Assembly (NCBI RefSeq): GCF_009913235.1
Contig: NZ_CP047897.1
Location: forward strand, 1,364,001 to 1,428,000
Reading direction: 5' to 3'
DNA length: 64,000 bases
Source of the DNA: Nibribacter ruber
GTDB taxonomy: Bacteria > Bacteroidota > Bacteroidia > Cytophagales > Hymenobacteraceae
Positions within the stretch are counted from its first letter, which is position 1; every line of letters begins with the position of its first letter. The notes below the pieces were generated by a model that saw nothing but the letters and a program-made list of their open reading frames with translations, did not search any database and had not been told where the DNA came from. Below, in pieces: positions 1-64,000 of the stretch. The position numbers and the translations under genes were made by a program.

Positions 1-1139
1 CCAACGCCATCCTGTTCACCAACGGCGACAATGACACCTTCCCGCTGTGGTACGCCCAGGAGGTGGAAGGCTTTAGAACCGATGTGCGCGTGCTGGTGCT
101 CCCCTACCTCAACACCGACTGGTACATTGAACAGTTGAAGAAGCCCATGAACGCCTCTGCGCCGGTTAGCACTACGCTGCAAATGGCCCAGTATGCCTTC
201 AGCAACAACAACTACCTGCCCTACGTGCCCAATCCCAGCGTGCAGGACAGTGGCATGGACGTACGCCAATATCTGAATCTGCTGCAGTCCCAACATCCCG
301 CCTTGCAAGTGCAAACCCAGGACGGCCGGACCTTAAACGTACTGCCCACCAAAAAACTGCTACTGTCTGTGAACCCCGCAGAGGTCCTGAAAAATCAAAC
401 CATCTCCCCGGAAAGAGCCAGCCAGGTGGCACCTAGTATGAATTGGAGCCTTCAGACCGAGGCTCTAGAGAAGAAGCACCTGGTCATCCTAGACATTCTG
501 GCTTCCAATAATTGGCAGCGGCCCATCTACTTTTCTACCGCGGGTTCAGAGACCACAGAAATGGGTTTGCAGCCGTTCTTACAGTTAGAAGGTCTGGCCC
601 TGCGCGTAGTGCCTGCCCGTAACCCAGACACCCAGGCAACAGCGTATGTAGACCGGGAACGCACGTATCTGCGGCTAATGCAGCAGTTCAGGTTCACGGG
701 CCTGCAAAACACAGACCATGCGTATGAAGAAAACTTCACTACCCAGCTAGCACCCATGTACCGAACCGCCTTTGTAGACCTGGCCACTGCCTATCTACAG
801 AACGGTCAGACAGAAAAAGCCCGCGCCGTCTTGCAAAAATGCCTTGCCGACTTACCAGACCAAGGCGCCCCGCACAATTTTGAAAGCGCCTCTCTGGTGT
901 TGCCCCTAGCTAAGGCAGGGATGACCAAACAAGCGCAGCAACTGACCAATTTGCTCAGCCATAGATTTGACCAGCAGCTCATCTATTACAGCACCCAACC
1001 CGCCTATTTTGACCGTGAACGCCAACTCAACTTATACGGCCTCCAGAACCTGACCCAAGCCGCATACGCCGCTGGTTTACCACAAGCCCCGCAGCTAGAA
1101 AGGCTCTTTAAGAAACACTATCGTTTAATTAGTAATTGA
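1..1139 (+). CDS. DUF2723 (GT117-like) membrane protein, C-terminal part
   Basis: The reading frame is open from base 3, so the true start lies upstream of the window; the first GTG (63) is internal. The opening residues NAILFTNGDNDTFPLWYAQE are the signature of the large (about 1000 aa) DUF2723 proteins of Bacteroidota, polytopic membrane proteins classed as GT117 glycosyltransferases and thought to use lipid-linked sugars. What is visible is the soluble C-terminal part: the conserved NGDND segment, then a helical stretch with a TPR-like repeat (DLATAYLQNGQTEKARAVLQ, about 120 residues before the end). The stop is TGA at 1137-1139. Family assignment is firm; substrate and role cannot be seen here. 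Confidence 0.85.
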   Translation, partial: NAILFTNGDNDTFPLWYAQEVEGFRTDVRVLVLPYLNTDWYIEQLKKPMNASAPVSTTLQMAQYAFSNNNYLPYVPNPSVQDSGMDVRQYLNLLQSQHPALQVQTQDGRTLNVLPTKKLLLSVNPAEVLKNQTISPERASQVAPSMNWSLQTEALEKKHLVILDILASNNWQRPIYFSTAGSETTEMGLQPFLQLEGLALRVVPARNPDTQATAYVDRERTYLRLMQQFRFTGLQNTDHAYEENFTTQLAPMYRTAFVDLATAYLQNGQTEKARAVLQKCLADLPDQGAPHNFESASLVLPLAKAGMTKQAQQLTNLLSHRFDQQLIYYSTQPAYFDRERQLNLYGLQNLTQAAYAAGLPQAPQLERLFKKHYRLISN

Positions 1140-1175
1140 TAATTAAGAATTAATAATGACGAAGAGTGGTATAGT

Positions 1176-1213
1176 CGTTTTTGGGCTGTTTTCTGGGAAA
1201 GAGGCTAAAAACG
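1176..1213. repeat. 38-bp palindrome, copy 1
   Basis: Left arm CGTTTTTGGGCTGTTTTC is canonical; right arm ends GAGGCTAAAAACG with two mismatches. Lies 37 bases after the DUF2723 stop, between convergent genes. Confidence 0.85.
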
Positions 1214-1367
1214 CCCTCGCCTAAAGTTGGCAATTTGTGGTTAGTAGGATGGTAAATTACAATTGATGAATGGCTTTAGCAATTAAGCAGTTGGAAACTT
1301 GCGGCAATGGTGGTTTTAAGTTAAAAACATGCAGCAAAGAGCTTAGCCACCGCCTTTCTAGCTTGCC

Positions 1368-1391
1368 CACAAGATCCTTTCACGATGACAA
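1368..1391 (-). repeat. Dispersed hairpin repeat (TCATCCTGAAAGGATC family)
   Basis: Contains AAGATCCTTTCACGATGACA, a one-base variant of the hairpin element also seen at 23491-23517, 23618-23643 and 55794-55820. The upstream flank AGCTTGCC is shared with the 23618 copy. Confidence 0.6.
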
Positions 1392-1470
1392 CTTAGATGT
1401 AGAGATGTGAAAATTTGAAAATGTGGCGATGTGAAGATTTGAAGATGGCACAAACGGGTACCATGGCACG

Positions 1471-1490
1471 AGCGGACGCTTGCGTCCGCT
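1471..1490. repeat. Perfect 20-bp hairpin
   Basis: AGCGGACGC and GCGTCCGCT are exact complements around TT. The preceding context CCATGGCACGAGC resembles CCATGGCACAAGC at about 38570, suggesting another dispersed family. Confidence 0.6.
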
Positions 1491-1493
1491 TGC

Positions 1494-1570
1494 CTTGGTC
1501 CTTCCCCTGACAGACCAACACCTCTAAGGATTATTTATACAAGATTTTGTCTGTCAGGGGACAGACCAAG
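1494..1570. repeat. Imperfect inverted repeat, 22-base arms
   Basis: The arm at 1494-1515 (CTTGGTCCTTCCCCTGACAG and two more bases) pairs with 1549-1570 at about 20 of 22 positions around a loop of about 33 A+T-rich bases. It could form a long stem-loop; no U-tract follows. Confidence 0.7.
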
Positions 1571-1631
1571 GAGATGGGAGAGCTTACTATCCTAAGAAAC
1601 CCTAAAGCCAAGAAGATAATGGACAGTCAGA

Positions 1632-1725
1632 AATTCTTAATTCTTAATTCTTAATTCTTAATTCTTAATTCTTAATTCTTAATTCTTAATTCTTAATTCT
1701 TAATTCTTAATTCTTAATTCTTAAT
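1632..1725. repeat. AATTCTT heptanucleotide tandem array
   Basis: About 13 uninterrupted copies of the 7-base unit AATTCTT. The right end runs into the stop codon of the minus-strand DsbA-like gene (TTA at 1725-1727). Seven is not a multiple of three, but the array begins at the stop, so copy-number change would not alter the protein. Confidence 0.95.
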
Positions 1726-2366
1726 TAAAAAGGAATGCTCATGGCTTGCAGGAGTCTTTCTTCTAGTTCTGGTAGTTGGCAGTAGCCTTTGGAGATGAGG
1801 CGCGGGCCTTGGGGATGGTCCAGAAAAAGGGTGGGCAGGGTGTCTACGCCCAGGCCTTGCACATACTGGAACTCCTGCTCGGTTTGCCTGAAGATTTCCT
1901 CGGTCTCAAAGACGGCCAGAAACAGGTTTTCAGATATCCCGAAGAGCCGCAGCACCTCCACCAACACCTCTGTTTTGCTTAAGTCCCGGCCATCGGCGTA
2001 AAAGCTGGAGTGTAAGGCTCTGAGCACCTCTAAGGTAAGCGCGGGGCGTAAATGGCGCACCGTGAGCAACGCCCTACAGGCAGGCTCTGTGTCATAGGAG
2101 AGCTCGGGTTGCAGAAAGATATGGTAGTCAAAGGGAAGCTGTGATTTAGACTGCGCCCGATGCCAGCCCACCGCCAATTTATCCCGTTCCTCACTGGTTA
2201 AAGGTTCATGCGCATACGGCCTGAATCCACCCACCAATACCTTCACCGTCAGCCTCCCATACCACAGCGCCTGCAGACGCCTCACTACGGGCGTGAAGCC
2301 ATAGCACCAAGCGCACATAGGATCCGTGACATACAGCAGAACAGGATTTTCGGGCAGAAGGGGCAT
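1725..2366 (-). CDS. DsbA/FrnE-family thioredoxin-fold oxidoreductase
   Basis: A 213-residue protein starting at ATG 2366 (MPLLPENPVLLYVTDPMCAW); a longer TTG-initiated form to 2378 is possible but unlikely. The thioredoxin-like beta strand is followed by a CAWC active site (Cys18, Cys21), then a long helical insertion and a C-terminal cis-Pro region (VDTLPTLFLD), as in DsbA/2-hydroxychromene isomerase-like proteins of the FrnE type. No signal peptide is evident, so a cytoplasmic thiol-disulfide or isomerase activity is likely. Its stop codon is made by the edge of a heptanucleotide array. Substrate unknown. Confidence 0.8.
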   Translation of the reverse strand: MPLLPENPVLLYVTDPMCAWCYGFTPVVRRLQALWYGRLTVKVLVGGFRPYAHEPLTSEERDKLAVGWHRAQSKSQLPFDYHIFLQPELSYDTEPACRALLTVRHLRPALTLEVLRALHSSFYADGRDLSKTEVLVEVLRLFGISENLFLAVFETEEIFRQTEQEFQYVQGLGVDTLPTLFLDHPQGPRLISKGYCQLPELEERLLQAMSIPF

Positions 2367-2565
2367 ATATATTGACAAATGGTGGATTTACTTTTACCGC
2401 GTTCCTCGCCAGAAAGGTTTACAATTTACCTTTCGAGTTGCATCAAAACCCATTCAGCCAAACCAAGAAACAGCCCCTACAAGCAATTCAATACCGGTTT
2501 ATATACAACTACCAATGAAACCATAGTACCTGAGCACGATCCCGAGACACTTGACCCTAGATTAA

Positions 2566-2668
2566 ATGCTTGTCTGGATTTGCAATCCGCCGGGGAACAC
2601 GTCTTGTAAGGCATTGGGGATTGCAAATCCCCTTTTCAGTGCCTCCGGATTGCAAATCCGGAAGAGCT
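2566..2668. repeat. REP-like cluster of GGATTTGCAATCC hairpins
   Basis: Three related units: GGATTTGCAATCCGCC, GGGGATTGCAAATCCCC and TCCGGATTGCAAATCCGGA followed by AGAGC. The same units recur at 55970-56103, 59553-59604 and 59717-59775. They look like REP/BIME sequences of the kind mobilised by RAYT (TnpA-REP) transposases; no such transposase is in the window. Confidence 0.75.
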
Positions 2669-2705
2669 TATGAAAGGATGGCTGGCAGAAGAAAGTAATG
2701 CGCAA

Positions 2706-2729
2706 GAGACATGGCGGTGCCATTGTCTC
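2706..2729. repeat. 24-bp GAGACA hairpin repeat
   Basis: GAGACATGGCGGTGCCATTGTCTC folds on itself with central mismatches. Context (AATGCGC before, TACC after) matches the copies at 24823-24846 and 55924-55947. Confidence 0.7.
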
Positions 2730-2995
2730 TACCACCGAAACGATCACTTACAACATCCATCCGCGCCAGCGATGCAGGCATTGCAACCTCTCCACCGCCA
2801 ATAGCACCGGCCGAGCGACCTTGCGCAGGGCAGCCCTGGCTGTGCGCCCGGAGCATGGGAGAGAGCAGGTAGTAGCTGGTCAAAGAGCAGTGACGTAAGC
2901 TGGCTAAGAGCAGATCACCTGAGCCAGGTGCACTTCTCCGAAGAAAAGACTGTCCGAGCGGCAGCGAGTTTCTTTTCTTCTTGATTCTTTTGGTT

Positions 2996-3019
2996 ACTTT
3001 TCTCATCAAGGAGAAAAGT
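2996..3019. repeat. Hairpin ACTTTTCTC/GAGAAAAGT
   Basis: Nine-base perfect arms around ATCAAG, within a purine/pyrimidine-skewed stretch. No open frame supports it as coding. Confidence 0.5.
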
Positions 3020-3098
3020 GACAAACGCGGGCAGAAAGTAAGGAATAAGAAGGTTGGTAAGTAGGTGTTGAAAGGTAGAGGCTTGAAGGGCAGTCATG

Positions 3099-3122
3099 GT
3101 TGTTGGTGATAACATCAACGAC
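3099..3122. repeat. GTTGGTGATAACATCAAC hairpin repeat
   Basis: GTTGTTGGTG-ATAA-CATCAACGAC forms a stem with one or two mismatches; a perfect version is at 17028-17051. Confidence 0.6.
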
Positions 3123-3140
3123 GGCGTGAGGCATGACCTA

Positions 3141-3180
3141 CTGATGTAAACACCCCCCTTCGCCCCCCTCAAAGGGGGAA
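3141..3180 (-). repeat. CTCCCCTTGAGGGG...GTGTTTACATCAG repeat
   Basis: Reverse-strand copy of a dispersed element found at 24751-24789 and 55852-55889; the shared end reads CTGATGTAAACACCCC on the + strand. Confidence 0.7.
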
Positions 3181-3314
3181 TCCTTGGTTAGCAATGGTAA
3201 TTGGCTCTTTAATAGCGACTCAGAACTCTAAACTCAGAACTCCCTTGTCATCTTCCTATCCCTCCAAAGGAGGACGAAAGCAACAACGTCAGTTAAGAAA
3301 GGCAACAAAAAAAC

Positions 3315-3352
3315 CGTTTTCAGCCTGTTTTCTGGAAAACAAGCCAAAAACG
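3315..3352. repeat. 38-bp palindrome, copy 2
   Basis: Left arm CGTTTTCAGCCTGTTTTC, right arm GAAAACAAGCCAAAAACG. Lies 21 bases beyond the helicase stop codon. Confidence 0.85.
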
Positions 3353-3373
3353 GCTAATAGGAACAAGACAATC

Positions 3374-4639
3374 TTACTTCTTCTTCTTTTTCTTGTTGGC
3401 GTTAGACACCTTAGGTGCCTTTTTCATAGAATCCAACTTCGCCTCATGCTCGCGCATCAGGGCCATCACATCTGGTTTGGCCTCAGAGGAGAAGTCAATG
3501 GTGGCCGAGTAGTCGTCCTTGGCAATTTCCAGCACTTTGATGGGCTTGCCCAGGAACTTCTCAATCTCGTCCAGAATTGGTTTCTCCTCTGGGCTGCAGA
3601 AAGACACCGACTTTCCTTTATGCGTGCCTCTACCCGTACGGCCTACGCGGTGCACATAATTTTCAGGGACTTCAGGCAGGTCATAGTTGACCACGTATTC
3701 TACGCTGGGGATGTCAATGCCTCGTGAACTCACATCCGTGGCCACTAACACTTTCACATCGCCTTTCTTGAAGCGGTTAAGTGAAGTGAGGCGCTCTTTC
3801 TGGTCTTTGTCGCCGTGCAGGGTTTCGGTGACGATGCCCACGCGCTTCATGGCTTCGTGCACGCGCTCTGCCCGTACCTTGGTCCGCACGAAGACCAGAA
3901 TCTTGCTTCCGGCATTCTCCTGCACAACGCGCTCCAAGAAGAAACGCTTGTCATCCATGCCCACATAGGCCACCGAGTGGTCCACGTTCTTGGCTACCGG
4001 ATCTTTAGGCGATACCTGAATACGGATAGGTTTGGACACCAGCGAGTAGGCCAAATCTTTGATGTGCTCATTGATAGTAGCCGAGAAGAACAGCGTCTGC
4101 CGCTTGCGAGGCAAGAATTTCATTAAATCCCTGATGTCTCTGATAAAGCCCAGGTCCAGCATGTGGTCAGCCTCATCCAGGATGAGAATCTCTACGCGTT
4201 CTAGTCTAATGTAGCCTTGGCTTACCAGGTCAAACATACGCCCGGGCGTGGCTACCAGAATGTCTATGCCGTCCTCTAGTTTGGCAATTTGCGGTCCCTG
4301 CTCCACGCCGCCAAACACTGAGAATGTCTTCACACGCGTGTGCTTGCCCAAAGTCTGGAACACCTCCGTGATCTGGATAGCCAATTCACGGGTTGGTACC
4401 ATGACCAGGCACTTGATGCCATCCTCGCGGGCGTATTGTTTGCGCTCATGCAGTTTGTGCAAGACCGGTATGGCAAACGCCGCTGTCTTGCCCGTGCCGG
4501 TCTGGGCAATGGCCAGCACGTCCTCCCCTTTTAAGATGGGCGGAATGGCTTTGAACTGGATGTCGGTGGGCTTCTTGAAGTCCAGTTTGTCCAGAGCTTT
4601 CTTGATGGCGGGATTTATAGAGTAATCGTCAAATTTCAT
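3374..4639 (-). CDS. DEAD-box ATP-dependent RNA helicase (RhlE-like)
   Basis: A 421-residue protein with the full set of helicase motifs: Q-motif (PTDIQ, about 24-28), AQTGTGKT Walker A (45-52), PTRELA (82-87), TPGR (131-134), DEAD (155-158), SAT (186-188), RGIDIP (306-311) and HRVGRTGR (330-337). The C-terminal tail ends in a lysine run, common in cold-shock and ribosome-assembly helicases of the RhlE group, and would help RNA binding. Length fits a core helicase with a short tail. It unwinds RNA duplexes or remodels RNPs in the cytoplasm with ATP; the particular RNA target is not visible. It starts at ATG 4639 and is transcribed alone. Confidence 0.93.
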   Translation of the reverse strand: MKFDDYSINPAIKKALDKLDFKKPTDIQFKAIPPILKGEDVLAIAQTGTGKTAAFAIPVLHKLHERKQYAREDGIKCLVMVPTRELAIQITEVFQTLGKHTRVKTFSVFGGVEQGPQIAKLEDGIDILVATPGRMFDLVSQGYIRLERVEILILDEADHMLDLGFIRDIRDLMKFLPRKRQTLFFSATINEHIKDLAYSLVSKPIRIQVSPKDPVAKNVDHSVAYVGMDDKRFFLERVVQENAGSKILVFVRTKVRAERVHEAMKRVGIVTETLHGDKDQKERLTSLNRFKKGDVKVLVATDVSSRGIDIPSVEYVVNYDLPEVPENYVHRVGRTGRGTHKGKSVSFCSPEEKPILDEIEKFLGKPIKVLEIAKDDYSATIDFSSEAKPDVMALMREHEAKLDSMKKAPKVSNANKKKKKK

Positions 4640-4984
4640 GGGTACACGGGTTTCGGCGGGAGCCGAGGGTGAAAGCGTTTCTCCTTGTACGAAACACCAG
4701 CAGAAACTTCTGCAAAGGTGCGATTTCTTTCTGGCATTTGCAGAGGGAGGCGGGGGATTTGCGTTTTGGACTAGTTTGGAAAAAAAAGCTAAGAACAGAA
4801 ATAAAATCCATATCTTGTATTAATAAAACACTATATAACTAAAATTTAATTACAGTTATTCTTTATTTTTAAAAATAAGTACACCTTATATAGATTTAAC
4901 TGTAATGAATAGAATTTTAGTAGCAAGTCATACAGATAGTAAAACAAAATAGCAGATAACTAAAGATTCAAATAACTAAAATTT
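4640..4984. other. A+T-rich spacer upstream of the CBASS cassette
   Basis: No gene. Composition shifts from mixed to strongly A+T-rich at about 4800. It contains a decayed 38-bp palindrome (4762-4797), a 10-base inverted repeat (4849-4858 with 4897-4906) and a 14-base direct repeat (4835-4848 and 4972-4985). The promoter of the cassette must lie here, but no clear TTG/TAnnTTTG pair was recognised. Confidence 0.6.
4762..4797. repeat. Decayed 38-bp palindrome at left edge of CBASS region
   Basis: CGTTTTGGACTAG ... GGAAAA ... AGCTAAGAAC aligns with the family consensus after a few one-base gaps. It stands just before the A+T-rich segment; an intact copy lies at the other end (6903-6940). Confidence 0.5.
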
Positions 4985-4985
4985 A
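4835..4985. repeat. Direct repeats ATAACTAAAATTTA and inverted repeat ATTACAGTTA
   Basis: ATAACTAAAATTTA occurs exactly at 4835-4848 and 4972-4985, the second overlapping the A of the CD-NTase start codon; a partial copy (ATAACTAAA) lies at about 4957. Between them ATTACAGTTA (4849-4858) is the exact reverse complement of TAACTGTAAT (4897-4906). It may be a regulator site or a low-complexity coincidence. Confidence 0.5.
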
Positions 4986-5992
4986 TGGCATCAACGGTAA
5001 ATAGTGCATTCGACACTTTTATGAAAGATAGTATTCGTTTAAATAGTGACAGAAACATCATAGCAAAAAAAAGTAAAAACAATTTACTTATTGAAATAGA
5101 AAAGTTTCCTAGTGACGGAAAATTCCTTGACTACTATACCGATTACATGAGCATTGATTATGGTTCATATTCACGTAAGACAAAAATAAGACCACTAGAC
5201 GATATTGATTTAATGGTAGTTTTGCATGCCCAGGGTAATTGGAGGGAACCAATTGATGATGGCTATAGGATTCGAGTTAGACCAGAAGCAAGTAAGCAAA
5301 TAGCATTATGTAACTCAGGAACGGACGCATTAAATTCGATAAAAGTTATCAATAAATTTAAAGAATACTTATCCAATATATCTTCTTATAAGAAAGCTGA
5401 AATAAAGAGAAATCAAGAAGCTGTAACTTTAGAACTCAACTCATATGAATGGGTATTTGATATTGTGCCTTGTTTCGAGACGGCTCCCGATTACCTTGGA
5501 AAAACTTTTTTCTTAATCCCTGATGGAAAAGGAAATTGGAAACCTACTGACCCAAGAATTGATAAAAACAGAACTAATAGTATTAACGGAAAACAACAAA
5601 TTTCAGTATTGGACATGATTCGAATAATGAAATTCTGGACAAAGCGAAGGACCGCATCTACAATGGGTTCATATTTTCTAGAATGTTTGATTTTACAGTA
5701 CTATGATTCTAATACCGTCAATAGTAGCACATATATTCACATTGAATTACCAAATTTATTCGCCTACATATATCATCAAATTCATCAGACTTTAAATGAC
5801 CCAAAGGGATTCCAGGGAGATTTAAATAAACTTACATGGGATGAAAGAAATTCTATACAAGAAAGGGCGAAACTAGATTACAATCGCTCAATCCAAGCTC
5901 GCGAATATGAAACAAAAGGCAAGCAAAAAGAATCTATAGAAAAATGGGGCGAAATATTCGGCTCTGAGTTTCCAATCTATTCAGCATACTAA
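4985..5992 (+). CDS. CBASS CD-NTase (SMODS nucleotidyltransferase)
   Basis: A 335-residue cGAS/DncV-like nucleotidyltransferase. Visible: the active-site GS motif (GSYSRKTKIRP, 60-70), the metal-binding DID (Asp73, Asp75) and the third acidic residue in FDIVP (Asp159), then the helical half with TDPR (188-191), a STMGSYFLE helix (225-233) and a WGEIFGSEFP C-terminus (321-330) usual for SMODS proteins. Such enzymes make cyclic di- or trinucleotides on phage infection; the product cannot be read from sequence. The ATG at 4985 follows an A+T-rich leader. Its stop overlaps the next start by one base (TAATG), so the two are translationally coupled. Codon use and A+T content differ sharply from the neighbours, which indicates horizontal acquisition. 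Confidence 0.9.
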   Translation: MASTVNSAFDTFMKDSIRLNSDRNIIAKKSKNNLLIEIEKFPSDGKFLDYYTDYMSIDYGSYSRKTKIRPLDDIDLMVVLHAQGNWREPIDDGYRIRVRPEASKQIALCNSGTDALNSIKVINKFKEYLSNISSYKKAEIKRNQEAVTLELNSYEWVFDIVPCFETAPDYLGKTFFLIPDGKGNWKPTDPRIDKNRTNSINGKQQISVLDMIRIMKFWTKRRTASTMGSYFLECLILQYYDSNTVNSSTYIHIELPNLFAYIYHQIHQTLNDPKGFQGDLNKLTWDERNSIQERAKLDYNRSIQAREYETKGKQKESIEKWGEIFGSEFPIYSAY

Positions 5993-6867
5993 TGAATAAT
6001 ATTAAAATAAATCAGGAACTACCACAAAATCTTAAATTCCTAAAAGCGCAGAGGGTTATTTATGCAAATGCCAAGAAAATATATAGATGGCAACTTACTA
6101 TAAGTATTGTTGTTGTGGTAACACTTAACATCATTAAACTTACCCAAAAAAACTTTACAACTATTGACTTAACACCCTATATAGCCTTAGTCTCTGTATC
6201 AGTGACTTTATTTGACTTACTGTTCCTCTCGGGTTATTTATCAAAATTTAAAACTAACGGAGCTAAAGTCCAAGAATTATTTGACTGCAATGTGTATAAC
6301 ATGGAATGGAATGAAACAAACAGCGGCGATAAACCAGAAAACTGGATTATTGAGGAAGCTGAGAATAAATACGTTCACAACCCCAAGGCTCCATTATCAA
6401 ATTGGTATCACATTGAACTTGATGGTCTAAATCAACAGGAAGCAATACTACGGTGCCAAGAAACAAATTTGGAATATGACCGGAAATTAAGGTATCATTT
6501 TAAAAACGACTGTCTGATTATTTGCTTGTCTATTGTTATAATTTCTTTTGTTGTAGCAACAATTATAAATACCTCCTTACAAGGTTATTTAACCAATTTC
6601 ATTGCACCTACTTTACCTCTTATTGTAATTTTACTAAAATTGGTATTAGACAATAAAAAAGCCGTCAGGTCATTGGAAGAAGTAAGGAAAGCTGTAAGAA
6701 AGCTTCGTAACGCTGGTGGCACTCCTTCAATGAATCAGTTAAGACAAGTACAAGACAAGCTATATTGCAGTAGAAAAGATAGTAGTTTGATTCCTGAAAA
6801 TTATTATCAATACAGGAGAGCAAAATTAGAACAATCCACAAAAATTAATGTTGCAAATCCGTTATAG
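5992..6867 (+). CDS. CBASS effector with S-4TM pore-forming domain
   Basis: A 291-residue protein with four predicted membrane segments (about 33-50, 62-82, 171-192 and 199-219). A soluble loop lies between the second and third helices and carries AKVQELFDCNVYNMEWN (91-107). The C-terminal soluble tail carries RQVQDKLYCSRKDSSLIPENYY (251-272, split here by motif). This layout and both motifs match S-4TM (SMODS-associated 4TM effector) proteins. In CBASS, the nucleotide made by the partner enzyme is thought to trigger such effectors to permeabilise the inner membrane and abort infection. It overlaps the CD-NTase stop by one base. No E2/JAB, TRIP13/HORMA or other ancillary genes follow, so this is a minimal type I arrangement. 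Confidence 0.87.
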   Translation: MNNIKINQELPQNLKFLKAQRVIYANAKKIYRWQLTISIVVVVTLNIIKLTQKNFTTIDLTPYIALVSVSVTLFDLLFLSGYLSKFKTNGAKVQELFDCNVYNMEWNETNSGDKPENWIIEEAENKYVHNPKAPLSNWYHIELDGLNQQEAILRCQETNLEYDRKLRYHFKNDCLIICLSIVIISFVVATIINTSLQGYLTNFIAPTLPLIVILLKLVLDNKKAVRSLEEVRKAVRKLRNAGGTPSMNQLRQVQDKLYCSRKDSSLIPENYYQYRRAKLEQSTKINVANPL

Positions 6868-6902
6868 AAAGTGATTTAAGCGAAGTAGCTAACCCCATCA
6901 TC

Positions 6903-6940
6903 CGTTTTCGGGCTGTATTCCAGAAATCAGCCCGAAAACG
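6903..6940. repeat. 38-bp palindrome, copy 3
   Basis: CGTTTTCGGGCTG and CAGCCCGAAAACG pair perfectly, with two changes from the common arm compensated on the other side. Right edge of the CBASS region. Confidence 0.9.
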
Positions 6941-7023
6941 GAAAACTTTCTCCTACATTTTGCCCTTTCTTTAAACCTCTCCCCTCCCCTGGTTGTTTCC
7001 CTTACAAGAAGATAAACAACCAA

Positions 7024-7698
7024 ATGGAAAATATAGAAAAGACCAACATCCCATTAAAAGACACCAGAACTAGAATTCTGGAGGCCTTTGTGCACCATGT
7101 ACTGGAGACGGGCCAGGAGCCGGTGTCTGTGTATAAGTTCGCGCAGAGCTTGGGCATGACTGAGCAGGAGTTCTACACGTTTTACACCTCGTTTCAGGGG
7201 GTGAAAGGCGGTGTGTGGGATTCCATCTTTGAGCAGACCCTGGCAGACATGTACGCGCAACCAGCGTACGCCCACTACTCACCCAAAGAGAAGCTCCTCT
7301 CCTTTTATTTCACCTGGATAGAAGAACTCAAGAAGAACCGCAGTTACCTGCTGACGCTTTATGAGAAACAGCCAGATTTCAAGAAGGTGACGCCGCAGGA
7401 GGTGCAAAGCTTTAAGCGCCATTTTACGGCCTTCGCCAAAACGCTGGTGCAGGAAGGCAAGGAAACCGAGCAGATTGTAGACCGCAAATACGTGTCAGAC
7501 AAATACCCCGAGGCCCTGTGGCTGGAAACCCTGTTCATCTTCCAATTCTGGTTGAAAGACACCTCGCCGGGCTTTGAACGCACCGATGCCGCCATTGAGA
7601 AATCAGTGAGCTTGTTCTTTGACGTGGTAGGCAGAAACGCCGTCGACTCCCTCTTTGACTTCGCCAAATTCTTGTACCAGTCTAAAAAATTCGTATGA
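7024..7698 (+). CDS. TetR-family transcriptional regulator
   Basis: A 224-residue protein with an N-terminal TetR helix-turn-helix (TRTRILEAFVHHVLETGQEP ... KFAQSLGMTEQEFYTFYTSF, about 14-58) and an all-helical ligand/dimer domain. The recognition helix is a divergent one. Its stop overlaps the start of the ABC1 kinase gene (ATGA at 7695-7698), so it forms a coupled two-gene operon and probably regulates it. The ligand is unknown. Confidence 0.85.
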   Translation: MENIEKTNIPLKDTRTRILEAFVHHVLETGQEPVSVYKFAQSLGMTEQEFYTFYTSFQGVKGGVWDSIFEQTLADMYAQPAYAHYSPKEKLLSFYFTWIEELKKNRSYLLTLYEKQPDFKKVTPQEVQSFKRHFTAFAKTLVQEGKETEQIVDRKYVSDKYPEALWLETLFIFQFWLKDTSPGFERTDAAIEKSVSLFFDVVGRNAVDSLFDFAKFLYQSKKFV

Positions 7699-9014
7699 GC
7701 CAATCCCCCGAAGAGCAAGACCATATTCCTACCTCTAAAGTACAGCGGGCCACCAAGTTTTTGGGGGCCGGGGCCAAGGTGGGTGGCAATTATATTAAGC
7801 ACTACGCCAAGAAAATAGTGAACCCGTCGCTTAGTAAAGAGGAGTTACATGAGGACAACGCCCAGGACATTTACAATTCGTTGAGCCAGCTGAAAGGCAG
7901 CGCCCTCAAGGTGGCCCAGATGATGTCCATGGATAAGACCATGTTGCCCGGCGCGTACCAGGACAAGTTCACCATGGCCCAGTACAGCGCGCCGCCCCTG
8001 TCCTACCCGTTGGTGGTGCGCACGTTCCAAAAAGCGTTCGGGCGCACGCCTGAGGACATGTTTGACACCTTTTCCACCTCGGCGGTGAACGCGGCCTCTA
8101 TTGGCCAAGTACACAAAGCCACCAAGGACGGGAAGACATTCGCCGTAAAAGTGCAATACCCCGGCGTGGCCGAAAGCGTGAGCTCAGACCTTAAGATGGT
8201 GCGTCCCTTTGCCTACCGCCTGCTCAACATGAACGAAAAGGAGATGGACCATTACATGGACGAAGTTGAGGAGAAACTACTGGAGGAAACCGATTACGAG
8301 CTGGAAGTGCAACGCTCTATAGAGATAGCCGCCGCCTGCCGTCATCTGCCCCACCTCCATTTCCCCAACTATTATCCAGAGATGAGCACGGCCCGCATCA
8401 TTACCATGGACTGGCTGGAAGGCGCACACCTAAAAGAATGGCTACAAAACAATCCTACGCAGGAAGAGCGGAACCAAATTGGGCAGGCACTTTGGGACTT
8501 TTACCACCACCAGGTGCATCACCTCAAACAGGTGCACGCAGACCCGCACCCAGGCAATTTCATCATTCTGCCGGGCGTGACGCTGGGCATCATTGACTTT
8601 GGTTGCGTGAAGGTGATTCCTGAGGATTTCTACCAAGGCTATTTCTCTCTTATCAAGAAGGAGTCTTTGTTGAATGAAACCGAGCTGAACCAAATCTTCT
8701 ATGACCTGGATTTCATCAGTGACCGCGACACCCCCGCAGAGCAAGCCTACTTTAAGGGCGTGTTCAAGGAGATGATTGCCTTGTTGGGCCGGCCGTTCCA
8801 CGCAGAAACCTTTGACTTTGCCCAGAACGACTACTTTCAGCAGATTTATACCCTGGGTGATCGCATCTCTAAAGACAAGATGTTTAGGCAGTCAAGACAG
8901 GCCCGGGGTTCTAAGCACGGGCTGTTCATCAATAGAACCTATTTTGGACTCTACAGCCTTTTGAACCAGTTAGGCGCGCACATCACCACCACCAAACCTG
9001 ACTGGCTGAAATAA
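7695..9014 (+). CDS. ABC1/AarF/UbiB-family atypical kinase
   Basis: A 439-residue ABC1/ADCK (UbiB) family protein. Motifs: a KxGQ-like element read here as LKVAQMMS (about 72-79), the Ala-rich nucleotide loop NAASIGQVH (about 134-142), the VKVQYPG lysine strand, and VHADPHPGNF with IIDFGCVK as catalytic and metal sites. The family is linked to quinone or lipid metabolism through an unusual ATPase/kinase activity. The KxGQ motif is degenerate at its glycine (KVAQ). Translationally coupled to the TetR gene in front and followed by an intrinsic terminator, so this two-gene unit is self-contained. Confidence 0.9.
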   Translation: MSQSPEEQDHIPTSKVQRATKFLGAGAKVGGNYIKHYAKKIVNPSLSKEELHEDNAQDIYNSLSQLKGSALKVAQMMSMDKTMLPGAYQDKFTMAQYSAPPLSYPLVVRTFQKAFGRTPEDMFDTFSTSAVNAASIGQVHKATKDGKTFAVKVQYPGVAESVSSDLKMVRPFAYRLLNMNEKEMDHYMDEVEEKLLEETDYELEVQRSIEIAAACRHLPHLHFPNYYPEMSTARIITMDWLEGAHLKEWLQNNPTQEERNQIGQALWDFYHHQVHHLKQVHADPHPGNFIILPGVTLGIIDFGCVKVIPEDFYQGYFSLIKKESLLNETELNQIFYDLDFISDRDTPAEQAYFKGVFKEMIALLGRPFHAETFDFAQNDYFQQIYTLGDRISKDKMFRQSRQARGSKHGLFINRTYFGLYSLLNQLGAHITTTKPDWLK

Positions 9015-9454
9015 GTATAGCCGGTCTACAGTTTCTGCCACCAGCCTTGGGTAGTGCTTCTATCGTGCACACGCTCAGGCTGGTGGCTTTTTTGTTTAGC
9101 GGTTCTAACACTTGCGGCACTCCCAATTGGCAATCAATGACCTTGGCGTTGGCCACAAATAGCAAGATACGCCTTCGCCAATTTCAGAAGATTACAACCT
9201 TCCTGTAGTAGGAAAGGATTCGCCTTGTATATTGAGGAAAAATCCAGGGAAACAGTGGCAGAACTAGCGAATTGGATAGTTATAATAACTATTGAATTAG
9301 ATTAAAAGCGCACCTTCCTTTCGCTTGCCGAAGTACACTATTGACAATTTGATTTACGTTCAAAATACTGCAGTAAAACGATGGAAATCATTAACTTGTG
9401 CTCGGCTGAAGGATAGCCCTGAAACTTGCAGAAGACCTTAACCACCTTAGAAAT
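9015..9454. other. Spacer with terminator, otherwise featureless
   Basis: Apart from the terminator at 9037-9093 no gene or repeat family was recognised; the promoter of the DUF6370 gene is presumably in the A+T-rich stretch 9240-9380. Confidence 0.5.
9037..9093 (+). terminator. Intrinsic terminator after the ABC1 kinase gene
   Basis: GCCACCAGCC (9037-9046) pairs perfectly with GGCTGGTGGC (9078-9087), followed by TTTTTTG. The loop is long (31 bases). Confidence 0.75.
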
Positions 9455-9805
9455 ATGAAGACACTTTTACTTGCCTTGTTTATCTCCTGTTGCGCTGGTG
9501 TTGCCCAGGCACAAACTACCCCTCCGCCAACGGCTACGCCAGACAAAGCCACCCCGGTACAGACGGTAGAAGCCGCCTGCGGGCAATGCATGTTCGGGCT
9601 CAAGGCTTCTGGCTGTGACCTGGCGGTGCGTATTGATGGCAAAGCCTATTTTGTAGACGGCTCAGACATTGACCAGCACGGAGACGCGCACGCCACAGAC
9701 GGCTTCTGCAACGCCATCAGGAAAGCAGAGGTACAAGGCACCGTGACCGACAATAGATTCAAGGCCACCTATTTCAGGCTCCTGCCCGACGCGGCCAAAA
9801 AATAG
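9455..9805 (+). CDS. DUF6370 family exported protein
   Basis: A 116-residue protein with a signal peptide (about 1-19, ending AQAQ) and a Thr/Pro-rich linker. The compact domain carries EAACGQCMFGLKASGCDLAV and FVDGSDIDQHGDAHATDGFC, with four cysteines that could bind metal or form disulfides. This matches the small DUF6370 family of Bacteroidota, whose function is unknown. It stands alone upstream of the sulfurtransferase gene with a 73-base spacer, so co-transcription is possible. Confidence 0.75.
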   Translation: MKTLLLALFISCCAGVAQAQTTPPPTATPDKATPVQTVEAACGQCMFGLKASGCDLAVRIDGKAYFVDGSDIDQHGDAHATDGFCNAIRKAEVQGTVTDNRFKATYFRLLPDAAKK

Positions 9806-9878
9806 CCCGCCCGGCATTGTCCCGCCGGCGTGCAAGGCCGTTTAACAAGTAGTGACCCGTTCCTAACCTTTCCAGACT

Positions 9879-10739
9879 ATGAAACCAATCATTTCAGCCG
9901 AAGACTTGGCCGTTCTGCTCAAAGAACCCGCGCAGGTGGTACTGGTAGATGCCCGCTCCGGCCCAGACGCCATTGATAATTTCCAGAAAGAGCATTTACA
10001 GGGTGCCCATTACGTGGACCTGGAGAATGACCTGGCCCATAAGAATTTCAGCGCGGCCCAGGGCGGGCGGCATCCTCTGCCCTCACCTAAAGAATTTAGT
10101 CGCATCATGAACCGGCTGGGCATTACGCCTTCTAGTCGTGTGGTGGTGTATGATGATAAAAACGGAGCCAACGCCGCTGCCCGGTTCTGGTGGATGGTGC
10201 GCGCCATGGGCCATGAGCAGGTGCACGTGGTAGACGGAGGCTATGCTGCCGCCAAAGCCGCCGGCGTGCCCACCACCCAGGAGGTGGAGAAAGTGGAATG
10301 CCCCCATTTTTTCACCAATTCAGAATGGCAGCTGCCCACCGCCAACTTAGAAGAAGTGGCCCACGCCGCCCAGCACCCAGACTACATGGTCATAGACGTG
10401 CGTGAACCGGCCCGCTATAGAGGCGAGGTAGAACCCATTGACGAAGTAGCCGGCCATATACCCGGCGCAGTCAATTATCCGTTTCAGGACAACCTGGACA
10501 GCCAGGGCAAATTCTTGCCGGAAGAAGAACTCAAAACCAAGTACACCAAAGACCTGCAAGGCAAACCCGCCAACCACGTGATGGTGCACTGCGGCTCTGG
10601 CGTGACCGCCTGCCACACGCTGCTGGGCATGGCGCAGGCCGGGCTGGACCTTCCCAAACTATACGTAGGCTCCTGGAGCGAATGGTCCAGAAGTGGCCAA
10701 CCCATGGCCGGTCTGGGCGCTACCAAACAGTCTTCTTAG
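9879..10739 (+). CDS. Sulfurtransferase with tandem rhodanese domains
   Basis: A 286-residue two-domain rhodanese of the thiosulfate/3-mercaptopyruvate sulfurtransferase (SseA) type. The N-terminal inactive domain has VLVDARS (about 21-27) and a GGRHPLP loop. The C-terminal domain carries the active-site loop CGSGVT with catalytic Cys237. CGSGVTA is the loop usual for mercaptopyruvate/thiosulfate sulfurtransferases. It passes a sulfane sulfur to thiols or cyanide via a persulfide. Cytoplasmic, no signal peptide. Starts at ATG 9879; next is a 38-bp palindrome. Confidence 0.92.
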   Translation: MKPIISAEDLAVLLKEPAQVVLVDARSGPDAIDNFQKEHLQGAHYVDLENDLAHKNFSAAQGGRHPLPSPKEFSRIMNRLGITPSSRVVVYDDKNGANAAARFWWMVRAMGHEQVHVVDGGYAAAKAAGVPTTQEVEKVECPHFFTNSEWQLPTANLEEVAHAAQHPDYMVIDVREPARYRGEVEPIDEVAGHIPGAVNYPFQDNLDSQGKFLPEEELKTKYTKDLQGKPANHVMVHCGSGVTACHTLLGMAQAGLDLPKLYVGSWSEWSRSGQPMAGLGATKQSS

Positions 10740-10768
10740 AACCATTTTTAGACCCGAGTCACAGGCTT

Positions 10769-10806
10769 CGTTTTTGGGCTGTTTTACAGAAAACAGCCCA
10801 AAAACG
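10769..10806. repeat. 38-bp palindrome, copy 4
   Basis: CGTTTTTGGGCTGTTTT and AAAACAGCCCAAAAACG are perfectly complementary. Lies between the rhodanese and glycosyltransferase genes, inside the formally open upstream extension of the latter. Confidence 0.9.
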
Positions 10807-10819
10807 ACATTTATTGCAA

Positions 10820-12454
10820 GTGAATCCACTCATAATCCCAACGTCTTCTCCCTTGCTTACTCAAACCTCCATCTCACACGCTACGCTTGGCACGCACTCC
10901 TCTCCCTCCAAATCGTTTTCACTGCCTGAATGGCTGGTATTAGGCGCGCTGGTGCTTTTGAAACTAGGGCTGCAATATGCGCTGGTAGACAGTAGTTATG
11001 ACCTGCACCGTGATGAATACTTGCACCTGGACCAGGCCAATCATTTAGCGGCGGGGTACCTATCAGTGCCGCCGTTTACGTCTTGGGTGGCCTGGATCAT
11101 TAAAGCGTTGGGCAACGGAGTTTTCTGGGTACGGTTCTTCCCGGCCTTGTTTGGGGCGCTCACCATGGTCACGGCCTGGAAGATAGTGCAGGAGTTGCAG
11201 GGCGGCTGGTATGCCAAAGTATTAGTGGCTGGCGCGCTTCTTTTCTCTACCCTGTTGCGCCTGAACATGCTGTTTCAGCCCAATTCAGCGGATATTCTGG
11301 CCTGGACGCTGGTCTTTTATCTCTTGATCAGGTACGTAAGGTGGCACCAGCCGAAAGATTTGTTGTGGCTGGGCGTAGTGGTAGGATTTGGCGTGCTCAA
11401 CAAATACAACATCGCTTTTCTGGTGGTTGGGTTGTTGCCGGCCCTGGCTTTTTCTGAACATCGCAGAATTTTCACCCAGCCAGCTTTGTATGCGGCGGCG
11501 GTATTGGCTTTGCTCATCTTCTTGCCTAATCTCTGGTGGCAATACAGCCACGGCTGGCCGGTCATCCATCACATGCAGGAACTGGAGGCCACGCAATTGG
11601 TCAACGTAGACCGAGGGGCCTTCTGGCTGGACCAGGTGTTGTTTTTCTTCGGGTCTGTGTATTTGCTGGGAGCGGCTTTACTGGGAATGATGCTGTACCC
11701 TGGCTTGCGGCCTTACCGGTTTGTGGGTGTGGCGTTTGTAGTCACTATGCTGCTGTTCACTTATCTGCGGGCCAAGAGCTACTACGCCATAGGCATCTAC
11801 CCGGTGCTGCTGTGCGTGGGCGCCGTGTACTGGGAGCACCTGTTCCGGCAGGGCTGGAAACGAATCACGCGCCCGTTTTGGATTGCTCTGAATCTGCTGC
11901 TGTTTGTGCCCTTGGTGAAGGTCTTGTTTCCGGTGTTGTCCCCCACCCAGATACACGCCAACGCGGCTCCTTTCAAGAAGTATAATTTACTCAAGTGGGA
12001 AGACGGCCATGACCATGAGCTGCCGCAGGACTTTGCCGACATGCTAGGCTGGCGCGAGCTGACCCAACACGTAGAAAAAGCCTTTGCTCTGGTGCCTGTG
12101 GCTGAGAGGGCCAACACCTTGATTATCTGTGACAATTACGGGCAAACAGGCGCGGTTAACTTCTACAAAGCCAAGGACGTGCCCGCCGCCTACTCCTTCA
12201 ACGCAGACTACATTTTCTGGTATCCTACTGCCCTCAAGGTACAGAACATAGTGCTGGTGAAAGAGGCCGGCGAAGCCCCGCTCAGAGAAAAAGAGAAGCC
12301 GTTTGTGCAGTCGGTCACGCTCATAGACTCGCTCTCCACGCCCTTCGCGCGGGAGCAGGGGGCAAGAACGTATTTACTGAAGGGCGTCTCATCGGTGGTG
12401 GGGCAGGCCCTGGTGAAGAGGGCGCACCAAAAGCAGCAGGAATGGCGGCAGTAA
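10820..12454 (+). CDS. GT39/PMT_2-family membrane glycosyltransferase
   Basis: A polytopic membrane protein of about 544 residues. The reading frame is open back to 10682, but that extension runs over the rhodanese gene and a palindrome, so a start at GTG 10820 (or TTG 10814/10853) is chosen; no ATG is available. The diagnostic first loop YDLHRDEYLHLDQANHLA with its acidic DE pair, followed by VPPFTSW, matches the ArnT/PMT_2 superfamily, which transfers sugars from polyprenyl-phosphate donors to lipid or protein acceptors on the outer side of the inner membrane. About ten hydrophobic segments follow, then a C-terminal soluble domain. Acceptor unknown. Confidence 0.82.
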   Translation: MNPLIIPTSSPLLTQTSISHATLGTHSSPSKSFSLPEWLVLGALVLLKLGLQYALVDSSYDLHRDEYLHLDQANHLAAGYLSVPPFTSWVAWIIKALGNGVFWVRFFPALFGALTMVTAWKIVQELQGGWYAKVLVAGALLFSTLLRLNMLFQPNSADILAWTLVFYLLIRYVRWHQPKDLLWLGVVVGFGVLNKYNIAFLVVGLLPALAFSEHRRIFTQPALYAAAVLALLIFLPNLWWQYSHGWPVIHHMQELEATQLVNVDRGAFWLDQVLFFFGSVYLLGAALLGMMLYPGLRPYRFVGVAFVVTMLLFTYLRAKSYYAIGIYPVLLCVGAVYWEHLFRQGWKRITRPFWIALNLLLFVPLVKVLFPVLSPTQIHANAAPFKKYNLLKWEDGHDHELPQDFADMLGWRELTQHVEKAFALVPVAERANTLIICDNYGQTGAVNFYKAKDVPAAYSFNADYIFWYPTALKVQNIVLVKEAGEAPLREKEKPFVQSVTLIDSLSTPFAREQGARTYLLKGVSSVVGQALVKRAHQKQQEWRQ

Positions 12455-12468
12455 AAGTGGCTGAATGG

Positions 12469-12506
12469 CGTTTTTAGGCTGTTTTCTGGAAATCAGCCTA
12501 AAAACG
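12469..12506. repeat. 38-bp palindrome, copy 5
   Basis: CGTTTTTAGGCTG and CAGCCTAAAAACG are complementary: the G-to-A change in one arm is matched by C-to-T in the other. Sits in the 61-base gap between convergent genes. Confidence 0.9.
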
Positions 12507-12515
12507 GGGCAGCCC

Positions 12516-14183
12516 TTATTTCATGCTGCTAACGCCCAGGGCATGCAGCGCGCCATCGGCTAGGCAATCCTTCCAATAGGTAAGAATGGACCGATCGCTT
12601 CTCCTGGCCACCTGAATGGGCACCTGGGCAGGCTCCTTCCCGTTAGACGGGCTGTCTGAATCTATCACCATTTTGTTGGCGGCAAAAGAAAGAAGCTTCT
12701 TCCCAAGGGATTGGCGCTTCTCCCCGTCTTTGGACAGCAAATCCACCTTAAACCCGTCATACTGAATCAGCATGATGCCTTTAGCCGATGTCCTGTTCAA
12801 GGATACTTGAAAGGAGCCTTTCTTTATCTCGCCGCTTTTCACGCTCATGTGCAGGATAGGTTCCAGCATCTGGTTAAGGACGGCCGGGTTGCCTGGGCCA
12901 ATGCGGCCCACTATGGTATGACGGCCTTGCGGATCTAACAAGTTAAGTTTAACCGTAGCGGCCATATAGGCCTTGCCCATGATCAACCCTGTGGCTTTTA
13001 CCACCGCCGGGCGTTTCTGGGTCATGAGGTTTTTGTCATTGGTAAGGTTGGAAATTTGGGCAATGATGTTGCGCACGAACAGCGTTCCCGTTTGGGTGGC
13101 TTCAGGTGCCAGCTCTTCATACCGTACATCTAAGGAGCGAATGGCCACGCGCTTAATGGTGAGACCAAACGGAAGCTTCTGTACCAGATCTTGCGGCAAG
13201 GGCTGCACTCCCTTGATGGGAAAGTTCTTACAGTCCATGTAGGCCCTTAGGCTGGGGTTAAGTACTTGCACGCCGCCCACTTGCACATTGCCATAACGTG
13301 ACAAGGTACCAAACTGCACCTTGCTAAACCTTAGCACCGGCACCGTAATGTTGAACCTGGCAATGGCCCGGCCGGCTTTTCTGGCCAGGGCTTTGGGTCC
13401 CAGCAGCGGTACCAAAGCCGCTTGCTGCACTTTTACCTGCTTGGTTGTGGTGGACAACGCAACTGCTCCGGTTTTGAGGCGGTAATATTGCTGGGGCAGC
13501 ATCAGGTTGGTGGTGGCCGCAGAGGCCTCTATCTTTTGGCAGTAAAAAGCGCGGGACAAGTCTTGAAAAGAAGCGCTGTCTACCTGCAGATGATAAGCAG
13601 TGGCCTTCAACCCGGTAAGTTCTACTTCACTTGCCTTTTGCCTGGGACTGCTTTTATAGCGAAGCCGTCCATTGTTTATGACTATTTTCTGAAGGATAAT
13701 GCCTTTTAGCTGTCCAGTCAGTTTTTCATGCAGGGGTTTTGGTTGGCTGGTGTCTGGTTTCATCTGGGTGAGTACCAGGTTGGGATGGTCTAACTGCAAA
13801 TTACCCAGGCGCAAGGGCTTCTTCTGAAGCAAATCTAGAAAGCTCAGGCCTGTGAGGTTCACGCGCGTGGCCTGCAGGTCTATGGCCATGGCCTTTGCCT
13901 GCGCTGGGTTTGACTTCTGCAACCGTTCCCACACAGCCGGTTGGTGGGCAAGTTCCAGCGAATCTATGGTCACCGTTCCGGCTAGTAGAGAAACATCCAC
14001 TGATCCTGTTTTGAGCAGGTACTCCCCATTTGATTTGCTTCTTACTTCTTCGGCTAGCTTCTTTTCTGCCCAGGGGTCCAGGTACACGCGCACCCATACA
14101 ACCGCTAGCAGCAATAAGGCTGCCACCGCTACCATGGCCCAGAACCATTTCTTGACTATACTTTTTGTGCTTAGCTGCTCCAC
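12516..14183 (-). CDS. AsmA-like envelope protein, one N-terminal membrane anchor
   Basis: About 555 residues from a GTG at 14183; the frame is open to 14339, but that extension covers a terminator hairpin. ATG 14135 would cut through the membrane helix. A positively charged start and one hydrophobic helix (KKWFWAMVAVAALLLLAV) are followed by a long beta-rich periplasmic region (GSVDVSLLAGTVTIDSLELA) typical of AsmA/DUF748-type proteins, which span the periplasm and are implicated in lipid transport to the outer membrane. This assignment rests on general pattern only; it could be a lineage-specific exported protein. Confidence 0.6.
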   Translation of the reverse strand: MEQLSTKSIVKKWFWAMVAVAALLLLAVVWVRVYLDPWAEKKLAEEVRSKSNGEYLLKTGSVDVSLLAGTVTIDSLELAHQPAVWERLQKSNPAQAKAMAIDLQATRVNLTGLSFLDLLQKKPLRLGNLQLDHPNLVLTQMKPDTSQPKPLHEKLTGQLKGIILQKIVINNGRLRYKSSPRQKASEVELTGLKATAYHLQVDSASFQDLSRAFYCQKIEASAATTNLMLPQQYYRLKTGAVALSTTTKQVKVQQAALVPLLGPKALARKAGRAIARFNITVPVLRFSKVQFGTLSRYGNVQVGGVQVLNPSLRAYMDCKNFPIKGVQPLPQDLVQKLPFGLTIKRVAIRSLDVRYEELAPEATQTGTLFVRNIIAQISNLTNDKNLMTQKRPAVVKATGLIMGKAYMAATVKLNLLDPQGRHTIVGRIGPGNPAVLNQMLEPILHMSVKSGEIKKGSFQVSLNRTSAKGIMLIQYDGFKVDLLSKDGEKRQSLGKKLLSFAANKMVIDSDSPSNGKEPAQVPIQVARRSDRSILTYWKDCLADGALHALGVSSMK

Positions 14184-14307
14184 TAGAAAAATGTTGGCTA
14201 CTCTTCTACGCAGGAAAGCAGAAATCTTCCCATTTTGTTGCGCATGCCCGCTCCCCTTTTCAAAGAAGAGGAGTCCTTCTACGGCAAGCCCCAAAGTATC
14301 TAACACA

Positions 14308-14337
14308 AAGAAAGGCCAGCAAATGCTGGCCTTTCTC
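14308..14337 (-). terminator. Intrinsic terminator after the DUF4890 gene
   Basis: AAAGGCCAGC and GCTGGCCTTT are perfectly complementary around AAAT; read on the minus strand the stem is followed by a T-rich tract. It ends the 14360-14833 gene and insulates the next one. Confidence 0.8.
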
Positions 14338-14359
14338 ACTCCGGGGGATATGCAAACTC

Positions 14360-14833
14360 TTAGCTTTTCTCCAATTGTCTTTGGCCTCTGCCTTGGCGCT
14401 GTCCTCTTTTAGAAGCTTGTTTTTCTTTCATCTCCTTGCGGTCTGCCTCAAACTGGGCGTATTTCTTTTTAGAAAGAATTTTTTTAAGCTCATTGTTATA
14501 CTGCTCGTGCTGGGCTTTTCTGGCCTGGCGCTGCGCAGGGTCTTTCTGAGTGGCTTCCAGACGGTTGCTGCGCTGAGCGGCCATCTCATTGGACTGCTTT
14601 AAGAAAAGCGCCTGCAGTTTAGACTGCTGAGACTTGTTGAGGTCATATTTCTTGGCCATCATCTCGGTGCGCTTGGCGGCTCTTTCTTCCGGTGATTTGC
14701 GCACTCTCTCCTGACCATCTTTGCGAACGTGGTGCTCAGAGCGTTCTTTTCTTACTTTCTGCGGACCATCTTGGGCAAACGAGCTTCCGGCAACCAGCAC
14801 TCCCATGGAGAGCATTAGAATCAACTTTTTCAT
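14360..14833 (-). CDS. DUF4890 family exported protein
   Basis: A 157-residue protein with signal peptide (MKKLILMLSMGVLVAGSSFA, 1-20). The mature part is charged and helical, with the DUF4890 core SPEERAAKRTEMMAKKYDLN and a Lys/Gln-rich C-terminus. The pattern is akin to CpxP/Spy-type periplasmic proteins with repeated helices. The start is ATG 14833; the frame extends upstream but would put the signal peptide inside the protein. Terminator follows. Function unknown; a periplasmic chaperone-like role is only an analogy. Confidence 0.78.
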   Translation of the reverse strand: MKKLILMLSMGVLVAGSSFAQDGPQKVRKERSEHHVRKDGQERVRKSPEERAAKRTEMMAKKYDLNKSQQSKLQALFLKQSNEMAAQRSNRLEATQKDPAQRQARKAQHEQYNNELKKILSKKKYAQFEADRKEMKEKQASKRGQRQGRGQRQLEKS

Positions 14834-15045
14834 ATTGGTGTATTTAGGGGTTAGTTTCTTAAATTTAGTTCTTTCCAGGAGCGGTAAGATCTTCAACCGC
14901 CTGGTTGATTCCTTATATTCAAAGCCCGTGCCAAAAACCAACCTACACGGTTAAATATTTGACTATTTTTTTTATCCGAAGGAAAAATATACTGATCAGG
15001 CCTGCAGACCTCTACTTCAATCAACTTACAACCAATACCTTACCC

Positions 15046-15083
15046 CGTTTTTAGGCTATTTCTCAGAAAACAGGCCAAAAACG
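15046..15083. repeat. 38-bp palindrome, copy 6
   Basis: CGTTTTTAGGCTATTTC versus GAAAACAGGCCAAAAACG; imperfect arms. Lies in a divergent spacer, 29 bases before the GNAT start codon, so it is not at a gene end. Confidence 0.85.
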
Positions 15084-15112
15084 ATTGCCACATTGTAGAA
15101 TAGACTAAAAGC

Positions 15113-15535
15113 ATGGAGACACTCCGGATTGCCCTTATTTCACCGGCCCAGACGCTAGACTTGCGCCAACAGGTTTTGTGGCCACACAAGCCTGTATCCT
15201 TTGTGCAACTGCCCGAAGATGACACGGGCACGCATTTCGGGGCCTTTTTGAGCGAGGAACTGGTATCAGTGATGTCGGTTTTTTTGAAGGGAGAAGAAGC
15301 GCAGTTCAGGAAGTTTGCCACCGCGCAGGCTATGCAAGGCCGGGGAATTGGCTCTCAGCTGCTGCAGCACCTCCTAACGCATGCCTCTTCACTGGGCCTG
15401 AAAAGGATTTGGTGCCACGCCCGCCAGGAAAAGGCTGGCTTTTACCGGAAGTTCGGGTTCAAAGAAAAAGGCACTCCCTTTTTTAAAGAAGGAGTGCCTT
15501 ATGTGGTGATGGACTTGTATTTACCTGGCGTTTAA
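15113..15535 (+). CDS. GNAT-family N-acetyltransferase
   Basis: A 140-residue single-domain GNAT enzyme. The acetyl-CoA loop is AMQGRGIGSQLLQHLL (about 74-89), after a beta strand FRKFATAQ, and the C-terminal GFYRKFGFKEKG motif is also typical. It transfers an acetyl group from acetyl-CoA to an amine; substrate not predictable. Monocistronic; ATG at 15113, directly downstream of palindrome copy 6. Confidence 0.88.
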   Translation: METLRIALISPAQTLDLRQQVLWPHKPVSFVQLPEDDTGTHFGAFLSEELVSVMSVFLKGEEAQFRKFATAQAMQGRGIGSQLLQHLLTHASSLGLKRIWCHARQEKAGFYRKFGFKEKGTPFFKEGVPYVVMDLYLPGV

Positions 15536-15562
15536 TTCAGATTGACCAAAGCCTTTATCTGA

Positions 15563-16831
15563 TTACGCCGTTACGCTTGCCGGCTCTAATTGAAACAAGG
15601 CGCTCAGTCCTTCCAGCAACGCCTCAGACTCCCCGCGCTGACAGGCGGCTTTCAGTTCCAAGGCCGGCATTTTCACAATTTTATTCAAGATGTTCTTGGT
15701 GATGGTCTCTACCAGTTCCTTCTCCGTGTCGTTTAGGTTTTTAACGTAGCGGGCCAACTCGCGCTGTCTTATTTCTTCCAGGCGGTTTTTGAACTGCTGC
15801 AAGGCCGGCGACATGGCCATTTCTCTGGTCCAGGTTTTGAACTCGTCCATGCTCTCCTGCACAATCTGCTCTACCTCCGGAATAGAGGCCAGCCTGGTTT
15901 CCAGGGCTTCGGTGGCGCGGTTTTTAATGGTGTCAATGTTGTACACTTCTACGCCAGAAAGTTCTTCCAGGGCGGCGTCAATGCTGCGGGGCATGGACAA
16001 ATCCACGAAGAACTTTTGATTGGACACGCCTTGCTGCGCTACCACCTCTTTGCTGATGAAGAAGCAATCGCCGGGCACCGATGAGATGACCACATCTGCC
16101 AGCGCAATCTCCTGCCAAACGTTCTCCCAGTACACGGCAGTGGCATTGCACTTGGTGGCCAGGTCCTGCGCTTTTCTATGCGTGCGGTTCACAATGATGA
16201 TGTTCTGCAACGATGACTTCTGGAAGTTGTCACACACGTTGGCGCCAATGTCTCCCACCCCAATCATGAGCACGCGTGGGTTCACCAAATGCTGGGTTAG
16301 TTCCTCTACCAGTTCAACCGTGGCATACGACACCGACGCGGCACCGTCTCTAAACGCGGTCTCATTGCACACGCGCTTGTTGGTAAAGAAGATGGTATGC
16401 AACAAGCGGTGCAGGAACGGACCAGCCATGTTGGCGTCTGCCGCCCACTGGTAGGCGTTTTTCACCTGGTTCATGATCTGCATGTCGCCCACCACCTGTG
16501 ACTCCAAACCCAGCCCTACGTTAAACAAGTGCTTAACGGCGGCGTCATGGTCTGTGATGGACAAAAAATACGGCGCTACTTCTTTGGTGGCAATAAAGCC
16601 GCGCTCAATGGCGATGAGCTTGATGAGTTCAGTGGAGAAATCCTGGTCAGCGGTGTAGTAGACTTCGGTACGGTTGCAGGTAGAAAGCACCATGGCCTCT
16701 TGTATGGCCGTGAAGTCTTTGATTTTGTCCAACAGGTTCTTGCCGGCAATCTCATTTAAAGACACAGCTTCTCTTACGGCTATGGGGGCTTGCTTATAAG
16801 ATAACGTCAGGACTTTGAAGGTGCTTTGCAT
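15563..16831 (-). CDS. hemA: Glutamyl-tRNA reductase
   Basis: A 422-residue protein with the HemA hallmark LSTCNRTEVY (49-58), Cys52 being the nucleophile that forms the thioester with glutamate from Glu-tRNA. An NADPH-binding domain with LMIGVGDIGANV (about 195-206) and a C-terminal dimerisation helix follow. It reduces Glu-tRNA(Glu) to glutamate-1-semialdehyde, the first step of C5 tetrapyrrole (heme) synthesis. Starts at ATG 16831 behind a good Bacteroidota promoter; no other heme genes are next to it. Confidence 0.95.
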   Translation of the reverse strand: MQSTFKVLTLSYKQAPIAVREAVSLNEIAGKNLLDKIKDFTAIQEAMVLSTCNRTEVYYTADQDFSTELIKLIAIERGFIATKEVAPYFLSITDHDAAVKHLFNVGLGLESQVVGDMQIMNQVKNAYQWAADANMAGPFLHRLLHTIFFTNKRVCNETAFRDGAASVSYATVELVEELTQHLVNPRVLMIGVGDIGANVCDNFQKSSLQNIIIVNRTHRKAQDLATKCNATAVYWENVWQEIALADVVISSVPGDCFFISKEVVAQQGVSNQKFFVDLSMPRSIDAALEELSGVEVYNIDTIKNRATEALETRLASIPEVEQIVQESMDEFKTWTREMAMSPALQQFKNRLEEIRQRELARYVKNLNDTEKELVETITKNILNKIVKMPALELKAACQRGESEALLEGLSALFQLEPASVTA

Positions 16832-16853
16832 TGCTTTCTCTCAGATTACACTA

Positions 16854-16884
16854 CAAAATTAGTATAGACCGCCACTTGAAAACA
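16854..16884 (-). promoter_or_regulatory. Candidate hemA promoter
   Basis: On the minus strand TAATTTTG (16861-16854) fits the Bacteroidota -7 box TAnnTTTG, with a T-rich TTTT box about 19 bases upstream. The predicted transcript start is 15-20 bases before the ATG. Confidence 0.55.
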
Positions 16885-16941
16885 TGACATTGGTCACTTG
16901 TTTAGTAGGAATGCCTCAGTTTTGAGCGAAAGCTGGTAGGT

Positions 16942-16979
16942 CATTTTTGGCTTGTTTTCTGGGAAACAGGCCAAAAACG
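16942..16979. repeat. 38-bp palindrome, copy 7
   Basis: First dinucleotide CA instead of CG; arms otherwise pair (TTTTTGGCTTG with CAGGCCAAAAA). Lies upstream of the hemA promoter, in a tandem spacer. Confidence 0.85.
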
Positions 16980-17027
16980 GAAAGGTACTTTGGTGATAGC
17001 CGGGTTAGCGTTTGTCAGGTAGTTTGG

Positions 17028-17051
17028 CTTGTTGGTGATAACACCAACAAG
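17028..17051. repeat. Perfect hairpin CTTGTTGGTG/CACCAACAAG
   Basis: Ten-base arms around ATAA. A second, diverged copy is at 3099-3122, so this is a dispersed family. Confidence 0.7.
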
Positions 17052-17072
17052 GGCGGCGACAATTAATCGTTT

Positions 17073-17125
17073 AAAACAAAAAGACACAAAATGGAAGGCA
17101 TTAAAAGTCCTACATCTTGTGTCTT
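17073..17125 (-). terminator. Probable terminator of the signalling operon
   Basis: AAGACACAA (17081-17089) pairs with TTGTGTCTT (17117-17125); on the minus strand the hairpin is followed by TTTTGTTTT. It is 22 bases after the last stop of the operon. Confidence 0.6.
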
Positions 17126-17146
17126 ATGTCTTGAGTCTTTAAAACC

Positions 17147-18208
17147 TTAATTCCTCATGCGGCTTAACTTCTCAAGGTTCAGGAGAATGATTTTACTGCC
17201 GCGGGTGTCAATGAGCTTTTCGTCTTTGAAGTCTGCCAGCGTGCGAATGACGGTTTCTTTGGAGGCGCCCACAATGCTGGCTAAGTCCTCACGGGAGATG
17301 ATGATTTCGGTTTTGCCGTCTACTTCTTGCTGGTACTGTTTCTCTACCAGAATCAAGGCCTCGGCTACGCGTTTGCGCACGGAGTTGTATGCCAGTTTCA
17401 GGAGGCGGTCTTCGCGGTCGGCCAGGTTATCTGACAGGATCTTGATGAACTTGTTGGCCACGTCTCGGTTTTGGTGCAAGAGCGCAAAGAAGTCTTCCTT
17501 GGGTACCACGTACACTTCAGAATCCTCTAGGGCCATGGCAGATTCGCGGTAGGTGCTGTCTTCCAGCAGGTCCAGGTAGCCAATGAAGTCGCCGTCTTTG
17601 TAGAGGTTGGTGATGTATTCGCGGCCTTCCTCGTTAGACTTATAGCCCTTCACCTTGCCTTTGTTCAAAAAGAACAAGGAGTTAGGGTAGCTGCCTTCCA
17701 GGAACAGGTTGTTCTTCTTCTTGAAGAGCGTGACGCGGCGTTTGTCTGAGATGAGGTGGTTGAGTTCTTCAAATCCTCTGGCCTCTTCTACAAACTGCTC
17801 CAGGCCCTGGACGGTCTTCTGAAAGTCCTGGCGAAGAATTTCGCTTTTCTTAAGGCGCATTTCCACGGCGTCCAGCAGTTCTAGGTCGTCAAAGGGTTTG
17901 GTAAGGTAATCATCAGCACCCAGGTTCATGCCCTTTCTAAAATCCTCTTTCTCAGACTTGGCCGTCAGGAAAACAAAGGGAATGCTGGAAGTGTCTGGGT
18001 TCTTGCTGAGCATATGCAATACGCCGTAACCGTCTAGTTGTGGCATCATGATGTCACAAATGATCAGGTCTGGTTTCTCCTGACGGGCCAGTTCTACGCC
18101 TACTTTTCCGTTCTCAGCCTCAAACACCTGGTAATTGGCCAGAGAAAGAATCTCGGCGGTGTTTTCTCTGATTTCCTGATTGTCTTCTATGAGCAGTATC
18201 TTTTTCAT
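17147..18208 (-). CDS. Response regulator: REC fused to CRP/FNR-type DNA-binding module
   Basis: A 353-residue fusion. Residues 1-120 are a receiver with phospho-acceptor Asp52 (IICDIMMPQLDG) and Lys104 (LTKPF). A linker helix is followed by a cyclic-nucleotide-binding-type beta barrel (about 150-270, SLFFLNKGKVKGY ... YKDGDFIGY) and a Crp-type winged helix (REDLASIVGASKETVIRTLADF, about 302-323). It therefore joins two-component phosphorylation to CRP/FNR-type promoter control. No FNR-like cysteine cluster is visible. It is the last gene of a four-gene operon; its start is two bases from the previous stop and lies in a decayed palindrome. Confidence 0.92.
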   Translation of the reverse strand: MKKILLIEDNQEIRENTAEILSLANYQVFEAENGKVGVELARQEKPDLIICDIMMPQLDGYGVLHMLSKNPDTSSIPFVFLTAKSEKEDFRKGMNLGADDYLTKPFDDLELLDAVEMRLKKSEILRQDFQKTVQGLEQFVEEARGFEELNHLISDKRRVTLFKKKNNLFLEGSYPNSLFFLNKGKVKGYKSNEEGREYITNLYKDGDFIGYLDLLEDSTYRESAMALEDSEVYVVPKEDFFALLHQNRDVANKFIKILSDNLADREDRLLKLAYNSVRKRVAEALILVEKQYQQEVDGKTEIIISREDLASIVGASKETVIRTLADFKDEKLIDTRGSKIILLNLEKLSRMRN

Positions 18209-18243
18209 TTTTAGGCAGATTTGGGGAAAATAAGCGAAAAACG
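18206..18243. repeat. Decayed 38-bp palindrome over a gene junction
   Basis: CATTTTTAGGCAG ... CGAAAAACG matches the consensus at about 31 of 38 positions with the same length. It contains the start codon of the REC-CRP gene and the last codons and stop of the receiver-kinase gene, so it may be a domesticated copy or a chance match. Confidence 0.45.
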
Positions 18244-19437
18244 GGAGCCTTTGTTCAGTTCGCTTTCATAGTGCATGGTACCGTCCATCACTTCTACGTA
18301 GCGCTTGACAATGTTCAGACCCAGTCCGGTGCCTTGAATGTTGGTGGCATTCTGCGCCCTGAAGAACGGCGTAAACAAATGCACCTGATCGGCTTTGGGT
18401 ATGCCTATGCCCTTGTCCTCTACGGTAATGGTCACGGCTGACCCTCCAACGCTGGTGGTAAACAGAATGGGCTTGTCCTCTCCAGAGTATTTGCTTCCGT
18501 TGGAAAGCAGGTTGAGCAGAATGTTCTTGAGCAATTGCTTGTCCAGGTGCACCAGTGTTTGGTCACCTGTATGTTGATATTGAATCTGCTGGCCTTCTTT
18601 CAAGAGCCCCTGCATGTCTTCTACGGCCTCTTGCGAGAACTCCACCAGATCAAACGTGCTGGGCAGGTTATGGACTTTGCCTTCCTCAATGCGGCTCATG
18701 GACAGGAAGTCGTTGAGGATGGTGGTGAGGTTTTCTACCGCAGACTTGATGCGTGCCACGTGTTTCTGGCGCTTGTCATCGTCCTCAGTGGATTTGTATT
18801 TACCAATCAGAGACGCAGAAGACAAAACCGTACTCAAGGGCGTCCTGAACTCATGTGAGGCCGTGGTCACAAACCGTGACTTAAGCTCGTTCAATTCCTT
18901 CTCTTTCTGTAACGCCTTCTGGATGTCTGTTTGGGCCTCATGCAAGATACGGTTGGTGTTTTCCAGTTTCTGGATGGCCTCGGCCAGTTCCTGCGTGCGC
19001 GCCTCTACCCTTGCCTCTAATTCAGAGTTGAGCTTTTGGATTTCCTCCAGGTTTTTGGCGTGTTCCAGGCTGTACCTGATGGAACGTTCCAGATCAAAGG
19101 GGTTGAAGGTGCCTTTTACCAGATAATCAGAGGCGCCTGCGCGCATGGCTTTCTCATCAGTCTCGCGGTCTGTCTGCCCGGTGAGCAGAATAAACGGCGC
19201 GGTACAGCCTTCCTCCACCGCTTTGGTGATGAGTTCCAGCCCGTCATGCGCTCCCAGAAAGAAGTCTACCAGATAGACATCATACTTGCCCTGCTTGACC
19301 AGGGCCAGCGCCTCTTGAAAAGACGCCGTCCAGTCCAGGGAGAAATGACGGCCCGGAATGTCTTCTATGATGTCACGGGTGATGATGTAATCATCCTCAT
19401 CATCATCTACCAACAGAATTCTGATTTTGTCTTGCAT
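18211..19437 (-). CDS. Hybrid receiver-histidine kinase
   Basis: A 408-residue protein from ATG 19437. An N-terminal receiver (Asp58 in VYLVDFF; Lys108 in DYLVKGT) is joined by a coiled coil (about 125-188) to a HisKA domain with phospho-acceptor His195 (ASHEFRTPLS). A HATPase domain follows with N-box (NLLSNGSKYS), DKGIGIP and GTGLGLNIVKRYVE. No membrane segment, so cytoplasmic. The receiver-first order suggests that it is switched by an upstream kinase and passes phosphate onward, as a relay step between the PAS kinase and the REC-CRP regulator. Confidence 0.92.
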   Translation of the reverse strand: MQDKIRILLVDDDEDDYIITRDIIEDIPGRHFSLDWTASFQEALALVKQGKYDVYLVDFFLGAHDGLELITKAVEEGCTAPFILLTGQTDRETDEKAMRAGASDYLVKGTFNPFDLERSIRYSLEHAKNLEEIQKLNSELEARVEARTQELAEAIQKLENTNRILHEAQTDIQKALQKEKELNELKSRFVTTASHEFRTPLSTVLSSASLIGKYKSTEDDDKRQKHVARIKSAVENLTTILNDFLSMSRIEEGKVHNLPSTFDLVEFSQEAVEDMQGLLKEGQQIQYQHTGDQTLVHLDKQLLKNILLNLLSNGSKYSGEDKPILFTTSVGGSAVTITVEDKGIGIPKADQVHLFTPFFRAQNATNIQGTGLGLNIVKRYVEVMDGTMHYESELNKGSRFSLIFPKSA

Positions 19438-19451
19438 CCGCAAATGGCAGG

Positions 19452-19901
19452 TTAGGCTTTGGGCAGTTCTACAATCTGGAACCAGTATTTGCTTAAGGTC
19501 TGCATGACGTCTACCAGGCCGGCAAAGGTCACGGGTTTGGTGATGAAGGAACTCACGCCCAGGTCATAGGTGCGCAGCACGTCTTCCTCGGCCTTAGAGG
19601 TAGTCAGCACCACCACCGGGATCACGCGTAAATGGTCATCGGTTTTGATTTCCTTGAGGGCCTCGCGGCCGTCTTTCTTAGGCATGTTAAGGTCCAGCAG
19701 AATGAGGCCCGGAGTGGGATATTCAGATTTATCTGAGAACCTACCGCGGTTGTGCAGATACTCCATCAGTTCTTCGCCGTTCTCCACAAACTGGATGTTG
19801 TTCATGAGGCGGCTCTCCTCCAGGGCCTCTTTGACCAGCATGCGGTCTTCGGCGTCATCTTCGGCAATTAGAATAACTATGGGTCTTTTACTATGCGACA
19901 T
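19452..19901 (-). CDS. Single-domain response regulator (Rcp1-like)
   Basis: A 149-residue stand-alone receiver: acidic pair EDD (14-16), phospho-acceptor Asp70 (LILLDLNMP), Thr in VVLTTS and Lys in FITKPV. The long insert before Asp70 (HNRGRFSDKSEYPTPG) is typical of receivers that partner FixL/phytochrome-type kinases such as Rcp1. It has no output domain, so it is a phosphate shuttle or sink. It lies 11 bases after the kinase stop and 14 before the next gene. Confidence 0.92.
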   Translation of the reverse strand: MSHSKRPIVILIAEDDAEDRMLVKEALEESRLMNNIQFVENGEELMEYLHNRGRFSDKSEYPTPGLILLDLNMPKKDGREALKEIKTDDHLRVIPVVVLTTSKAEEDVLRTYDLGVSSFITKPVTFAGLVDVMQTLSKYWFQIVELPKA

Positions 19902-19912
19902 ACTATGCGGGT

Positions 19913-21466
19913 TTATTCCTGTAAGTTCTTTTTGGCCAGCGTGATAATAAACTGGGTTCCTTTGCCGGGCTGGCTGCGGGCCGTAATGTCACCACCGTGC
20001 TTGATGGCAATCTTGCGGCAAATGGCAAGTCCCACGCCGGAGCCTTCGTATTTCTGGCCCTCCAAACGCTGAAAGATATTAAAAATCCGGTCAAGGTACT
20101 TCTCTTCAAAGCCAATGCCGTTGTCTTCCACTACAATCTTCACCACTTCGTCACCCGGGGTGGCCGTTAAATGCGCCCAGCGCTGAAAGTCAGTTGATGA
20201 GATTCTGATGTGAGGTCTCTCATTGTCCTTCCTAAACTTGATGGCATTGCTGATGAGGTTCTGGAAGAGCTGGCGCATTTGCGTAGGTTCTGCCTCAATG
20301 ATGGGCAAAGGATAGCGCTCAATCTCGGCACCCGTGCGTTCAATGGTGATTTCCAGGTCAGAGAGCACTTCGGTGAGGATGGCATCCAGGCTTACTTTCT
20401 CAAATCCTTTGGACTTGGTGGTCACCCTGGAGAAGGTGAGCAGGTCATTGATGAGGTTCTGCATGCGTACCGCCGCATTGAGCATACGGTCTACATAGTC
20501 CTGGCCTTGCTCACTCAGGTTGCCTTTCTCCTTAGACTTGAGCCTGTCACCGAAGGCCTGAATCTTGCGCAACGGCTCCTGCAGGTCATGCGACGATACA
20601 TACGCAAAGTCCTGTAGCTCCCGATTGCTGCGCTCCAGTTCTGCGGCATAGCGGCGCAGGCGCTCTTCGCTTATCTTCTGCTGCGTAATGTCATGGATAA
20701 AACCGGTGTACACCTTGCGGTCTGCCAGTTGCACCTCACTGATGCTCAAAAACAGCGGAAACACGGTGCCGTCCTTCTTCAAACCAGACACTTCACGGCC
20801 AATGCCAATAATCTTGCGCTTACCGGTTCTTTGGTAATTGTCCATGTAGCCGTCATGGGCGCTATGGTCTGGCTCTGGCATGAGCAGGCTTATGTTATGC
20901 CCCAGAATTTCTGATTCATGGTAGCCAAACAGACGGGCCGCCGCAGGGTTTACCATTTCAATGATGCCGCGCGTGTCTATGGTGATGATGCCGTCTACCG
21001 CCGTCTGAATGATGGATTGGATCTTATGCTCACTTTCCAGCTGGGCAACTTCGGCTTTCTTCTGCCGGGAGATGTCATGGATGATGCCGGTATAAATGAC
21101 GCTATCCTGCAACTTGACCTCACTAATGCTGAGCAGAAACGGAAAAACGGTACCGTCCTTCTTCAGGCCCTTCACCTCTCTGCCAATGCCTATGATCTTG
21201 CGTTGACCCGTGCGCTGGTAGTTCTCTATGTACTGATCATGGGCGCTGTGGTCTGGCTCAGGCATGAGCATGCTGATGTTGTTGCCAATCATCTCCTCTG
21301 GCTGGTACCCGAAGATGGCAGACACCGCGGGGTTCACAGATTCAATGCGACCACGGGTGTCTATGGTGATGATGCCGTCAATGGCGGCGTCTATGATGGC
21401 CTGCAACCGGGCCTGGTCATCAGGGTTATGAGAGGGAGTCAAATGCGTTTCTTCCAAAGCGATCAA
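19913..21466 (-). CDS. FixL-like histidine kinase with two PAS domains
   Basis: A 517-residue cytoplasmic kinase. Two nearly identical PAS domains (about 18-137 and 146-265) each hold MPEPDHSAHD and IIGIGREV, the segments that in rhizobial FixL carry the heme-ligand His (here His76 and His204) and the regulatory Arg (Arg96 and Arg224). A HisKA helix with His293 (SSHDLQEPLRK) and a HATPase (DNGIGFEEKYLDRIF, GSGVGLAICRKIA) follow. Heme binding is a hypothesis. The only in-frame starts before PAS1 are TTG codons (21466 or 21457), since a TAG lies just upstream. First gene of the operon. Confidence 0.92.
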   Translation of the reverse strand: MIALEETHLTPSHNPDDQARLQAIIDAAIDGIITIDTRGRIESVNPAVSAIFGYQPEEMIGNNISMLMPEPDHSAHDQYIENYQRTGQRKIIGIGREVKGLKKDGTVFPFLLSISEVKLQDSVIYTGIIHDISRQKKAEVAQLESEHKIQSIIQTAVDGIITIDTRGIIEMVNPAAARLFGYHESEILGHNISLLMPEPDHSAHDGYMDNYQRTGKRKIIGIGREVSGLKKDGTVFPLFLSISEVQLADRKVYTGFIHDITQQKISEERLRRYAAELERSNRELQDFAYVSSHDLQEPLRKIQAFGDRLKSKEKGNLSEQGQDYVDRMLNAAVRMQNLINDLLTFSRVTTKSKGFEKVSLDAILTEVLSDLEITIERTGAEIERYPLPIIEAEPTQMRQLFQNLISNAIKFRKDNERPHIRISSTDFQRWAHLTATPGDEVVKIVVEDNGIGFEEKYLDRIFNIFQRLEGQKYEGSGVGLAICRKIAIKHGGDITARSQPGKGTQFIITLAKKNLQE

Positions 21467-21472
21467 TTTCTA

Positions 21473-21503
21473 TAAATGTAGAAACTATGCGGCAAGGTAT
21501 CAA
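21473..21503 (-). promoter_or_regulatory. Candidate promoter of the signalling operon
   Basis: On the minus strand TTG (21503-21501), 20 bases, then TACATTTA (21480-21473), a 7/8 match to TAnnTTTG-type boxes. The distance to the TTG start is short, implying a nearly leaderless mRNA if real. Confidence 0.35.
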
Positions 21504-21556
21504 GAAGCATTGACCTTTGCCACCAGTCTTGGGTATACGAGTAGTTTACCTCAAAG

Positions 21557-21594
21557 CGTTTTTGGCCTGAATTCTTGAAAAGAGGCCAAAAACG
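21557..21594. repeat. 38-bp palindrome, copy 8
   Basis: CGTTTTTGGCCTG with AGAGGCCAAAAACG; centre diverged. Tandem spacer upstream of the kinase operon. Confidence 0.88.
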
Positions 21595-21664
21595 GAACAT
21601 GCGCGCCTCTAAGAGATCATCACCAAATTGGAATTATGAATTGGCACAAGACACCGGGAATGCC

Positions 21665-22201
21665 TTAGGCTACCTTGCCTTCAAACAGAAAATGACGGGA
21701 GTTGAGGAATTTCCACCTATAAGGCTCAAACCCAAAACTATGATAACCGGCTGCCTGTAGCGCAGGCGCAATCTTCTTGAAGTTTAAGAAATTAAACTGC
21801 CTTAGCTCTAATTTCTTGCCGTTCTCCAGGTACAGAATGACTACCAAAAACCGCCAGCCACCCGATGGAAAGTGTGATATGCTGAATCCTCTTACCTGGC
21901 GGCTATAATACGTTTTCTCTGTAAAGGTCAGGTAATTATACACCGTAATGCCCTGCTCACCAATGGTGTATGTTTTAAACTCGCTTACTGCCTTAGAAAG
22001 CAATATGCCCGCCATGGTGCCACCCATCAACAAATAGGCCACTGAGAGGAATACGCTAGCGGGGGAAGGCGCCATCTCTCCCGCGTGCAAGTCTCTGGCA
22101 ATCCTGTACCCTATGTAAAATGCTCCAACAAATGCGGCAAGGCCTAGAGCTGCTCTAATAAGCGAGTACAATGGATTAAGAAAGGTCCTGAAAGTGCCCA
22201 T
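21665..22201 (-). CDS. Small membrane protein with PH-like C-terminal part
   Basis: 178 residues, no recognised family. Two hydrophobic helices (about 17-37 and 47-67) are followed by a beta-rich domain (TYTIGEQGITVYNYLTFTEKTYY ..., split motif), reminiscent of bacterial PH (bPH) domains that follow two membrane helices. The gene stands alone on the minus strand, after the tRNA-Lys terminator and before palindrome copy 8. Start ATG 22201. Function unknown; coding character is good. Confidence 0.65.
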   Translation of the reverse strand: MGTFRTFLNPLYSLIRAALGLAAFVGAFYIGYRIARDLHAGEMAPSPASVFLSVAYLLMGGTMAGILLSKAVSEFKTYTIGEQGITVYNYLTFTEKTYYSRQVRGFSISHFPSGGWRFLVVILYLENGKKLELRQFNFLNFKKIAPALQAAGYHSFGFEPYRWKFLNSRHFLFEGKVA

Positions 22202-22275
22202 TGCCTTAAATTAACCGAAAGGAACTGGGAGAAGCAAATGCGTGAGGTGAGACCAGCCGGGCATGGGAATAAAAC

Positions 22276-22312
22276 AAAAAAGCCTCTCCACGTTTCCGAA
22301 GAGAGGCTTTTT
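22276..22312 (-). terminator. Terminator after tRNA-Lys copy 1
   Basis: AAGCCTCTC and GAGAGGCTT pair; the minus-strand stem is followed by TTTTTTG. Confidence 0.75.
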
Positions 22313-22323
22313 CCAACTAACCG

Positions 22324-22396
22324 TGATCCCGCTGGGATTCGAACCCAGGACCCATACATTAAAAGTGTATTGCTCTACCAGCTGAGCTACAGAATC
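22324..22396 (-). tRNA. tRNA-Lys (anticodon TTT), copy 1
   Basis: 73 bases. Acceptor GATTCTG pairs with CGGGATC (G-U pairs allowed), D-arm AGCTCAGCTGGTAGAGC, anticodon stem ATACA with loop CTTTTAA, T-loop GGTTCGAATCC, discriminator A; CCA is not encoded. Reads AAA/AAG. Identical in sequence to copy 2. Confidence 0.96.
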
Positions 22397-22415
22397 AGAA
22401 AAAATAAAAGGTGGT

Positions 22416-22448
22416 AAAAAAACCTTTCCGGGTTTAAAACCGGAAAGG
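22416..22448 (-). terminator. Terminator between the tRNA-Lys genes
   Basis: CCTTTCCGG and CCGGAAAGG are complementary; on the minus strand TTTTTTT follows. Each tRNA gene therefore has its own terminator. Confidence 0.75.
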
Positions 22449-22463
22449 CTTTGTGTAATCATG

Positions 22464-22536
22464 TGATCCCGCTGGGATTCGAACCCAGGACCCATACATT
22501 AAAAGTGTATTGCTCTACCAGCTGAGCTACAGAATC
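22464..22536 (-). tRNA. tRNA-Lys (anticodon TTT), copy 2
   Basis: 73 bases, identical to copy 1 (22324-22396). First of the pair in transcription order. The three flanking bases before the discriminator are also shared, consistent with tandem duplication. Confidence 0.96.
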
Positions 22537-22604
22537 TTTTACTACCTTTGCTTACCAGGGCGTTCCCCCGTATTGCGATGCAAAAGTAAAAGCCCTTTCT
22601 CAAA

Positions 22605-23369
22605 ATGCCAAACTTTTCCCGTAAATTCTATAGTGTTTTTTGTGTGGCGTGGCTGTGCCTTTCTCAATTGGTTATGGCTCAATCTACTACAGAAAAACTA
22701 ACCCGGGCAGATTCTTTATACAACCAGCACCAATATACCCAGGCGTTCACCATTTACGAGCAATTGCTCACCAAGCAGCGGGTGTACACGCCGCAGATGC
22801 TCTTGAAAATGGCCTACGTCCAGGAGGGCCTGCAACGCTACACGCAGTCTATGTACTACCTGCAGCTTTACTACAGCAAGCACCCCAGCCGCTCCATTTT
22901 AAAAAAGATGGAAGAAGTGGGCCTGCAACAGCACCTGCAAGGCTACGAGTACACCGACTGGGACTTCTTCAAAACCCAGTTTCACAAATACTATGACAAG
23001 ATCCTGGAACTGCTGCTCATTGGCGCTGTGGTTTTCCTGACCATTCTGGTGCGGCGCTGGGTGAAGAAGAAACCCATTGCCAAGCAAACCCAAGGCACCT
23101 TTCTGGTATATGTGGCCTTTCTCTTCTTTTACGCCAATTTCCTCACCCTTGGACAACAGGGCCTCATCCTGAATGCCAACGTCCCCATCATGACGGCACC
23201 TTCGGCGGGGGCTGGTTTGGTGACCACGGCCGGCGTGGGTCACCGCGTGAACATTGTAGGCGAGCAGGACATCTGGTACCGCATTGAGTGGAAAGACCAG
23301 ACGGCGTACATCAGAAAAAACAACCTGCTCTTATTGCCGCAGCCATTGAGCGTGCAGAAGTTGTTCTAA
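22605..23369 (+). CDS. Exported TPR/SH3-like membrane protein
   Basis: 254 residues. A signal peptide (about 1-25, ending VMAQS) is followed by a TPR-like helical region (TRADSLYNQHQYTQAFTIYE, about 33-52, and a second repeat to about 105), two membrane helices (about 138-150 and 168-188) and a C-terminal bacterial SH3-like domain (GVGHRVNIVGEQDIWYRIEW, about 210-229). This periplasmic-TPR, membrane, SH3 layout is seen in Bacteroidota BatE-like proteins. No partner genes are adjacent, so the function is open. Confidence 0.75.
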   Translation: MPNFSRKFYSVFCVAWLCLSQLVMAQSTTEKLTRADSLYNQHQYTQAFTIYEQLLTKQRVYTPQMLLKMAYVQEGLQRYTQSMYYLQLYYSKHPSRSILKKMEEVGLQQHLQGYEYTDWDFFKTQFHKYYDKILELLLIGAVVFLTILVRRWVKKKPIAKQTQGTFLVYVAFLFFYANFLTLGQQGLILNANVPIMTAPSAGAGLVTTAGVGHRVNIVGEQDIWYRIEWKDQTAYIRKNNLLLLPQPLSVQKLF

Positions 23370-23381
23370 AGTTTGAATTGC

Positions 23382-23419
23382 CATTTTTGGTCTGATTTCT
23401 GGAAAACATCCCAAAAACG
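23382..23419. repeat. 38-bp palindrome, copy 9
   Basis: Diverged: CATTTTTGGTCTGATTTC with GAAAACATCCCAAAAACG. Twelve bases after the SH3-protein stop. Confidence 0.75.
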
Positions 23420-23421
23420 AT

Positions 23422-23468
23422 ACTCACTCACTCACTCACTCACTCACTCACTCACTCACTCACTCACT
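23422..23468. repeat. (ACTC)n microsatellite
   Basis: Almost 12 perfect units of the tetranucleotide ACTC, starting immediately after palindrome copy 9. Non-coding. Confidence 0.97.
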
Positions 23469-23490
23469 GCCAGGCTTCTCTTCCCCCTTT

Positions 23491-23643
23491 TTGTCATCCT
23501 GAAAGGATCTCGTGGGCAAAATAGACAGGCCTTAGCTATAAAACAAACTCCCATTCATCGGCAATCTTCTGCCTTGGCTGCAATCGCGTTACACTAAGTA
23601 GGCGCCATTACAGCTTGCCACCAAGATCCTTTCAGGATGACAA
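23491..23643. mobile_element. 153-bp element bounded by inverted repeats (MITE-like)
   Basis: TTGTCATCCTGAAAGGATCT at the left is the inverse of AGATCCTTTCAGGATGACAA at the right; each arm is itself a small hairpin. The interior has no gene. Single arms also occur at 1368-1391 and 55794-55820, so the unit that moves may be one arm. No transposase is present. Confidence 0.5.
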
Positions 23644-23705
23644 ATGGGAAATGGTGCTAAAAAGGAAAGTGACTATCGGATTGGTATTGATATAAATAAA
23701 AAATC

Positions 23706-23743
23706 CGTTTTTGGCCTGCTTCCTGGAAAACAGGCCAAAAACG
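23706..23743. repeat. 38-bp palindrome, copy 10
   Basis: Nearly canonical; symmetry extends outward (AAATC and GATTT) to about 48 bp. Between convergent genes, 25 bases past the SDR stop. Confidence 0.92.
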
Positions 23744-23768
23744 GATTTAAATCTTTTTGCCGAGCCTA

Positions 23769-24575
23769 CTATTTAAATGGCGAGTTGGGCTCTTTCTTCA
23801 TTTGGTTGTACACCAACTTGTCTGTCAAACCCGGTAAGAATTTACTTAACAGTACGGCCAGCCTGCCTTGCGTAGTCATGACAATGTCGCGCAGGCGTTT
23901 ACGGGTGGCGTACAGAATACGGTCGGCTACTTCCTCAGAGGTCATCATCTTTCCCTCATCCCGCGGTGATTCTCCCTGCTGACTACCATCGGCGGCTAGG
24001 GCGGTGTTTCTAATGTTAGACGCCGTGAAGCCGGGGCAGGCCACCATCACGTGAATGCCTTGGTGCAAGGTTTCGGTGCGCAGGGCACCCAGGAAGCCCT
24101 GCATGGCAAACTTAGACGCAGAATAACCCGTGCGGCCCGGCAAACCTTGGTAGCCCGCAATGGACGAAACACCTATGATAGAGCCTTTGCTTTCCAGAAT
24201 GTACGGCAGCGCGAACTTGGTACAGTAAACGGTCCCCCAGAAGTTGATGTCCATGAGTTGCCGAATCACGTCCAGCTCCACATCCTGGAGCAAGGCCCGC
24301 ATGCTAATACCAGCGTTGTTGAGCATCACGTCAATCCTCCCAAACTTAGCCACCGTCTGCTCAATCAAAAGGCAGCAGTCTTCTTCCTGGCTTACATCGC
24401 CGGGAACGGCCAAGTACTCAATATTGGCTGCGGCCAGTTCCTGCCCTACCTCGTTTAGTTTCTGGGCGTTTCTGCCGTTGATGACTATTTTTCCGCCGGC
24501 TCTTCCAAAGGCCAGCGCGCAAGCCCGTCCAATGCCCGAAGATCCGCCGGTGATGATGATGACTTTGTTTTTCAT
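23769..24575 (-). CDS. Short-chain dehydrogenase/reductase
   Basis: 268-residue classical SDR. Cofactor loop TGGSSGIGRA (9-18), NNAG (86-89), catalytic Ser138, Tyr151 and Lys155 (YSASK) are all present, followed by PGFTASN. The C-terminal extension (RLAVLLSKFLPGLTDKLVY) resembles that of membrane-associated SDRs acting on lipids or sterol-like substrates (DHRS7-like). NAD(P)-dependent oxidoreductase, substrate unknown. Monocistronic, starting at ATG 24575. Confidence 0.92.
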   Translation of the reverse strand: MKNKVIIITGGSSGIGRACALAFGRAGGKIVINGRNAQKLNEVGQELAAANIEYLAVPGDVSQEEDCCLLIEQTVAKFGRIDVMLNNAGISMRALLQDVELDVIRQLMDINFWGTVYCTKFALPYILESKGSIIGVSSIAGYQGLPGRTGYSASKFAMQGFLGALRTETLHQGIHVMVACPGFTASNIRNTALAADGSQQGESPRDEGKMMTSEEVADRILYATRKRLRDIVMTTQGRLAVLLSKFLPGLTDKLVYNQMKKEPNSPFK

Positions 24576-24660
24576 GCTTTTGCTAAGTTGGCGATAAGCG
24601 CCTCTACAAAACTACAAGAACTTTTGGCAATGGCCGAAGTCAGTAAATTGTAAAAAGAGC

Positions 24661-24698
24661 CGCTTTTTGCCTGTTTTCCAGAAAATAACCTAAGAACG
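24661..24698. repeat. 38-bp palindrome, copy 11 (diverged)
   Basis: CGCTTTTTGCCTG with TAACCTAAGAACG; clearly decayed but of unit length. Confidence 0.65.
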
Positions 24699-24750
24699 AA
24701 TATTGCCTTTTTACAAGGCCTTGAGCTAAAGGCGTCTCTAATTGCAAATA

Positions 24751-24789
24751 CTCCCCTTGAGGGGAGCGAAGAGGGGTGTTTACATCAGT
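24751..24789 (+). repeat. CTCCCCTTGAGGGG...GTGTTTACATCAG repeat
   Basis: Hairpin CTCCCCTTGAGGGGAG followed by CGAAGAGGGGTGTTTACAT. Same element as 55852-55889 and, reversed, 3141-3180. It is followed in the same order by the GAGACA hairpin, as at 55852-55947. Confidence 0.75.
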
Positions 24790-24822
24790 GTTAGAACCCC
24801 TCCTAAAGAAAGCAATGCGCAG

Positions 24823-24846
24823 GAGACAAGGCAGTGACATTGTCTC
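24823..24846. repeat. 24-bp GAGACA hairpin repeat
   Basis: GAGACAAGGCAGTGACATTGTCTC shares the AATGCGC lead with the copies at 2706 and 55924. Confidence 0.7.
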
Positions 24847-24929
24847 TACATTCCTGTTATGCCATTTTCAATATAGTCAACTCCCTCATCTTAACCTTCT
24901 CCCTCTAGGGGGAAAGGTCTGCGCTTGTT

Positions 24930-24967
24930 TGTTTTTGGCCTGATCTCCAGAAAACAGCCTAAAAACG
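24930..24967. repeat. 38-bp palindrome, copy 12
   Basis: TGTTTTTGGCCTGATCTC with AAAACAGCCTAAAAACG. Lies upstream of rlmD in a divergent spacer. Confidence 0.85.
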
Positions 24968-25006
24968 GACTTTTGAAATTGAGAAGGCCATCCCCACATT
25001 TCTTCG

Positions 25007-25014
25007 TATTTTTG
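25007..25014 (+). promoter_or_regulatory. Candidate -7 box of rlmD
   Basis: TATTTTTG fits TAnnTTTG, eight bases before the GTG start, implying a very short leader. No well-spaced TTG box was found upstream, so support is partial. Confidence 0.35.
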
Positions 25015-25021
25015 CGGCATC

Positions 25022-26440
25022 GTGAGAAAATTCAAGAAGAAAAAACATAAGTATAACATCATTCCAGAGTTGCGCGTGGAAGAGATGGCCGCCGAAGGCA
25101 AGTGTCTGGCCCGGCATGACAACATGGTGGTGTTCATTTCGGGCGTTGCACCTGGAGATGTGGTGGACGTGCGCGTGACCAAGGAACGCAAGAATTACCT
25201 GGAGGCCACCCCTATTCATTTCCATGCTTACTCAGAACAGCGTATTGAGCCGTTCTGTGAGCATTTTGGGGTGTGCGGCGGCTGTAAATGGCAACACATT
25301 GCCTATGACACCCAGCTGTTCTACAAGCAGAAGCAGGTGAATGACAACATTGAGCGCATCGGCAAGATTACCGGCTATGAGATGTTGCCTATTCTGCCTT
25401 CGGACCGCGTGAGCTTCTACCGTAATAAGTTGGAGTTTACCTTCTCAGGCAATTCCTGGCTGACCCAAGAGCAGATTAACAGCGGCCAGGAGTTTGAGCG
25501 GAGAGCGCTGGGTTTCCACGTGCCGTTGCGCTTTGACAAGATTGTAGACATTCAGCACTGCTATCTGCAACCGGCGCCGTCTAATGAGATTAGACTGGCC
25601 GTGAAGCAGTATGCGCTAGAGAACGACCTGCCGTTTTTTGATTTGGTCAAGCAGGAAGGCTTCCTGCGGAACCTCATCATCAGGACGGCCAACACCGGTG
25701 ACTTGATGGTGATTGTGCAGGTCTTCCAGGACAAGATGGAATGGTTGCAACCGCTGTTGGACTTCTTGTTGCAGGCTTTTCCGCAGATTACGTCTTTGCA
25801 GTACGTGGTCAACAACAAGGGCAATGAGACGTTTCATGACCTGGACGTGATTTGCTACCACGGCGACCCGTACATTCATGAGCAGATGGAAGGCTTGCGC
25901 TTCAGAGTCGGGCCGAAGTCTTTTTACCAGACCAACTCTGAGCAGGCTTATAACTTGTATAAACTGACCCGAGAGTTTGCCCTTTTAAGTGGCACTGAGA
26001 CGGTGTATGACTTGTACACGGGCGCAGGTACCATCGCGAACTTCGTGGCCCGTTCTGCGGCGCAGGTGATAGGCATTGAGTATGTGGCCAGCGCTATTGA
26101 AGACGCCAAAATCAACTCGCAGATAAACGACATCACCAACACGCATTTCTATGCCGGTGACATGAAGGACGTCTTGAACCACGACCTGTTTGCCAAGCAC
26201 GGCCGTCCTGACGTCATCATCACTGACCCGCCGCGTGCCGGTATGCACCCAGACGTGGTAGCCAAGTTGATAGAGGTGAAAGCCAACCGCATTGTCTACG
26301 TGAGCTGTAACCCGTCTACCCAGGCTCGCGACTTGGAGATGCTGTCAGAGGCCTATGACGTGGTAAAGGTGCAACCCGTAGATATGTTCCCGCAGACCTA
26401 CCACGTTGAGAGCGTGGCCTTGCTGTCTTTGAAGAGCTAA
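25022..26440 (+). CDS. rlmD: 23S rRNA (uracil-5-)-methyltransferase RlmD/RumA family
   Basis: 472 residues from GTG 25022 (MRKFKKKKHK). A TRAM RNA-binding domain comes first (LRVEEMAAEGKCLARHDNMV). A 4Fe-4S cluster follows, with Cys79, Cys85 and Cys88 (CEHFGVCGGC) and a fourth Cys in DIQHCYLQ. The SAM-dependent methyltransferase domain shows VYDLYTGAGTIANF, DPPRAGMH and the catalytic VYVSCNPSTQ. It methylates a uridine (U1939 in E. coli) of 23S rRNA. The cluster depends on Fe-S assembly such as the isc genes at 56843-59374. Monocistronic. Confidence 0.93.
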   Translation: MRKFKKKKHKYNIIPELRVEEMAAEGKCLARHDNMVVFISGVAPGDVVDVRVTKERKNYLEATPIHFHAYSEQRIEPFCEHFGVCGGCKWQHIAYDTQLFYKQKQVNDNIERIGKITGYEMLPILPSDRVSFYRNKLEFTFSGNSWLTQEQINSGQEFERRALGFHVPLRFDKIVDIQHCYLQPAPSNEIRLAVKQYALENDLPFFDLVKQEGFLRNLIIRTANTGDLMVIVQVFQDKMEWLQPLLDFLLQAFPQITSLQYVVNNKGNETFHDLDVICYHGDPYIHEQMEGLRFRVGPKSFYQTNSEQAYNLYKLTREFALLSGTETVYDLYTGAGTIANFVARSAAQVIGIEYVASAIEDAKINSQINDITNTHFYAGDMKDVLNHDLFAKHGRPDVIITDPPRAGMHPDVVAKLIEVKANRIVYVSCNPSTQARDLEMLSEAYDVVKVQPVDMFPQTYHVESVALLSLKS

Positions 26441-26452
26441 AAATCAATTATT

Positions 26453-26490
26453 CGTTTTCGGCTTAGTTTGACCAAAACAGGCCGAAAACG
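26453..26490. repeat. 38-bp palindrome, copy 13
   Basis: CGTTTTCGGC with GCCGAAAACG: the C in the left arm is compensated by G in the right arm. Thirteen bases after the rlmD stop. Confidence 0.88.
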
Positions 26491-26551
26491 GAAATACTTT
26501 GTAAACCATTTGGCACAAGCATCGTGCTACTTGATATACGTTATTACTATC

Positions 26552-26920
26552 ATGCAGAACGACCCAGAATTAAACGGCAAATACTTAGGCACCATCACAC
26601 AAGACTTTGTGCAGGTGTCTGATACCTTGAAGGAAGCTTCTTACCAGATTAGAAAGCGCGACATCTCCAAGTACCCCATCTTTGTGTTCTCCAGAGAGGT
26701 GACAAAGATTGGCGGCTTGCTGATTGAAGCTTCTGAACGCAATTTGCAGTGGAACGTGAATGCCTCCTATTTGGAGGACTTTATCAACCGTAAACTGGTA
26801 GCCGAAGACATGATTGAGGACTTCCAGCAAGCCTACCGCGATGCAGACGAATATTGTTGTCTGTTTGTGGTAGACCGCGAGTTCATGAACTTCGTGTTTG
26901 TGCCGTATCCAGAGGATTAA
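26552..26920 (+). CDS. Conserved hypothetical protein
   Basis: 122 residues from ATG 26552 (MQNDPELNGKYLGTITQDFV); the frame extends upstream but over palindrome copy 13. Cytoplasmic, acidic, mixed alpha/beta with no membrane segment. The ISKYPIFVFS and WNVNASYLEDFINRKLV segments give it the look of a conserved Bacteroidota family, but no function is recognised. It ends at a bidirectional terminator. Confidence 0.7.
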   Translation: MQNDPELNGKYLGTITQDFVQVSDTLKEASYQIRKRDISKYPIFVFSREVTKIGGLLIEASERNLQWNVNASYLEDFINRKLVAEDMIEDFQQAYRDADEYCCLFVVDREFMNFVFVPYPED

Positions 26921-26940
26921 GGATTACTTCAATTCATAAA

Positions 26941-26978
26941 ACAAGAAGGGCGAATCTTAAAAGATTCGCCCTTCTTGT
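26941..26978. terminator. Bidirectional intrinsic terminator
   Basis: ACAAGAAGGGCGAATCTT and AAGATTCGCCCTTCTTGT are perfect complements around AA, with T-runs on both sides. Serves the convergent genes at 26920 and 26999. Confidence 0.9.
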
Positions 26979-26998
26979 TTTTAGTTACTTTGGTTTTA

Positions 26999-27493
26999 TT
27001 AGGCCTCCATTATATCTTCGTCATCTTCTGGCACGTCATCAAAGCTTCCCTCTACTCTTGCTTCGCAAGTTTCAAATCCTATAAAATACTGTTCTTGGTA
27101 GGACTCCAACTTATCAAAAACAGCTTGATAATCACCTTCGGGTTTCATGTCCAGTGCCACATATATATCATCTGCCCGTTCATAAGAAACATGATGTTCA
27201 AAGAAAGATTCAAGTATTACTTCTTGTTGTTCCCTGCTTACTTGGCTCTTGAAACATATCCTAAATGTTCTACGTCCGCTTGGCTTTATCAACTCCCTGA
27301 TTTCTGGTTTAAGCTCCTCAGAGTCAGAAGTAGCCCTAACAATATCTTTAAAGTTTAAACCATATGCATAAAAAGGGACATTCTCAATTTGAAACAAGTC
27401 ATTCCCAAGCGGTTCAGCCCACATTGATTCTCCACCAACAACCCAATGATTAGGCAGGTCAATATGTATTTTCTCTAAACCTTCCTCGTTCAT
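26999..27493 (-). CDS. DUF4265 family protein
   Basis: 164 residues, cytoplasmic. The DUF4265 pattern is clear: ESMWAEPLGNDLFQIENVPF (22-41) then YGLNFKDIVRA, and a GRRTFRICFKS strand. The C-terminus is very acidic (DDVPEDDEDIMEA). The family is widespread and of unknown function. Ends against the bidirectional terminator; the next gene upstream ends 12 bases away, so it may be the last gene of the thiL transcript. Confidence 0.8.
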   Translation of the reverse strand: MNEEGLEKIHIDLPNHWVVGGESMWAEPLGNDLFQIENVPFYAYGLNFKDIVRATSDSEELKPEIRELIKPSGRRTFRICFKSQVSREQQEVILESFFEHHVSYERADDIYVALDMKPEGDYQAVFDKLESYQEQYFIGFETCEARVEGSFDDVPEDDEDIMEA

Positions 27494-27504
27494 AATAACT
27501 GAAC

Positions 27505-27759
27505 CTATCTAATGTACAGGTAGCTAATCACTCCCATAAACAACAGAAACGAAGCTACCCCGCCCCATCTTATTCCCCAGCCCAGCGCCTTCATATATTC
27601 ACTGGTGGCTCGCTTTTGCAACAGTTTGCCTATCACATACGCACTTACCAACAGAAGGATGAGTATCCAGGAATGGTTAATCAATTGAAACAGCAACGTA
27701 GCCAAGCCCAGCAAAACAACGGTGCCTACCAGGCCTAAGAGTTGAAAAAGTAGCTTCAC
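27505..27759 (-). CDS. Small membrane protein
   Basis: 84 residues with three hydrophobic segments (about 3-25, 28-46 and 62-82) and a short charged loop (GKLLQKRATSEY). No family recognised. It starts three bases after the thiL stop, so it is almost certainly co-transcribed with thiL. Confidence 0.65.
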   Translation of the reverse strand: MKLLFQLLGLVGTVVLLGLATLLFQLINHSWILILLLVSAYVIGKLLQKRATSEYMKALGWGIRWGGVASFLLFMGVISYLYIR

Positions 27760-27762
27760 TTT

Positions 27763-28791
27763 TTAGGCAAAATGATTCCAGCCTTGAGCTTTAATGGCAT
27801 GGGCGTTGCCGCTTGGCGTCACCAGGTTCACCCCTTCAGCGGCGTCTGTGATTTTACCGATGATGGTGATGTCTGGGTGATTTTTGAGCTTATCGTAGTC
27901 AGAGAGTTTGGCCGTGAAGAGTAGTTCATAGTCTTCGCCTCCGTTCATGATACAGGTCACCGGGTCAATCTTGAATTCCTCGGCGGTGTCTAGGGTTTGT
28001 TGGTCTACCGGAAGTTTGTCCTGGAAAACGGCAGCTCCTACCCTACTCTGCGAACAGATGTGTAATAACTCAGAACCCAATCCGTCAGAAATGTCAATCA
28101 TAGAAGTTGGGTGCACGCCCAGTTCCTTCAGCTCATGAATCACGTCCATACGAGCCTCGGGGCGCAATTGACGACCTACCACATAGTCTTTGCCTTCCAG
28201 TTCTGGTTGAGTTTCTGGGTCGGCTAAAAACGCTTGTTTCTCGCGCTCCAGTAGTTGCAGGCCTAAGTAAGCGCCGCCTAAGTCGCCGGTTACGCAGATA
28301 AGGTCATTTACTTGGGCAGTACTGCGCAGAACGGCTTTGCCTTTTTCTACTTCGCCTAGGGCCGTTACGCTTATCACCAGACCAGAACGGGACGAGGTAG
28401 TGTCTCCGCCTACCAGGTCTACTTTGTAGTTTTCGCAGGCCAAGCGCATGCCTTCATACAGTTCTTCCATAGCCTCTACCGTATAGCGCGCGCTAATGGC
28501 CAGACTCACCACAATTTGGGTAGGAATGGCGTTCATGGCGGCTATATCAGAGACGTTTACGGCTACGGCTTTGTACCCCAAGTGCTTGAGCGGGCAGAAG
28601 GTCAGGTCAAAGTGCACGTTCTCAATGAGCATATCAGTGGTCACTACCATTTGCTTTTGGCCGGGCTCAATGATGGCGGCATCATCGCCAATGCCTAAAA
28701 CGGTAGATGGGTTTTGCAACTCAACGTGCTCTTGCAGTCTTCTAATCAGGCCGAACTCGCCGAGGCTATCTAAGGAGGTATATTCAGACAT
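27763..28791 (-). CDS. thiL: Thiamine-monophosphate kinase
   Basis: 342 residues with the PurM/ThiL fold: GIGDDAAIIE (34-43) for Mg-ATP, TDMLIENVHFDL (about 54-65), VNVSDIAAMNA and DLVGGDTTSS (about 122-131), and a C-terminal DISDGLG and NGGEDYELLF. It phosphorylates thiamine monophosphate to thiamine diphosphate. Heads a short minus-strand operon with a small membrane protein and perhaps DUF4265. Confidence 0.95.
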   Translation of the reverse strand: MSEYTSLDSLGEFGLIRRLQEHVELQNPSTVLGIGDDAAIIEPGQKQMVVTTDMLIENVHFDLTFCPLKHLGYKAVAVNVSDIAAMNAIPTQIVVSLAISARYTVEAMEELYEGMRLACENYKVDLVGGDTTSSRSGLVISVTALGEVEKGKAVLRSTAQVNDLICVTGDLGGAYLGLQLLEREKQAFLADPETQPELEGKDYVVGRQLRPEARMDVIHELKELGVHPTSMIDISDGLGSELLHICSQSRVGAAVFQDKLPVDQQTLDTAEEFKIDPVTCIMNGGEDYELLFTAKLSDYDKLKNHPDITIIGKITDAAEGVNLVTPSGNAHAIKAQGWNHFA

Positions 28792-28851
28792 AGTGTGTAT
28801 TTTCTAGGTATTTATACGATTCGCGCCCGCTCGCCAAATCTGGCTTTGAGG

Positions 28852-28889
28852 CGTTTTTAGGCTATTTTAATAGAAACAGCCCGAAAACG
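28852..28889. repeat. 38-bp palindrome, copy 14
   Basis: CGTTTTTAGGCTA with CAGCCCGAAAACG, arms imperfect. Divergent spacer between thiL and the paa regulator. Confidence 0.82.
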
Positions 28890-28955
28890 CAAAGATAGCT
28901 TTTTTGTTGGGGCTTGCCATTTCACAGGTAAAGGCTGTATATTAAACTTTTATTT

Positions 28956-28971
28956 GCTAACGAGCGTTAGC
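28956..28971. promoter_or_regulatory. Palindromic operator before the paa regulator
   Basis: GCTAAC-GAGC-GTTAGC is a perfect 6-4-6 inverted repeat, 35 bases before the regulator's likely ATG and among A+T-rich promoter-like sequence. The layout fits a TetR autoregulatory operator controlling the regulator and the following paa genes. Confidence 0.65.
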
Positions 28972-29005
28972 TTTTATAGATTTGATGCTCATCACCACCA
29001 GTACT

Positions 29006-29593
29006 ATGTCGCGTAAAGAACAAATAGACCAAGTTGCCACATCGCTTTTCAGAAGCAGAGGTTTTGCCGCCACCACCATGCGTGACCTGGCGCTGGAACT
29101 GGGCATTGAAGCCGGTAGTTTGTATTCGCACATCAAGTCTAAAGAAGATATCCTGCAACGCGTGTGCTTTAAAATGGCAGATGCGTTTGTAGCCGCGTTT
29201 GAACAGGTACAGAACAAGGCAGTGCCGGCTTCTGAGAAATTACAGCTGGCCGTAGCCGCCCACGTGCGGGTCCTGACCCAAAACCCAGAGGCGGCGGGCG
29301 TGTTCTTAAATGAGTGGAAGCACCTGAGCGAGCCTACTTTGAGCAAATTCAGCCAGATGCGCCACCGCTATGAAGAAGGCTTCAGGGAGATTGTGAGAGA
29401 GGGCATCGCCAATGGCGAGTTCAGAGTCACCGATGAGAAATTTGTGGTACTGACTTTGCTCTCTAGTTTGAACTGGCTCCACACCTGGTACAAGCCAGAA
29501 GGAAAAATGAACCCCGACCAGATAGCCGATTACTTGTCTAATCTGCTCTTAAACGGATTACTGAACACAGAATTACACGCGCAAAACGCATAA
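29006..29593 (+). CDS. TetR-family regulator of the phenylacetate genes
   Basis: 195 residues from ATG 29006 (MSRKEQIDQVATSLFRSRGF); ATG 28985 would add seven residues. The N-terminal helix-turn-helix is typical (TTMRDLALELGIEAGSLYSHIKSKED, split motif), with a C-terminal TetR_C-type ligand domain. Position directly ahead of paaA with a 24-base gap, and a palindrome in its promoter, suggest a PaaR-like repressor released by phenylacetyl-CoA. The ligand is inferred from context; the family includes both fatty-acyl-CoA and phenylacetyl-CoA sensors. Confidence 0.85.
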   Translation: MSRKEQIDQVATSLFRSRGFAATTMRDLALELGIEAGSLYSHIKSKEDILQRVCFKMADAFVAAFEQVQNKAVPASEKLQLAVAAHVRVLTQNPEAAGVFLNEWKHLSEPTLSKFSQMRHRYEEGFREIVREGIANGEFRVTDEKFVVLTLLSSLNWLHTWYKPEGKMNPDQIADYLSNLLLNGLLNTELHAQNA

Positions 29594-29617
29594 GGCAATA
29601 CTCTAAATAAGAATATT

Positions 29618-30601
29618 ATGTACGGAGGAGGAAACGTTTTTGAGGCCACCAAGTTTGATGACCTTCAGCAGGAAGACCCGGTGTTGTTGGCAGAGTTTGA
29701 AGCCCGCATAGCCCGTGGAGAGAAAATTGAGCCCAACGACTGGATGCCCCAATTATACCGCAAGCAATTAGTGCGTATGATTGAACAGCACGCCCACTCT
29801 GAGATTATCGGCGCTTTGCCAGAAGGTACCTGGATTACCCGTGCCCCGGGCTTCAGACGCAAGCTGGCCCAGATGGCCAAGGTGCAGGACGAAGTAGGCC
29901 ACGCTCAATTACTTTACAGCGCCGCTGAAACCCTTGGCAAGACCCGTGAGCAGATGCTAACCGACCTTATCAACGGCAAAAGCAAATACTCCAACGTGTT
30001 CAACTACCCTGCCTTTACTTGGGCAGACTCCAATATCATTTCCTGGCTGATTGACGCGGGTGCCATTGTCAACCAGATGGCCAACGCCAAAGGAAGCTAC
30101 GGACCGTATTGCCGTGCCCTGGACAGAATCTGCGCCGAGGAAGCCTTCCACTTGAAATACGGTCATGATGCCGTAGTGCATATGGCCACAGGCTCACCGG
30201 TACAGCGCCAGATGATTCAGGAAGCTTTGAACCGCTGGTGGCCGCCAATCATGACGTTCTTCGGGCCGAGTGACAAGATGAGTACCCACACCGAGACTTT
30301 GATGCGCTGGAAAGTAAAAATGGCTTCTAATGATGCCTGCCGTCAGCAGTTCCTGGACATGTATGTGCCTAAGATTTGGGAATTGGGCTTAACGGTTCCA
30401 GATGCCAAATTGCGTAAAAACGAAGAAGGTGTTTGGGAATACACTGAGCCAGACTGGGACGAATTCAAACGCGTGATTAACGGAGACGGCCCTTGCAACG
30501 CAGAGCGACTTGCCGTACGCCGTTCCGCCGAAGAACGCGGTGCCTGGGTAAGACGCGCGCTTTTGTCGCCGAAGGCTTCTTACGTTAGACCATTAGCATA
30601 A
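29618..30601 (+). CDS. paaA: Phenylacetyl-CoA 1,2-epoxidase, catalytic subunit A
   Basis: 327 residues; ferritin-like diiron oxygenase subunit. Carboxylate-bridged iron ligands are seen as Glu62 in HSEI, Glu92/His95 in DEVGHAQ and Glu175/His178 in EEAFH. With PaaC as structural partner and PaaE as reductase it inserts one oxygen atom into the ring of phenylacetyl-CoA, giving the epoxide of the aerobic paa pathway. Length equals the usual size. Follows the TetR gene; a hairpin lies between it and paaB. Confidence 0.95.
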
Positions 30602-30607
30602 ACCACA

Positions 30608-30635
30608 AGGTGCTAGCCCAAAAGGCTAGCACCTT
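30608..30635 (+). terminator. Hairpin between paaA and paaB
   Basis: AAGGTGCTAGCC and GGCTAGCACCTT are perfect complements around CAAA, followed by TTCTC. The U-tract is poor, so it may attenuate or stabilise the paaA end rather than end transcription. Confidence 0.55.
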
Positions 30636-30708
30636 TCTCATAACCAAGTCCTCCTAATAGAGGACATCCTAACTTAGCCTCCAGACCTGAGGCTTAGCAC
30701 CAAAGAAT

Positions 30709-31338
30709 ATGTCTCAAGACACAGAACACATCCACTCGCTTGACCCACGCGTCACTCGCCTGCACATTGAGGCCGAGGCTGAACAAGAGCAGAAACCGCA
30801 ACTAGACCAACTGGAAACCTATGAGGTCTTCCATCAGCAGAAAGAAGGCAAAGCTTTTTCCTATGTCGGTCCGGTACACGGTGCCAATGAAGAGATTGCC
30901 TTCTTGTTCGGGAAAGAGCAATACAGCCGTCGCGCGGCCTGCACCGGCATGTGGATTGTGAAAACCCAACGCGTGTTTGTGACACCTTACGTAGATGACA
31001 ACACGTCTTTCTATGACACCTTGCAGGAACTGGCCGTTACGCCAGAAGAAACTGAGCAGACCTATGAAATTTTCCATTTGAAGAAGCGTGGCAAAGCGCA
31101 CGTGCATGCTGGCACCGTGACTGCCCGTTCTTATGAGCAGGCCTTGCAAGTGGCTAAGCAGACCTTGAATACGCCACCGGTGGTGAACGTGTGGGTGGTG
31201 GCCAGCCAGGATGTTCTGCGCGAAGAGCAAGAGAAAGACATCTGGCTCACTACGCCAGAGAAGAAGTACCGCGAAGCCACTGCGTACCGCGTGCAAGATA
31301 AGATTGACCGTTTCAAAGCCGAAAGACAAGCCCAATAA
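30709..31338 (+). CDS. paaB: Phenylacetyl-CoA epoxidase subunit PaaB, two-domain form
   Basis: 209 residues, about twice the usual size (about 95). Two PaaB-like units are visible: YEVFHQQKEGKAFSYVGPVH...MWIVKTQ (38-92, split) and YEIFHLKKRGKAHVHAGTVT...VWVVASQ (119-172, split). The second is closer to the ordinary PaaB pattern (HVHAGT). The charged N-terminal tail (1-35) is not part of either. PaaB is needed for assembly and activity of the PaaABCE complex, where it bridges AC dimers. The duplicate may replace a PaaB dimer. Overlaps none; paaC starts 3 bases after the stop. Confidence 0.9.
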   Translation: MSQDTEHIHSLDPRVTRLHIEAEAEQEQKPQLDQLETYEVFHQQKEGKAFSYVGPVHGANEEIAFLFGKEQYSRRAACTGMWIVKTQRVFVTPYVDDNTSFYDTLQELAVTPEETEQTYEIFHLKKRGKAHVHAGTVTARSYEQALQVAKQTLNTPPVVNVWVVASQDVLREEQEKDIWLTTPEKKYREATAYRVQDKIDRFKAERQAQ

Positions 31339-31341
31339 GCC

Positions 31342-32097
31342 ATGCAGGACCTAGCCATCAAAGACCTTTTATACAAGCTAGCCGATGACCAGTTGATTCT
31401 GGGACACCGCAATTCTGAGTGGACCGGCATGGGGCCCATGCTGGAAGAAGACATCGCCTTTTCCTCCATGGCCCAGGACAAACTTGGCCACAGCCTGGCC
31501 TTCTATTCTCTATTACATGAACTAGGCGAAGGCGAACCAGACACCGTCGCCTTCATGCGCAACGCAGACCAGTTCCACAACTGCCAACTCACAGAACTGC
31601 CCATTGGTGAGTATGATTTCAGCTTGATTAGACACTTCTTGTTTGACAACGCTGAGTCCTTGCGCTTTGAGTCCTTGAGCCAATCCAGCCATGAGGGCAT
31701 CGCCAGAATTGCCACCAAGCTCAAAGGCGAAGTAAAGTACCACGTGTTGCACGGCAATACCATGGTCAAGCAACTAGGCTCCGCCACCGAGGAAAGCATC
31801 TCACGCTTACAACAGGCTTTAGACTACGCTTTGCCTTATGCACTAGGCATCTTTGAGCCGTCCAAGTATGAGCAGGAACTGATTGACGCCGGCGTGTATG
31901 TAGGCGAAACTTCTATCCAAGCAGAATGGGAAAACCGAATTTCGGCTGTTTTGGCCAAAACAAGCCTAAAACTACCTGACTTGGCTAGCCTCACGCCCGT
32001 GTACGGTGGCCGTTACGGACAGCACACAGAACATCTTCAACCTCTCTTAGATGAAATGGCCGAAGTCTTCAAACTAGACCCAACCGCTGAGTGGTAG
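31342..32097 (+). CDS. paaC: Phenylacetyl-CoA epoxidase subunit PaaC
   Basis: 251 residues; ferritin-like structural subunit that pairs with PaaA. Typical segments are LILGHRNSEWTGMGPMLEED (18-37), DKLGHSLAFY and KLKGEVKYHVLHG. Near the C-terminus the codons at 31936-31973 resemble a 38-bp palindrome, but the encoded NRISAVLAKTSLKLP matches the family, so the protein seems intact. Three bases after paaB; palindrome copy 16 follows. Confidence 0.93.
   Translation: MQDLAIKDLLYKLADDQLILGHRNSEWTGMGPMLEEDIAFSSMAQDKLGHSLAFYSLLHELGEGEPDTVAFMRNADQFHNCQLTELPIGEYDFSLIRHFLFDNAESLRFESLSQSSHEGIARIATKLKGEVKYHVLHGNTMVKQLGSATEESISRLQQALDYALPYALGIFEPSKYEQELIDAGVYVGETSIQAEWENRISAVLAKTSLKLPDLASLTPVYGGRYGQHTEHLQPLLDEMAEVFKLDPTAEW
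31936..31973. repeat. Palindrome-like sequence inside paaC
   Basis: CGAATTTCGGCTG ... CAAGCCTAAAACT has the same 38-base framework and about 29 of 38 matches to a family variant, with a perfect TTTTGGCCAAAA core. It is within conserved coding sequence, so chance is possible. Confidence 0.35.
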
Positions 32098-32161
32098 ATT
32101 TTATTGTTAGTTGCTGATTGTTGAATGTTCACACAGCACACATCATGAAATATTGAGAAGT

Positions 32162-32199
32162 CGTTTTTGGCCTACTTTTGTGAAAACAAGCCAAAAACG
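32162..32199. repeat. 38-bp palindrome, copy 16
   Basis: CGTTTTTGGCCTA with CAAGCCAAAAACG; symmetry extends to GTCG...CGAC. Sixty-four bases after the paaC stop, inside the paa cluster; it is followed by TTTTT. Confidence 0.9.
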
Positions 32200-32298
32200 A
32201 CTTTTTGCTTATTATTAAAACAGTCAATCACCTTGCACTGTATTTATTTGATTAATTGCTTGGGATAATAGACCTAGGTGTTGTTTGGAAAAATTAAA

Positions 32299-32487
32299 AT
32301 GGAAAACCTGATTGTAGAATGTTGTATATGTGGCAATGCGATGCCATATGAGGTTTCCATTCTGGTATCATTAAGTTTACCTACCAACGTGAGAGAAGCT
32401 CAAGGTTTGTTTGCGCACAAAGACTGTTTAAATAAAACTTTGCATAACAGTATCCCCAGACTCTTCGACGAACTTAAAGGATTATAA
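32299..32487 (+). CDS. Small cysteine-rich protein within the paa cluster
   Basis: 62 residues from ATG 32299 (MENLIVECCICGNAMPYEVS). CCICG near the N-terminus and HKDC (about 45-48) further on could together form a zinc site (C-x2-C ... H-x2-C). No family recognised. It sits between paaC and paaD in A+T-richer DNA, not obviously part of the pathway. Confidence 0.55.
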   Translation: MENLIVECCICGNAMPYEVSILVSLSLPTNVREAQGLFAHKDCLNKTLHNSIPRLFDELKGL

Positions 32488-32666
32488 AAAAATCAACAGG
32501 GCGCTAATTCTGTAAAAATTGGAATCACTTTTAAAGATTTCTATTCTGACATTCAGAATTTAGGTTCAAAAACTCCATTTCTTCAGCATCATTTCAGCCT
32601 CATTATTGTTATTCAAGTATCCTGAGAATCAAGAACAACAATCAAGAATTAACAATCCACAATCAT

Positions 32667-33149
32667 ATGCAGACCGTTGAGCAAATCCGTGAGTTTTTAG
32701 AGGAGGTGAAAGACCCTGAGATTCCTGTGTTGTCTTTGAACGACTTGGGCGTGATTACCGGGATTGAGCTCAACCCAGACGGTTTTGTAACGGTTCGCAT
32801 GACTCCTACGTTTGCAGGGTGTCCGGCCATGGACTACATGCGGGCAGAAGTAGAGCAGTCGTTGCGCAAGCATGGCATTAAGGCCTTTGAAGTGGTGATG
32901 AGTTTTGACGAGCCCTGGAACTCCAACAAGCTCTCAGAGAAAGGAAGACAGGCATTGAAGGATTTCGGGTTGGCGCCGCCGCAACCGTACCAGGGCATTC
33001 TGGATTTGGAGATTCTGGAGTACGCCACGTGTCCCAACTGTCAAAGCCAAAACACTGAGATGCGCACGCCGTTCGGCCCTACCCTTTGCCGGTCCATGCA
33101 TTACTGTAATGATTGCCGACAGATGTTTGAGCAGTTTAAGCCATTGTAA
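32667..33149 (+). CDS. paaD: PaaD, Fe-S assembly factor for phenylacetyl-CoA epoxidase
   Basis: 160 residues. The N-terminal DUF59/MIP18 domain (VKDPEIPVLSLNDLGVITGI, 14-33) with TFAGCPAMD is followed by a C-terminal zinc-ribbon-like part (CPNC ... LCRSMHYCNDC). PaaD is required for epoxidase activity and is thought to help mature the Fe-S or iron centre of PaaE. It is separated from paaC by 569 bases holding a palindrome and a small gene, which is unusual for this operon. Confidence 0.92.
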   Translation: MQTVEQIREFLEEVKDPEIPVLSLNDLGVITGIELNPDGFVTVRMTPTFAGCPAMDYMRAEVEQSLRKHGIKAFEVVMSFDEPWNSNKLSEKGRQALKDFGLAPPQPYQGILDLEILEYATCPNCQSQNTEMRTPFGPTLCRSMHYCNDCRQMFEQFKPL

Positions 33150-33157
33150 CCCCAACT

Positions 33158-33790
33158 ATGAAAAAATACTTACACCTGTGTGCCTTCGGAGTTTTGTTAG
33201 GTGCCGCGAGTTGTTCTAAAGACTCGGGAAAGAGTGGTCCTTTGGCCCGTCCTATCTCAGTTGAGCAGCTGAGAACCCAATTGATTACCTTGTCAGACAC
33301 GCTGTCGGGTAAATGGACCGTGATGGCGGCCAGTGACAGCACCAAGATTGAAGATATGGAAGAAATGCTAGCCGCTCTTCCGCCAGCCGTCCTTCCGCCT
33401 GACCAACGCGCCGATTTGCAGAAGTCCATCAAGCGACTTTCTACTTTGCGCTACGACCGCAAGACCATGAGCAACTCAGACATGATTGATGCGTATGACA
33501 TGGCCCATGACTCTGTGTACAAAGCCTTATTTGCCTTTCTGCCAGACAGCGGCTCTACCGGCATTCCCAGAGTTGATTCTTTGAAGAACGAGATACAGGC
33601 CCACCACAACGAAGTAGTCATGTACCGTAGCCGCTATGATGTGACCGCCAAGGAAATGAATACGCTTATTAGAAGATACAGAAAGCGTCTTCCGCGTTTG
33701 GGCAAGCCCTATGATACCTTACAACCGGCGCCTTTGTTCCAATGGGTAGATAACAGCAAGCCCAATACAGAAACCCCCGAAGAAGAATAA
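33158..33790 (+). CDS. Hypothetical lipoprotein
   Basis: 210 residues. A lipobox ends at Cys19 (LLGAASCSK), so the mature protein is probably lipid-anchored. The rest is helical and charged with repeated D/E/R segments, and the tail is Pro/Glu-rich (NTETPEEE). No family recognised; LemA-like helical proteins look similar in composition only. Starts eight bases after the paaD stop, hence the same transcript. Confidence 0.7.
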   Translation: MKKYLHLCAFGVLLGAASCSKDSGKSGPLARPISVEQLRTQLITLSDTLSGKWTVMAASDSTKIEDMEEMLAALPPAVLPPDQRADLQKSIKRLSTLRYDRKTMSNSDMIDAYDMAHDSVYKALFAFLPDSGSTGIPRVDSLKNEIQAHHNEVVMYRSRYDVTAKEMNTLIRRYRKRLPRLGKPYDTLQPAPLFQWVDNSKPNTETPEEE

Positions 33791-33808
33791 ACTTATTATC
33801 TATAAAAC

Positions 33809-33840
33809 GAAGAGGCCTCCTGATATAAGGAGGCCTCTTC
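33809..33840 (+). terminator. Terminator whose T-run belongs to palindrome copy 17
   Basis: GAAGAGGCCTCC and GGAGGCCTCTTC are perfect complements; directly after comes CGTTTTT, the first bases of the palindrome. Ends the paaD-lipoprotein transcript. Confidence 0.8.
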
Positions 33841-33878
33841 CGTTTTTGGGCTATTTTCAGGAAATCAGGCTAAAAACG
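33841..33878. repeat. 38-bp palindrome, copy 17
   Basis: CGTTTTTGGGCTA with CAGGCTAAAAACG. It begins at the foot of a terminator stem and ends two bases before the stop codon (33880) of the convergent peptidase gene. Confidence 0.88.
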
Positions 33879-33879
33879 C

Positions 33880-35613
33880 CTATCCCAATTTTTTCATTTC
33901 GTCCTTTACGAAGTCAACCAGCGTTTGGATGTACTCACTGGAGAAGTCAAACCGAATACCCGCTGCAGCATAAATCTCCCCGATGGTGGCGGTATAACCC
34001 AAACTCAAGGCTTTTTTGTAGCCTTCCAGGGCAGCAGTTGGTTCTTCTTTATAGCGTTTCCAGACGGCGACGGCGCCTAGTTGGGCCATGGCGTACTCTA
34101 TGTAGTAGAATGGTACTTCATAGAGGTGCAACTGCTTCTGCCAGATGTAAGGCTTCACGTGCTCCAGGCCAGTCCAGTCTACTTCATGCAGGTTGAACTG
34201 CTCAAAAATACGCACCCAATTATCGTGGCGTTCTTCTACGGTATGGTTAGGGTTCTCGTAAATCCAATGCTGGAATTTGTCAATGGTAGCTACCCACGGG
34301 AAGGTCTCCAACACGCCTTCTAAGTGCTGGCGCTTGGCGCGCACCAAATCCTCCCGGTTAGGGAAGAAGATGTCCCAGTGGTCCAGCGTAATCAGCTCCA
34401 TGGACATAGAAGCCAGCTCCGCCACCTCAGAAGGTGGGTGTTTGGCGCTGTTCAAAGGCAAGTCACGGGTCAGGAAAGAATGTACGGCGTGGCCGCCTTC
34501 ATGGAGCAAAGTCACCACATCACGTAAAGACGAGGTAGCGTTCATGAAGATGAAGGGTACGCCAATTTCATCCAGTGGGTAGTTGTACCCGCCTGGGGCT
34601 TTTCCTTTGCGTGATTCTAAATCCAAGTGTCCCATCTCGCGCATAGTCACCAGGCAATCGCCTAAGAAGGTGTCTAAGCGATAGAAACAGTCAATGGTTT
34701 TCTCCAGCAGTTCCTCGCCGGTTTTGAACGGCTCCAGCGGTGGCAACAGGCTCGGGTCCACGTCCATGTCCCAAGGGCGCAAAGTATCTAGCTTCAGCTT
34801 GTCTTTGTGCTCCTTGTCAATCTGACGCGTTACTGGTACCACCTGCTCTTGAATGGCTTTATGGAAGGCGTACGTGTCTTCTGGACGGTAGTCAAACCGG
34901 CCGAGGGCCGCGAACATATAATCCCTGAAATTGTCAAACCCAGCATTCTTAGCAACTTGATTGCGCAGGCCCACCAGTTCGGTGAACAGGTCATCCAGTT
35001 TGTCTTTGTCTTGCAGACGGCGTTCCTGAATGGCTCTATAGGCTTCCTCACGCACGGCGCGGTCGGTTTGCTTAAGGCGGTCAGAGGCGCGTTGCAGGGT
35101 CATTTCTTCGCCGTCCAAAGTCACCATCATGGCGCCGGCAATGGCGCCGTACTGCTGTGATTTGGTGCTTATTTCTGTCTGTAATGGAATGTTCTCCTCC
35201 CTAAACAGCTCAATGGCTCTACGAACACCGCGCAGGTAGATGAAGTATTGCTTCTGGTCCAGCTGGTCAGCGTACGGAGATTCCACCAACTTACGGTTGA
35301 AGGCATCGTCATACGGCGAGGCCTTCGGCTCAATCTCCGTTACAAAGAACTGAAACGCTTCGGTGAGGGCCTCATCCTGAGTGTTGCAGGTCATCTTGAT
35401 GTAGCGCCATGCCAGATTCTCTGACAGCACACTTTCCAGCTCACTGCGGTCAGAAATCCACTTCTCCAGCTCGGCCAGAGAATTGACGGGACGGTTCTTC
35501 AGTTCCTCAAAGATAGGCTCCAAAGAAGCCCAATCAGAAACCTCAAACTCTTCGGGCATGTAAACGCGGGGTTTACGCTGGGGCAGAGCGAGCGTTTTGG
35601 GGGTATTTTCCAT
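33880..35613 (-). CDS. M3-family oligoendopeptidase
   Basis: 577 residues. The zinc site HEGGH (His371, Glu372, His375) is followed by an acidic helix (SEVAELASMSME), as in thimet/PepF-type metallopeptidases, which cleave short peptides in the cytoplasm. The start at ATG 35613 lies inside palindrome copy 18, so residues MENTPKT are encoded by the repeat; a TTG at 35625 would add four residues. Ends two bases from palindrome copy 17. Separates paaE from the other paa genes. Confidence 0.93.
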   Translation of the reverse strand: MENTPKTLALPQRKPRVYMPEEFEVSDWASLEPIFEELKNRPVNSLAELEKWISDRSELESVLSENLAWRYIKMTCNTQDEALTEAFQFFVTEIEPKASPYDDAFNRKLVESPYADQLDQKQYFIYLRGVRRAIELFREENIPLQTEISTKSQQYGAIAGAMMVTLDGEEMTLQRASDRLKQTDRAVREEAYRAIQERRLQDKDKLDDLFTELVGLRNQVAKNAGFDNFRDYMFAALGRFDYRPEDTYAFHKAIQEQVVPVTRQIDKEHKDKLKLDTLRPWDMDVDPSLLPPLEPFKTGEELLEKTIDCFYRLDTFLGDCLVTMREMGHLDLESRKGKAPGGYNYPLDEIGVPFIFMNATSSLRDVVTLLHEGGHAVHSFLTRDLPLNSAKHPPSEVAELASMSMELITLDHWDIFFPNREDLVRAKRQHLEGVLETFPWVATIDKFQHWIYENPNHTVEERHDNWVRIFEQFNLHEVDWTGLEHVKPYIWQKQLHLYEVPFYYIEYAMAQLGAVAVWKRYKEEPTAALEGYKKALSLGYTATIGEIYAAAGIRFDFSSEYIQTLVDFVKDEMKKLG

Positions 35614-35630
35614 AAAACAGGTCAAAAACG
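35593..35630. repeat. 38-bp palindrome, copy 18, with a start codon
   Basis: CGTTTTGGGGGTA with ACAGGTCAAAAACG, diverged. On the minus strand it supplies the ATG and first codons (ENTPKT) of the M3 peptidase. One base separates it from the paaE stop (35632). Confidence 0.85.
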
Positions 35631-35631
35631 A

Positions 35632-36711
35632 TTATCCAATCTCAATCACCACGTCTGAGGTGAGCGGATGGCCTACACAGTTTAGTACATACCCTTGGGC
35701 AATCTCAGAGTCAGAGAGGCCTTCGCGCTCATCTAAATGCACGCGCCCGGTTAGGCATTTGCCACGGCAGGCGGTACACAGACCGGCCTGGCAAGAATAC
35801 GGCAAATCAATATCATCCCGCAGACCGGCTTCCAGGATGGTCTCGTTGGGTTCTACTTCTACTTTGTACTCTTTGCCTTCATAGATGATGGTCACCGTTT
35901 GGGTCACAATCTCATCTGTCTCGTTGGCGCCGGTCACGTTCTTGTCTTCGGGCGTGGTTGGTGCCACAAAGCTTTCCTTGAACACGCGGTCCGAAGGCAC
36001 ACGCAGGAACTGCAGGGCGTCGCGCACCTCGTTCATCATGCCTTCTGGTCCGCACATGTAGAAGCTTTCCTCTGTAAAGCCCGGCGCCTTGCACTTGTCC
36101 ATCAATTTGATGACCATCATGCGGTCCAACAGGCCAATATTCTCCTCTTGTTGCTCCGTGGCGTCTTTCAGGGACTCATTGTACACGTAGACCACTTTCA
36201 GACGCTCAGGATTTTCCTGCTCCAGACGGTCAAACTCGCTTTTGAAGATGACAGAGTTCTCATTGCGGTTCCCGTAAATCAAGGTCACCCGGCTCTGAGG
36301 CTCATCCTTTAAGATAGTTCTGGTCATGGACATCAATGGCGTGATACCGCTACCACCACCAAACAGGTAGATGTGGCGCTTTTTAGAGGCATCGGCTTGC
36401 AGGTTGAAATTCCCGAGCGGGGCCATCACTTCAATTTCCTGTCCTACTTTGACGTTATCCAGGATGTAATTAGACATCAAACCGCCATCTACGCGTTTCA
36501 CGGTCACAGAGAACCTTGGATCATCTGGGGTGCTGCACAACGAGTAAGAGCGGCGCACCTTGGTACCATTCACCGGAATGATCAGGGTTAAAAACTGACC
36601 CGGAATAAAGGTGATGCTATTTTTCTGGGGATGCTCTAAATGAAGGGTTACAGCGTCGGAGGTTTCTTGGGTGATGTCCGCCACCTTCATGTGGTAGTGA
36701 GTATTGCTCAT
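35632..36711 (-). CDS. paaE: Phenylacetyl-CoA epoxidase reductase PaaE
   Basis: 359 residues from ATG 36711. A ferredoxin-NADP reductase-type module comes first: FAD site RRSYSLCS (53-60), and LFGGGSGITPLMSM (116-129) with YMCGPEGMM for NADPH. A plant-type 2Fe-2S ferredoxin follows, with Cys307, Cys312, Cys315 and Cys345 (SCQAGLCTAC and LNCVGHP). It passes electrons from NADPH to PaaAC. It lies on the opposite strand and is separated from paaD by the lipoprotein and the M3 peptidase. Confidence 0.94.
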   Translation of the reverse strand: MSNTHYHMKVADITQETSDAVTLHLEHPQKNSITFIPGQFLTLIIPVNGTKVRRSYSLCSTPDDPRFSVTVKRVDGGLMSNYILDNVKVGQEIEVMAPLGNFNLQADASKKRHIYLFGGGSGITPLMSMTRTILKDEPQSRVTLIYGNRNENSVIFKSEFDRLEQENPERLKVVYVYNESLKDATEQQEENIGLLDRMMVIKLMDKCKAPGFTEESFYMCGPEGMMNEVRDALQFLRVPSDRVFKESFVAPTTPEDKNVTGANETDEIVTQTVTIIYEGKEYKVEVEPNETILEAGLRDDIDLPYSCQAGLCTACRGKCLTGRVHLDEREGLSDSEIAQGYVLNCVGHPLTSDVVIEIG

Positions 36712-36729
36712 AGTTCTAGGAATGGAAAA

Positions 36730-36745
36730 CAAACGCTTACGTTTG
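36730..36745. promoter_or_regulatory. Possible operator before paaE
   Basis: CAAACG-CTTA-CGTTTG is a perfect inverted repeat (6-4-6) 18 bases upstream of the paaE start. Like the operator at 28956-28971 it has AACG/CGTT half-sites, but their spacing is different (4 versus 2), so binding by the same regulator is uncertain. Confidence 0.4.
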
Positions 36746-36934
36746 CTAAACTGGTTTACAGCCCGAAAGTTACGATATTTCAGCATCCTGCCCGAACGCC
36801 TGTCCAAAATTCTACTGCAATCTTCTTTCTACACGGTTTGGGCAATTTATTGGGTTGGGTAGTAGCAGGAATGCGCCGGCAACAGTAAGTTTACGTTTTT
36901 TACCAGCCTACAGATTTACCTACCCAGCCGTGCC

Positions 36935-37633
36935 ATGAACCATCCTGCCCACTTGATAGAGAGCCTGCAGTCGCGCGCCGGCACGTTTGCACCGGTGTTA
37001 GACCATGATTTAAACGGGCCAGACGTGGCGCTCCTAGATTTTTCTGCGTCCAACCCGGCCCTGCTGCACTCTAATTTACGAGACACGGCAGAATTTGAAC
37101 AGGTTGTGGCTCACATGCTTCGCGAGAAGAACGCTACCGTGGGCGTGGGCGGATATTTTGAGAACCGGGTCATTTACCGCCGAAGCAACCATTTCAGTGG
37201 CCCTGAAGAATCCAGGAACATTCACCTGGGCGTAGACATCTGGGCACCGGCGCACATTCCCATTTACACACCCGTGGCCGGCAGAATGCACAGCTTTCAG
37301 GACAACAACAACTTCGGGGATTATGGCCCCACCCTTATTCTGGAGCATGAACTAAACGGACTGGTCTTTTACACCTTGTATGGACATCTCAGCCGAGCCA
37401 GTCTGGCGGGCAAGTTCATAGGCCAGGAGTTTGCCGCCGGAGAGCAAATTGCCACCATGGGCCCGTACCCAGAAAACGGCGACTGGCCGCCGCATGTGCA
37501 TTTCCAGGTGATGACAGACATGCTGGGCAAGACGGGTGATTTCCCTGGGGTGTGCGCGCCGTCAGAAGTGGCCTATTACCAAAACATCTGCCTCAACCCC
37601 AACCTGCTCCTCAACTCTGTACATTTGCAATAA
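36935..37633 (+). CDS. M23-family metallopeptidase (LytM-like)
   Basis: 232 residues with no clear signal peptide. Zinc ligands of the M23 fold are HLGVD (His97, Asp101), His151 in LYGHLSR, and HVHF (His187, His189). M23 enzymes cut peptide bonds in peptidoglycan or glycine-rich peptides; the apparent lack of a signal peptide and the unusual N-terminus (NHPAHLIESLQSR) suggest a cytoplasmic or atypical member. Next is an mscS gene, 45 bases downstream, so co-transcription is likely. Confidence 0.87.
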   Translation: MNHPAHLIESLQSRAGTFAPVLDHDLNGPDVALLDFSASNPALLHSNLRDTAEFEQVVAHMLREKNATVGVGGYFENRVIYRRSNHFSGPEESRNIHLGVDIWAPAHIPIYTPVAGRMHSFQDNNNFGDYGPTLILEHELNGLVFYTLYGHLSRASLAGKFIGQEFAAGEQIATMGPYPENGDWPPHVHFQVMTDMLGKTGDFPGVCAPSEVAYYQNICLNPNLLLNSVHLQ

Positions 37634-37678
37634 CCTTTAACTTAACAGGAAGACGCCTTCCTTCTTTGCCTTTACCTT

Positions 37679-38470
37679 ATGTTTGACCTAGACCGATTAG
37701 TACTTAGCATTCAAGACTTTGCCGTGCTGTATGGCATAAAGTTATTGATTGCCATCTTCATCTTAATTGTAGGCCTGTGGATCATTGGGCGCGTCACCAA
37801 TTTTGCCTACCGCGTCATGAAGCAACGCAACGTGGATCCTTCCTTGCGGCCTTTCTTACGGAACGTGTTGCGCATTGCCCTTTTGGTCTTGCTGTTCATG
37901 GTGGTAGTGGCGCAGGTTGGGCTGGAGATTACGTCTTTTGTGGCGGTACTGGGTTCGGCGGGTCTGGCCGTGGGTCTTGCTTTGCAGGGGAGTCTGTCTA
38001 ACTTTGCCGGCGGCGTGCTGTTGCTCACCGTTAAACCGTTTAAGGTAGGAGATTTCATTGAAGCCCAAGGTCAGAAAGGCAGAGTCTGCATCATCAACAT
38101 CTTCAATACGGTCATCATCACCGAGGACAACAAAACCGTTTTTCTACCCAACGGCCCCTTGGCCTCGGCCGTGATTGTGAACTATGACGTGGAGAAAAAC
38201 CGCCGCTTGGAGATTCAATTGGTGGTGGATGCCTCGGTACCCTTGTCAAAAGTTAAGGCCGTGTTACACCAGGTGATTGACGCTGAGCCGCTGGTTTTAC
38301 AGGAGCCTGCCCCAACTATCGGCGTAGAGAAGCTTTCTGCGCAAACGGTAACGTTGTTTGTGCACGCGTGGGTGCTTGGCGAACGCGGGCGCTCCCGTTC
38401 CAACGTGTTTGACTCCCTCACCGAACAAATAAAAGACGCTTTTGAGAAAGAAGAAATCCCCTTGAAGTAG
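37679..38470 (+). CDS. MscS-family mechanosensitive channel
   Basis: 263 residues. Three membrane helices (about 18-38, 60-80 and 84-110), the last with the pore pattern GSAGLAVGLALQGSLSNFAGG (93-113, split by the reader), then the MscS beta domain (VKPFKVGDFIEAQGQKGRV) and C-terminal domain. Opens under membrane tension to release small solutes in hypo-osmotic shock. Short form, like E. coli MscS. Confidence 0.93.
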   Translation: MFDLDRLVLSIQDFAVLYGIKLLIAIFILIVGLWIIGRVTNFAYRVMKQRNVDPSLRPFLRNVLRIALLVLLFMVVVAQVGLEITSFVAVLGSAGLAVGLALQGSLSNFAGGVLLLTVKPFKVGDFIEAQGQKGRVCIINIFNTVIITEDNKTVFLPNGPLASAVIVNYDVEKNRRLEIQLVVDASVPLSKVKAVLHQVIDAEPLVLQEPAPTIGVEKLSAQTVTLFVHAWVLGERGRSRSNVFDSLTEQIKDAFEKEEIPLK

Positions 38471-38474
38471 CCTT

Positions 38475-38512
38475 CGTTTTTGGGCTATTTTCTGAAAAAG
38501 AGGCCAAAAACG
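38475..38512. repeat. 38-bp palindrome, copy 19
   Basis: CGTTTTTGGGCTA with AGAGGCCAAAAACG. Five bases past the mscS stop. Confidence 0.88.
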
Positions 38513-38608
38513 ATAGAACAGAAGCCAAAGCCAGGTAGAAGTAAAAACGGCTAATGTAATTTACCATGGCACAAGCATCCGCTTTCGCCATGAAAATTGA
38601 GTGTGTTT

Positions 38609-38646
38609 CGTTTTTGGGCTACTTTCTGGGAAAAAGGCTAAAAACG
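38609..38646. repeat. 38-bp palindrome, copy 20
   Basis: CGTTTTTGGGCTACTTTC with AAAAAGGCTAAAAACG. Second copy in the same convergent spacer, just before the terminator. Confidence 0.88.
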
Positions 38647-38661
38647 GCACTTGCTGCAAAA

Positions 38662-38695
38662 CAAAGAAGCCCGCTCTGTAAAGCGGGCTTCTTTG
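38662..38695. terminator. Bidirectional intrinsic terminator
   Basis: CAAAGAAGCCCGCT and AGCGGGCTTCTTTG are perfect complements; T-runs follow on both strands. Serves mscS and the convergent permease gene. Confidence 0.88.
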
Positions 38696-38704
38696 TTTTG
38701 CAGC

Positions 38705-39919
38705 TTAATCAAACTTGATGGCTTTTACGGGATGTATTCTGGCAATTAATAAAGTTGGCAGCAAGATGGACAGCATGGTGAGCAGGAAGGTAATGCCATT
38801 CACCACTACCCAAATGCGCCAATCCCAGAAAATAGGCACGGTGTCCATGTAGTAGTTTTCAGGATCAAGGGGGATGATTTTGAAATAGTCCTGAACAAAG
38901 CAGAAAGCTAGCGCCAGCAGGTTACCGCCAATCAAACCAGAGATGGTGAGCTTGAGGCCTCGGTGCAGGAAAATGCCGCGGATTTGTCCGTTGGTGGCTC
39001 CCATGGCTTTTAGCGCGCCAATCATGTTGGTGCGTTCCAGAATCATGATGAACAGCGTAGAGACCATGTTGAACGTGGCCACGAAAATAATGAGCACCAG
39101 AAAAATGATAACGTTGCGCTTGAGCAGTTCCAGCCAATCAAACAACTGAGCGTAGGTATCGGTGATCTTCTCCAGTTGCAGGTCATAGTTCATCTTGTCA
39201 AAGACCTGGCTGGCCACCGTGTCAATCTGCGTGAAGTCCTTCAAGAGAATCTCATAACCGCCCACCAAAGAATCTGGCCATTGGTTAAGATCGCGTATCT
39301 GTTGCAAATCTCCCAGCACGTACACGTTGTCAAATTCCTCTAGCCCGGTTTTAAATATGCCTTTCACCTCAAACTTGCGGACCCGAGGCGGATTCTGGAT
39401 GAAGTAAAACAGCACGCGGTCGCCTACTTTGAGTCTCAGCTTGTCGGCCATGATCTGGCTCATCATGATCTGTTCAGAGGCGGCCGTATCTGTGAACTCC
39501 ATCACGGAGCCAGACACCATGTTTTGCCGCATGCTCCTGAAATCATAGGTAGAATCTACGCCTTTCAAGACCACGCCCAGCACCTCGTCCTCCGTTTTAA
39601 TGATGGCCGTCTTGCGCGCGAAGGGCTGCAATTTCTCCACGCCTGGTATGTTCTTGTAGTCCTCCAATCCTGTTTTCGTGCTCATGGGGTAGCCTTCAAA
39701 GGAATTGTTGGTGTCAAATTTGCTTACTTGCAGGTGTCCGCCAAAGCTGAAAATCTTGGCTTGGATCTCGTGCCGAAAGCCCTGCAGGATGGCGTATGAA
39801 ACAATCATGATGGCAATGCCCAGCCCTACGCTGAACTTTGCTATTTTTGTGACAGACGCGGTAAAAGAGTCAGAACGGGCTCCGGACAAACGACCGGCTA
39901 TGTAGCGGGAGAGGTTCAC
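38705..39919 (-). CDS. LolC/LolE-type ABC transporter permease
   Basis: About 404 residues from GTG 39919 (MNLSRYIAGRLSG); the frame continues to 39982 without a good start. One N-terminal membrane helix (KFSVGLGIAIMIVSYAILQG), a MacB-type periplasmic domain, and three C-terminal helices of the FtsX fold. The N-terminal ...IAGRLSGARSDSFTASVTKI pattern is that of lipoprotein-releasing permeases, which with LolD extract lipoproteins from the inner membrane. No ATPase gene is adjacent. Start site moderately certain. Confidence 0.88.
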   Translation of the reverse strand: MNLSRYIAGRLSGARSDSFTASVTKIAKFSVGLGIAIMIVSYAILQGFRHEIQAKIFSFGGHLQVSKFDTNNSFEGYPMSTKTGLEDYKNIPGVEKLQPFARKTAIIKTEDEVLGVVLKGVDSTYDFRSMRQNMVSGSVMEFTDTAASEQIMMSQIMADKLRLKVGDRVLFYFIQNPPRVRKFEVKGIFKTGLEEFDNVYVLGDLQQIRDLNQWPDSLVGGYEILLKDFTQIDTVASQVFDKMNYDLQLEKITDTYAQLFDWLELLKRNVIIFLVLIIFVATFNMVSTLFIMILERTNMIGALKAMGATNGQIRGIFLHRGLKLTISGLIGGNLLALAFCFVQDYFKIIPLDPENYYMDTVPIFWDWRIWVVVNGITFLLTMLSILLPTLLIARIHPVKAIKFD

Positions 39920-40128
39920 TGTTTCTAAATTGAGATTAAGAGCTTGTTTACATTTTGTTTTGCAAGCGAAAAATGGGAGCAAAAGGTTCTGGCGAATCGA
40001 TTTTTGAGCAGCCTAGCAGCGCTACGGTGAGAGAAAATGGCGAAGTCAGGTTCTTTTGATACCGTTTTGTAGCGCAAAATAAAAATGTAAACACGCTCTA
40101 AAGATAGCTATCTGTTTTTGTTAAACTA

Positions 40129-41385
40129 ATGCTGATGATATACTCCACCATACGCTGTGCCGCTTTAGGCCTCCTGTTGGCAAGCTGCCAGCCCACTGCC
40201 TCCACCACCAGTAGCAGCAATACTGCCGTGAACACCTCTGCCGGTCAAACCACCGGCGCTGCGCCCACGGTGATAGAGCAGTTGCAGGCTCCCCTCCTAA
40301 CGGGCGCTGAGCAGACAGAGTTATACCTGCCCTACCTGCAAGGCAAGCGCGTAGCCATGGTGGTCAACCAAACGTCCATCATTGGCAAGGCACACTTGGT
40401 AGACAGCCTTTTAAGCCGAGGCGTGAACATCTCTGTGATTTTCGCACCTGAGCATGGTTTTAGAGGAGACGCAGACGCCGGCGCGCACATCAGCAATACC
40501 AAAGACGCCAAGACCGGCCTGCCCATTCTGTCTTTGTATGGCAACAACAAAAAGCCCACGGCAGAACAGCTGAAAGACGTAGACGTGGTGTTGTTTGACA
40601 TCCAAGACGTGGGCGTGCGGTTCTACACCTACAGCAGCACCATGCATTACGTGATGGAAGCTTGCGCCGAACTGAACAAACCCATGCTTTTGCTGGACCG
40701 CCCCAACCCCATTGGCTACCTGATTGACGGTCCGGTGCTGGTACCTGAGCGCAAGTCGTTCGTGGGCATGAACACCATTCCCATCGCGCATGGTTTGACT
40801 TTGGGCGAATATGCCCAGATGATCAACGGCCAGAAATGGCTGAAGAACGGCTTACAGGCGCAGGTGAAGATTATTCCCGTCAAGAACTATGACCGCAAGC
40901 AGTTTTATTCTTTGCCTGTCAAGCCATCGCCTAACCTGCCCAATGACCAGTCCATTAAACTGTACCCGTTCCTGTGTCTGTTTGAAGGAACCACGGTGAG
41001 CATGGGACGCGGCACGCAAATGCCGTTTCAGGTGATTGGCGCGCCATATTATCCTGACAAATCTTTCTCGTTCAAGCCGGTGCCTATCCAAGGCATGTCC
41101 ATGGACCCGCCATACAAAAACCAGGTCTGCTATGGAAAGGATTTGAGAAACGTACAGCTCAGAGAAAACTTCACACTGAGCTACCTGTTGGACTTTTACC
41201 AGGCTTCTGGACAGAAGGAGAAGTTCTTCAACAACTTCTTCAAGAACCTGGCCGGTACAGAAGAGTTGCAGAAACAGATAATGGCCGGACTTTCTGAAAA
41301 AGATATTAGAGCCAGTTGGAAGCCTGGTTTAGATCAATACAAGAAAATGCGCCAGCAGTATTTACTTTACCCAGATGCCCAGTAA
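40129..41385 (+). CDS. NamZ-like (DUF1343) exo-muramidase lipoprotein
   Basis: 418 residues with a lipobox at Cys20 (LGLLLASC) and a Ser/Thr-rich linker. The DUF1343 domain shows KRVAMVVNQTSI, FAPEHGFRGDADAGAHI and FDIQDVGVRFYTYSSTMHYV, the features of NamZ-family exo-beta-N-acetylmuramidases, which release terminal MurNAc in cell-wall recycling. Probably anchored at the periplasmic or outer-membrane face. Its stop is one base before the likely fmt start, so the two are coupled. Confidence 0.88.
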   Translation: MLMIYSTIRCAALGLLLASCQPTASTTSSSNTAVNTSAGQTTGAAPTVIEQLQAPLLTGAEQTELYLPYLQGKRVAMVVNQTSIIGKAHLVDSLLSRGVNISVIFAPEHGFRGDADAGAHISNTKDAKTGLPILSLYGNNKKPTAEQLKDVDVVLFDIQDVGVRFYTYSSTMHYVMEACAELNKPMLLLDRPNPIGYLIDGPVLVPERKSFVGMNTIPIAHGLTLGEYAQMINGQKWLKNGLQAQVKIIPVKNYDRKQFYSLPVKPSPNLPNDQSIKLYPFLCLFEGTTVSMGRGTQMPFQVIGAPYYPDKSFSFKPVPIQGMSMDPPYKNQVCYGKDLRNVQLRENFTLSYLLDFYQASGQKEKFFNNFFKNLAGTEELQKQIMAGLSEKDIRASWKPGLDQYKKMRQQYLLYPDAQ

Positions 41386-41386
41386 C

Positions 41387-42325
41387 ATGCAGAAAGAAGA
41401 CTTGCGCATCATTTTCATGGGTACCCCAGATTTTGCCGTACCCGGACTACAGGCTCTCATAGAAAATAACTGGAACGTGGTGGCAGTCATCACAGCGCCA
41501 GACAAACCCGCCGGCCGAGGCCTTAAACTCACCTATTCGCCGGTGAAAGAAGTGGCCTTGCAGCACGGTATTCCGGTGCTGCAGCCTACTAATTTAAAGG
41601 ACCCAGCTTTTCAAGAAGAACTCAGGAGCTTTAAGGCCAGCCTGCAGGTGATTGTAGCCTTCAGAATGCTGCCCGAGGTTGTCTGGAACATGCCGCCCTT
41701 GGGCTCGCTCAACATTCACGCGTCCTTGCTGCCGCATTACCGCGGTGCCGCGCCCATCAACTGGGCCATCATCAACGGCGACCAGGAAACCGGCGTCACT
41801 TCATTCTTTCTGCGCCATGAGATTGACACTGGTGACATCATCCTGCAAGAAAAGGTAGCCATTGCCCCAGAAGATGATTTTGGTTCTCTCTATGAGAAAC
41901 TGAAACACGCCGGTGCCAAATTGCTGTTAGACACCGTCACGGCCATTGTGCAAGAAAACACCCAGCCCTATCCGCAACCGCAGTTAAAGGAGCCGCGCAT
42001 GGCCCCTAAAATTTTCAAGGAAACCTGCCAGATCAACTGGAACCAGCCTGCTGAGAAAGTGCATAATTTTGTCAGGGGTTTGTCTCCCTACCCGGCTGCT
42101 TGGGCAATCTTGGAAGGAAAGCAGTTCAAAATTCTTAAGGGCGAGGCCATTTCTGCAGAGACCACTCTACCGGCAGGCACTTTACAAACAGACAACAAGA
42201 AATACATTCACCTTCAATGTGCAGACGGTACTGCTTATTCTATTCTTGAATTACAGATGGAAGGGAAAAAGCGCATGTCTGTCCAGGACTTTTTAAGAGG
42301 TTTCAACTTTCAAGCCACCGCATGA
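41387..42325 (+). CDS. fmt: Methionyl-tRNA formyltransferase
   Basis: 312 residues from ATG 41387 (MQKEDLRIIFMGTPDFAVPG); an ATG at 41375 would add four residues and overlap the previous stop. The formyl-transfer motif NIHASLLPHYRGAAPINWAI (about 104-123) and the C-terminal OB-like domain are present. It formylates initiator Met-tRNA with 10-formyl-THF. Its last four bases overlap folA (ATGA), which gives a folate-linked pair. Confidence 0.95.
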   Translation: MQKEDLRIIFMGTPDFAVPGLQALIENNWNVVAVITAPDKPAGRGLKLTYSPVKEVALQHGIPVLQPTNLKDPAFQEELRSFKASLQVIVAFRMLPEVVWNMPPLGSLNIHASLLPHYRGAAPINWAIINGDQETGVTSFFLRHEIDTGDIILQEKVAIAPEDDFGSLYEKLKHAGAKLLLDTVTAIVQENTQPYPQPQLKEPRMAPKIFKETCQINWNQPAEKVHNFVRGLSPYPAAWAILEGKQFKILKGEAISAETTLPAGTLQTDNKKYIHLQCADGTAYSILELQMEGKKRMSVQDFLRGFNFQATA

Positions 42326-42828
42326 TTCATTTAGTAGTAGCCATTTCTGAGAACCGCGTCATTGGCAAAGACAACCAACTCATCTGGCACCTGCCCGAAG
42401 ACTTAAAGCACTTCAAACTCCTGACCATGGGCCACCCCATGATCATGGGCCGTAAGACGTTTGAAGCCATTGGAAAACCTTTGCCAGGCCGCACCTCCAT
42501 CATCGTTACCCGCCAGAAAGACTTGCAGGCACCAGAAGGCTGCATAGTCTCGCACTCCCTGGAAGAAGCGTTGCAAGAAGCCATGACCTTAGACGAGCAA
42601 GTGATGGTAGTGGGCGGCGCCGACATTTACAACCAAACCCTGCCTCTGGCGGAGGTGGTCCATCTAACCTTGGTACATGAATCTTTTGACGGAGACGCCT
42701 TTTTCCCGGAACTGAGCCCTGAGGAATGGGACATCACCAACCAACAGGAACATGAGGCAGACGAGAAGCACGCCTATCCCTTCTCGTTCTTCACCTTCCG
42801 GCGAATAGCAGGCTTCAGTGCCAACTAA
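42322..42828 (+). CDS. folA: Dihydrofolate reductase
   Basis: 168 residues: VVAISENRVIGKDNQLIWHLPEDLKHFK (4-31, split), then MGRKTFEAIGKPLPGR and VVGGADIYNQTLP, the substrate, NADPH and glycine-pair motifs of DHFR. It makes tetrahydrofolate, the carrier needed by Fmt, whose gene overlaps by four bases. Terminator follows immediately. Confidence 0.95.
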   Translation: MIHLVVAISENRVIGKDNQLIWHLPEDLKHFKLLTMGHPMIMGRKTFEAIGKPLPGRTSIIVTRQKDLQAPEGCIVSHSLEEALQEAMTLDEQVMVVGGADIYNQTLPLAEVVHLTLVHESFDGDAFFPELSPEEWDITNQQEHEADEKHAYPFSFFTFRRIAGFSAN

Positions 42829-42869
42829 AAAGGAACGGCCCTTGAACAATTCAAGGGCCGTTCCTTTTT
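42827..42869. terminator. Intrinsic terminator after folA
   Basis: AAAAGGAACGGCCCTTGAA pairs with TTCAAGGGCCGTTCCTTTT; it overlaps the folA stop codon, with T-runs on both strands. Confidence 0.88.
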
Positions 42870-42880
42870 AGTTAAATATC

Positions 42881-42918
42881 CGTTTTTGGCCTCTTTTACA
42901 GAAAACAAGCCAAAAACG
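42881..42918. repeat. 38-bp palindrome, copy 21
   Basis: CGTTTTTGGCCTCTTTTA with GAAAACAAGCCAAAAACG. Eleven bases after the folA terminator. Confidence 0.9.
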
Positions 42919-43036
42919 GTTATAGTTAGCTTAAACCATAACTCAGTAAAGCAAATCACTAAAAGGTTTGGCCAAAGATGAAAAAGATTAGAACAACTTC
43001 CTTTTGAAGACTTTGCCTTGGTTGGTGAGGATACGC

Positions 43037-43081
43037 AAAAAAGAAGGAGCCCCTGAACATTTCAGGGGCTCCTTCTTTTTT
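43037..43081. terminator. Terminator between folA and porU
   Basis: AAGAAGGAGCCCCTGAA pairs perfectly with TTCAGGGGCTCCTTCTT and T-runs flank both sides. Main terminator of the porU transcript. Confidence 0.85.
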
Positions 43082-43084
43082 AAG

Positions 43085-43122
43085 CGTTTTTGGGCTGTTT
43101 TCCAGAAAATAGCCCAAAAACG
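43085..43122. repeat. 38-bp palindrome, copy 22
   Basis: CGTTTTTGGGCTGTTTTC with GAAAATAGCCCAAAAACG: nearly perfect, arms compensated (GGGCT/AGCCC). Two bases beyond the porU stop. Confidence 0.9.
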
Positions 43123-43124
43123 GA

Positions 43125-46100
43125 TTAGCGCAGAATGTAGATTTTCCCGTAGCCGTTTTTGAAAGCCCGGTCACCGTTAACAGAGCGCTTCTTCATCTCT
43201 TCGGGTCCCTGGTCCATGATGACGCGGTAGAGGTACACGCCGTTGGCCAGGCGGTCTCCGTATTCATCGGTGCCGTCCCAGGCGTATTCGGTCATGTTGT
43301 TACCAATCTTTAAAGGCCCTAACTCGTCCCGTTGAATCTCTTTCACCACTTTACCCGTCACGGTCATAATTTGAATCTTGAAACGCTCCGGAATGAAGTT
43401 TCCCGTCAACGTGAACACAAACCTCGTCTTAGAAGAGAATGGGTTAGGGTACGGGAAGAAGTTGGAGATGGAAGACTCATTCACCACCAGGAAGTTGATG
43501 CGGTAGCGCTCGCTTGCCGCCTTCTGCCCCGTAGCGTCTTTGCCTTGAACCTCCAAGGTGTACATACCATCCTCCAAGTCCTTCGGCTGGAATTCAACTC
43601 TAAAATCGTTCTTCTCATCTGCCGGGAACCACTTCACCTCTGGATTATTGTTGATGGCAATCTCCTCAAAGTTAGGGCCGGTGGGCCGTTTCAAGAATAC
43701 CTCCATGGAGCTTGGGTCCGTGATCAGGATCTTGCGGTTGTTGTCCTTCAGCATCATGTTGATCACCGGGTTAGGCGAAACAATGTCCTGGTCCAGAATA
43801 TGCGTCCCGTCAAACACTACATCCAATACTGGTGGCATGCCCGCCACCTGGCTTACCGTGAATGGAATCTCCAGGATGTTGTTGTTGTAGTTCTGCTCTG
43901 GCAATAGTTTAGGGTTCCAGGTAAACCGAAGCCGGTGCGTGCCCTTCATGTTAAGGGTAGGCAGCGTGTAATTGAAGTAGATGGTATCATTCTTCTCCAG
44001 CGTTCCTACCTTGGTCAGGTTGGTGGTAGAGGTACCGTCTTCCATCAAAAGAGTGGTCTCAATGGATACGTCCCCGCTGAAGTCTGTTTCAGATACGTTT
44101 TGGAAAGCCAGTCGTAAATCTATCTTTCCGTTGGTAGCCTGCTCAGAGATGGTATTGATTTTTTCAAGCCCTGCCAGGTCTGGCCGCATGATTCCTTCCG
44201 GCACGGCATTGTACAGCACCGTCCACTCTTTTAGAAGAGGTGCCGTTCTTTGCTCCGTGTCCTTCATGTTCACGCGCAGCTTCAGGTACGGGAAGACCTT
44301 TGCATCAATGCCTGAGATGTCATAGCTCTTCGCAGAGATATCGTAGTACAGTTCCTCTTCTTCCCCGTCCAGCGTCACGCCAATAATATCTACGCCGTAA
44401 ATGTCTGCGCCGCTGGTTTGTACTTGATGCATCAAGGTTTTCCATTGGTTTGACGGCCCAATCAGGTTGGAAGTCAATGATCCTTCTCTGCCATGTACTT
44501 GCAGCTGCTTCTCTAAACGCACCATCTGCAAATCACGTGGCGTGGTCAGGTCGTCTGGGTTAGCACCTTGTTCCAATGCCGTTCCTGAAGCAGACCCTTT
44601 TCTACCCAGAATGGCAAAAGGATCTCCCGTCTTCAAATCGTCTATCAGCTTAGACCCGATGCCCTTGAAGGCCTCTTTCAAAGAACTGCTGAAGGTGCTG
44701 TACGGCACGTTGTTAATGCCTACAATGGCTACATAATATCCTTCAGGAATGGTTTTCAAGAACGCTTGCAGCCTGTCTCTGTACGTAGCCGCCCCCAGGT
44801 TGGTGAACTGGTAAATCACGTTGGTGTCAAAACCACATAGAGCACCAGTACCTGCCGGCATCTTAGTGTAAGGATCCAGGGTGACGTCATTGAAGACGAT
44901 GGCATAAATGTTAGGATTGTTGAATCCGCAGTTGTCCCAGATAAAGCTGCTACCGTCAATGAAGATACCGTAGGGTGCGGTAAAGGACATCTTGTGTTGC
45001 CCGCCGCCGCTTCGCATCTCTATGCGTTTGAACAAAGGCGCAAAATCAAATTTCTTTTCGCCTGGCGCAACCAACAGTTTGGTGAGTTCACCTTTTGATG
45101 TCTGAGCAAAACGAGCCTGTGACCATCCCTCGCTCCCGTTAGGAATGTAGCGGAAGGAACTGTTGGCCCAGATTTCCTCTTCGTCTGGCCCCAAAGTATT
45201 GTATTTGAACCGCCAGAAATAGACTACGCTGTCCCCGCCGTTCACTTCAGGCAGAGCCACCTCCCAGGTTGGCACCGAGGCAGAGCTTACCACCTGCGAT
45301 TTTTTCCAAGGACTGTCAAAGGTGCTGGCCGTATCTATTTCAAAGTAATAGTCTCTTGGAGCCATCAAAAGATTAGTAGACTGCCCAATCAGCTTGACAT
45401 TGCCTTTGGTTACAATGGAGAATTCCTGTGGCCCTACCGCAATCACCCCGCTCTGTGACATGAAGTATTCATATGTAGCGGTGTTATTCGCCTCGTCCAA
45501 CTCAGGAATCTTCTGGTCATGGTCTATGATCACCTCAAACTTGTTGATGCCCGCCGAATTGGCCAGGTTGCCCGCCAGTTCAAAGGCCACCGTATCACGG
45601 TAATAGATGGGAGCCACTTTCATGGAGTCCTTCAAAACCGTTCCGTTGGTCAAGGTTCTGTTCACCAAAACATAGAACGAGTCTGTGTTCACCTTGCCCA
45701 GGTTCTTAATGTCTACCAGCAGCGAGAATTTCTCTGAGTTGGCGGTCACCTTCTCTTCTCCAATGGGCTGGACAGAGATGCCCCCTTCTGCCACGGCATA
45801 ATCTGCCTTCTCTGGGCCAACAATCACCACAGCAGGGTCTGCCTGAAGCACCATTTGCATGTACATGGCCTTAGCTGCTCCAATATTTAGTACCGAAGAA
45901 GTATTCTTAATAGTTAAAGCATGCTGCTCGCCAACGGTCTTACCAAAACTAGCCTCATTGGCAAAGACTGCATTGTAAAAGTTAGTACTGAAAACATTCA
46001 AAAGAGGCGGAAGCCCAGCATGTACGTGCGCCAAAAAGCCAATGGCACCTTTGTCTGGAGTCAACAACCAATCTTCCCCAAAGGATTTGGCCTGCACAAA

Positions 46101-48119
46101 GCTGTTTCCGGCCTCGCACCCATTCATTAGTATGAAAGGATACTTGTCTTTATTTTTATACCCGTTGAGCACATTAGACACCAAGCCAATTTCCAAATCT
46201 GAGAAACTGGTGGAACTGTGCCCAAAGAAAGTCACCATAGACAAGCCTTTGTTCAGTTCATCGGCAATGTTAATGTTTTCAATATCACCGGCTATGGAGC
46301 TTTTCAATTTGGTCGTTACGCGGGCTCCCAGCCATTTCCCTTCGGCAATTCTTTCAAAGCCCTTCAGGTAGTTTGCCAGCATGGTTCTTTCCGGGCCGTC
46401 TATACCACCTCCCAGATGCAGGATATTCTTGCGCCATTCCAGGTTCTGTGGCAGGGATTCATGTGCCTTGACCTTAGTTAGGTAGTCTAATATTTGCTGC
46501 GGTTGCGTAGCGGCTATTCTTCCGGTGGCCACCACCGGGAAATACTCTCCCAGCTCCCAATTGGCCGTATAAAAAATATCAGAACCCGGGTTACCACCAG
46601 TTGGCACTAAATCAGCTTGCGGAGCATTTCTTACCGCCTTGGTCCTGTATTCAATTCCTTTACCAATTAGAAAAAGGAATTTTGGGTTGCCCGTAGCCAC
46701 CATCATTTTAATGAACCTTCTAATAGCCGCCGGTGATTTTTCACCATAGAAGAACTGGTTATAGATCTGGTCCACATCCATTACCAGCGTATCATGGCCG
46801 CCACCGGGAATAGAGGCCCTGTAAGCAGCATAGTCTTTTACTGCGTTGGTAGATTCGCCAAAAGGCACCATAAGGTTCTTATGAGACACAATCAGATAAT
46901 CAGCCTTGTTTCCAGCCACCGACTTAAACATAACCGCCTTGGCGGGAAGCGGGACCAGACTAGTTGCAGACCATAGATACCCCGATTTGAAACTGGCCGG
47001 CAGCACAAAACCTTTCTGAGCACCTGCCACTACTCCCTCCACGCGCTTAATATTGCCCATAGAGGTAATGTCATAAGCAATAGCGTTGGCTGCAGCCGTA
47101 CCGTCAAATACAAAATATAAAGGTGCGGTAGGATTGCCTTCGTATTTAAAAGGGAGACCGCCGGCAGAAGCCATGATATTTTTCTGCGGGAAATAAGTTT
47201 TAAAATAGCTGGTCCTGTACCGTGAGGCCGAGTTTCTAGCGGTAATCCTTAAAGCTAAGCTTCCATTGGCTCCAAAGTCTGTCACTGCCAAAGGAAACTT
47301 CTTTTTGAAAGACTCATACCCCACCAGGCGTTCAGTCCCAATGCGCCGTTCTGCTCCTCCCGGAGGCCTTACATAAATATCAATGTCATGTATGTTGTCA
47401 TTGGCGCCTCCTAAGGCAATTTCTACACTAGGGGCACCGGCACCTGGACCATTGTAAAGGTTGGTGGCCATATTGGGAAGGTTGAATGTAAACCCTGCAG
47501 TAGATCCTCCTAGCAGGCCTTCACCTGCGTCCATCCAAGACATGAAAGCCCCGCCATATTGCTTACCCCAGACAAATTCAAATTCATCGAAAATTGGGGT
47601 TTCTTGCCAGTGCCACGGTTCTGGTGTTAAACCGGCAGCGGACTGAGAAAAGGCCTCCATCCGCTTTCCATCTACCGCTGACCAGGTAAGGAAATAAGCA
47701 GCGGTATCTGTGTATTGACTTTTGAGCGCATTGATATGATTGGCTACCGGATCTTGGTACAATTCCCTATCCAATGCTCCATCATTCTGCTCTCCATAGA
47801 ATTCTATGTAATCACCGTTGTCCAGGGAGCCGTCGCTTTCACCTGCTACATGAATGGCCACCTCCTGCCCTCTTCTGAAGAGCTGAAACTTGCGGGGGTC
47901 CACCCCAGAGATTCCAGCGGCTTGCAGGTAGCTTTGGTCCAGGCGGTAAATGCCGGTGGCTGGCACCTGTATCTTATAGTATTTCTGGCTGTAATTGATC
48001 CATTCGTTTCCGTAGGTCACCTGTTGGGCTAAAGCCGAATTGGAAGCCCCTAAGCAGAAGCCCCCAACGAGAAAGAAAGCCAGTAAGAAGGCTTTAAATG
48101 AGTAAATCTTTTTGAACAT
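43125..48119 (-). CDS. porU: Type IX secretion sortase PorU
   Basis: 1664 residues from ATG 48119 with signal peptide (MFKKIYSFKAFLLAFFLVGG...). The gingipain-like (C25) peptidase domain occupies about 430-800, with catalytic His (FFGHSSTSF, about 635) and Cys (LMNGCEAGN, about 668). Beta-rich domains follow, and a C-terminal type A sorting domain (PYPNPFSSKTRF ... NGVYLYRVI, last about 90 residues). PorU cleaves the C-terminal signal of secreted proteins and attaches them to A-LPS at the outer membrane. Twenty bases separate it from the PorV-like gene upstream. Confidence 0.93.
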   Translation of the reverse strand: MFKKIYSFKAFLLAFFLVGGFCLGASNSALAQQVTYGNEWINYSQKYYKIQVPATGIYRLDQSYLQAAGISGVDPRKFQLFRRGQEVAIHVAGESDGSLDNGDYIEFYGEQNDGALDRELYQDPVANHINALKSQYTDTAAYFLTWSAVDGKRMEAFSQSAAGLTPEPWHWQETPIFDEFEFVWGKQYGGAFMSWMDAGEGLLGGSTAGFTFNLPNMATNLYNGPGAGAPSVEIALGGANDNIHDIDIYVRPPGGAERRIGTERLVGYESFKKKFPLAVTDFGANGSLALRITARNSASRYRTSYFKTYFPQKNIMASAGGLPFKYEGNPTAPLYFVFDGTAAANAIAYDITSMGNIKRVEGVVAGAQKGFVLPASFKSGYLWSATSLVPLPAKAVMFKSVAGNKADYLIVSHKNLMVPFGESTNAVKDYAAYRASIPGGGHDTLVMDVDQIYNQFFYGEKSPAAIRRFIKMMVATGNPKFLFLIGKGIEYRTKAVRNAPQADLVPTGGNPGSDIFYTANWELGEYFPVVATGRIAATQPQQILDYLTKVKAHESLPQNLEWRKNILHLGGGIDGPERTMLANYLKGFERIAEGKWLGARVTTKLKSSIAGDIENINIADELNKGLSMVTFFGHSSTSFSDLEIGLVSNVLNGYKNKDKYPFILMNGCEAGNSFVQAKSFGEDWLLTPDKGAIGFLAHVHAGLPPLLNVFSTNFYNAVFANEASFGKTVGEQHALTIKNTSSVLNIGAAKAMYMQMVLQADPAVVIVGPEKADYAVAEGGISVQPIGEEKVTANSEKFSLLVDIKNLGKVNTDSFYVLVNRTLTNGTVLKDSMKVAPIYYRDTVAFELAGNLANSAGINKFEVIIDHDQKIPELDEANNTATYEYFMSQSGVIAVGPQEFSIVTKGNVKLIGQSTNLLMAPRDYYFEIDTASTFDSPWKKSQVVSSASVPTWEVALPEVNGGDSVVYFWRFKYNTLGPDEEEIWANSSFRYIPNGSEGWSQARFAQTSKGELTKLLVAPGEKKFDFAPLFKRIEMRSGGGQHKMSFTAPYGIFIDGSSFIWDNCGFNNPNIYAIVFNDVTLDPYTKMPAGTGALCGFDTNVIYQFTNLGAATYRDRLQAFLKTIPEGYYVAIVGINNVPYSTFSSSLKEAFKGIGSKLIDDLKTGDPFAILGRKGSASGTALEQGANPDDLTTPRDLQMVRLEKQLQVHGREGSLTSNLIGPSNQWKTLMHQVQTSGADIYGVDIIGVTLDGEEEELYYDISAKSYDISGIDAKVFPYLKLRVNMKDTEQRTAPLLKEWTVLYNAVPEGIMRPDLAGLEKINTISEQATNGKIDLRLAFQNVSETDFSGDVSIETTLLMEDGTSTTNLTKVGTLEKNDTIYFNYTLPTLNMKGTHRLRFTWNPKLLPEQNYNNNILEIPFTVSQVAGMPPVLDVVFDGTHILDQDIVSPNPVINMMLKDNNRKILITDPSSMEVFLKRPTGPNFEEIAINNNPEVKWFPADEKNDFRVEFQPKDLEDGMYTLEVQGKDATGQKAASERYRINFLVVNESSISNFFPYPNPFSSKTRFVFTLTGNFIPERFKIQIMTVTGKVVKEIQRDELGPLKIGNNMTEYAWDGTDEYGDRLANGVYLYRVIMDQGPEEMKKRSVNGDRAFKNGYGKIYILR

Positions 48120-48138
48120 ATAAAGTAGTACTCTAGAA

Positions 48139-49218
48139 CTAATCAAAACTATAACCAAGCGACACAATCACAGAGGAGGTCTTGCTGTCGGCGGCTACCT
48201 TAGAAAGGGCTAGGTCCAGCATGAGGCCGTAAGAGGCGAAACCAATTCCAAAGTTGGGCTGCACTTTCCAACTGCTGCTACCATCCAGGTCTTCTATCTG
48301 TTGCACGTTGTTTAAGCCACCGCGCAAGAAGACTGTATTGGCATAGCCAAGTTCTACCCCCACCCTCGGGTCAATGGAAACAGCATTAGAAGAAAGCAAG
48401 GTGTTGCGTTTTCCGTCAAAGGTGACATCCAGGTCTGTGGCCACCAAGGCAGAGAACTTTTCTGACACCTGGAAAGAACGTCCCACTCCCAGAATTAACC
48501 TGGGCAATGTAATTTCTATGCTGTTGGCGTTGAAAGACTCCTGATCTTTGAGATAAGTAGACTCCAGTTCGTCTGGGTTCAGTTTCCAGGCGGTGAAGGT
48601 GGTGGTGATGTCCTTGGCCATGATGCCAAACTGCCAGCTGCCGCGCTGCAATTGAGCACCCAGGTCAAATCCAAACCCCCAGGCATTGGCAAAATCACCT
48701 ACGTTGCGGTAGATGACTTTGGCGTTGGCCCCCAGCGTTAAGCCGGGCAACCAATTGCTTTTGCGGGCATACGAAGCAATGAACGCATAATCAGCTACCG
48801 AGAAGTACTCAATACTGTCATACTGGATAGCCCCATATTCATTTTGTAAACGGCGGGTATCGGCAATGTCATCCACGCCTAGTCTAATCACAGACACAGC
48901 CAAAGCGCTGGAAGAATCAAGGGTGGTGGCATAGGCACCGAAGTCGTTCTTGATAATACCGGCAAACAGCTCTGAGTGCATGTAACCTACGTTGTGTCTG
49001 TTTTTCAGGCCCATTAAACCGGCAGGGTTCCAGACGCCAGAGGTGACGTCCCGCACAATAGCGGACTGCACGCCTCCCATGCCCAAAGCCCGGGCACCCA
49101 CGCCAATGTTCAGAAACTCATTGCTGTACTTTGGTGCCGACACCTCCTGTGCCTGGACGCTGGTAGCAATAAGAAGAGAGAGAGAAAGGAAAAAGACGGG
49201 TAATAGTCGTTTTGGCAT
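48139..49218 (-). CDS. PorV/PorQ-family outer-membrane protein
   Basis: 359 residues with a signal peptide (about 1-23, SVQAQ). The family motif NIGVGARALGMGGVQSA (37-53) and VWNPAGLMG are followed by a beta-barrel of the FadL kind, ending in an aromatic/hydrophobic strand (VSLGYSFD). PorV is the shuttle that brings type IX cargo to PorU. Adjacency to porU fits PorV or the paralogue called PorV2; both names are possible. First gene of a porV-like-porU operon. Confidence 0.88.
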   Translation of the reverse strand: MPKRLLPVFFLSLSLLIATSVQAQEVSAPKYSNEFLNIGVGARALGMGGVQSAIVRDVTSGVWNPAGLMGLKNRHNVGYMHSELFAGIIKNDFGAYATTLDSSSALAVSVIRLGVDDIADTRRLQNEYGAIQYDSIEYFSVADYAFIASYARKSNWLPGLTLGANAKVIYRNVGDFANAWGFGFDLGAQLQRGSWQFGIMAKDITTTFTAWKLNPDELESTYLKDQESFNANSIEITLPRLILGVGRSFQVSEKFSALVATDLDVTFDGKRNTLLSSNAVSIDPRVGVELGYANTVFLRGGLNNVQQIEDLDGSSSWKVQPNFGIGFASYGLMLDLALSKVAADSKTSSVIVSLGYSFD

Positions 49219-49385
49219 ATGGAAAACCTAATCACGTGACCACTATGGAATAATAATGTAAATATACTGTATCTACACGGCATACCACCTATTCCATTCT
49301 TGCCCTAATACAAGGATTGTCCCGGCTATGTTCCACTTTAAGCCGCTTTTCTTTCAAACACTTCTATATAGCTGACCACCTATTT

Positions 49386-49423
49386 CGTTTTTGGCCTATT
49401 TCCCAGAAAATAACCCAAAAACG
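49386..49423. repeat. 38-bp palindrome, copy 23
   Basis: CGTTTTTGGCCTATTTCC with AGAAAATAACCCAAAAACG. Divergent spacer upstream of the padR promoter. Confidence 0.88.
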
Positions 49424-49450
49424 AAACAAAAAATATTTTTTCACAGTACC

Positions 49451-49481
49451 TTGTTTTACATAGTACCTTATATTATCTTTG
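49451..49481 (+). promoter_or_regulatory. Candidate promoter of the padR-PspC operon
   Basis: TTG at 49451-49453, 20 bases, then TATCTTTG (49474-49481), a full match to the Bacteroidota TTG / TAnnTTTG promoter. The start codon is 27 bases downstream. Confidence 0.6.
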
Positions 49482-49507
49482 TTTCAACAATTTCAGACTC
49501 ACAGACC

Positions 49508-49846
49508 ATGAAAGTAGAAAACACACAAGTGCAGATGCGGAAAGGGATTCTGGAGTACTGCATTCTGGAAATCATCGCCCGCGGCGAAGTCTACGCCTCC
49601 GACATGCTGGAGGAACTTACTTCAGCGAAGATGATAGTAGTGGAGGGGACGCTCTACCCACTGTTGACCAGATTGAAGAACGCCGGACTCCTTGACTACT
49701 CCTGGGTGGAGTCCACCTCAGGACCGCCCCGCAAGTATTACACCCTCACCCCTACCGGCCTCCAGTTTTTAGACCAACTGAGACTTACCTGGCAGGAACT
49801 GGTAGACTCCACCACCTACATCATCAACCACAAGAAATCCAAGTAA
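49508..49846 (+). CDS. PadR-family transcriptional regulator
   Basis: 112 residues from ATG 49508 (MKVENTQVQMRKGILEYCIL); upstream in-frame codons run over palindrome copy 23. The PadR winged helix is complete: RKGILEYCILEIIARGEVYA, EGTLYPLLTRLKNAGLLDY and the wing GPPRKYYTLTPTG. Two bases separate its stop from the PspC-type gene, so it probably autoregulates this pair, as is common in Bacteroidota. Confidence 0.92.
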   Translation: MKVENTQVQMRKGILEYCILEIIARGEVYASDMLEELTSAKMIVVEGTLYPLLTRLKNAGLLDYSWVESTSGPPRKYYTLTPTGLQFLDQLRLTWQELVDSTTYIINHKKSK

Positions 49847-49848
49847 CC

Positions 49849-52341
49849 ATGAAAAAGAACATAAGTGTCAACCTGCAAGGCATGATCTTCCACGTGGAGG
49901 AAGACGGCTATGAGATGTTGAGCCAGTACCTGGCCGCCATCAAGCGCTACTTCTCCACCTATGAAGGGCACGAGGAGATTGTGGCCGACATTGAATCCCG
50001 GATAGCGGAAATCTTTTTCTCCCGCCTGAACCCTGGCAAACAAGTCATTACCCAGGAAGATGTGAAAGACCTGATTCTGCAAATGGGAACGGTGACCGAC
50101 TTCCAGATGGAAGAAAGAGAAGAGACAGAATCTGCCTACACTGCGTACTCTTCTACTACCGGCAACACCTACGAGCAAGCCCCTGGTGAACAGAAACGCC
50201 TGTACCGCGATGTGAACCGCAAGGTGTTGGCTGGTGTAGCCGCGGGTATTGCCAACTACCTGCAAACAGACCCGCTTTGGGTGCGCCTGGCCTTCGTATT
50301 CTTAGTGATAGGCATTCCGTTCTCTGGTGGTATCACCTTGTTTGGCGTAATCCTGTACGTTATCTGCTGGATAGCCTTGCCAGAAAACACGGCTTTGCCA
50401 GAAACCCAGGTACGCAAGCTCTTCAGAGACCCGGTAGACAAGAAACTGGGCGGCGTGGCCAGCGGTATTGCCATCTACTTTGGCGCAGACGTAGCCATCA
50501 TAAGATTGTTGTTCCTCATCTTCGCGTTTTTTGGTATTGGATTTTTGATATACATAGTCCTCTGGATAGCGGTTCCAGAGGCAAAATCCATCACCGAACG
50601 CGTACAAATGCAGGGCAATCCGGTGACCTTGTCCAGCATTGAAGAGTCTGTGAAGAACAACCTGAACATGCGCGACGCCAACGGCGAAGAAAGTGCTTTG
50701 GCTAAAATCCTATTGTTTCCCGTGCGTCTAGTTTCTCAGATCATCTCTGTGCTTTCCAGATTGTTACACCCCATTTTAGGCTTCTTGATTACCATGATAC
50801 GCGTGGTAGCCGGCCTGTTCATGATTTTCCTGGGCGGTACGCTAGCCTTTGCCTTATTCGTGAGCTTAGGAACAGCCCTTGGCGGAATGTCCAACTCTGA
50901 GTTCTTCAACATGAATGAGATTCCGGTGACGGCCTTCTTCAACGGCATACCGGGCTGGATTACCATTTCTGGCTTCTTTGCCGGCATCATCCCTGCCATT
51001 GCCCTTATCCTGATTGGTATTGGTCTGTTAGCGAAACGCCAGATTTTACGCCCTACCGTGGGTTGGTCTATGCTAGGCATCTGGTTATTGTCTGTGGTGA
51101 CGCTTGTTTTTGGCATTGCCATGACCGCCCGCCAGTTCCAGGAATACGGCGAGTTTACCAAAGACACTACCTTCCCGGCCGCCAACGTGAAGACCATCAA
51201 CTTCAACCTGCGTGAGTCTAACTATGACTACGGCGATTTAGACATTGAGATTGAAGGCTACAACGGCACCGATGTAAAAGTGGTGCAGACGTACCAAGCC
51301 CAAGGTGTGAACGAAGAGAACGCCATTGCCAACGCCCGTATGATTTCTTACAAGCTGGTGCAGCAGAACGATTCTACCATCCGGTTTGACGACGCCTTTA
51401 CTTTTAACAATAATGCCATCTTCCGGGGACAAGACCTGGACATCAAAATATTAGTGCCAGAAGGCAAGCAGATCAGGTTCTCTGAAGGCTTCGCCGATCA
51501 CTTCGGGTATGAGATCACCAACGGCGACTATGACGAAAATGATGTGGCCGAAAACCTGTGGCAAATGAAAAACGGCCGTCTGGTGTGCGTGTCTTGCAGC
51601 GTCATTGACAACAGCACCAGCAGCCCCTCAGACACCACCGGCGTTAGAAGAAACGGCATGGCCCTTGGCGATGACCTGGAGATTTTGAACGGCGACTATG
51701 ACGGCACCCGCAAAGTGTACAAGATTAGCGAGTTCAATGAAATAGTGGCCGGCGGCGCCTATCACATCCGGATCAAGCAATCATACCGTCATTCTGTGCG
51801 TGTGCAGGGCAACGACGAGGAGCTGGACAAACTGCGGATACGTGAGCAGAACGGCGTCCTTAAAATCAGCCGCGAGGGTGGTTCCTTCTTTAAACTATGG
51901 GACAGCAATAAACGCCCTATCTTGATTGAGATCGAAACCCCAGATCTGCAGTCAGTAGACTTGAGCGGTGCTATAAGAGCAGAAATCTTTGGGTTTGCGC
52001 CTGAAGACTTTAAACTCAACATGTCTGGTGCCACTGAGGTAGCCATGAACATAAATACCAGAAACCTGGAGTTGGATTTGAGTGGTGCCTCTCAGTTGCG
52101 CATCAAAGGCAGTGCCGACTATATGAACCTGGACGCCAGCGGCGCCTGTGGCATTGAAGCCCCCAACCTCATCACAGAACGTGCAGACGTGGACTTAAGT
52201 GGTGCCAGCCAGGCCGTAGTGAACGTGCAGCGCGTGCTTAACGCAGACGCCAGCGGTGCCAGCAACATTGAGTATGTGGGGGACGCTGAACTAGTGAACA
52301 GAGACCAGTCGGGCGGGTCACAAGTAAGACGCCGCCGCTAA
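49849..52341 (+). CDS. PspC-DUF2807 envelope-stress membrane protein
   Basis: 830 residues. A short N-terminal helical region is followed by two PspC domains (about 121-185 and 190-250: RLYRDVNRKVLAGVAAGIAN and RDPVDKKLGGVASGIAIYFG), then further membrane helices to about 425 and a long exported C-terminal DUF2807 beta-helix (FNEIVAGGAYHIRIKQS, then repeats LDLSGASQLRIKG, DASGACGIEAPN, VDLSGASQAVVN). The repeated DLSGAS motif builds the beta-solenoid. PspC relatives sense inner-membrane stress. Coupled to padR in front. Confidence 0.9.
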   Translation: MKKNISVNLQGMIFHVEEDGYEMLSQYLAAIKRYFSTYEGHEEIVADIESRIAEIFFSRLNPGKQVITQEDVKDLILQMGTVTDFQMEEREETESAYTAYSSTTGNTYEQAPGEQKRLYRDVNRKVLAGVAAGIANYLQTDPLWVRLAFVFLVIGIPFSGGITLFGVILYVICWIALPENTALPETQVRKLFRDPVDKKLGGVASGIAIYFGADVAIIRLLFLIFAFFGIGFLIYIVLWIAVPEAKSITERVQMQGNPVTLSSIEESVKNNLNMRDANGEESALAKILLFPVRLVSQIISVLSRLLHPILGFLITMIRVVAGLFMIFLGGTLAFALFVSLGTALGGMSNSEFFNMNEIPVTAFFNGIPGWITISGFFAGIIPAIALILIGIGLLAKRQILRPTVGWSMLGIWLLSVVTLVFGIAMTARQFQEYGEFTKDTTFPAANVKTINFNLRESNYDYGDLDIEIEGYNGTDVKVVQTYQAQGVNEENAIANARMISYKLVQQNDSTIRFDDAFTFNNNAIFRGQDLDIKILVPEGKQIRFSEGFADHFGYEITNGDYDENDVAENLWQMKNGRLVCVSCSVIDNSTSSPSDTTGVRRNGMALGDDLEILNGDYDGTRKVYKISEFNEIVAGGAYHIRIKQSYRHSVRVQGNDEELDKLRIREQNGVLKISREGGSFFKLWDSNKRPILIEIETPDLQSVDLSGAIRAEIFGFAPEDFKLNMSGATEVAMNINTRNLELDLSGASQLRIKGSADYMNLDASGACGIEAPNLITERADVDLSGASQAVVNVQRVLNADASGASNIEYVGDAELVNRDQSGGSQVRRRR

Positions 52342-52688
52342 TGAATAAGCCGTTTTTGGTCTGTTTTGCAGAAAACAGGCCAAAAACGAACCTCATGACA
52401 GCCTTCCTCTTCTTTTGGATTTCAGGAGGACAGGTTGTTTAAAGGAGGGCGCGCTTCTGGCAAAGCCTTCCTTTTCCTTGAATTTGGTTGTTTGTGTTCT
52501 ATACCCAAGGCGAGCCACTGGCTTTTTGAGTGGCTCGCCTTACACAACCTCCCCCCGCTTTTTCCCTCTTTTGTACTTCCGCCTCCGCCGGAAGTCCTCC
52601 TCCAGACCTTATTCCTTCTCAGCTTTTTTGTCTGCACATTTTATGGATGCTGGCTGAGGGTACCTCCTACTTTTCCAACCTGACCACT
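52342..52688. other. Spacer with palindrome copy 24 and a hairpin
   Basis: No gene. Besides the palindrome, GGCGAGCCACT (52509-52519) pairs with AGTGGCTCGCC (52529-52539) around a T-rich loop; it lacks a U-tract afterwards. Confidence 0.55.
52351..52388. repeat. 38-bp palindrome, copy 24
   Basis: CGTTTTTGGTCTGTTTT with GAAAACAGGCCAAAAACG, G-T pair in the stem. Nine bases after the PspC-gene stop. Confidence 0.92.
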
Positions 52689-53513
52689 ATGAAACCCATT
52701 TCCATCCTTTTATCTTTTCTCTTAAGCTCTCTGCTGTTGGCCTCCTGTCATTCATCAGACTATTATCCACTGGCCTCTACTTATAATCCCAAAGACGCAT
52801 ACATTCCTTTTCAAGAATACTCCAAATATGCCCAGCACCCCAGACCATACGTGGTGGCTTCTGACCATTATGTTATCTTTGGCGCCTCACATACCAAAAA
52901 CCCTCAGGACCCGCAAATAGCCCAAATTGAAGCTAAATGGAATGCTCTACAGCCTACAGTTGCTTTAATAGAAGGCAAACCCGGCTTTACCCCGCCCAGC
53001 TTTATTGATCCCGTGAAAGAGTTAGGCGAAAATGGCAAAGTACTGGACCTGGCCAGAACGCACAATGTGCCAGTCTACAGCTGGGATTTGCCTAAAGAGG
53101 AATTGGCCAAACAACTGGTTTCTAAGTTTTCTGCCGAACAAGTAGCCCTAGCCCAAATCCTGAACCCCTACTTCGGGAACCTACGCTTCGGGAAGCCAGA
53201 ATCACCGGAGAAATACATTGAAGAGTTTTTGGAGCGCGCCGAATACGTGAACCAACAGGAAAACTTCAAGACCGTAGCCGACGTGGACCGCGTCTGGAAA
53301 AAACACTTCCCAACGGACAAAGACTGGCGCGAAACCTCAGATGAATATGGACTGCCGGGTTATCTGGCAGACCTGATGGCCGTGAGCAATGACCTGCGCA
53401 ACCAGAAGATGATTGCCGTCATGAAAGAATTACTGGCCAAAAACGAAAAGGTCTTTGCCATTAGCGGCTCTAGCCACGCGGTGTGCGTGGAACCGGCCTT
53501 CGCTAAAAAATAA
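52689..53513 (+). CDS. Exported lipoprotein, possible TraB/Tiki-like fold
   Basis: 274 residues from ATG 52689 with lipobox Cys20 (SLLLASCHSS). The body shows VALIEGKPGF (about 95-104), DLARTHNVPVYSWDLP and a C-terminal KVFAISGSSHAVCVEPAF; a helical middle region is charged. The glycine/serine-histidine near the end recalls TraB/GumN-type proteins of the Tiki metalloprotease superfamily, but the usual GxxH/E pattern is not fully present. Best taken as a lipoprotein of unknown function. Confidence 0.7.
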   Translation: MKPISILLSFLLSSLLLASCHSSDYYPLASTYNPKDAYIPFQEYSKYAQHPRPYVVASDHYVIFGASHTKNPQDPQIAQIEAKWNALQPTVALIEGKPGFTPPSFIDPVKELGENGKVLDLARTHNVPVYSWDLPKEELAKQLVSKFSAEQVALAQILNPYFGNLRFGKPESPEKYIEEFLERAEYVNQQENFKTVADVDRVWKKHFPTDKDWRETSDEYGLPGYLADLMAVSNDLRNQKMIAVMKELLAKNEKVFAISGSSHAVCVEPAFAKK

Positions 53514-53654
53514 GATTGTTAGTCCCCCAGGGCTTCAAATTGGTAAGATAGTTTATTAACTGACTTACCGCCTCCGGCAGAAGCTGTTCTTATTTCACTT
53601 AGGTAGAAGTAAGCTTTCCTGTGATAGATTCCATAAAGATTTTAGTACCTACCC

Positions 53655-54017
53655 ATGAAAACTATCTGCCTTATTACTTATATCCTGTCTGGTGTGCTAT
53701 TGTTGACGCCTGGCAAATCTGCTCCCAACACACTTCCGGTATTAAACCTCAACTTACTGGAGAGCGAACCATTTTCCCCTGTTCAGCAAAATACTTCTGA
53801 AAGTATAACCGGACCTCTTGCCAAGGAAAATCAGAGACAGCTTCTTGCCTTAGAAAGCTGCCAGAAGAGTGTTTTACAAAATGCTGTTGCCTTGGTAAAA
53901 AGTACCACTGATTGCCCCCGAAAGCCTGCGATGAAAGAAACCAAAACATCCAATCCACCTATTGAAGGCAAATATAAAGGAGTGATCCCACTATACACCA
54001 GTGAACTACCCAGTTAG
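53655..54017 (+). CDS. Small exported hypothetical protein
   Basis: 120 residues: a likely signal peptide (MKTICLITYILSGVLLLTPG) and a low-complexity mature part rich in Ser, Thr, Lys and Gln. It has two cysteines (ESCQKS, DCPRK). No family recognised. The preceding 140 bases have promoter-like A+T content. Coding nature is probable but not certain. Confidence 0.5.
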   Translation: MKTICLITYILSGVLLLTPGKSAPNTLPVLNLNLLESEPFSPVQQNTSESITGPLAKENQRQLLALESCQKSVLQNAVALVKSTTDCPRKPAMKETKTSNPPIEGKYKGVIPLYTSELPS

Positions 54018-54074
54018 CAAGCGCTGTCTCAGCCTTACTACCTTGAAACAACCACAGACTTAAAATTCGGATGC

Positions 54075-54112
54075 CGTTTTTGGCCTGATTTCTATAAATC
54101 AGGCCAAAAACG
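54075..54112. repeat. 38-bp palindrome, copy 25 (extended)
   Basis: Perfect arms, with symmetry reaching CGGATGC ... GCATCCG at 54068-54118, so the stem is about 24 bp. Convergent spacer. Best single example of the element. Confidence 0.95.
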
Positions 54113-54135
54113 GCATCCGTGACAAAGGCTCTAAA

Positions 54136-55566
54136 TTAATCAGCTTGGGCAACTGTTGTTAAGCCCATCTTCTTTCCGCGCATCAGCAAGTACGGGAACG
54201 CATCCTCATATTCATTCCTGATTTCGCCTTCCAGAATGGCCTCAGTGATGGCGTTTTTCAAGATGCCCACTTCCTTAGACGGCGCAATCCCGAAGGTCTG
54301 CATAATTACCTCACCCGTGATGACCGGTTGGAAGTTACGCAGGCTGTCTTTCTCCTCCACCTCTTTCAGTTTCTGCTCTACCTTCTCAAAGTTCTGCAGG
54401 TAGCGCTTGACCTTGTCGTTGTTCTTGGAAGTGATGTCTGCCTTGCAGAGTTGCATGAGCAGGTCAATGTCCTCGCCGGCTTCAAACAAGAGTCTTCTAA
54501 TAGCAGAATCGGTGACGGTGTCTTTGACTAACGCGATGGGGCGCAAATGAAGGAGTACTAGTTTCTGGACCTGCTTCATGTGCTCGTTGAGCGGCAACTT
54601 TAAATCAGCGAAGATTTTAGGCACCTGGCGCGCGCCGCGGTCTTCGTGGCCATGGAAGGTCCAGCCTACTTTCTCGTTGTAGCGCTTGGTTTCAGGCTTG
54701 GCGATGTCATGCAAAATGGCGGCCCAGCGAAGCCAAAGGTCATCAGAGACTTCGGCCACGTTGTCCAGCACCTGCAGGGTATGGTAAAAATTGTCTTTGT
54801 GGCTGTTCTTGTTGATGGTCTCCACGCCGTGCAGTTTCACCATCTTCGGGAAGATGAGGTGCAGCAGCCCCGTCTGGAACAAGAGCTTGAACCCGTACGA
54901 CGGTTTCTTAGAGAGGATGATTTTATTCAGCTCATCGGTGATGCGCTCCTGCGAGACAATCTTGATACGCTCCTTGTTCTCAGAAATGGCGTCAAAGGTG
55001 TCTGGGTCAATGTCAAAGTTCAGCTGGCTGGCAAATCGGATGGCGCGCATCATGCGCAAAGGGTCATCTGAAAATGTGATGCTGGGCTCCAGGGGCGTTT
55101 TGATGTTTTTGCGGCGCATGTCTTTGAGGCCGTCAAACCGGTCAATCACCTGCCCGTAGGTGCCTTCATTGAGGCTGATGCCCAAGGCATTGATGGTAAA
55201 ATCACGGCGATTCAAGTCATCTTCCAGCGTTCCCTGCTCTACCTCAGGCTTGCGCGAATGCGATTGGTATGACTCTTTTCTAGCACCCACAAACTCAACT
55301 TCCCAACCGTCATCTGTCTTGAGCATGGCCGTCCCGAAGTTTTTGAACACCACCACCTTGGGGGTATGAGCCAACTGTTGGGATACTGCGTGCGCCAGCT
55401 CAATGCCACTGCCTATGCAGACCACGTCTATGTCTTTAGAAGGACGTTTCAAGACTAAATCCCGCACAAAGCCCCCAATCACGTACGCTTCCACCTTTAA
55501 TTCATGGGCGGCATGGGCAATGGTGGCAAAGATGGGATGATCTGGAAGCGTAATATCAGTGGTCAT
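54136..55566 (-). CDS. CCA-adding-type tRNA nucleotidyltransferase with HD domain
   Basis: 476 residues from ATG 55566 (MTTDITLPDHPIF); ATG 55590 is also possible. Class II nucleotidyltransferase head: GGFVRD (31-36), DID (45-47) and RRDFTINAL, followed by an RNA-binding helical region (DDPLRMMRAIRFASQL) and an HD phosphohydrolase domain (LHDIAKPE). The family adds or repairs the CCA end of tRNA; since the tRNA genes here do not encode CCA, such an enzyme is needed. Bacteroidota have one multidomain form. Confidence 0.92.
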   Translation of the reverse strand: MTTDITLPDHPIFATIAHAAHELKVEAYVIGGFVRDLVLKRPSKDIDVVCIGSGIELAHAVSQQLAHTPKVVVFKNFGTAMLKTDDGWEVEFVGARKESYQSHSRKPEVEQGTLEDDLNRRDFTINALGISLNEGTYGQVIDRFDGLKDMRRKNIKTPLEPSITFSDDPLRMMRAIRFASQLNFDIDPDTFDAISENKERIKIVSQERITDELNKIILSKKPSYGFKLLFQTGLLHLIFPKMVKLHGVETINKNSHKDNFYHTLQVLDNVAEVSDDLWLRWAAILHDIAKPETKRYNEKVGWTFHGHEDRGARQVPKIFADLKLPLNEHMKQVQKLVLLHLRPIALVKDTVTDSAIRRLLFEAGEDIDLLMQLCKADITSKNNDKVKRYLQNFEKVEQKLKEVEEKDSLRNFQPVITGEVIMQTFGIAPSKEVGILKNAITEAILEGEIRNEYEDAFPYLLMRGKKMGLTTVAQAD

Positions 55567-55683
55567 AGGCAACAGGGTAATCAATGGCATTTATACGCAA
55601 GCACCTCGGCAAGAGAAGTCTTGTAAAAACCTGGGTGCAAAGGTAGCCTAACCGCCGCCCTTTGCCAAACCTGCTGCCTTTTC

Positions 55684-55721
55684 CGTTTTTGGCCTGTTTT
55701 CTGGGAATTAGGTGAAAAATG
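55684..55721. repeat. 38-bp palindrome, copy 26 (diverged)
   Basis: CGTTTTTGGCCTGTTTTC intact; right arm TTAGGTGAAAAATG decayed. Confidence 0.8.
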
Positions 55722-55793
55722 GCAGAAGACATTCGCAGGAGCTGCACACACTATGAGGTCTTCAAGTGCCAACCTATATTCAACCTATCTTTT

Positions 55794-55820
55794 TTGTCAT
55801 CCTGAAAGGACCTTGTGAGC
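55794..55820 (+). repeat. TCATCCTGAAAGGATC family hairpin
   Basis: TTGTCATCCTGAAAGGACCT followed by TGTGAGC; same orientation as 23491-23517. Confidence 0.65.
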
Positions 55821-55851
55821 GAACTAAACAGACGCTTAATCAATGGGGATT

Positions 55852-55889
55852 CTCCCCTTGAGGGGAGCGTAGAGGGGTGTTTACACCAG
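55852..55889 (+). repeat. CTCCCCTTGAGGGG...GTGTTTACA repeat
   Basis: CTCCCCTTGAGGGGAGCG then AGAGGGGTGTTTACACCAG; differs from the 24751 copy at a few bases. Confidence 0.75.
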
Positions 55890-55923
55890 CAGATGCATTC
55901 CGGCAGTTGAAGGCAATGCGTGA

Positions 55924-55947
55924 TAGACAAGGCAGTGCCGTTGTCTC
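55924..55947. repeat. 24-bp GAGACA hairpin repeat
   Basis: TAGACAAGGCAGTGCCGTTGTCTC; follows the CTCCCCTTGAGGGG element at nearly the same distance as at 24751-24846. Confidence 0.7.
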
Positions 55948-55969
55948 TACAATACTACCAACTCCTGCT

Positions 55970-56103
55970 GTTCAGGATTTGGAATCCTGAACGTTTGGAA
56001 AACGGATTTGCAATCCGCCTGCGCGCAAGTGTACCTGACTCTGCACATGGGGATTGCAAATCCCCATCTCCCTACTTCCGGATTACAAATCCGGAAGAGC
56101 CTT
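55970..56103. repeat. REP-like cluster of GGATTTGCAATCC hairpins
   Basis: Units AGGATTTGGAATCCT, CGGATTTGCAATCCG, GGGGATTGCAAATCCCC and TCCGGATTACAAATCCGGA with AGAGC, in the same order and similar spacing as at 2566-2668. Confidence 0.75.
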
Positions 56104-56278
56104 GATGACTAACTTCATTATTTTATAACACCTACTTCACCTGGTATCCTTTGGTATAGCACAAATCTCAAGGCCTGGCAGAAATTTCAATCAGACGAAA
56201 TACAAGTTCCCAGACCTCATGGTGCGCGAAGCTCCTACGAATGTCTTCCGCCATTCCCTTTCCCAACAATGCAATTTC

Positions 56279-56316
56279 GTTTTTGGCCTGTTTCACTAGA
56301 AAACAAGCCAAAAACG
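56279..56316. repeat. 38-bp palindrome, copy 27
   Basis: CGTTTTTGGCCTGTTTCA with GAAAACAAGCCAAAAACG. Five bases beyond the epimerase stop. Confidence 0.9.
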
Positions 56317-56321
56317 GTTGG

Positions 56322-56720
56322 TTACTTTATCTCCTGGCACAGTTCTACCAGCACGCCGTTGGCAGACTTTGGATGGATGAAACAGACCAATTTATTGTCT
56401 GCACCGCGTTTTGGAGCTTCGTTCAGCAATTGGAAACCTTCGGCTCTCAACCGTTCCATTTCAGCGTGAATGTCTGCTACCTCAAAAGCGATGTGGTGGA
56501 TGCCTTCTCCTTTTCGTTCTATAAATTTAGCGATGGCGGAGTGCTCGGCGGTGGCTTCTAAGAGTTCAATCTTGGTGTTGCCCACGTGAAAGAAGGAGGT
56601 GTTAACGGCTTCGCTCTCTACGGTTTCGGCTTTGTAGGGCTCGGCTCCTAACAGCTTTGTAAACAGTTTATTGGCGTCTTCACAGCTTTTCACGGCTATG
56701 CCTATGTGTTCTACATGCAT
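56322..56720 (-). CDS. mce: Methylmalonyl-CoA epimerase
   Basis: 132-residue vicinal-oxygen-chelate protein made of two beta-alpha-beta-beta-beta units. Metal ligands fit the family: HIGIAV at the start, GIHHIAFEV in the middle and VLVELCQE at the end. It interconverts (R)- and (S)-methylmalonyl-CoA between propionyl-CoA carboxylase and the mutase. Neither partner gene is adjacent. ATG 56720. Confidence 0.93.
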   Translation of the reverse strand: MHVEHIGIAVKSCEDANKLFTKLLGAEPYKAETVESEAVNTSFFHVGNTKIELLEATAEHSAIAKFIERKGEGIHHIAFEVADIHAEMERLRAEGFQLLNEAPKRGADNKLVCFIHPKSANGVLVELCQEIK

Positions 56721-56760
56721 ACAATAAGTTTATAATCAGTCTAAGTAAGGAATTTTGTTG

Positions 56761-56768
56761 TAATTTTG
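56761..56768 (+). promoter_or_regulatory. Candidate -7 box of the isc operon
   Basis: TAATTTTG matches TAnnTTTG, 74 bases before the iscS start. No well-placed TTG partner was found. Confidence 0.35.
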
Positions 56769-56842
56769 TCCCGGAAATCAAACTAACAGGGCCATAATTC
56801 TGTTTTTCTGATAACCGCTACAAAGGAAAACTATTGACGAAG

Positions 56843-58057
56843 ATGCTGAAATTTCCGATTTATTTAGATAACAATGCCACCACGCCCATGGACCCGCGCG
56901 TGTTGGAGGCCATGTTGCCGTATTTCACCAACCACTTCGGGAACGCCGCTTCCCGTAACCACCCTTTCGGTTGGGCCGCCGAAGAAGCCGTTGATTATGC
57001 CCGCGAGCAGATTGCCGCGTTGATCAACTGCGACCCTAAAGAACTAATCTTCACCTCTGGCGCGACAGAATCTGACAACCTTGCCATTAAAGGGGTGTTT
57101 GAGATGTACGCCTCAAAAGGTAACCATATCATCACGGCCACCACTGAGCACAAAGCGGTGTTGGATACGTGTAAGCACATTGAGAAAATTGGCGGACAGG
57201 TAACCTATCTGCAAGTGAACTCTGAAGGCCTTATTGACCTGCAAGAGCTGGAAGCCGCCATCACGGACAAGACCATCCTGATTTCTATCATGTATGGTAA
57301 CAACGAGGTTGGCGTGGTTCAACCCATCAGAGAGATTGGCGCCATTGCCAAAAAGCACGGTGTGTTATTCTTCTCTGATGCTACCCAGGCGGTAGGTAAA
57401 ATTCCGGTGGACGTGAAAGCCGACGGTATTGACCTAATGGCCTTCTCTGGTCACAAAATGTACGGTCCTAAAGGCGTTGGCGCTCTTTATGTTCGTCGTA
57501 AAAACCCAAGAGTGAAAGTGACCGCCCAGATGGACGGTGGTGGACATGAGCGCGGCATGCGTTCTGGTACCTTGAACGTACCAGGCATTGTAGGCTTAGG
57601 AAAAGCCGCTGAGATCTGCCGCACCGACATGGCCTCTGACACTGCCCGCATCATCAAAATGCGTGACCGTCTAGAGTCTGAGTTGTTGCAAATGGAAGAG
57701 TCTTACCTGAACGGCAACAAAGAAAGCCGTCTGCCGCACGTGAGCAACATCTCTTTCAAATATGTAGAGGGTGAAGGCCTGATGATGGGCGTGAAAGACA
57801 TTGCCGTTTCTTCTGGCTCAGCCTGTACGTCTGCCTCCCTGGAGCCTTCTTATGTATTGAAGGCCATGGGAATGAGCGATGACTTGGCGCACTCTTCCCT
57901 GCGTTTCGGCTTAAGCCGTTTCACGACAGAAGAAGAAGTAGATTTCGCCATCAACCACGTGAAAGAAGCCGTGACTAAACTTCGTGAACTAAGCCCGCTG
58001 TGGGAAATGTTCCAGGAGGGAATTGACCTTGACTCTATTGAGTGGGCAGAACACTAA
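56843..58057 (+). CDS. iscS: Cysteine desulfurase IscS
   Basis: 404 residues from ATG 56843; a TTG at 56834 would add three. PLP Lys205 ([10 protein letters not shown]), the His in ATTEHKAVL and the persulfide-forming Cys328 ([10 protein letters not shown]) are at almost the positions known from E. coli IscS. It takes sulfur from cysteine for Fe-S clusters and thiolation. First gene of the Fe-S cluster; an A+T-rich inverted repeat separates it from iscU. Confidence 0.96.
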
Positions 58058-58063
58058 GAGACC

Positions 58064-58169
58064 AATTAGAAATTAGGAATTAAAAATTAGAAATTTATCC
58101 CAGCTTTTTAACTGCTTATTTTCTAATAGATTAGCCTAATTTCTAATTCATAATTTCTAATTTTTAATT
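58064..58169. repeat. A+T-rich inverted repeat between iscS and iscU
   Basis: The arm at 58064-58096 (AATTAGAAATTAGGAATTAA...) is an imperfect reverse complement of 58138-58169, and both are built of AATTAGAA/TTCTAATT units. It fills the 122-base gap and could fold the leader of iscU. Confidence 0.65.
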
Positions 58170-58179
58170 AATTAAAGCT

Positions 58180-58593
58180 ATGGCTTATTCAGATAAAGTA
58201 ATTGACCATTACAGCAACCCGCGCAACGTGGGTACGCTGGACAAAGCAAAAAACAACGTTGGTACCGGTTTGGTAGGTGCCCCTGAGTGTGGTGACGTTA
58301 TGCGTCTTCAGATTGAGGTAGATGAGAACCAAGTGATTACAGACGCCAAGTTCAAGACGTTTGGTTGTGGTTCTGCCATCGCTTCTTCTTCTTTGGCTAC
58401 TGAGTGGTTGAAGGGCAAGAGCGTAGATGAGGCCTTGGCCATTGACAATATGGAGATTGTGGAAGAGTTGGCCTTGCCGCCGGTTAAAATTCACTGCTCT
58501 GTGCTAGCCGAAGATGCTATCAAAGCGGCTATCAATGACTACCGCGTTAAAAACGGTATGGAGCCACTAGAAGTAGCTAAGTCTCATCATTAA
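58180..58593 (+). CDS. iscU: Fe-S cluster scaffold IscU
   Basis: 137 residues with the three ligand cysteines Cys37 (APECGDVM, with Asp39), Cys63 (FGCGSAIA) and Cys106 (KIHCSVLAED), and the KIHC site preceded by LPPV for co-chaperone contact. Assembles 2Fe-2S/4Fe-4S clusters from IscS sulfur. Next gene starts 24 bases downstream. Confidence 0.96.
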   Translation: MAYSDKVIDHYSNPRNVGTLDKAKNNVGTGLVGAPECGDVMRLQIEVDENQVITDAKFKTFGCGSAIASSSLATEWLKGKSVDEALAIDNMEIVEELALPPVKIHCSVLAEDAIKAAINDYRVKNGMEPLEVAKSHH

Positions 58594-58617
58594 TCAACCC
58601 AAGACGCACCGCTAAGC

Positions 58618-59025
58618 ATGGATGTTTCCACTAACGCGCACGTAGAAAGTGCCCGTATACAGAAGCAGATAGAAGAACACCTAGGTCTGGACAGCAGTCA
58701 GCTGTTGTTTGACTTCAGGCCCATGGAAGACCGGATGCGTTTGGATTTGATTACCGTAAACCCGCGCCACCATCAGTCGTTTCTGTTACATACAGTGACC
58801 GGCTATGACCGCGTGGACGCTTTGCGGAAGATGTTGGACTATGTGCGTCAGTCACGTGACCAGGAGAGCTCTTTTACCATCCAGTGGATGGCCCGGGGTG
58901 AGCGCGAGCTCAACACCTCGTACTTTAGAGCCTCTAACATGTATGACGCCTTAGATAAACTGTACTTTGGCCGGGACATGAACACCATCACTGTGTTTAG
59001 TGTGGTCTTAAACCCGGTCTCTTAG
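58618..59025 (+). CDS. Hypothetical protein inside the isc operon
   Basis: 135 residues; soluble, no cysteine, no membrane segment. Sequence marks: HLGLDSSQLLFDFRPMEDRM (40 to 20 residues into the N-terminal third), RVDALRKMLDYVRQSRDQ and ASNMYDALDKLYFGRDMN. No family recognised. Position between iscU and iscA with short gaps (24 and 22 bases) implies co-expression and a possible accessory role in cluster assembly; absence of cysteines argues against a scaffold or carrier. Confidence 0.8.
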   Translation: MDVSTNAHVESARIQKQIEEHLGLDSSQLLFDFRPMEDRMRLDLITVNPRHHQSFLLHTVTGYDRVDALRKMLDYVRQSRDQESSFTIQWMARGERELNTSYFRASNMYDALDKLYFGRDMNTITVFSVVLNPVS

Positions 59026-59047
59026 AAAAAGAAAGGAGGATACGCGT

Positions 59048-59374
59048 ATGATTACCGTTTCTGATAAAGCAAAAGAGAAAGTAGAAAAGCTGAAGAAGGA
59101 TTCTAATATAGATGACAGCTTCAGACTAAGAGCCTCTGTGGCCGGTGGCGGATGCTCCGGTCTGTCCTATAAGCTTGACTTTGACGACGAAGTGAAGCCT
59201 ATGGACCAGGAGTTTGAAGACAAAGGCGTGAAGGTAGTGGTAGACATGAAAAGCTTCCTCTATCTGGCAGGCACCGAGTTAGATTTCTCTGACGGATTAA
59301 ATGGCAAAGGCTTCTACTTCAACAACCCCAACGCCAGCCGTACCTGCGGTTGCGGGGACAGTTTCTCTGTATGA
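59048..59374 (+). CDS. A-type Fe-S carrier (HesB/IscA family)
   Basis: 108 residues with the three invariant cysteines: Cys36 (GGGCSGLSY) and Cys100/Cys102 (SRTCGCGDSF). A-type carriers receive or hand on clusters to apo-proteins. Could be named IscA, SufA or ErpA. A purine-rich GAAAGGAGG (59031-59039) stands before ATG 59048, a rare good Shine-Dalgarno site in this phylum. Last gene of the operon; terminator follows. Confidence 0.93.
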   Translation: MITVSDKAKEKVEKLKKDSNIDDSFRLRASVAGGGCSGLSYKLDFDDEVKPMDQEFEDKGVKVVVDMKSFLYLAGTELDFSDGLNGKGFYFNNPNASRTCGCGDSFSV

Positions 59375-59389
59375 GCAACGTATTTGAAT

Positions 59390-59429
59390 AAACAAGAAAA
59401 GCCACCCAATGAGGTGGCTTTTCTTGTTT
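59390..59429 (+). terminator. Terminator of the isc operon
   Basis: AAACAAGAAAAGCCACC and GGTGGCTTTTCTTGTTT are perfect complements; the stem itself ends in T-rich sequence. Confidence 0.88.
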
Positions 59430-59452
59430 ATAGGCTTTAGGTTTTCAGTTCT

Positions 59453-59489
59453 CGTTTTTGTCCTGATTTCCGGAAAACAAGCCAAAACG
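59453..59489. repeat. Palindrome, copy 28 (37 bp)
   Basis: CGTTTTTGTCCTG with CAAGCCAAAACG; one A is missing in the right arm, the only clear one-base length variant. Confidence 0.85.
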
Positions 59490-59552
59490 ATTTGTAAAGC
59501 AGCTATATCTCCTGCTTCCCTTTCATTTGCTTTCTGCTTTCTCTCTGCTCTT

Positions 59553-59604
59553 CCGGATTTGTAATCCGGAAGCACCGAATTGGGGATTTGCAATCCCCGC
59601 GCTG
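59553..59604. repeat. REP-like pair of GGATTTGCAATCC hairpins
   Basis: TTCCGGATTTGTAATCCGGA and GGGGATTTGCAATCCCC, the same units as at 2566-2668. Confidence 0.75.
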
Positions 59605-59644
59605 TTCACGGCGCAATGTGTGTGCTAGATTCTATCAAGCGATT

Positions 59645-59682
59645 CGTTTTTGGCATGATTCCCAGAAAACAAGCTAAAAACG
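59645..59682. repeat. 38-bp palindrome, copy 29
   Basis: CGTTTTTGGCATGATTCC with GAAAACAAGCTAAAAACG. Lies between two REP-like groups. Confidence 0.85.
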
Positions 59683-59716
59683 ATACAGACCAGCATGCGC
59701 TCTTGCGCCTTTTCAG

Positions 59717-59775
59717 GCGCGGGGATTGCAAATCCCCAACTCACAACTTCCAGATTAGAAATCCGGAAGAGCGGG
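59717..59775. repeat. REP-like pair, second group
   Basis: GGGGATTGCAAATCCCC and TCCAGATTAGAAATCCGGA followed by AGAGC; second unit decayed. Confidence 0.7.
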
Positions 59776-59863
59776 TTACTGTTAATATTCCCCGATTCAT
59801 CTGTTCATACTTTTTACTTCCTTTGCGAAGCAAAACCCACCTTCACTTCTATCCTTCTGCGCC

Positions 59864-60799
59864 ATGACCAGAGAAGAACTGCTTGCCACCCAAACCAGAA
59901 TTGCCTCTTACATTCATCGCACCCCAGTGCTTACCTCCAGGTTGTTAGATGAAATGGCGGGCGCTAGGTTGTTCTTTAAGTGTGAGAATTTTCAGCGAAT
60001 GGGTGCCTTTAAGATGCGCGGGGCGGTGAATGCTATTTTACAGTTGTCTGAAGAACAGAGAGCCAAAGGCGTAGTGACACACTCCTCGGGGAATTTCGCG
60101 CAAGCCTTGGCCCTGGCGGCGCAGAGCATTGGTGTGAAGGCCTACATTGTCATGCCAGAGAATGCGCCACAGGTAAAGAAAGATGCGGTGGTGGGTTATG
60201 GCGGTCAGATTATTGAATGTGCCTCTACTCCTATTGCCCGCGAAGAAATGGCGGCTCAGGTAGAAAAAGAAACGGGTGCGTATTTTATCCATCCGTCCAA
60301 TGATCTGGAGGTAATTTTAGGGCAAGGCACGGCGGTGCTAGAGTTGCTGCAAGACTACCCAGACCTGGACTACGTCTTCTCTCCCGTGGGCGGCGGCGGA
60401 TTAATTGGCGGTACGGCTTTGGCGGCACATTACTTTGGCCAGAATTGCAAAGTGGTAGGCGGCGAACCATTCGGGGCAGATGATGCCTATCGTTCCCTGC
60501 AAAGCGGCCTGATTGAATCCAATGAGACTACCAACACCATAGCCGACGGACTTAGAACCCAACTAGGCGACATCAACTTCCCTATCATCAAAGAGCACGT
60601 GGAGAAGATTATCCGGGTGGAGGAAAAAGAAATTGTGGCGGCCATGCGTCTAATTTGGGAACGACTCAAAATCGTCATTGAGCCATCCAGTGCGGTGGCC
60701 TTCGCGGCTTTGTTAAAGGAAAAGCAGAGTTACGCTGGTAAGAAGGTGGGAATCATATTATCCGGTGGAAATGTGGATGTAACCAAGCTTCCGTTTTAG
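59864..60799 (+). CDS. PLP-dependent threonine dehydratase / serine racemase family
   Basis: 311 residues, fold type II PLP enzyme. Schiff-base Lys50 (FQRMGAFKMRGA), HSSGNFAQALA, and the phosphate loop VGGGGLIGG (about 175-183) are present; a C-terminal GGNVDV closes the site. No ACT domain, so this is the short catabolic-type dehydratase or a serine racemase; the two cannot be separated by sequence alone. The final codons CCG-TTT-TAG are part of palindrome copy 30. Confidence 0.9.
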   Translation: MTREELLATQTRIASYIHRTPVLTSRLLDEMAGARLFFKCENFQRMGAFKMRGAVNAILQLSEEQRAKGVVTHSSGNFAQALALAAQSIGVKAYIVMPENAPQVKKDAVVGYGGQIIECASTPIAREEMAAQVEKETGAYFIHPSNDLEVILGQGTAVLELLQDYPDLDYVFSPVGGGGLIGGTALAAHYFGQNCKVVGGEPFGADDAYRSLQSGLIESNETTNTIADGLRTQLGDINFPIIKEHVEKIIRVEEKEIVAAMRLIWERLKIVIEPSSAVAFAALLKEKQSYAGKKVGIILSGGNVDVTKLPF

Positions 60800-60829
60800 G
60801 GCTGTTTTCCAGAAAACTGGCTAAAAACG
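60792..60829. repeat. 38-bp palindrome, copy 30, with a stop codon
   Basis: CGTTTTAGGGCTGTTTTC with GAAAACTGGCTAAAAACG. The T-to-A change in the left arm creates the TAG that ends the PLP-enzyme gene. Confidence 0.9.
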
Positions 60830-60994
60830 GAAAAGCACATCAAATAGCAGCACAAAGGCCGAGGTGGTTTCCTGGAGGACAGCATTTGAGATACAACTAA
60901 TTACCGAAACGCAAGCAAAAGAAGCACATCTAAGAAGCTGTCTTCCCGTATCTTTAGGATTACCCTTTTCATCTGCACACTAAATCATATAAAA

Positions 60995-62053
60995 ATGCTT
61001 GCAACCAAAGGATATGCCGCTTTTGACCCCAACTCTCCGTTGGCCCCGTTTAACTTCCAGCGCCGGGACGTAGGTCCGCATGACGTATTAATAGAAATCC
61101 AGTTTTGTGGCGTGTGCCACTCAGATTTACATACTGCCAAAGGCGAATGGGGCGGCGCCAACTACCCCGTGGTGCCCGGCCATGAGATTGTGGGCCGCGT
61201 GGTGCGCGTAGGTGAGCACGTACAAAACTTCAAGGAAGGCGATTTGGCCGGCGTAGGCTGTATGGTAGATTCTTGCCAGTCGTGCCCGAGCTGTTCTGAT
61301 GGCTATGAGCAATATTGTGAGAACGGCTTCACGGGCACCTACAACAGCCCAGAAAAAGGCTTGGACACACCAACGTACGGTGGTTACTCTAACCAAATTG
61401 TGGTGTCAGAGAAATTCGTGCTTAAGATTAGAGAAGACCAGGATTTGGCCCGCGTGGCACCCTTGCTATGCGCTGGCATTACCACCTATTCTCCTTTAAG
61501 ACACTGGAAAGTAGGCCAAGGACACAAAGTAGGCGTGGTGGGCTTAGGTGGTTTGGGCCACATGGCCGTGAAACTAGCCGCCTCCATGGGTGCCGAGGTT
61601 ACCGTACTGAGTACTTCGCCCAACAAAGAAGCCGATGCGCAGTCCCTGGGAGCCCACAAGTTTGTGGTGACCAAAGACGAGAATGCCCTAAAGCAGGTGC
61701 GCGGCTATTTTGACTTCATCATCAACACGGTTTCCGCCAAAGTAAGCCTGGACATGTACGCCGGTTTGCTGAGACGCGACGGTACCATGATTCTGTTGGG
61801 CGTTCCGCCCGAAGCGCCAGAACTGCACGCAGGCACCTTGATCTTTGGCCGTAGAAGCATTGCCGGTTCTTTGATTGGCGGCATCGCCGAAACGCAAGAG
61901 ATGCTGGATTACTGCGCTGAGCACAACATCTTGTCAGACATTGAGGTGATTAACATGTCGCAGATTAACACGGCCTATGACCGGATGCTGGCTGGGGATG
62001 TGAAGTACCGCTTCGTGATTGACATGGCTACCCTGGAGCCTGAAAATGCGTAA
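60995..62053 (+). CDS. Zinc-dependent NAD(P) alcohol dehydrogenase
   Basis: 352 residues. Catalytic zinc ligands Cys41 (GVCHSD) and His63-Glu64 (GHE), structural zinc Cys94, Cys97, Cys100 and Cys108, and the Rossmann loop VVGLGGLGHMA. The pattern matches the cinnamyl-alcohol/YahK-type aldehyde reductases, which act mainly as NADPH aldehyde reductases. Stands alone with its own terminator. Confidence 0.93.
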   Translation: MLATKGYAAFDPNSPLAPFNFQRRDVGPHDVLIEIQFCGVCHSDLHTAKGEWGGANYPVVPGHEIVGRVVRVGEHVQNFKEGDLAGVGCMVDSCQSCPSCSDGYEQYCENGFTGTYNSPEKGLDTPTYGGYSNQIVVSEKFVLKIREDQDLARVAPLLCAGITTYSPLRHWKVGQGHKVGVVGLGGLGHMAVKLAASMGAEVTVLSTSPNKEADAQSLGAHKFVVTKDENALKQVRGYFDFIINTVSAKVSLDMYAGLLRRDGTMILLGVPPEAPELHAGTLIFGRRSIAGSLIGGIAETQEMLDYCAEHNILSDIEVINMSQINTAYDRMLAGDVKYRFVIDMATLEPENA

Positions 62054-62071
62054 GTGAAATAAATTTTAGGT

Positions 62072-62114
62072 GCCAAGAGCCAGCCCTTACCAAAGGCTGG
62101 CTCTTGGCGTTTTT
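62072..62114 (+). terminator. Terminator using the palindrome's T-run
   Basis: GCCAAGAGCCAGCC pairs with GGCTGGCTCTTGGC; the stem's last C is the first base of palindrome copy 31, whose TTTTT provides the U-tract. Confidence 0.82.
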
Positions 62115-62145
62115 GGCGTATTTTCCAGAAAAGAGGCTAAAAACG
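62108..62145. repeat. 38-bp palindrome, copy 31
   Basis: CGTTTTTGGCGTATTTTC with AAGAGGCTAAAAACG. Fused to the terminator as at 33809-33878. Confidence 0.85.
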
Positions 62146-62419
62146 ATGGCATGGGAGTAATCCGTTTTCAGATAGAAAGGGAGAAAATTTCTTGCTGTGA
62201 GTTTGACGTAATGAGGCATCCATTGTAGTTTACAAGCGATTAGGTTGCACTGGCGTTGCGGAAGAAGTTGATGTGATTTTTTCACTTGGCAGCAACTGGT
62301 AGGTTTTTTTTAACATCATCTGAATAAATACTGAATTTAGCAGTAAGCTGGCGGCAATGAGCAAAATGGGCGCTGAGTTCTTTACCTTCGGGGTCAAAAG
62401 CAATTCCATCTTCTATTCC

Positions 62420-63202
62420 ATGAAAAAAGCATCCCTCCTACTCTTCTTCCTCTTGGTGCAATTAACCGTTTTTGCCCAGGAAGCCGCCGAACAAGAATTT
62501 GAAACGGACCGGCCCAGCAAAACCGAGGCCTCCAGCCTGGTACCCAACGGCTATTTCCAGCTAGAAACGGGAGCACAGTTTGAAAGAAACGAATACGGAG
62601 ATTTGGTAGGCAAAGAATGGCTATACCCCCAGGCACTGGTGCGGGTGGGCATCTCCTCCATAGTAGAGTTTCGCGCCGAAGGGACCTTCAGACGCCAGCA
62701 GACCTGGTCTGGCGACCAGCTGGCCTACCAGCGCAAGGGACTGAGCACCGTGCGAGTGGGGTCAAAAGTGAACGTACTGCAAGAGAAGGGCTTGGTACCT
62801 GAACTGTCTCTTTTGCTCATGTTGGAGCTGCCCTTGGGCAAAGAAGGGTACAAACCTGAAAACGTAGCACCAGAGTTCAAACTACTGCTTTCCAACCACC
62901 TCACAGACAGGATTCAGCTGCAGTACAACGTTGGCTACAGAAAAGAGCCTGAGTACGGTGAAATGGAAGAAAAAATCCAGTACTCGGCTACTTTGAGCGG
63001 CAAACTAACGGATAGGATTTCTCTGTTTGGGGAGTATTTTGGCGAAAAGACCAACACCAATTCTGAAAACAACATTGACGGCGGCCTGCAGTTCTTGATT
63101 TTACCCAACCTGCAAATAGACGCGATCATAGGGACCAATCTTTCTCTGGACGTTCCCAATTTCTTTACCGGCGTCGGCCTTAGCCTGCGTCTGCCTCAGT
63201 AA
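62420..63202 (+). CDS. Exported outer-membrane transporter-like protein
   Basis: 260 residues from ATG 62420 with signal peptide (MKKASLLLFFLLVQLTVFAQ). The mature part opens with FETDRPSKTEASSLVPNGYF and continues in amphipathic beta strands to a C-terminal strand ending VGLSLRLPQ, as in barrel proteins of the phenol-degradation MetA-like (transporter) family. An outer-membrane barrel of unknown substrate is the likely reading. Confidence 0.75.
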   Translation: MKKASLLLFFLLVQLTVFAQEAAEQEFETDRPSKTEASSLVPNGYFQLETGAQFERNEYGDLVGKEWLYPQALVRVGISSIVEFRAEGTFRRQQTWSGDQLAYQRKGLSTVRVGSKVNVLQEKGLVPELSLLLMLELPLGKEGYKPENVAPEFKLLLSNHLTDRIQLQYNVGYRKEPEYGEMEEKIQYSATLSGKLTDRISLFGEYFGEKTNTNSENNIDGGLQFLILPNLQIDAIIGTNLSLDVPNFFTGVGLSLRLPQ

Positions 63203-63228
63203 GCAGCAAGAAACTGACCTCTACCCTT

Positions 63229-63759
63229 ATGCCGCTAGAAACCGATTTTGTTGTAGAAACCGATCGCCTAACCTTAAGTAGGGTCACGCCCGCAGACGCT
63301 CCGTTTATCTTAGAGATCGTCAACAGTCCGGGCTGGCTAATGTACATAGGAGACAGGAACGTGCACACGCTGGAACAGGCCCATTTTTACATGGAGAACG
63401 CCTACTTCGGCAAATACCGGCTGCAGGGCTTCGGCATGTATCTGGTGCGCCGGAAGGAAGACCAGGCGGCCATGGGACTGTGTGGGTTGGTGCAACGCGA
63501 GTATCTACCGGGCCCAGACCTGGGCTATGCGTTTTTGCCTGGTTTTGGCGGAAAGGGATACGCCACCGAAGCGGCCCAAGGGGTGCTCACCTACGCCCGG
63601 GAAGAACTCAAAATCCCCCGCCTACTGGCCATGACCCTGCCAGACAATCACGCTTCCATCCGGTTGCTAGAGAAGCTTGGGTTTAGGTTCAACAACACGC
63701 TGCAGGACCCCAACACCCAGGAAGACCTGAACTTGTACAAGAAAGAGCTCTTGTCATGA
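63229..63759 (+). CDS. GNAT acetyltransferase, RimJ/RimL type
   Basis: 176 residues. RLTLSRVTPADAPFILEIVN near the start, YAFLPGFGGKGYATEAAQGV (about 101-120) as acetyl-CoA loop, and NHASIRLLEKLGFRF as C-terminal motif: the ribosomal-protein N-acetyltransferase pattern. Could acetylate protein N-termini or small amines. Starts 26 bases after the previous stop. Confidence 0.9.
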   Translation: MPLETDFVVETDRLTLSRVTPADAPFILEIVNSPGWLMYIGDRNVHTLEQAHFYMENAYFGKYRLQGFGMYLVRRKEDQAAMGLCGLVQREYLPGPDLGYAFLPGFGGKGYATEAAQGVLTYAREELKIPRLLAMTLPDNHASIRLLEKLGFRFNNTLQDPNTQEDLNLYKKELLS

Positions 63760-63764
63760 AACGC

Positions 63765-63794
63765 AAAAGGCCACCAGAAAACTGGTGGCCTTTT
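63765..63794. terminator. Bidirectional terminator
   Basis: AAAAGGCCACCAG pairs with CTGGTGGCCTTTT; T-runs on both strands serve the two convergent genes. Confidence 0.85.
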
Positions 63795-63816
63795 GTTAGT
63801 ATGGACTCTAGGAAAT

Positions 63817-64000
63817 TTAGCGCTTTACCTCTACCGGATGGTCTTCCAGCTGGGCGTAGTGCAGTTTCCAAGCGCCTTTGTCGTTCTTTTTCCAAATCAG
63901 CATGTAGTTGCCTTCGCCCTGGCCTCTTGGCAATTCGCGGCTTTCTGGGATTACATCAACGGTGAAAGTACCACCTTCAAAGGCAATTTTTTCATCGGCG
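63817..64000 (-). CDS. SnoaL/DUF4440-like protein, C-terminal fragment
   Basis: The window ends inside this gene; about 60 C-terminal residues are visible and were read directly from the minus strand. Segments FEGGTFTVDVIPESRELP, GEGNYMLIWKKNDKGAWKLH and the terminal HPVEVKR give the beta-sheet pattern of NTF2-fold (SnoaL, DUF4440) proteins, in which a W-K-x-x-x...W-K-L strand is typical. Start and N-terminus lie outside the window. Stop is TAA (63819-63817). Confidence 0.65.
   Translation of the reverse strand, partial: ADEKIAFEGGTFTVDVIPESRELPRGQGEGNYMLIWKKNDKGAWKLHYAQLEDHPVEVKR

Follow-up and report, generated by a model that had tools for sequence, protein, structure and literature searches.

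A FixL-like kinase with two candidate heme PAS domains heads a conserved gene cassette in Nibribacter ruber and other Hymenobacteraceae

The kinase and its gene neighbourhood

We analysed a stretch of 64,000 nucleotides from Nibribacter ruber (contig NZ_CP047897.1, positions 1,364,001 to 1,428,000), here called the window. Its reverse strand carries a gene for a sensor histidine kinase with two PAS domains, which heads a cassette in the order kinase > REC > REC-kinase > REC-CRP. Behind the cassette lies a second gene for glutamyl-tRNA reductase, hemA. The features are given in window coordinates.

19913-21466 (-): twin-PAS sensor histidine kinase, 517 aa, TTG start (ORF and Pfam)
21071-21409 (-): PAS-A, residues 20-132; His76 codon at 21239-21241, Arg96 codon at 21179-21181
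20687-21025 (-): PAS-B, residues ~148-260, its end placed by alignment with PAS-A; His204 codon at 20855-20857, Arg224 codon at 20795-20797
20420-20617 (-): HisKA, residues 284-349 (Pfam), with the presumed phospho-acceptor His293 in SSHDLQEPLR
19931-20287 (-): HATPase_c, residues 394-512 (Pfam)
19452-19901 (-): stand-alone REC response regulator, 149 aa (Pfam)
18211-19443 (-): REC-HisKA-HATPase kinase (REC-kinase), 410 aa, homologous to the PAS-kinase adjoining REC-CRP in loci L270-L277 of relatives
17147-18208 (-): REC-cNMP_binding-HTH_Crp regulator (REC-CRP), 353 aa (Pfam)
16881-16897 (-): CRP-type box GTGACCAATGTCAT, then GTT, 50-66 bp upstream of the start codon of hemA; exact box at 16884-16897
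15563-16831 (-): second (cassette-linked) glutamyl-tRNA reductase, hemA (family search)

Two tRNA-Lys(ttt) genes adjoin the cassette at 22323-22396(-) and 22463-22536(-). Elsewhere in the window, a low-GC stretch at 4985-6867(+) holds a two-gene CBASS-like defence pair composed of an oligonucleotide cyclase (SMODS) and a 4TM effector (S_4TM).

Pfam searches of the kinase (E <= 0.001) matched HisKA, HATPase_c and a set of sensor families of PAS type or related to it; a chemoreceptor signalling domain was not among the matches. No stretch of the 517 aa reached the hydrophobicity of a membrane helix, the highest 19-residue Kyte-Doolittle mean being 1.03. The kinase core had its closest solved match in the bacteriophytochrome kinase RpBphP2 (8f71, 1e-53), while the PAS part was closest to FixL structures (8js5 and others). 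Against the curated FixL model NF041777 the protein scored 323 bits, below the cut-off of 850.

Residues and predicted structure of the two PAS domains

The motif MPEPDHSAHD occurs twice in the kinase, and its last histidine (His76 and His204) aligned in both copies with His200 of BjFixL; likewise, the arginines of the two IIGIGR motifs (Arg96 and Arg224) aligned with BjFixL Arg220. These assignments agree with those of an earlier note on this DNA. In FixL, His200 is the proximal heme ligand, Arg220 is the distal arginine, and the other pocket residues considered here are distal hydrophobic ones; Arg220, Ile215 and Ile238 adjoin the bound O2 (PMC10765370). The kinase gene was present in 70 of 204 Hymenobacteraceae genomes (E <= 1e-120), and for the conservation analysis we took the protein from all 69 gene-bearing genomes besides that of the window. 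Two FixL-type PAS domains were kept in 68 of these 69 (69/70 when the window is included), so we rejected the idea that the twin arrangement is a peculiarity of one genome. The lone exception, genome G172, carries a kinase with one PAS domain and an intact relay, indicating that two PAS domains are not essential. In a named collection, the best 80 of 511 relatives contained 27 twin proteins, with species partly repeated, from Rufibacter, Pontibacter, Adhaeribacter and Botryobacter, together with one labelled Cesiribacteraceae and one uncultured bacterium.

Among the 68 twin proteins, the equivalents of BjFixL His200, Ile215, Ile216, Arg220 and Leu236 were invariant in both PAS domains, and that of Ile238 was kept in 67 of 68 PAS-A and 65 of 68 PAS-B domains, being Val otherwise. 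Identity to BjFixL in at least 65 of the 68 proteins was seen at 43 of 112 columns in PAS-A and 41 of 112 in PAS-B. All six pocket columns tested (His200, Ile215, Ile216, Arg220, Leu236 and Ile238) fell within these conserved sets (hypergeometric P of 0.0025 for PAS-A and 0.0019 for PAS-B, values not corrected for kinship). Other FixL positions were less well kept. FixL Arg206 acts as a proximal switch, and changing it weakens inhibition by O2 (PMC10765370). This position is Asn in both PAS domains of the window; across the twin proteins it is Asn in 57, Arg in 10 and His in 1 of the PAS-A domains, and His in 37, Asn in 21, Arg in 9 and Asp in 1 of the PAS-B domains. FixL His214 was retained in 0 of 68 PAS-A domains, where the position holds Gln, Lys or Arg, and in 7 of 68 PAS-B domains. 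The Ile218 position, which is Ile in the window, is Lys in 49 of 68 PAS-A domains.

When each domain was compared separately with solved structures, FixL heme domains ranked first for both PAS-A (6e-26, 94 bits) and PAS-B (1e-33, 119 bits); with the retention of both domains in 68 of 69 other genomes, this puts the resemblance far outside chance. The best 13 solved sequences for PAS-A were all FixL or DosP, both heme PAS proteins, the last of them at 61 bits, and the 14th, at 38 bits, was 10jx, itself described as a heme-binding PAS domain; the same 13 structures led the list for PAS-B. The full-length kinase was modelled from 44 sequences (mean pLDDT 77.9, pTM 0.45), and the model resembled the tandem PAS of BjFixL (8js5/8js6), with TM by target of 0.70-0.73. 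On BjFixLH, the predicted PAS-B of this heme-free model superposed over 106 residues at an rmsd of 0.9 A (Z 21.1), its predicted PAS-A over 117 residues at 1.0 A (Z 20.5). A separate model of PAS-A (37 sequences, pLDDT 87.3) matched FixL entries in the 13 top places (Z 19.5-20.6, rmsd 0.9-1.7 A), followed by DosP (Z 16.9) and FG214 (Z 16.7), both heme PAS proteins, and the structural-genomics PAS 3lyx scored Z 16.4. The PAS models contain no heme, and a common fold shows no function.

The earlier note had drawn its two candidate heme PAS domains from the histidine and the arginine. That argument is weak by itself, because eight PAS-kinases of relatives (L270-L277) have the His in 8/8 and the Arg in 6/8 and lack the rest of the FixL pocket; we therefore rejected these two residues alone as enough to prove heme. 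Taken with the conservation of the whole pocket and the predicted structures, the residues nevertheless support heme-competent pockets well, and both PAS domains probably carry heme.

The PAS-A of BjFixL itself is a heme-free structural or dimerisation copy. We thus considered whether here, too, only PAS-B would carry heme and sense O2, with PAS-A as such a copy. PAS-B adjoins the kinase and outscores PAS-A against FixL by the bit scores above, and PAS-A has Lys at 218 in 49 of 68 proteins and Gln, Lys or Arg at 214. Moreover, G172 retains a single PAS, and in two relatives (L035 and L039) the second PAS is of FixL type and the first lacks the FixL pocket. However, over the 68 genomes PAS-A is no more variable than PAS-B at the axial His, the distal Arg and the distal hydrophobic positions, and the pocketless first PAS of L035 and L039 shows that a domain can have the fold and still lack the pocket. 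A heme-free PAS-A therefore seems unlikely to us.

The two domains had also been described as near duplicates. This was true for the protein, in which 82 of 115 aligned residues were identical, but not for the DNA, where 70% of bases agreed and 46 of the 82 shared residues used the identical codon. A tree built from 69 PAS domains separated the two kinds: one group took in 27 of the 28 A copies (support 92/72), another 27 of the 28 B copies (99/88). The Rhodocytophaga PAS branched next to the B group, the uncultured L033 had its two copies outside, and many forks were unresolved. This separation indicates that the duplication is old and that the copies have been held apart since. Given these groups and the differing codons, we rejected a recent origin of one PAS domain from the other, whether by duplication or by gene conversion; support for the A group was only 92/72.

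The cassette, its CRP-type box and candidate targets

Taking a single locus from each genome and requiring 3300 or more bases downstream of the kinase, we found the same cassette order in 38 of 38 twin loci, with hemA in reach in 32. Among the immediate neighbours of the kinase no FixJ-type regulator (REC plus HTH) was found; REC, REC-kinase and REC-CRP stand there instead. REC-CRP has the cNMP_binding and HTH_Crp domains of FixK/FNR-type regulators, and its single Cys, at position 51, lies in the REC domain. It is therefore not an FNR-type Fe-S sensor and is FixK-like in lacking the Fe-S cysteine set. We infer that the genome groups g1, g2, g4 and g5 correspond to Rufibacter, Adhaeribacter, Hymenobacter and Pontibacter, respectively. 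At eight hand-picked g4/g6 loci, a PAS-kinase homologous to REC-kinase directly precedes REC-CRP, which suggests that REC-kinase and REC-CRP form a direct pair into which the twin-PAS kinase and REC would feed. The same four genes occur in other Bacteroidota with sensors lacking the FixL pocket (L046-L048, L055 and L058). Since related pocketless kinases precede the same kind of regulator, the relay as such is no proof of O2 sensing.

Several variants of the cassette were recorded. Loci L270-L277 hold a two-gene version made of a PAS-kinase and REC-CRP, in which the PAS has the His and not the FixL pocket. Locus L264 (G172:C1:1010000-1029000) carries at 13289-17482(-) the natural single-PAS kinase with REC, REC-kinase and REC-CRP, and no extra hemA. 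At L280 (7697-9948(-)), in genome G003, which has neither the twin-PAS kinase nor ccoN, the partner kinase of REC-CRP is fused to a single FixL-type PAS. Second REC-CRP paralogues, 47-52% identical, were found in G181 (C1:923999-925045), G193 (C63:73988-75049), G001 (C52) and G006 (C31); at the two paralogue loci read (L278 and L279), no other cassette genes were found beside the second REC-CRP.

The genome of the window encodes two hemA genes at E <= 1e-60, the other copy (C1:3087439-3088692) being 51% identical. The window-type hemA (E <= 1e-165) was present in 68 of 204 genomes, all kinase-bearing; thus 68 of 70 genomes with the kinase have it and 0 of 134 without, counts not corrected for kinship. 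Two genomes (G172 and G190) have the kinase and no second hemA, and none shows the reverse. The cbb3 oxidase gene ccoN was found in 68 of 70 kinase-bearing genomes, and both it and the second hemA are absent from the six kinase-free genomes of g1, g2, g3 and g5 (G003, G004, G137, G145, G150 and G166).

A conserved box, RTGACNNNNGTCAY, precedes the second hemA. With one locus per genome, it occurred within one mismatch in 26 of 32 distinct regions before hemA, against 2.3% of shuffles, and in 33 of 68 regions before the kinase, against 2.9% of shuffles. Upstream of the window's own kinase gene no good box was found. The exact palindrome ATGAC-N4-GTCAT lay before the kinase in 13 of 95 loci and before hemA in 5 of 52 (some species counted twice), against at most 3 in shuffles; it ranked first before the kinase, and other palindromes ranked above it before hemA. 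We then trained a matrix on hemA sites only (33 distinct ones) and applied it to regions picked by hand, with the 95% shuffle level as threshold. It detected a site upstream of ccoN in 20 of 20 sampled genomes with the kinase and in 17 of 20 g4/g6 genomes without it, and in 1 of 20 control regions upstream of the housekeeping hemA. In the genome of the window, the ccoN box was located to C1:4210994-4211013, some 330 bp upstream of ccoNO, and the ORFs that come next resemble, by eye, ccoP, ccoG and more cbb3 genes.

A strict pattern gave 35 matches in eleven genomes, 33 of them in the nine with the kinase and one each in the two without, both of the latter inside ORFs. Of the 33, 28 had their loci retained, and these sites were placed as follows: 17 before the genes itemised next, 4 inside ORFs, 2 in an apparent repeat and 5 before genes that could not be named. 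The 17 comprise ccoG (4), ccoN (3), hemA (2), class II ribonucleotide reductase (2), the kinase (2, from a single site counted on either strand), and NO reductase, flavohemoglobin, acetate-CoA ligase and a universal stress protein (1 each). Of these genes, seven besides hemA were identified by family search; the rest were named by eye, from N-terminal sequence. Counts of this pattern over whole genomes, covering g1, g2/g3 and g5, were 5.96 against 2.77 for the control in g5 (48 genomes), with no enrichment in g1 (2.79 against 2.57, 14 genomes) or g2/g3 (1.0 against 1.6, 8 genomes), and 0.17 against 2.17 in six kinase-free genomes. In G183, 6 of 8 strict sites were identical and look like a repeat. 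In the window's own genome the box with one mismatch occurred 445 times, against 324 for the control, and exact ATGAC-N4-GTCAT at 4 places, against 1 for the control; none of the 4 is at hemA, whose box begins with G.

The boxes might instead be bound by another CRP-family protein, the cassette's REC-CRP having its target elsewhere, and two further HTH_Crp_2 proteins in the window's genome do pass the cut-off. We consider this quite improbable, however: REC-CRP (E <= 1e-70) accompanies ccoN in 141 of 141 ccoN-bearing genomes and occurs in 26 of the 63 without ccoN (204 genomes, kinship not corrected), the two genes share the fetched stretch at five of the eight hand-picked loci (L270-L273 and L277), and the box stands both at ccoN and at the hemA that adjoins REC-CRP.

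The link to hemA raises another question, namely whether the sensor reads heme supply or the redox state of heme, and not O2, and controls heme synthesis through hemA. That hemA follows the cassette in 32 of 38 loci, mostly behind a box, and tracks the kinase would fit such a role. The box nevertheless also precedes ccoN and, in single genomes, ccoG and the genes for NO reductase, flavohemoglobin and class II ribonucleotide reductase, which form a low-oxygen set, and the distal residues next to the bound O2 in FixL are kept. We regard a heme-supply sensor as very improbable.

A proposed low-oxygen switch and its relation to known systems

Altogether, we put at roughly 65% the probability that the kinase is a FixL-like oxygen sensor with two tandem heme-PAS domains which acts through the relay on REC-CRP and thereby on the cbb3 oxidase and the second hemA. 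As oxygen falls, ferrous heme in both PAS domains would lose O2, and the kinase would phosphorylate the REC protein. The phosphate would then pass via REC-kinase to REC-CRP, an order suggested by the gene order and by the relatives with a PAS-kinase directly before REC-CRP. REC-CRP would bind the RTGACNNNNGTCAY boxes and activate the cbb3 oxidase genes (ccoNO and neighbours) and the second hemA, which would supply heme; in single relatives, genes for NO reductase, flavohemoglobin and class II ribonucleotide reductase stand behind a box as well. We give even odds to a fuller form of this proposal, in which both PAS domains bind heme, making four hemes per dimer, and two O2 sites that differ in affinity or are coupled would produce a graded or switch-like response, while REC-CRP, by driving the oxidase and a private hemA, would raise the sensor's own cofactor supply at low oxygen.

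Several observations count against a FixL-like low-oxygen switch. The pocket lacks features of FixL, as Arg206 is mostly replaced by Asn or His, His214 is hardly kept and Lys is frequent at 218 of PAS-A; G172 keeps the relay with a single PAS; and pocketless kinases stand before the same kind of regulator. No good box precedes the window's kinase, and the strict-box excess is confined to g5. The two kinase-bearing genomes without ccoN (G007 and G162, both incomplete assemblies) and the many g4/g6 genomes that have ccoN and the box without the twin-PAS kinase also fit the proposal poorly. A low-oxygen switch is still the best account, because of its parallels with Alphaproteobacteria, whose FixK/FnrN regulon includes cco, hemA and hemN (PMC4999443) and, in R. 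palustris, heme and cbb3 genes (PMC13327599).

The cassette resembles the FixL-FixJ-FixK system of Bradyrhizobium and Sinorhizobium in its tandem-PAS kinase with FixL-type heme PAS sequence and predicted fold, in its CRP-family end regulator, and in having cbb3 and hemA among the likely targets. It differs in that both PAS domains keep the pocket, Arg206 is mostly lost, no FixJ-type regulator adjoins, the kinase core is nearest to a bacteriophytochrome kinase, and REC is fused to the CRP domain. The box differs as well: ours is TGAC-N4-GTCA, whereas theirs is of the TTGA type, given as TTGANCNNGATCAA for FixK/FNR (PMC4999443). Both PAS domains have the axial His, the distal Arg and the distal hydrophobic residues of FixL, but by these tests the protein does not count as a FixL ortholog: it lacks Arg206 and a FixJ partner, and its NF041777 score is below the cut-off. 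The best account is that the sensor works like FixL and the end regulator like FixK, neither being a member of the family by these tests; most likely, this is a FixL-FixK-like low-oxygen switch built from different parts. Another FixL-type cascade with a CRP-family end regulator is hFixL-FxkR-FixKf of Rhizobiales, which, unlike the present one, uses a hybrid kinase with separate FxkR and FixKf; the consulted passages of PMC4999443 mention no REC-CRP fusion. DosP of E. coli, the second-best solved relative after FixL, is also a heme PAS protein, but has Met95 as axial heme ligand and a phosphodiesterase output (PMC4263535).

A twin-heme oxygen sensor had been expected to be unusual. Among the matches listed from the open-access literature there was no FixL-type kinase with two heme PAS domains, and no described oxygen regulator for Hymenobacteraceae. 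Tandem PAS domains with more than one heme have precedents, however, since Aer2 chemoreceptors with dual PAS-heme domains in Vibrio cholerae and tri-PAS-heme domains in V. vulnificus are described, and among the 70 Hymenobacteraceae genomes that hold the gene the twin PAS is the rule. The Aer2 PAS-heme type differs from the FixL type, and Aer2 is a chemoreceptor whereas the present protein is a histidine kinase. What is new here is the conserved cassette with the kinase at its head, together with the second hemA behind it, the CRP-type box before that hemA, the recurrence of the box upstream of ccoN and the co-occurrence of this hemA with the kinase.

If both PAS domains bind heme, the protein would be a natural two-site FixL-type kinase suited to studying how a kinase is governed jointly by two heme sensors on the same chain, with natural single-PAS variants (that of G172 and the single-PAS relatives) as controls. 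The proposed switch would also offer a reason for the second hemA in these genomes, and it puts forward a candidate low-oxygen box and target set for Hymenobacteraceae.
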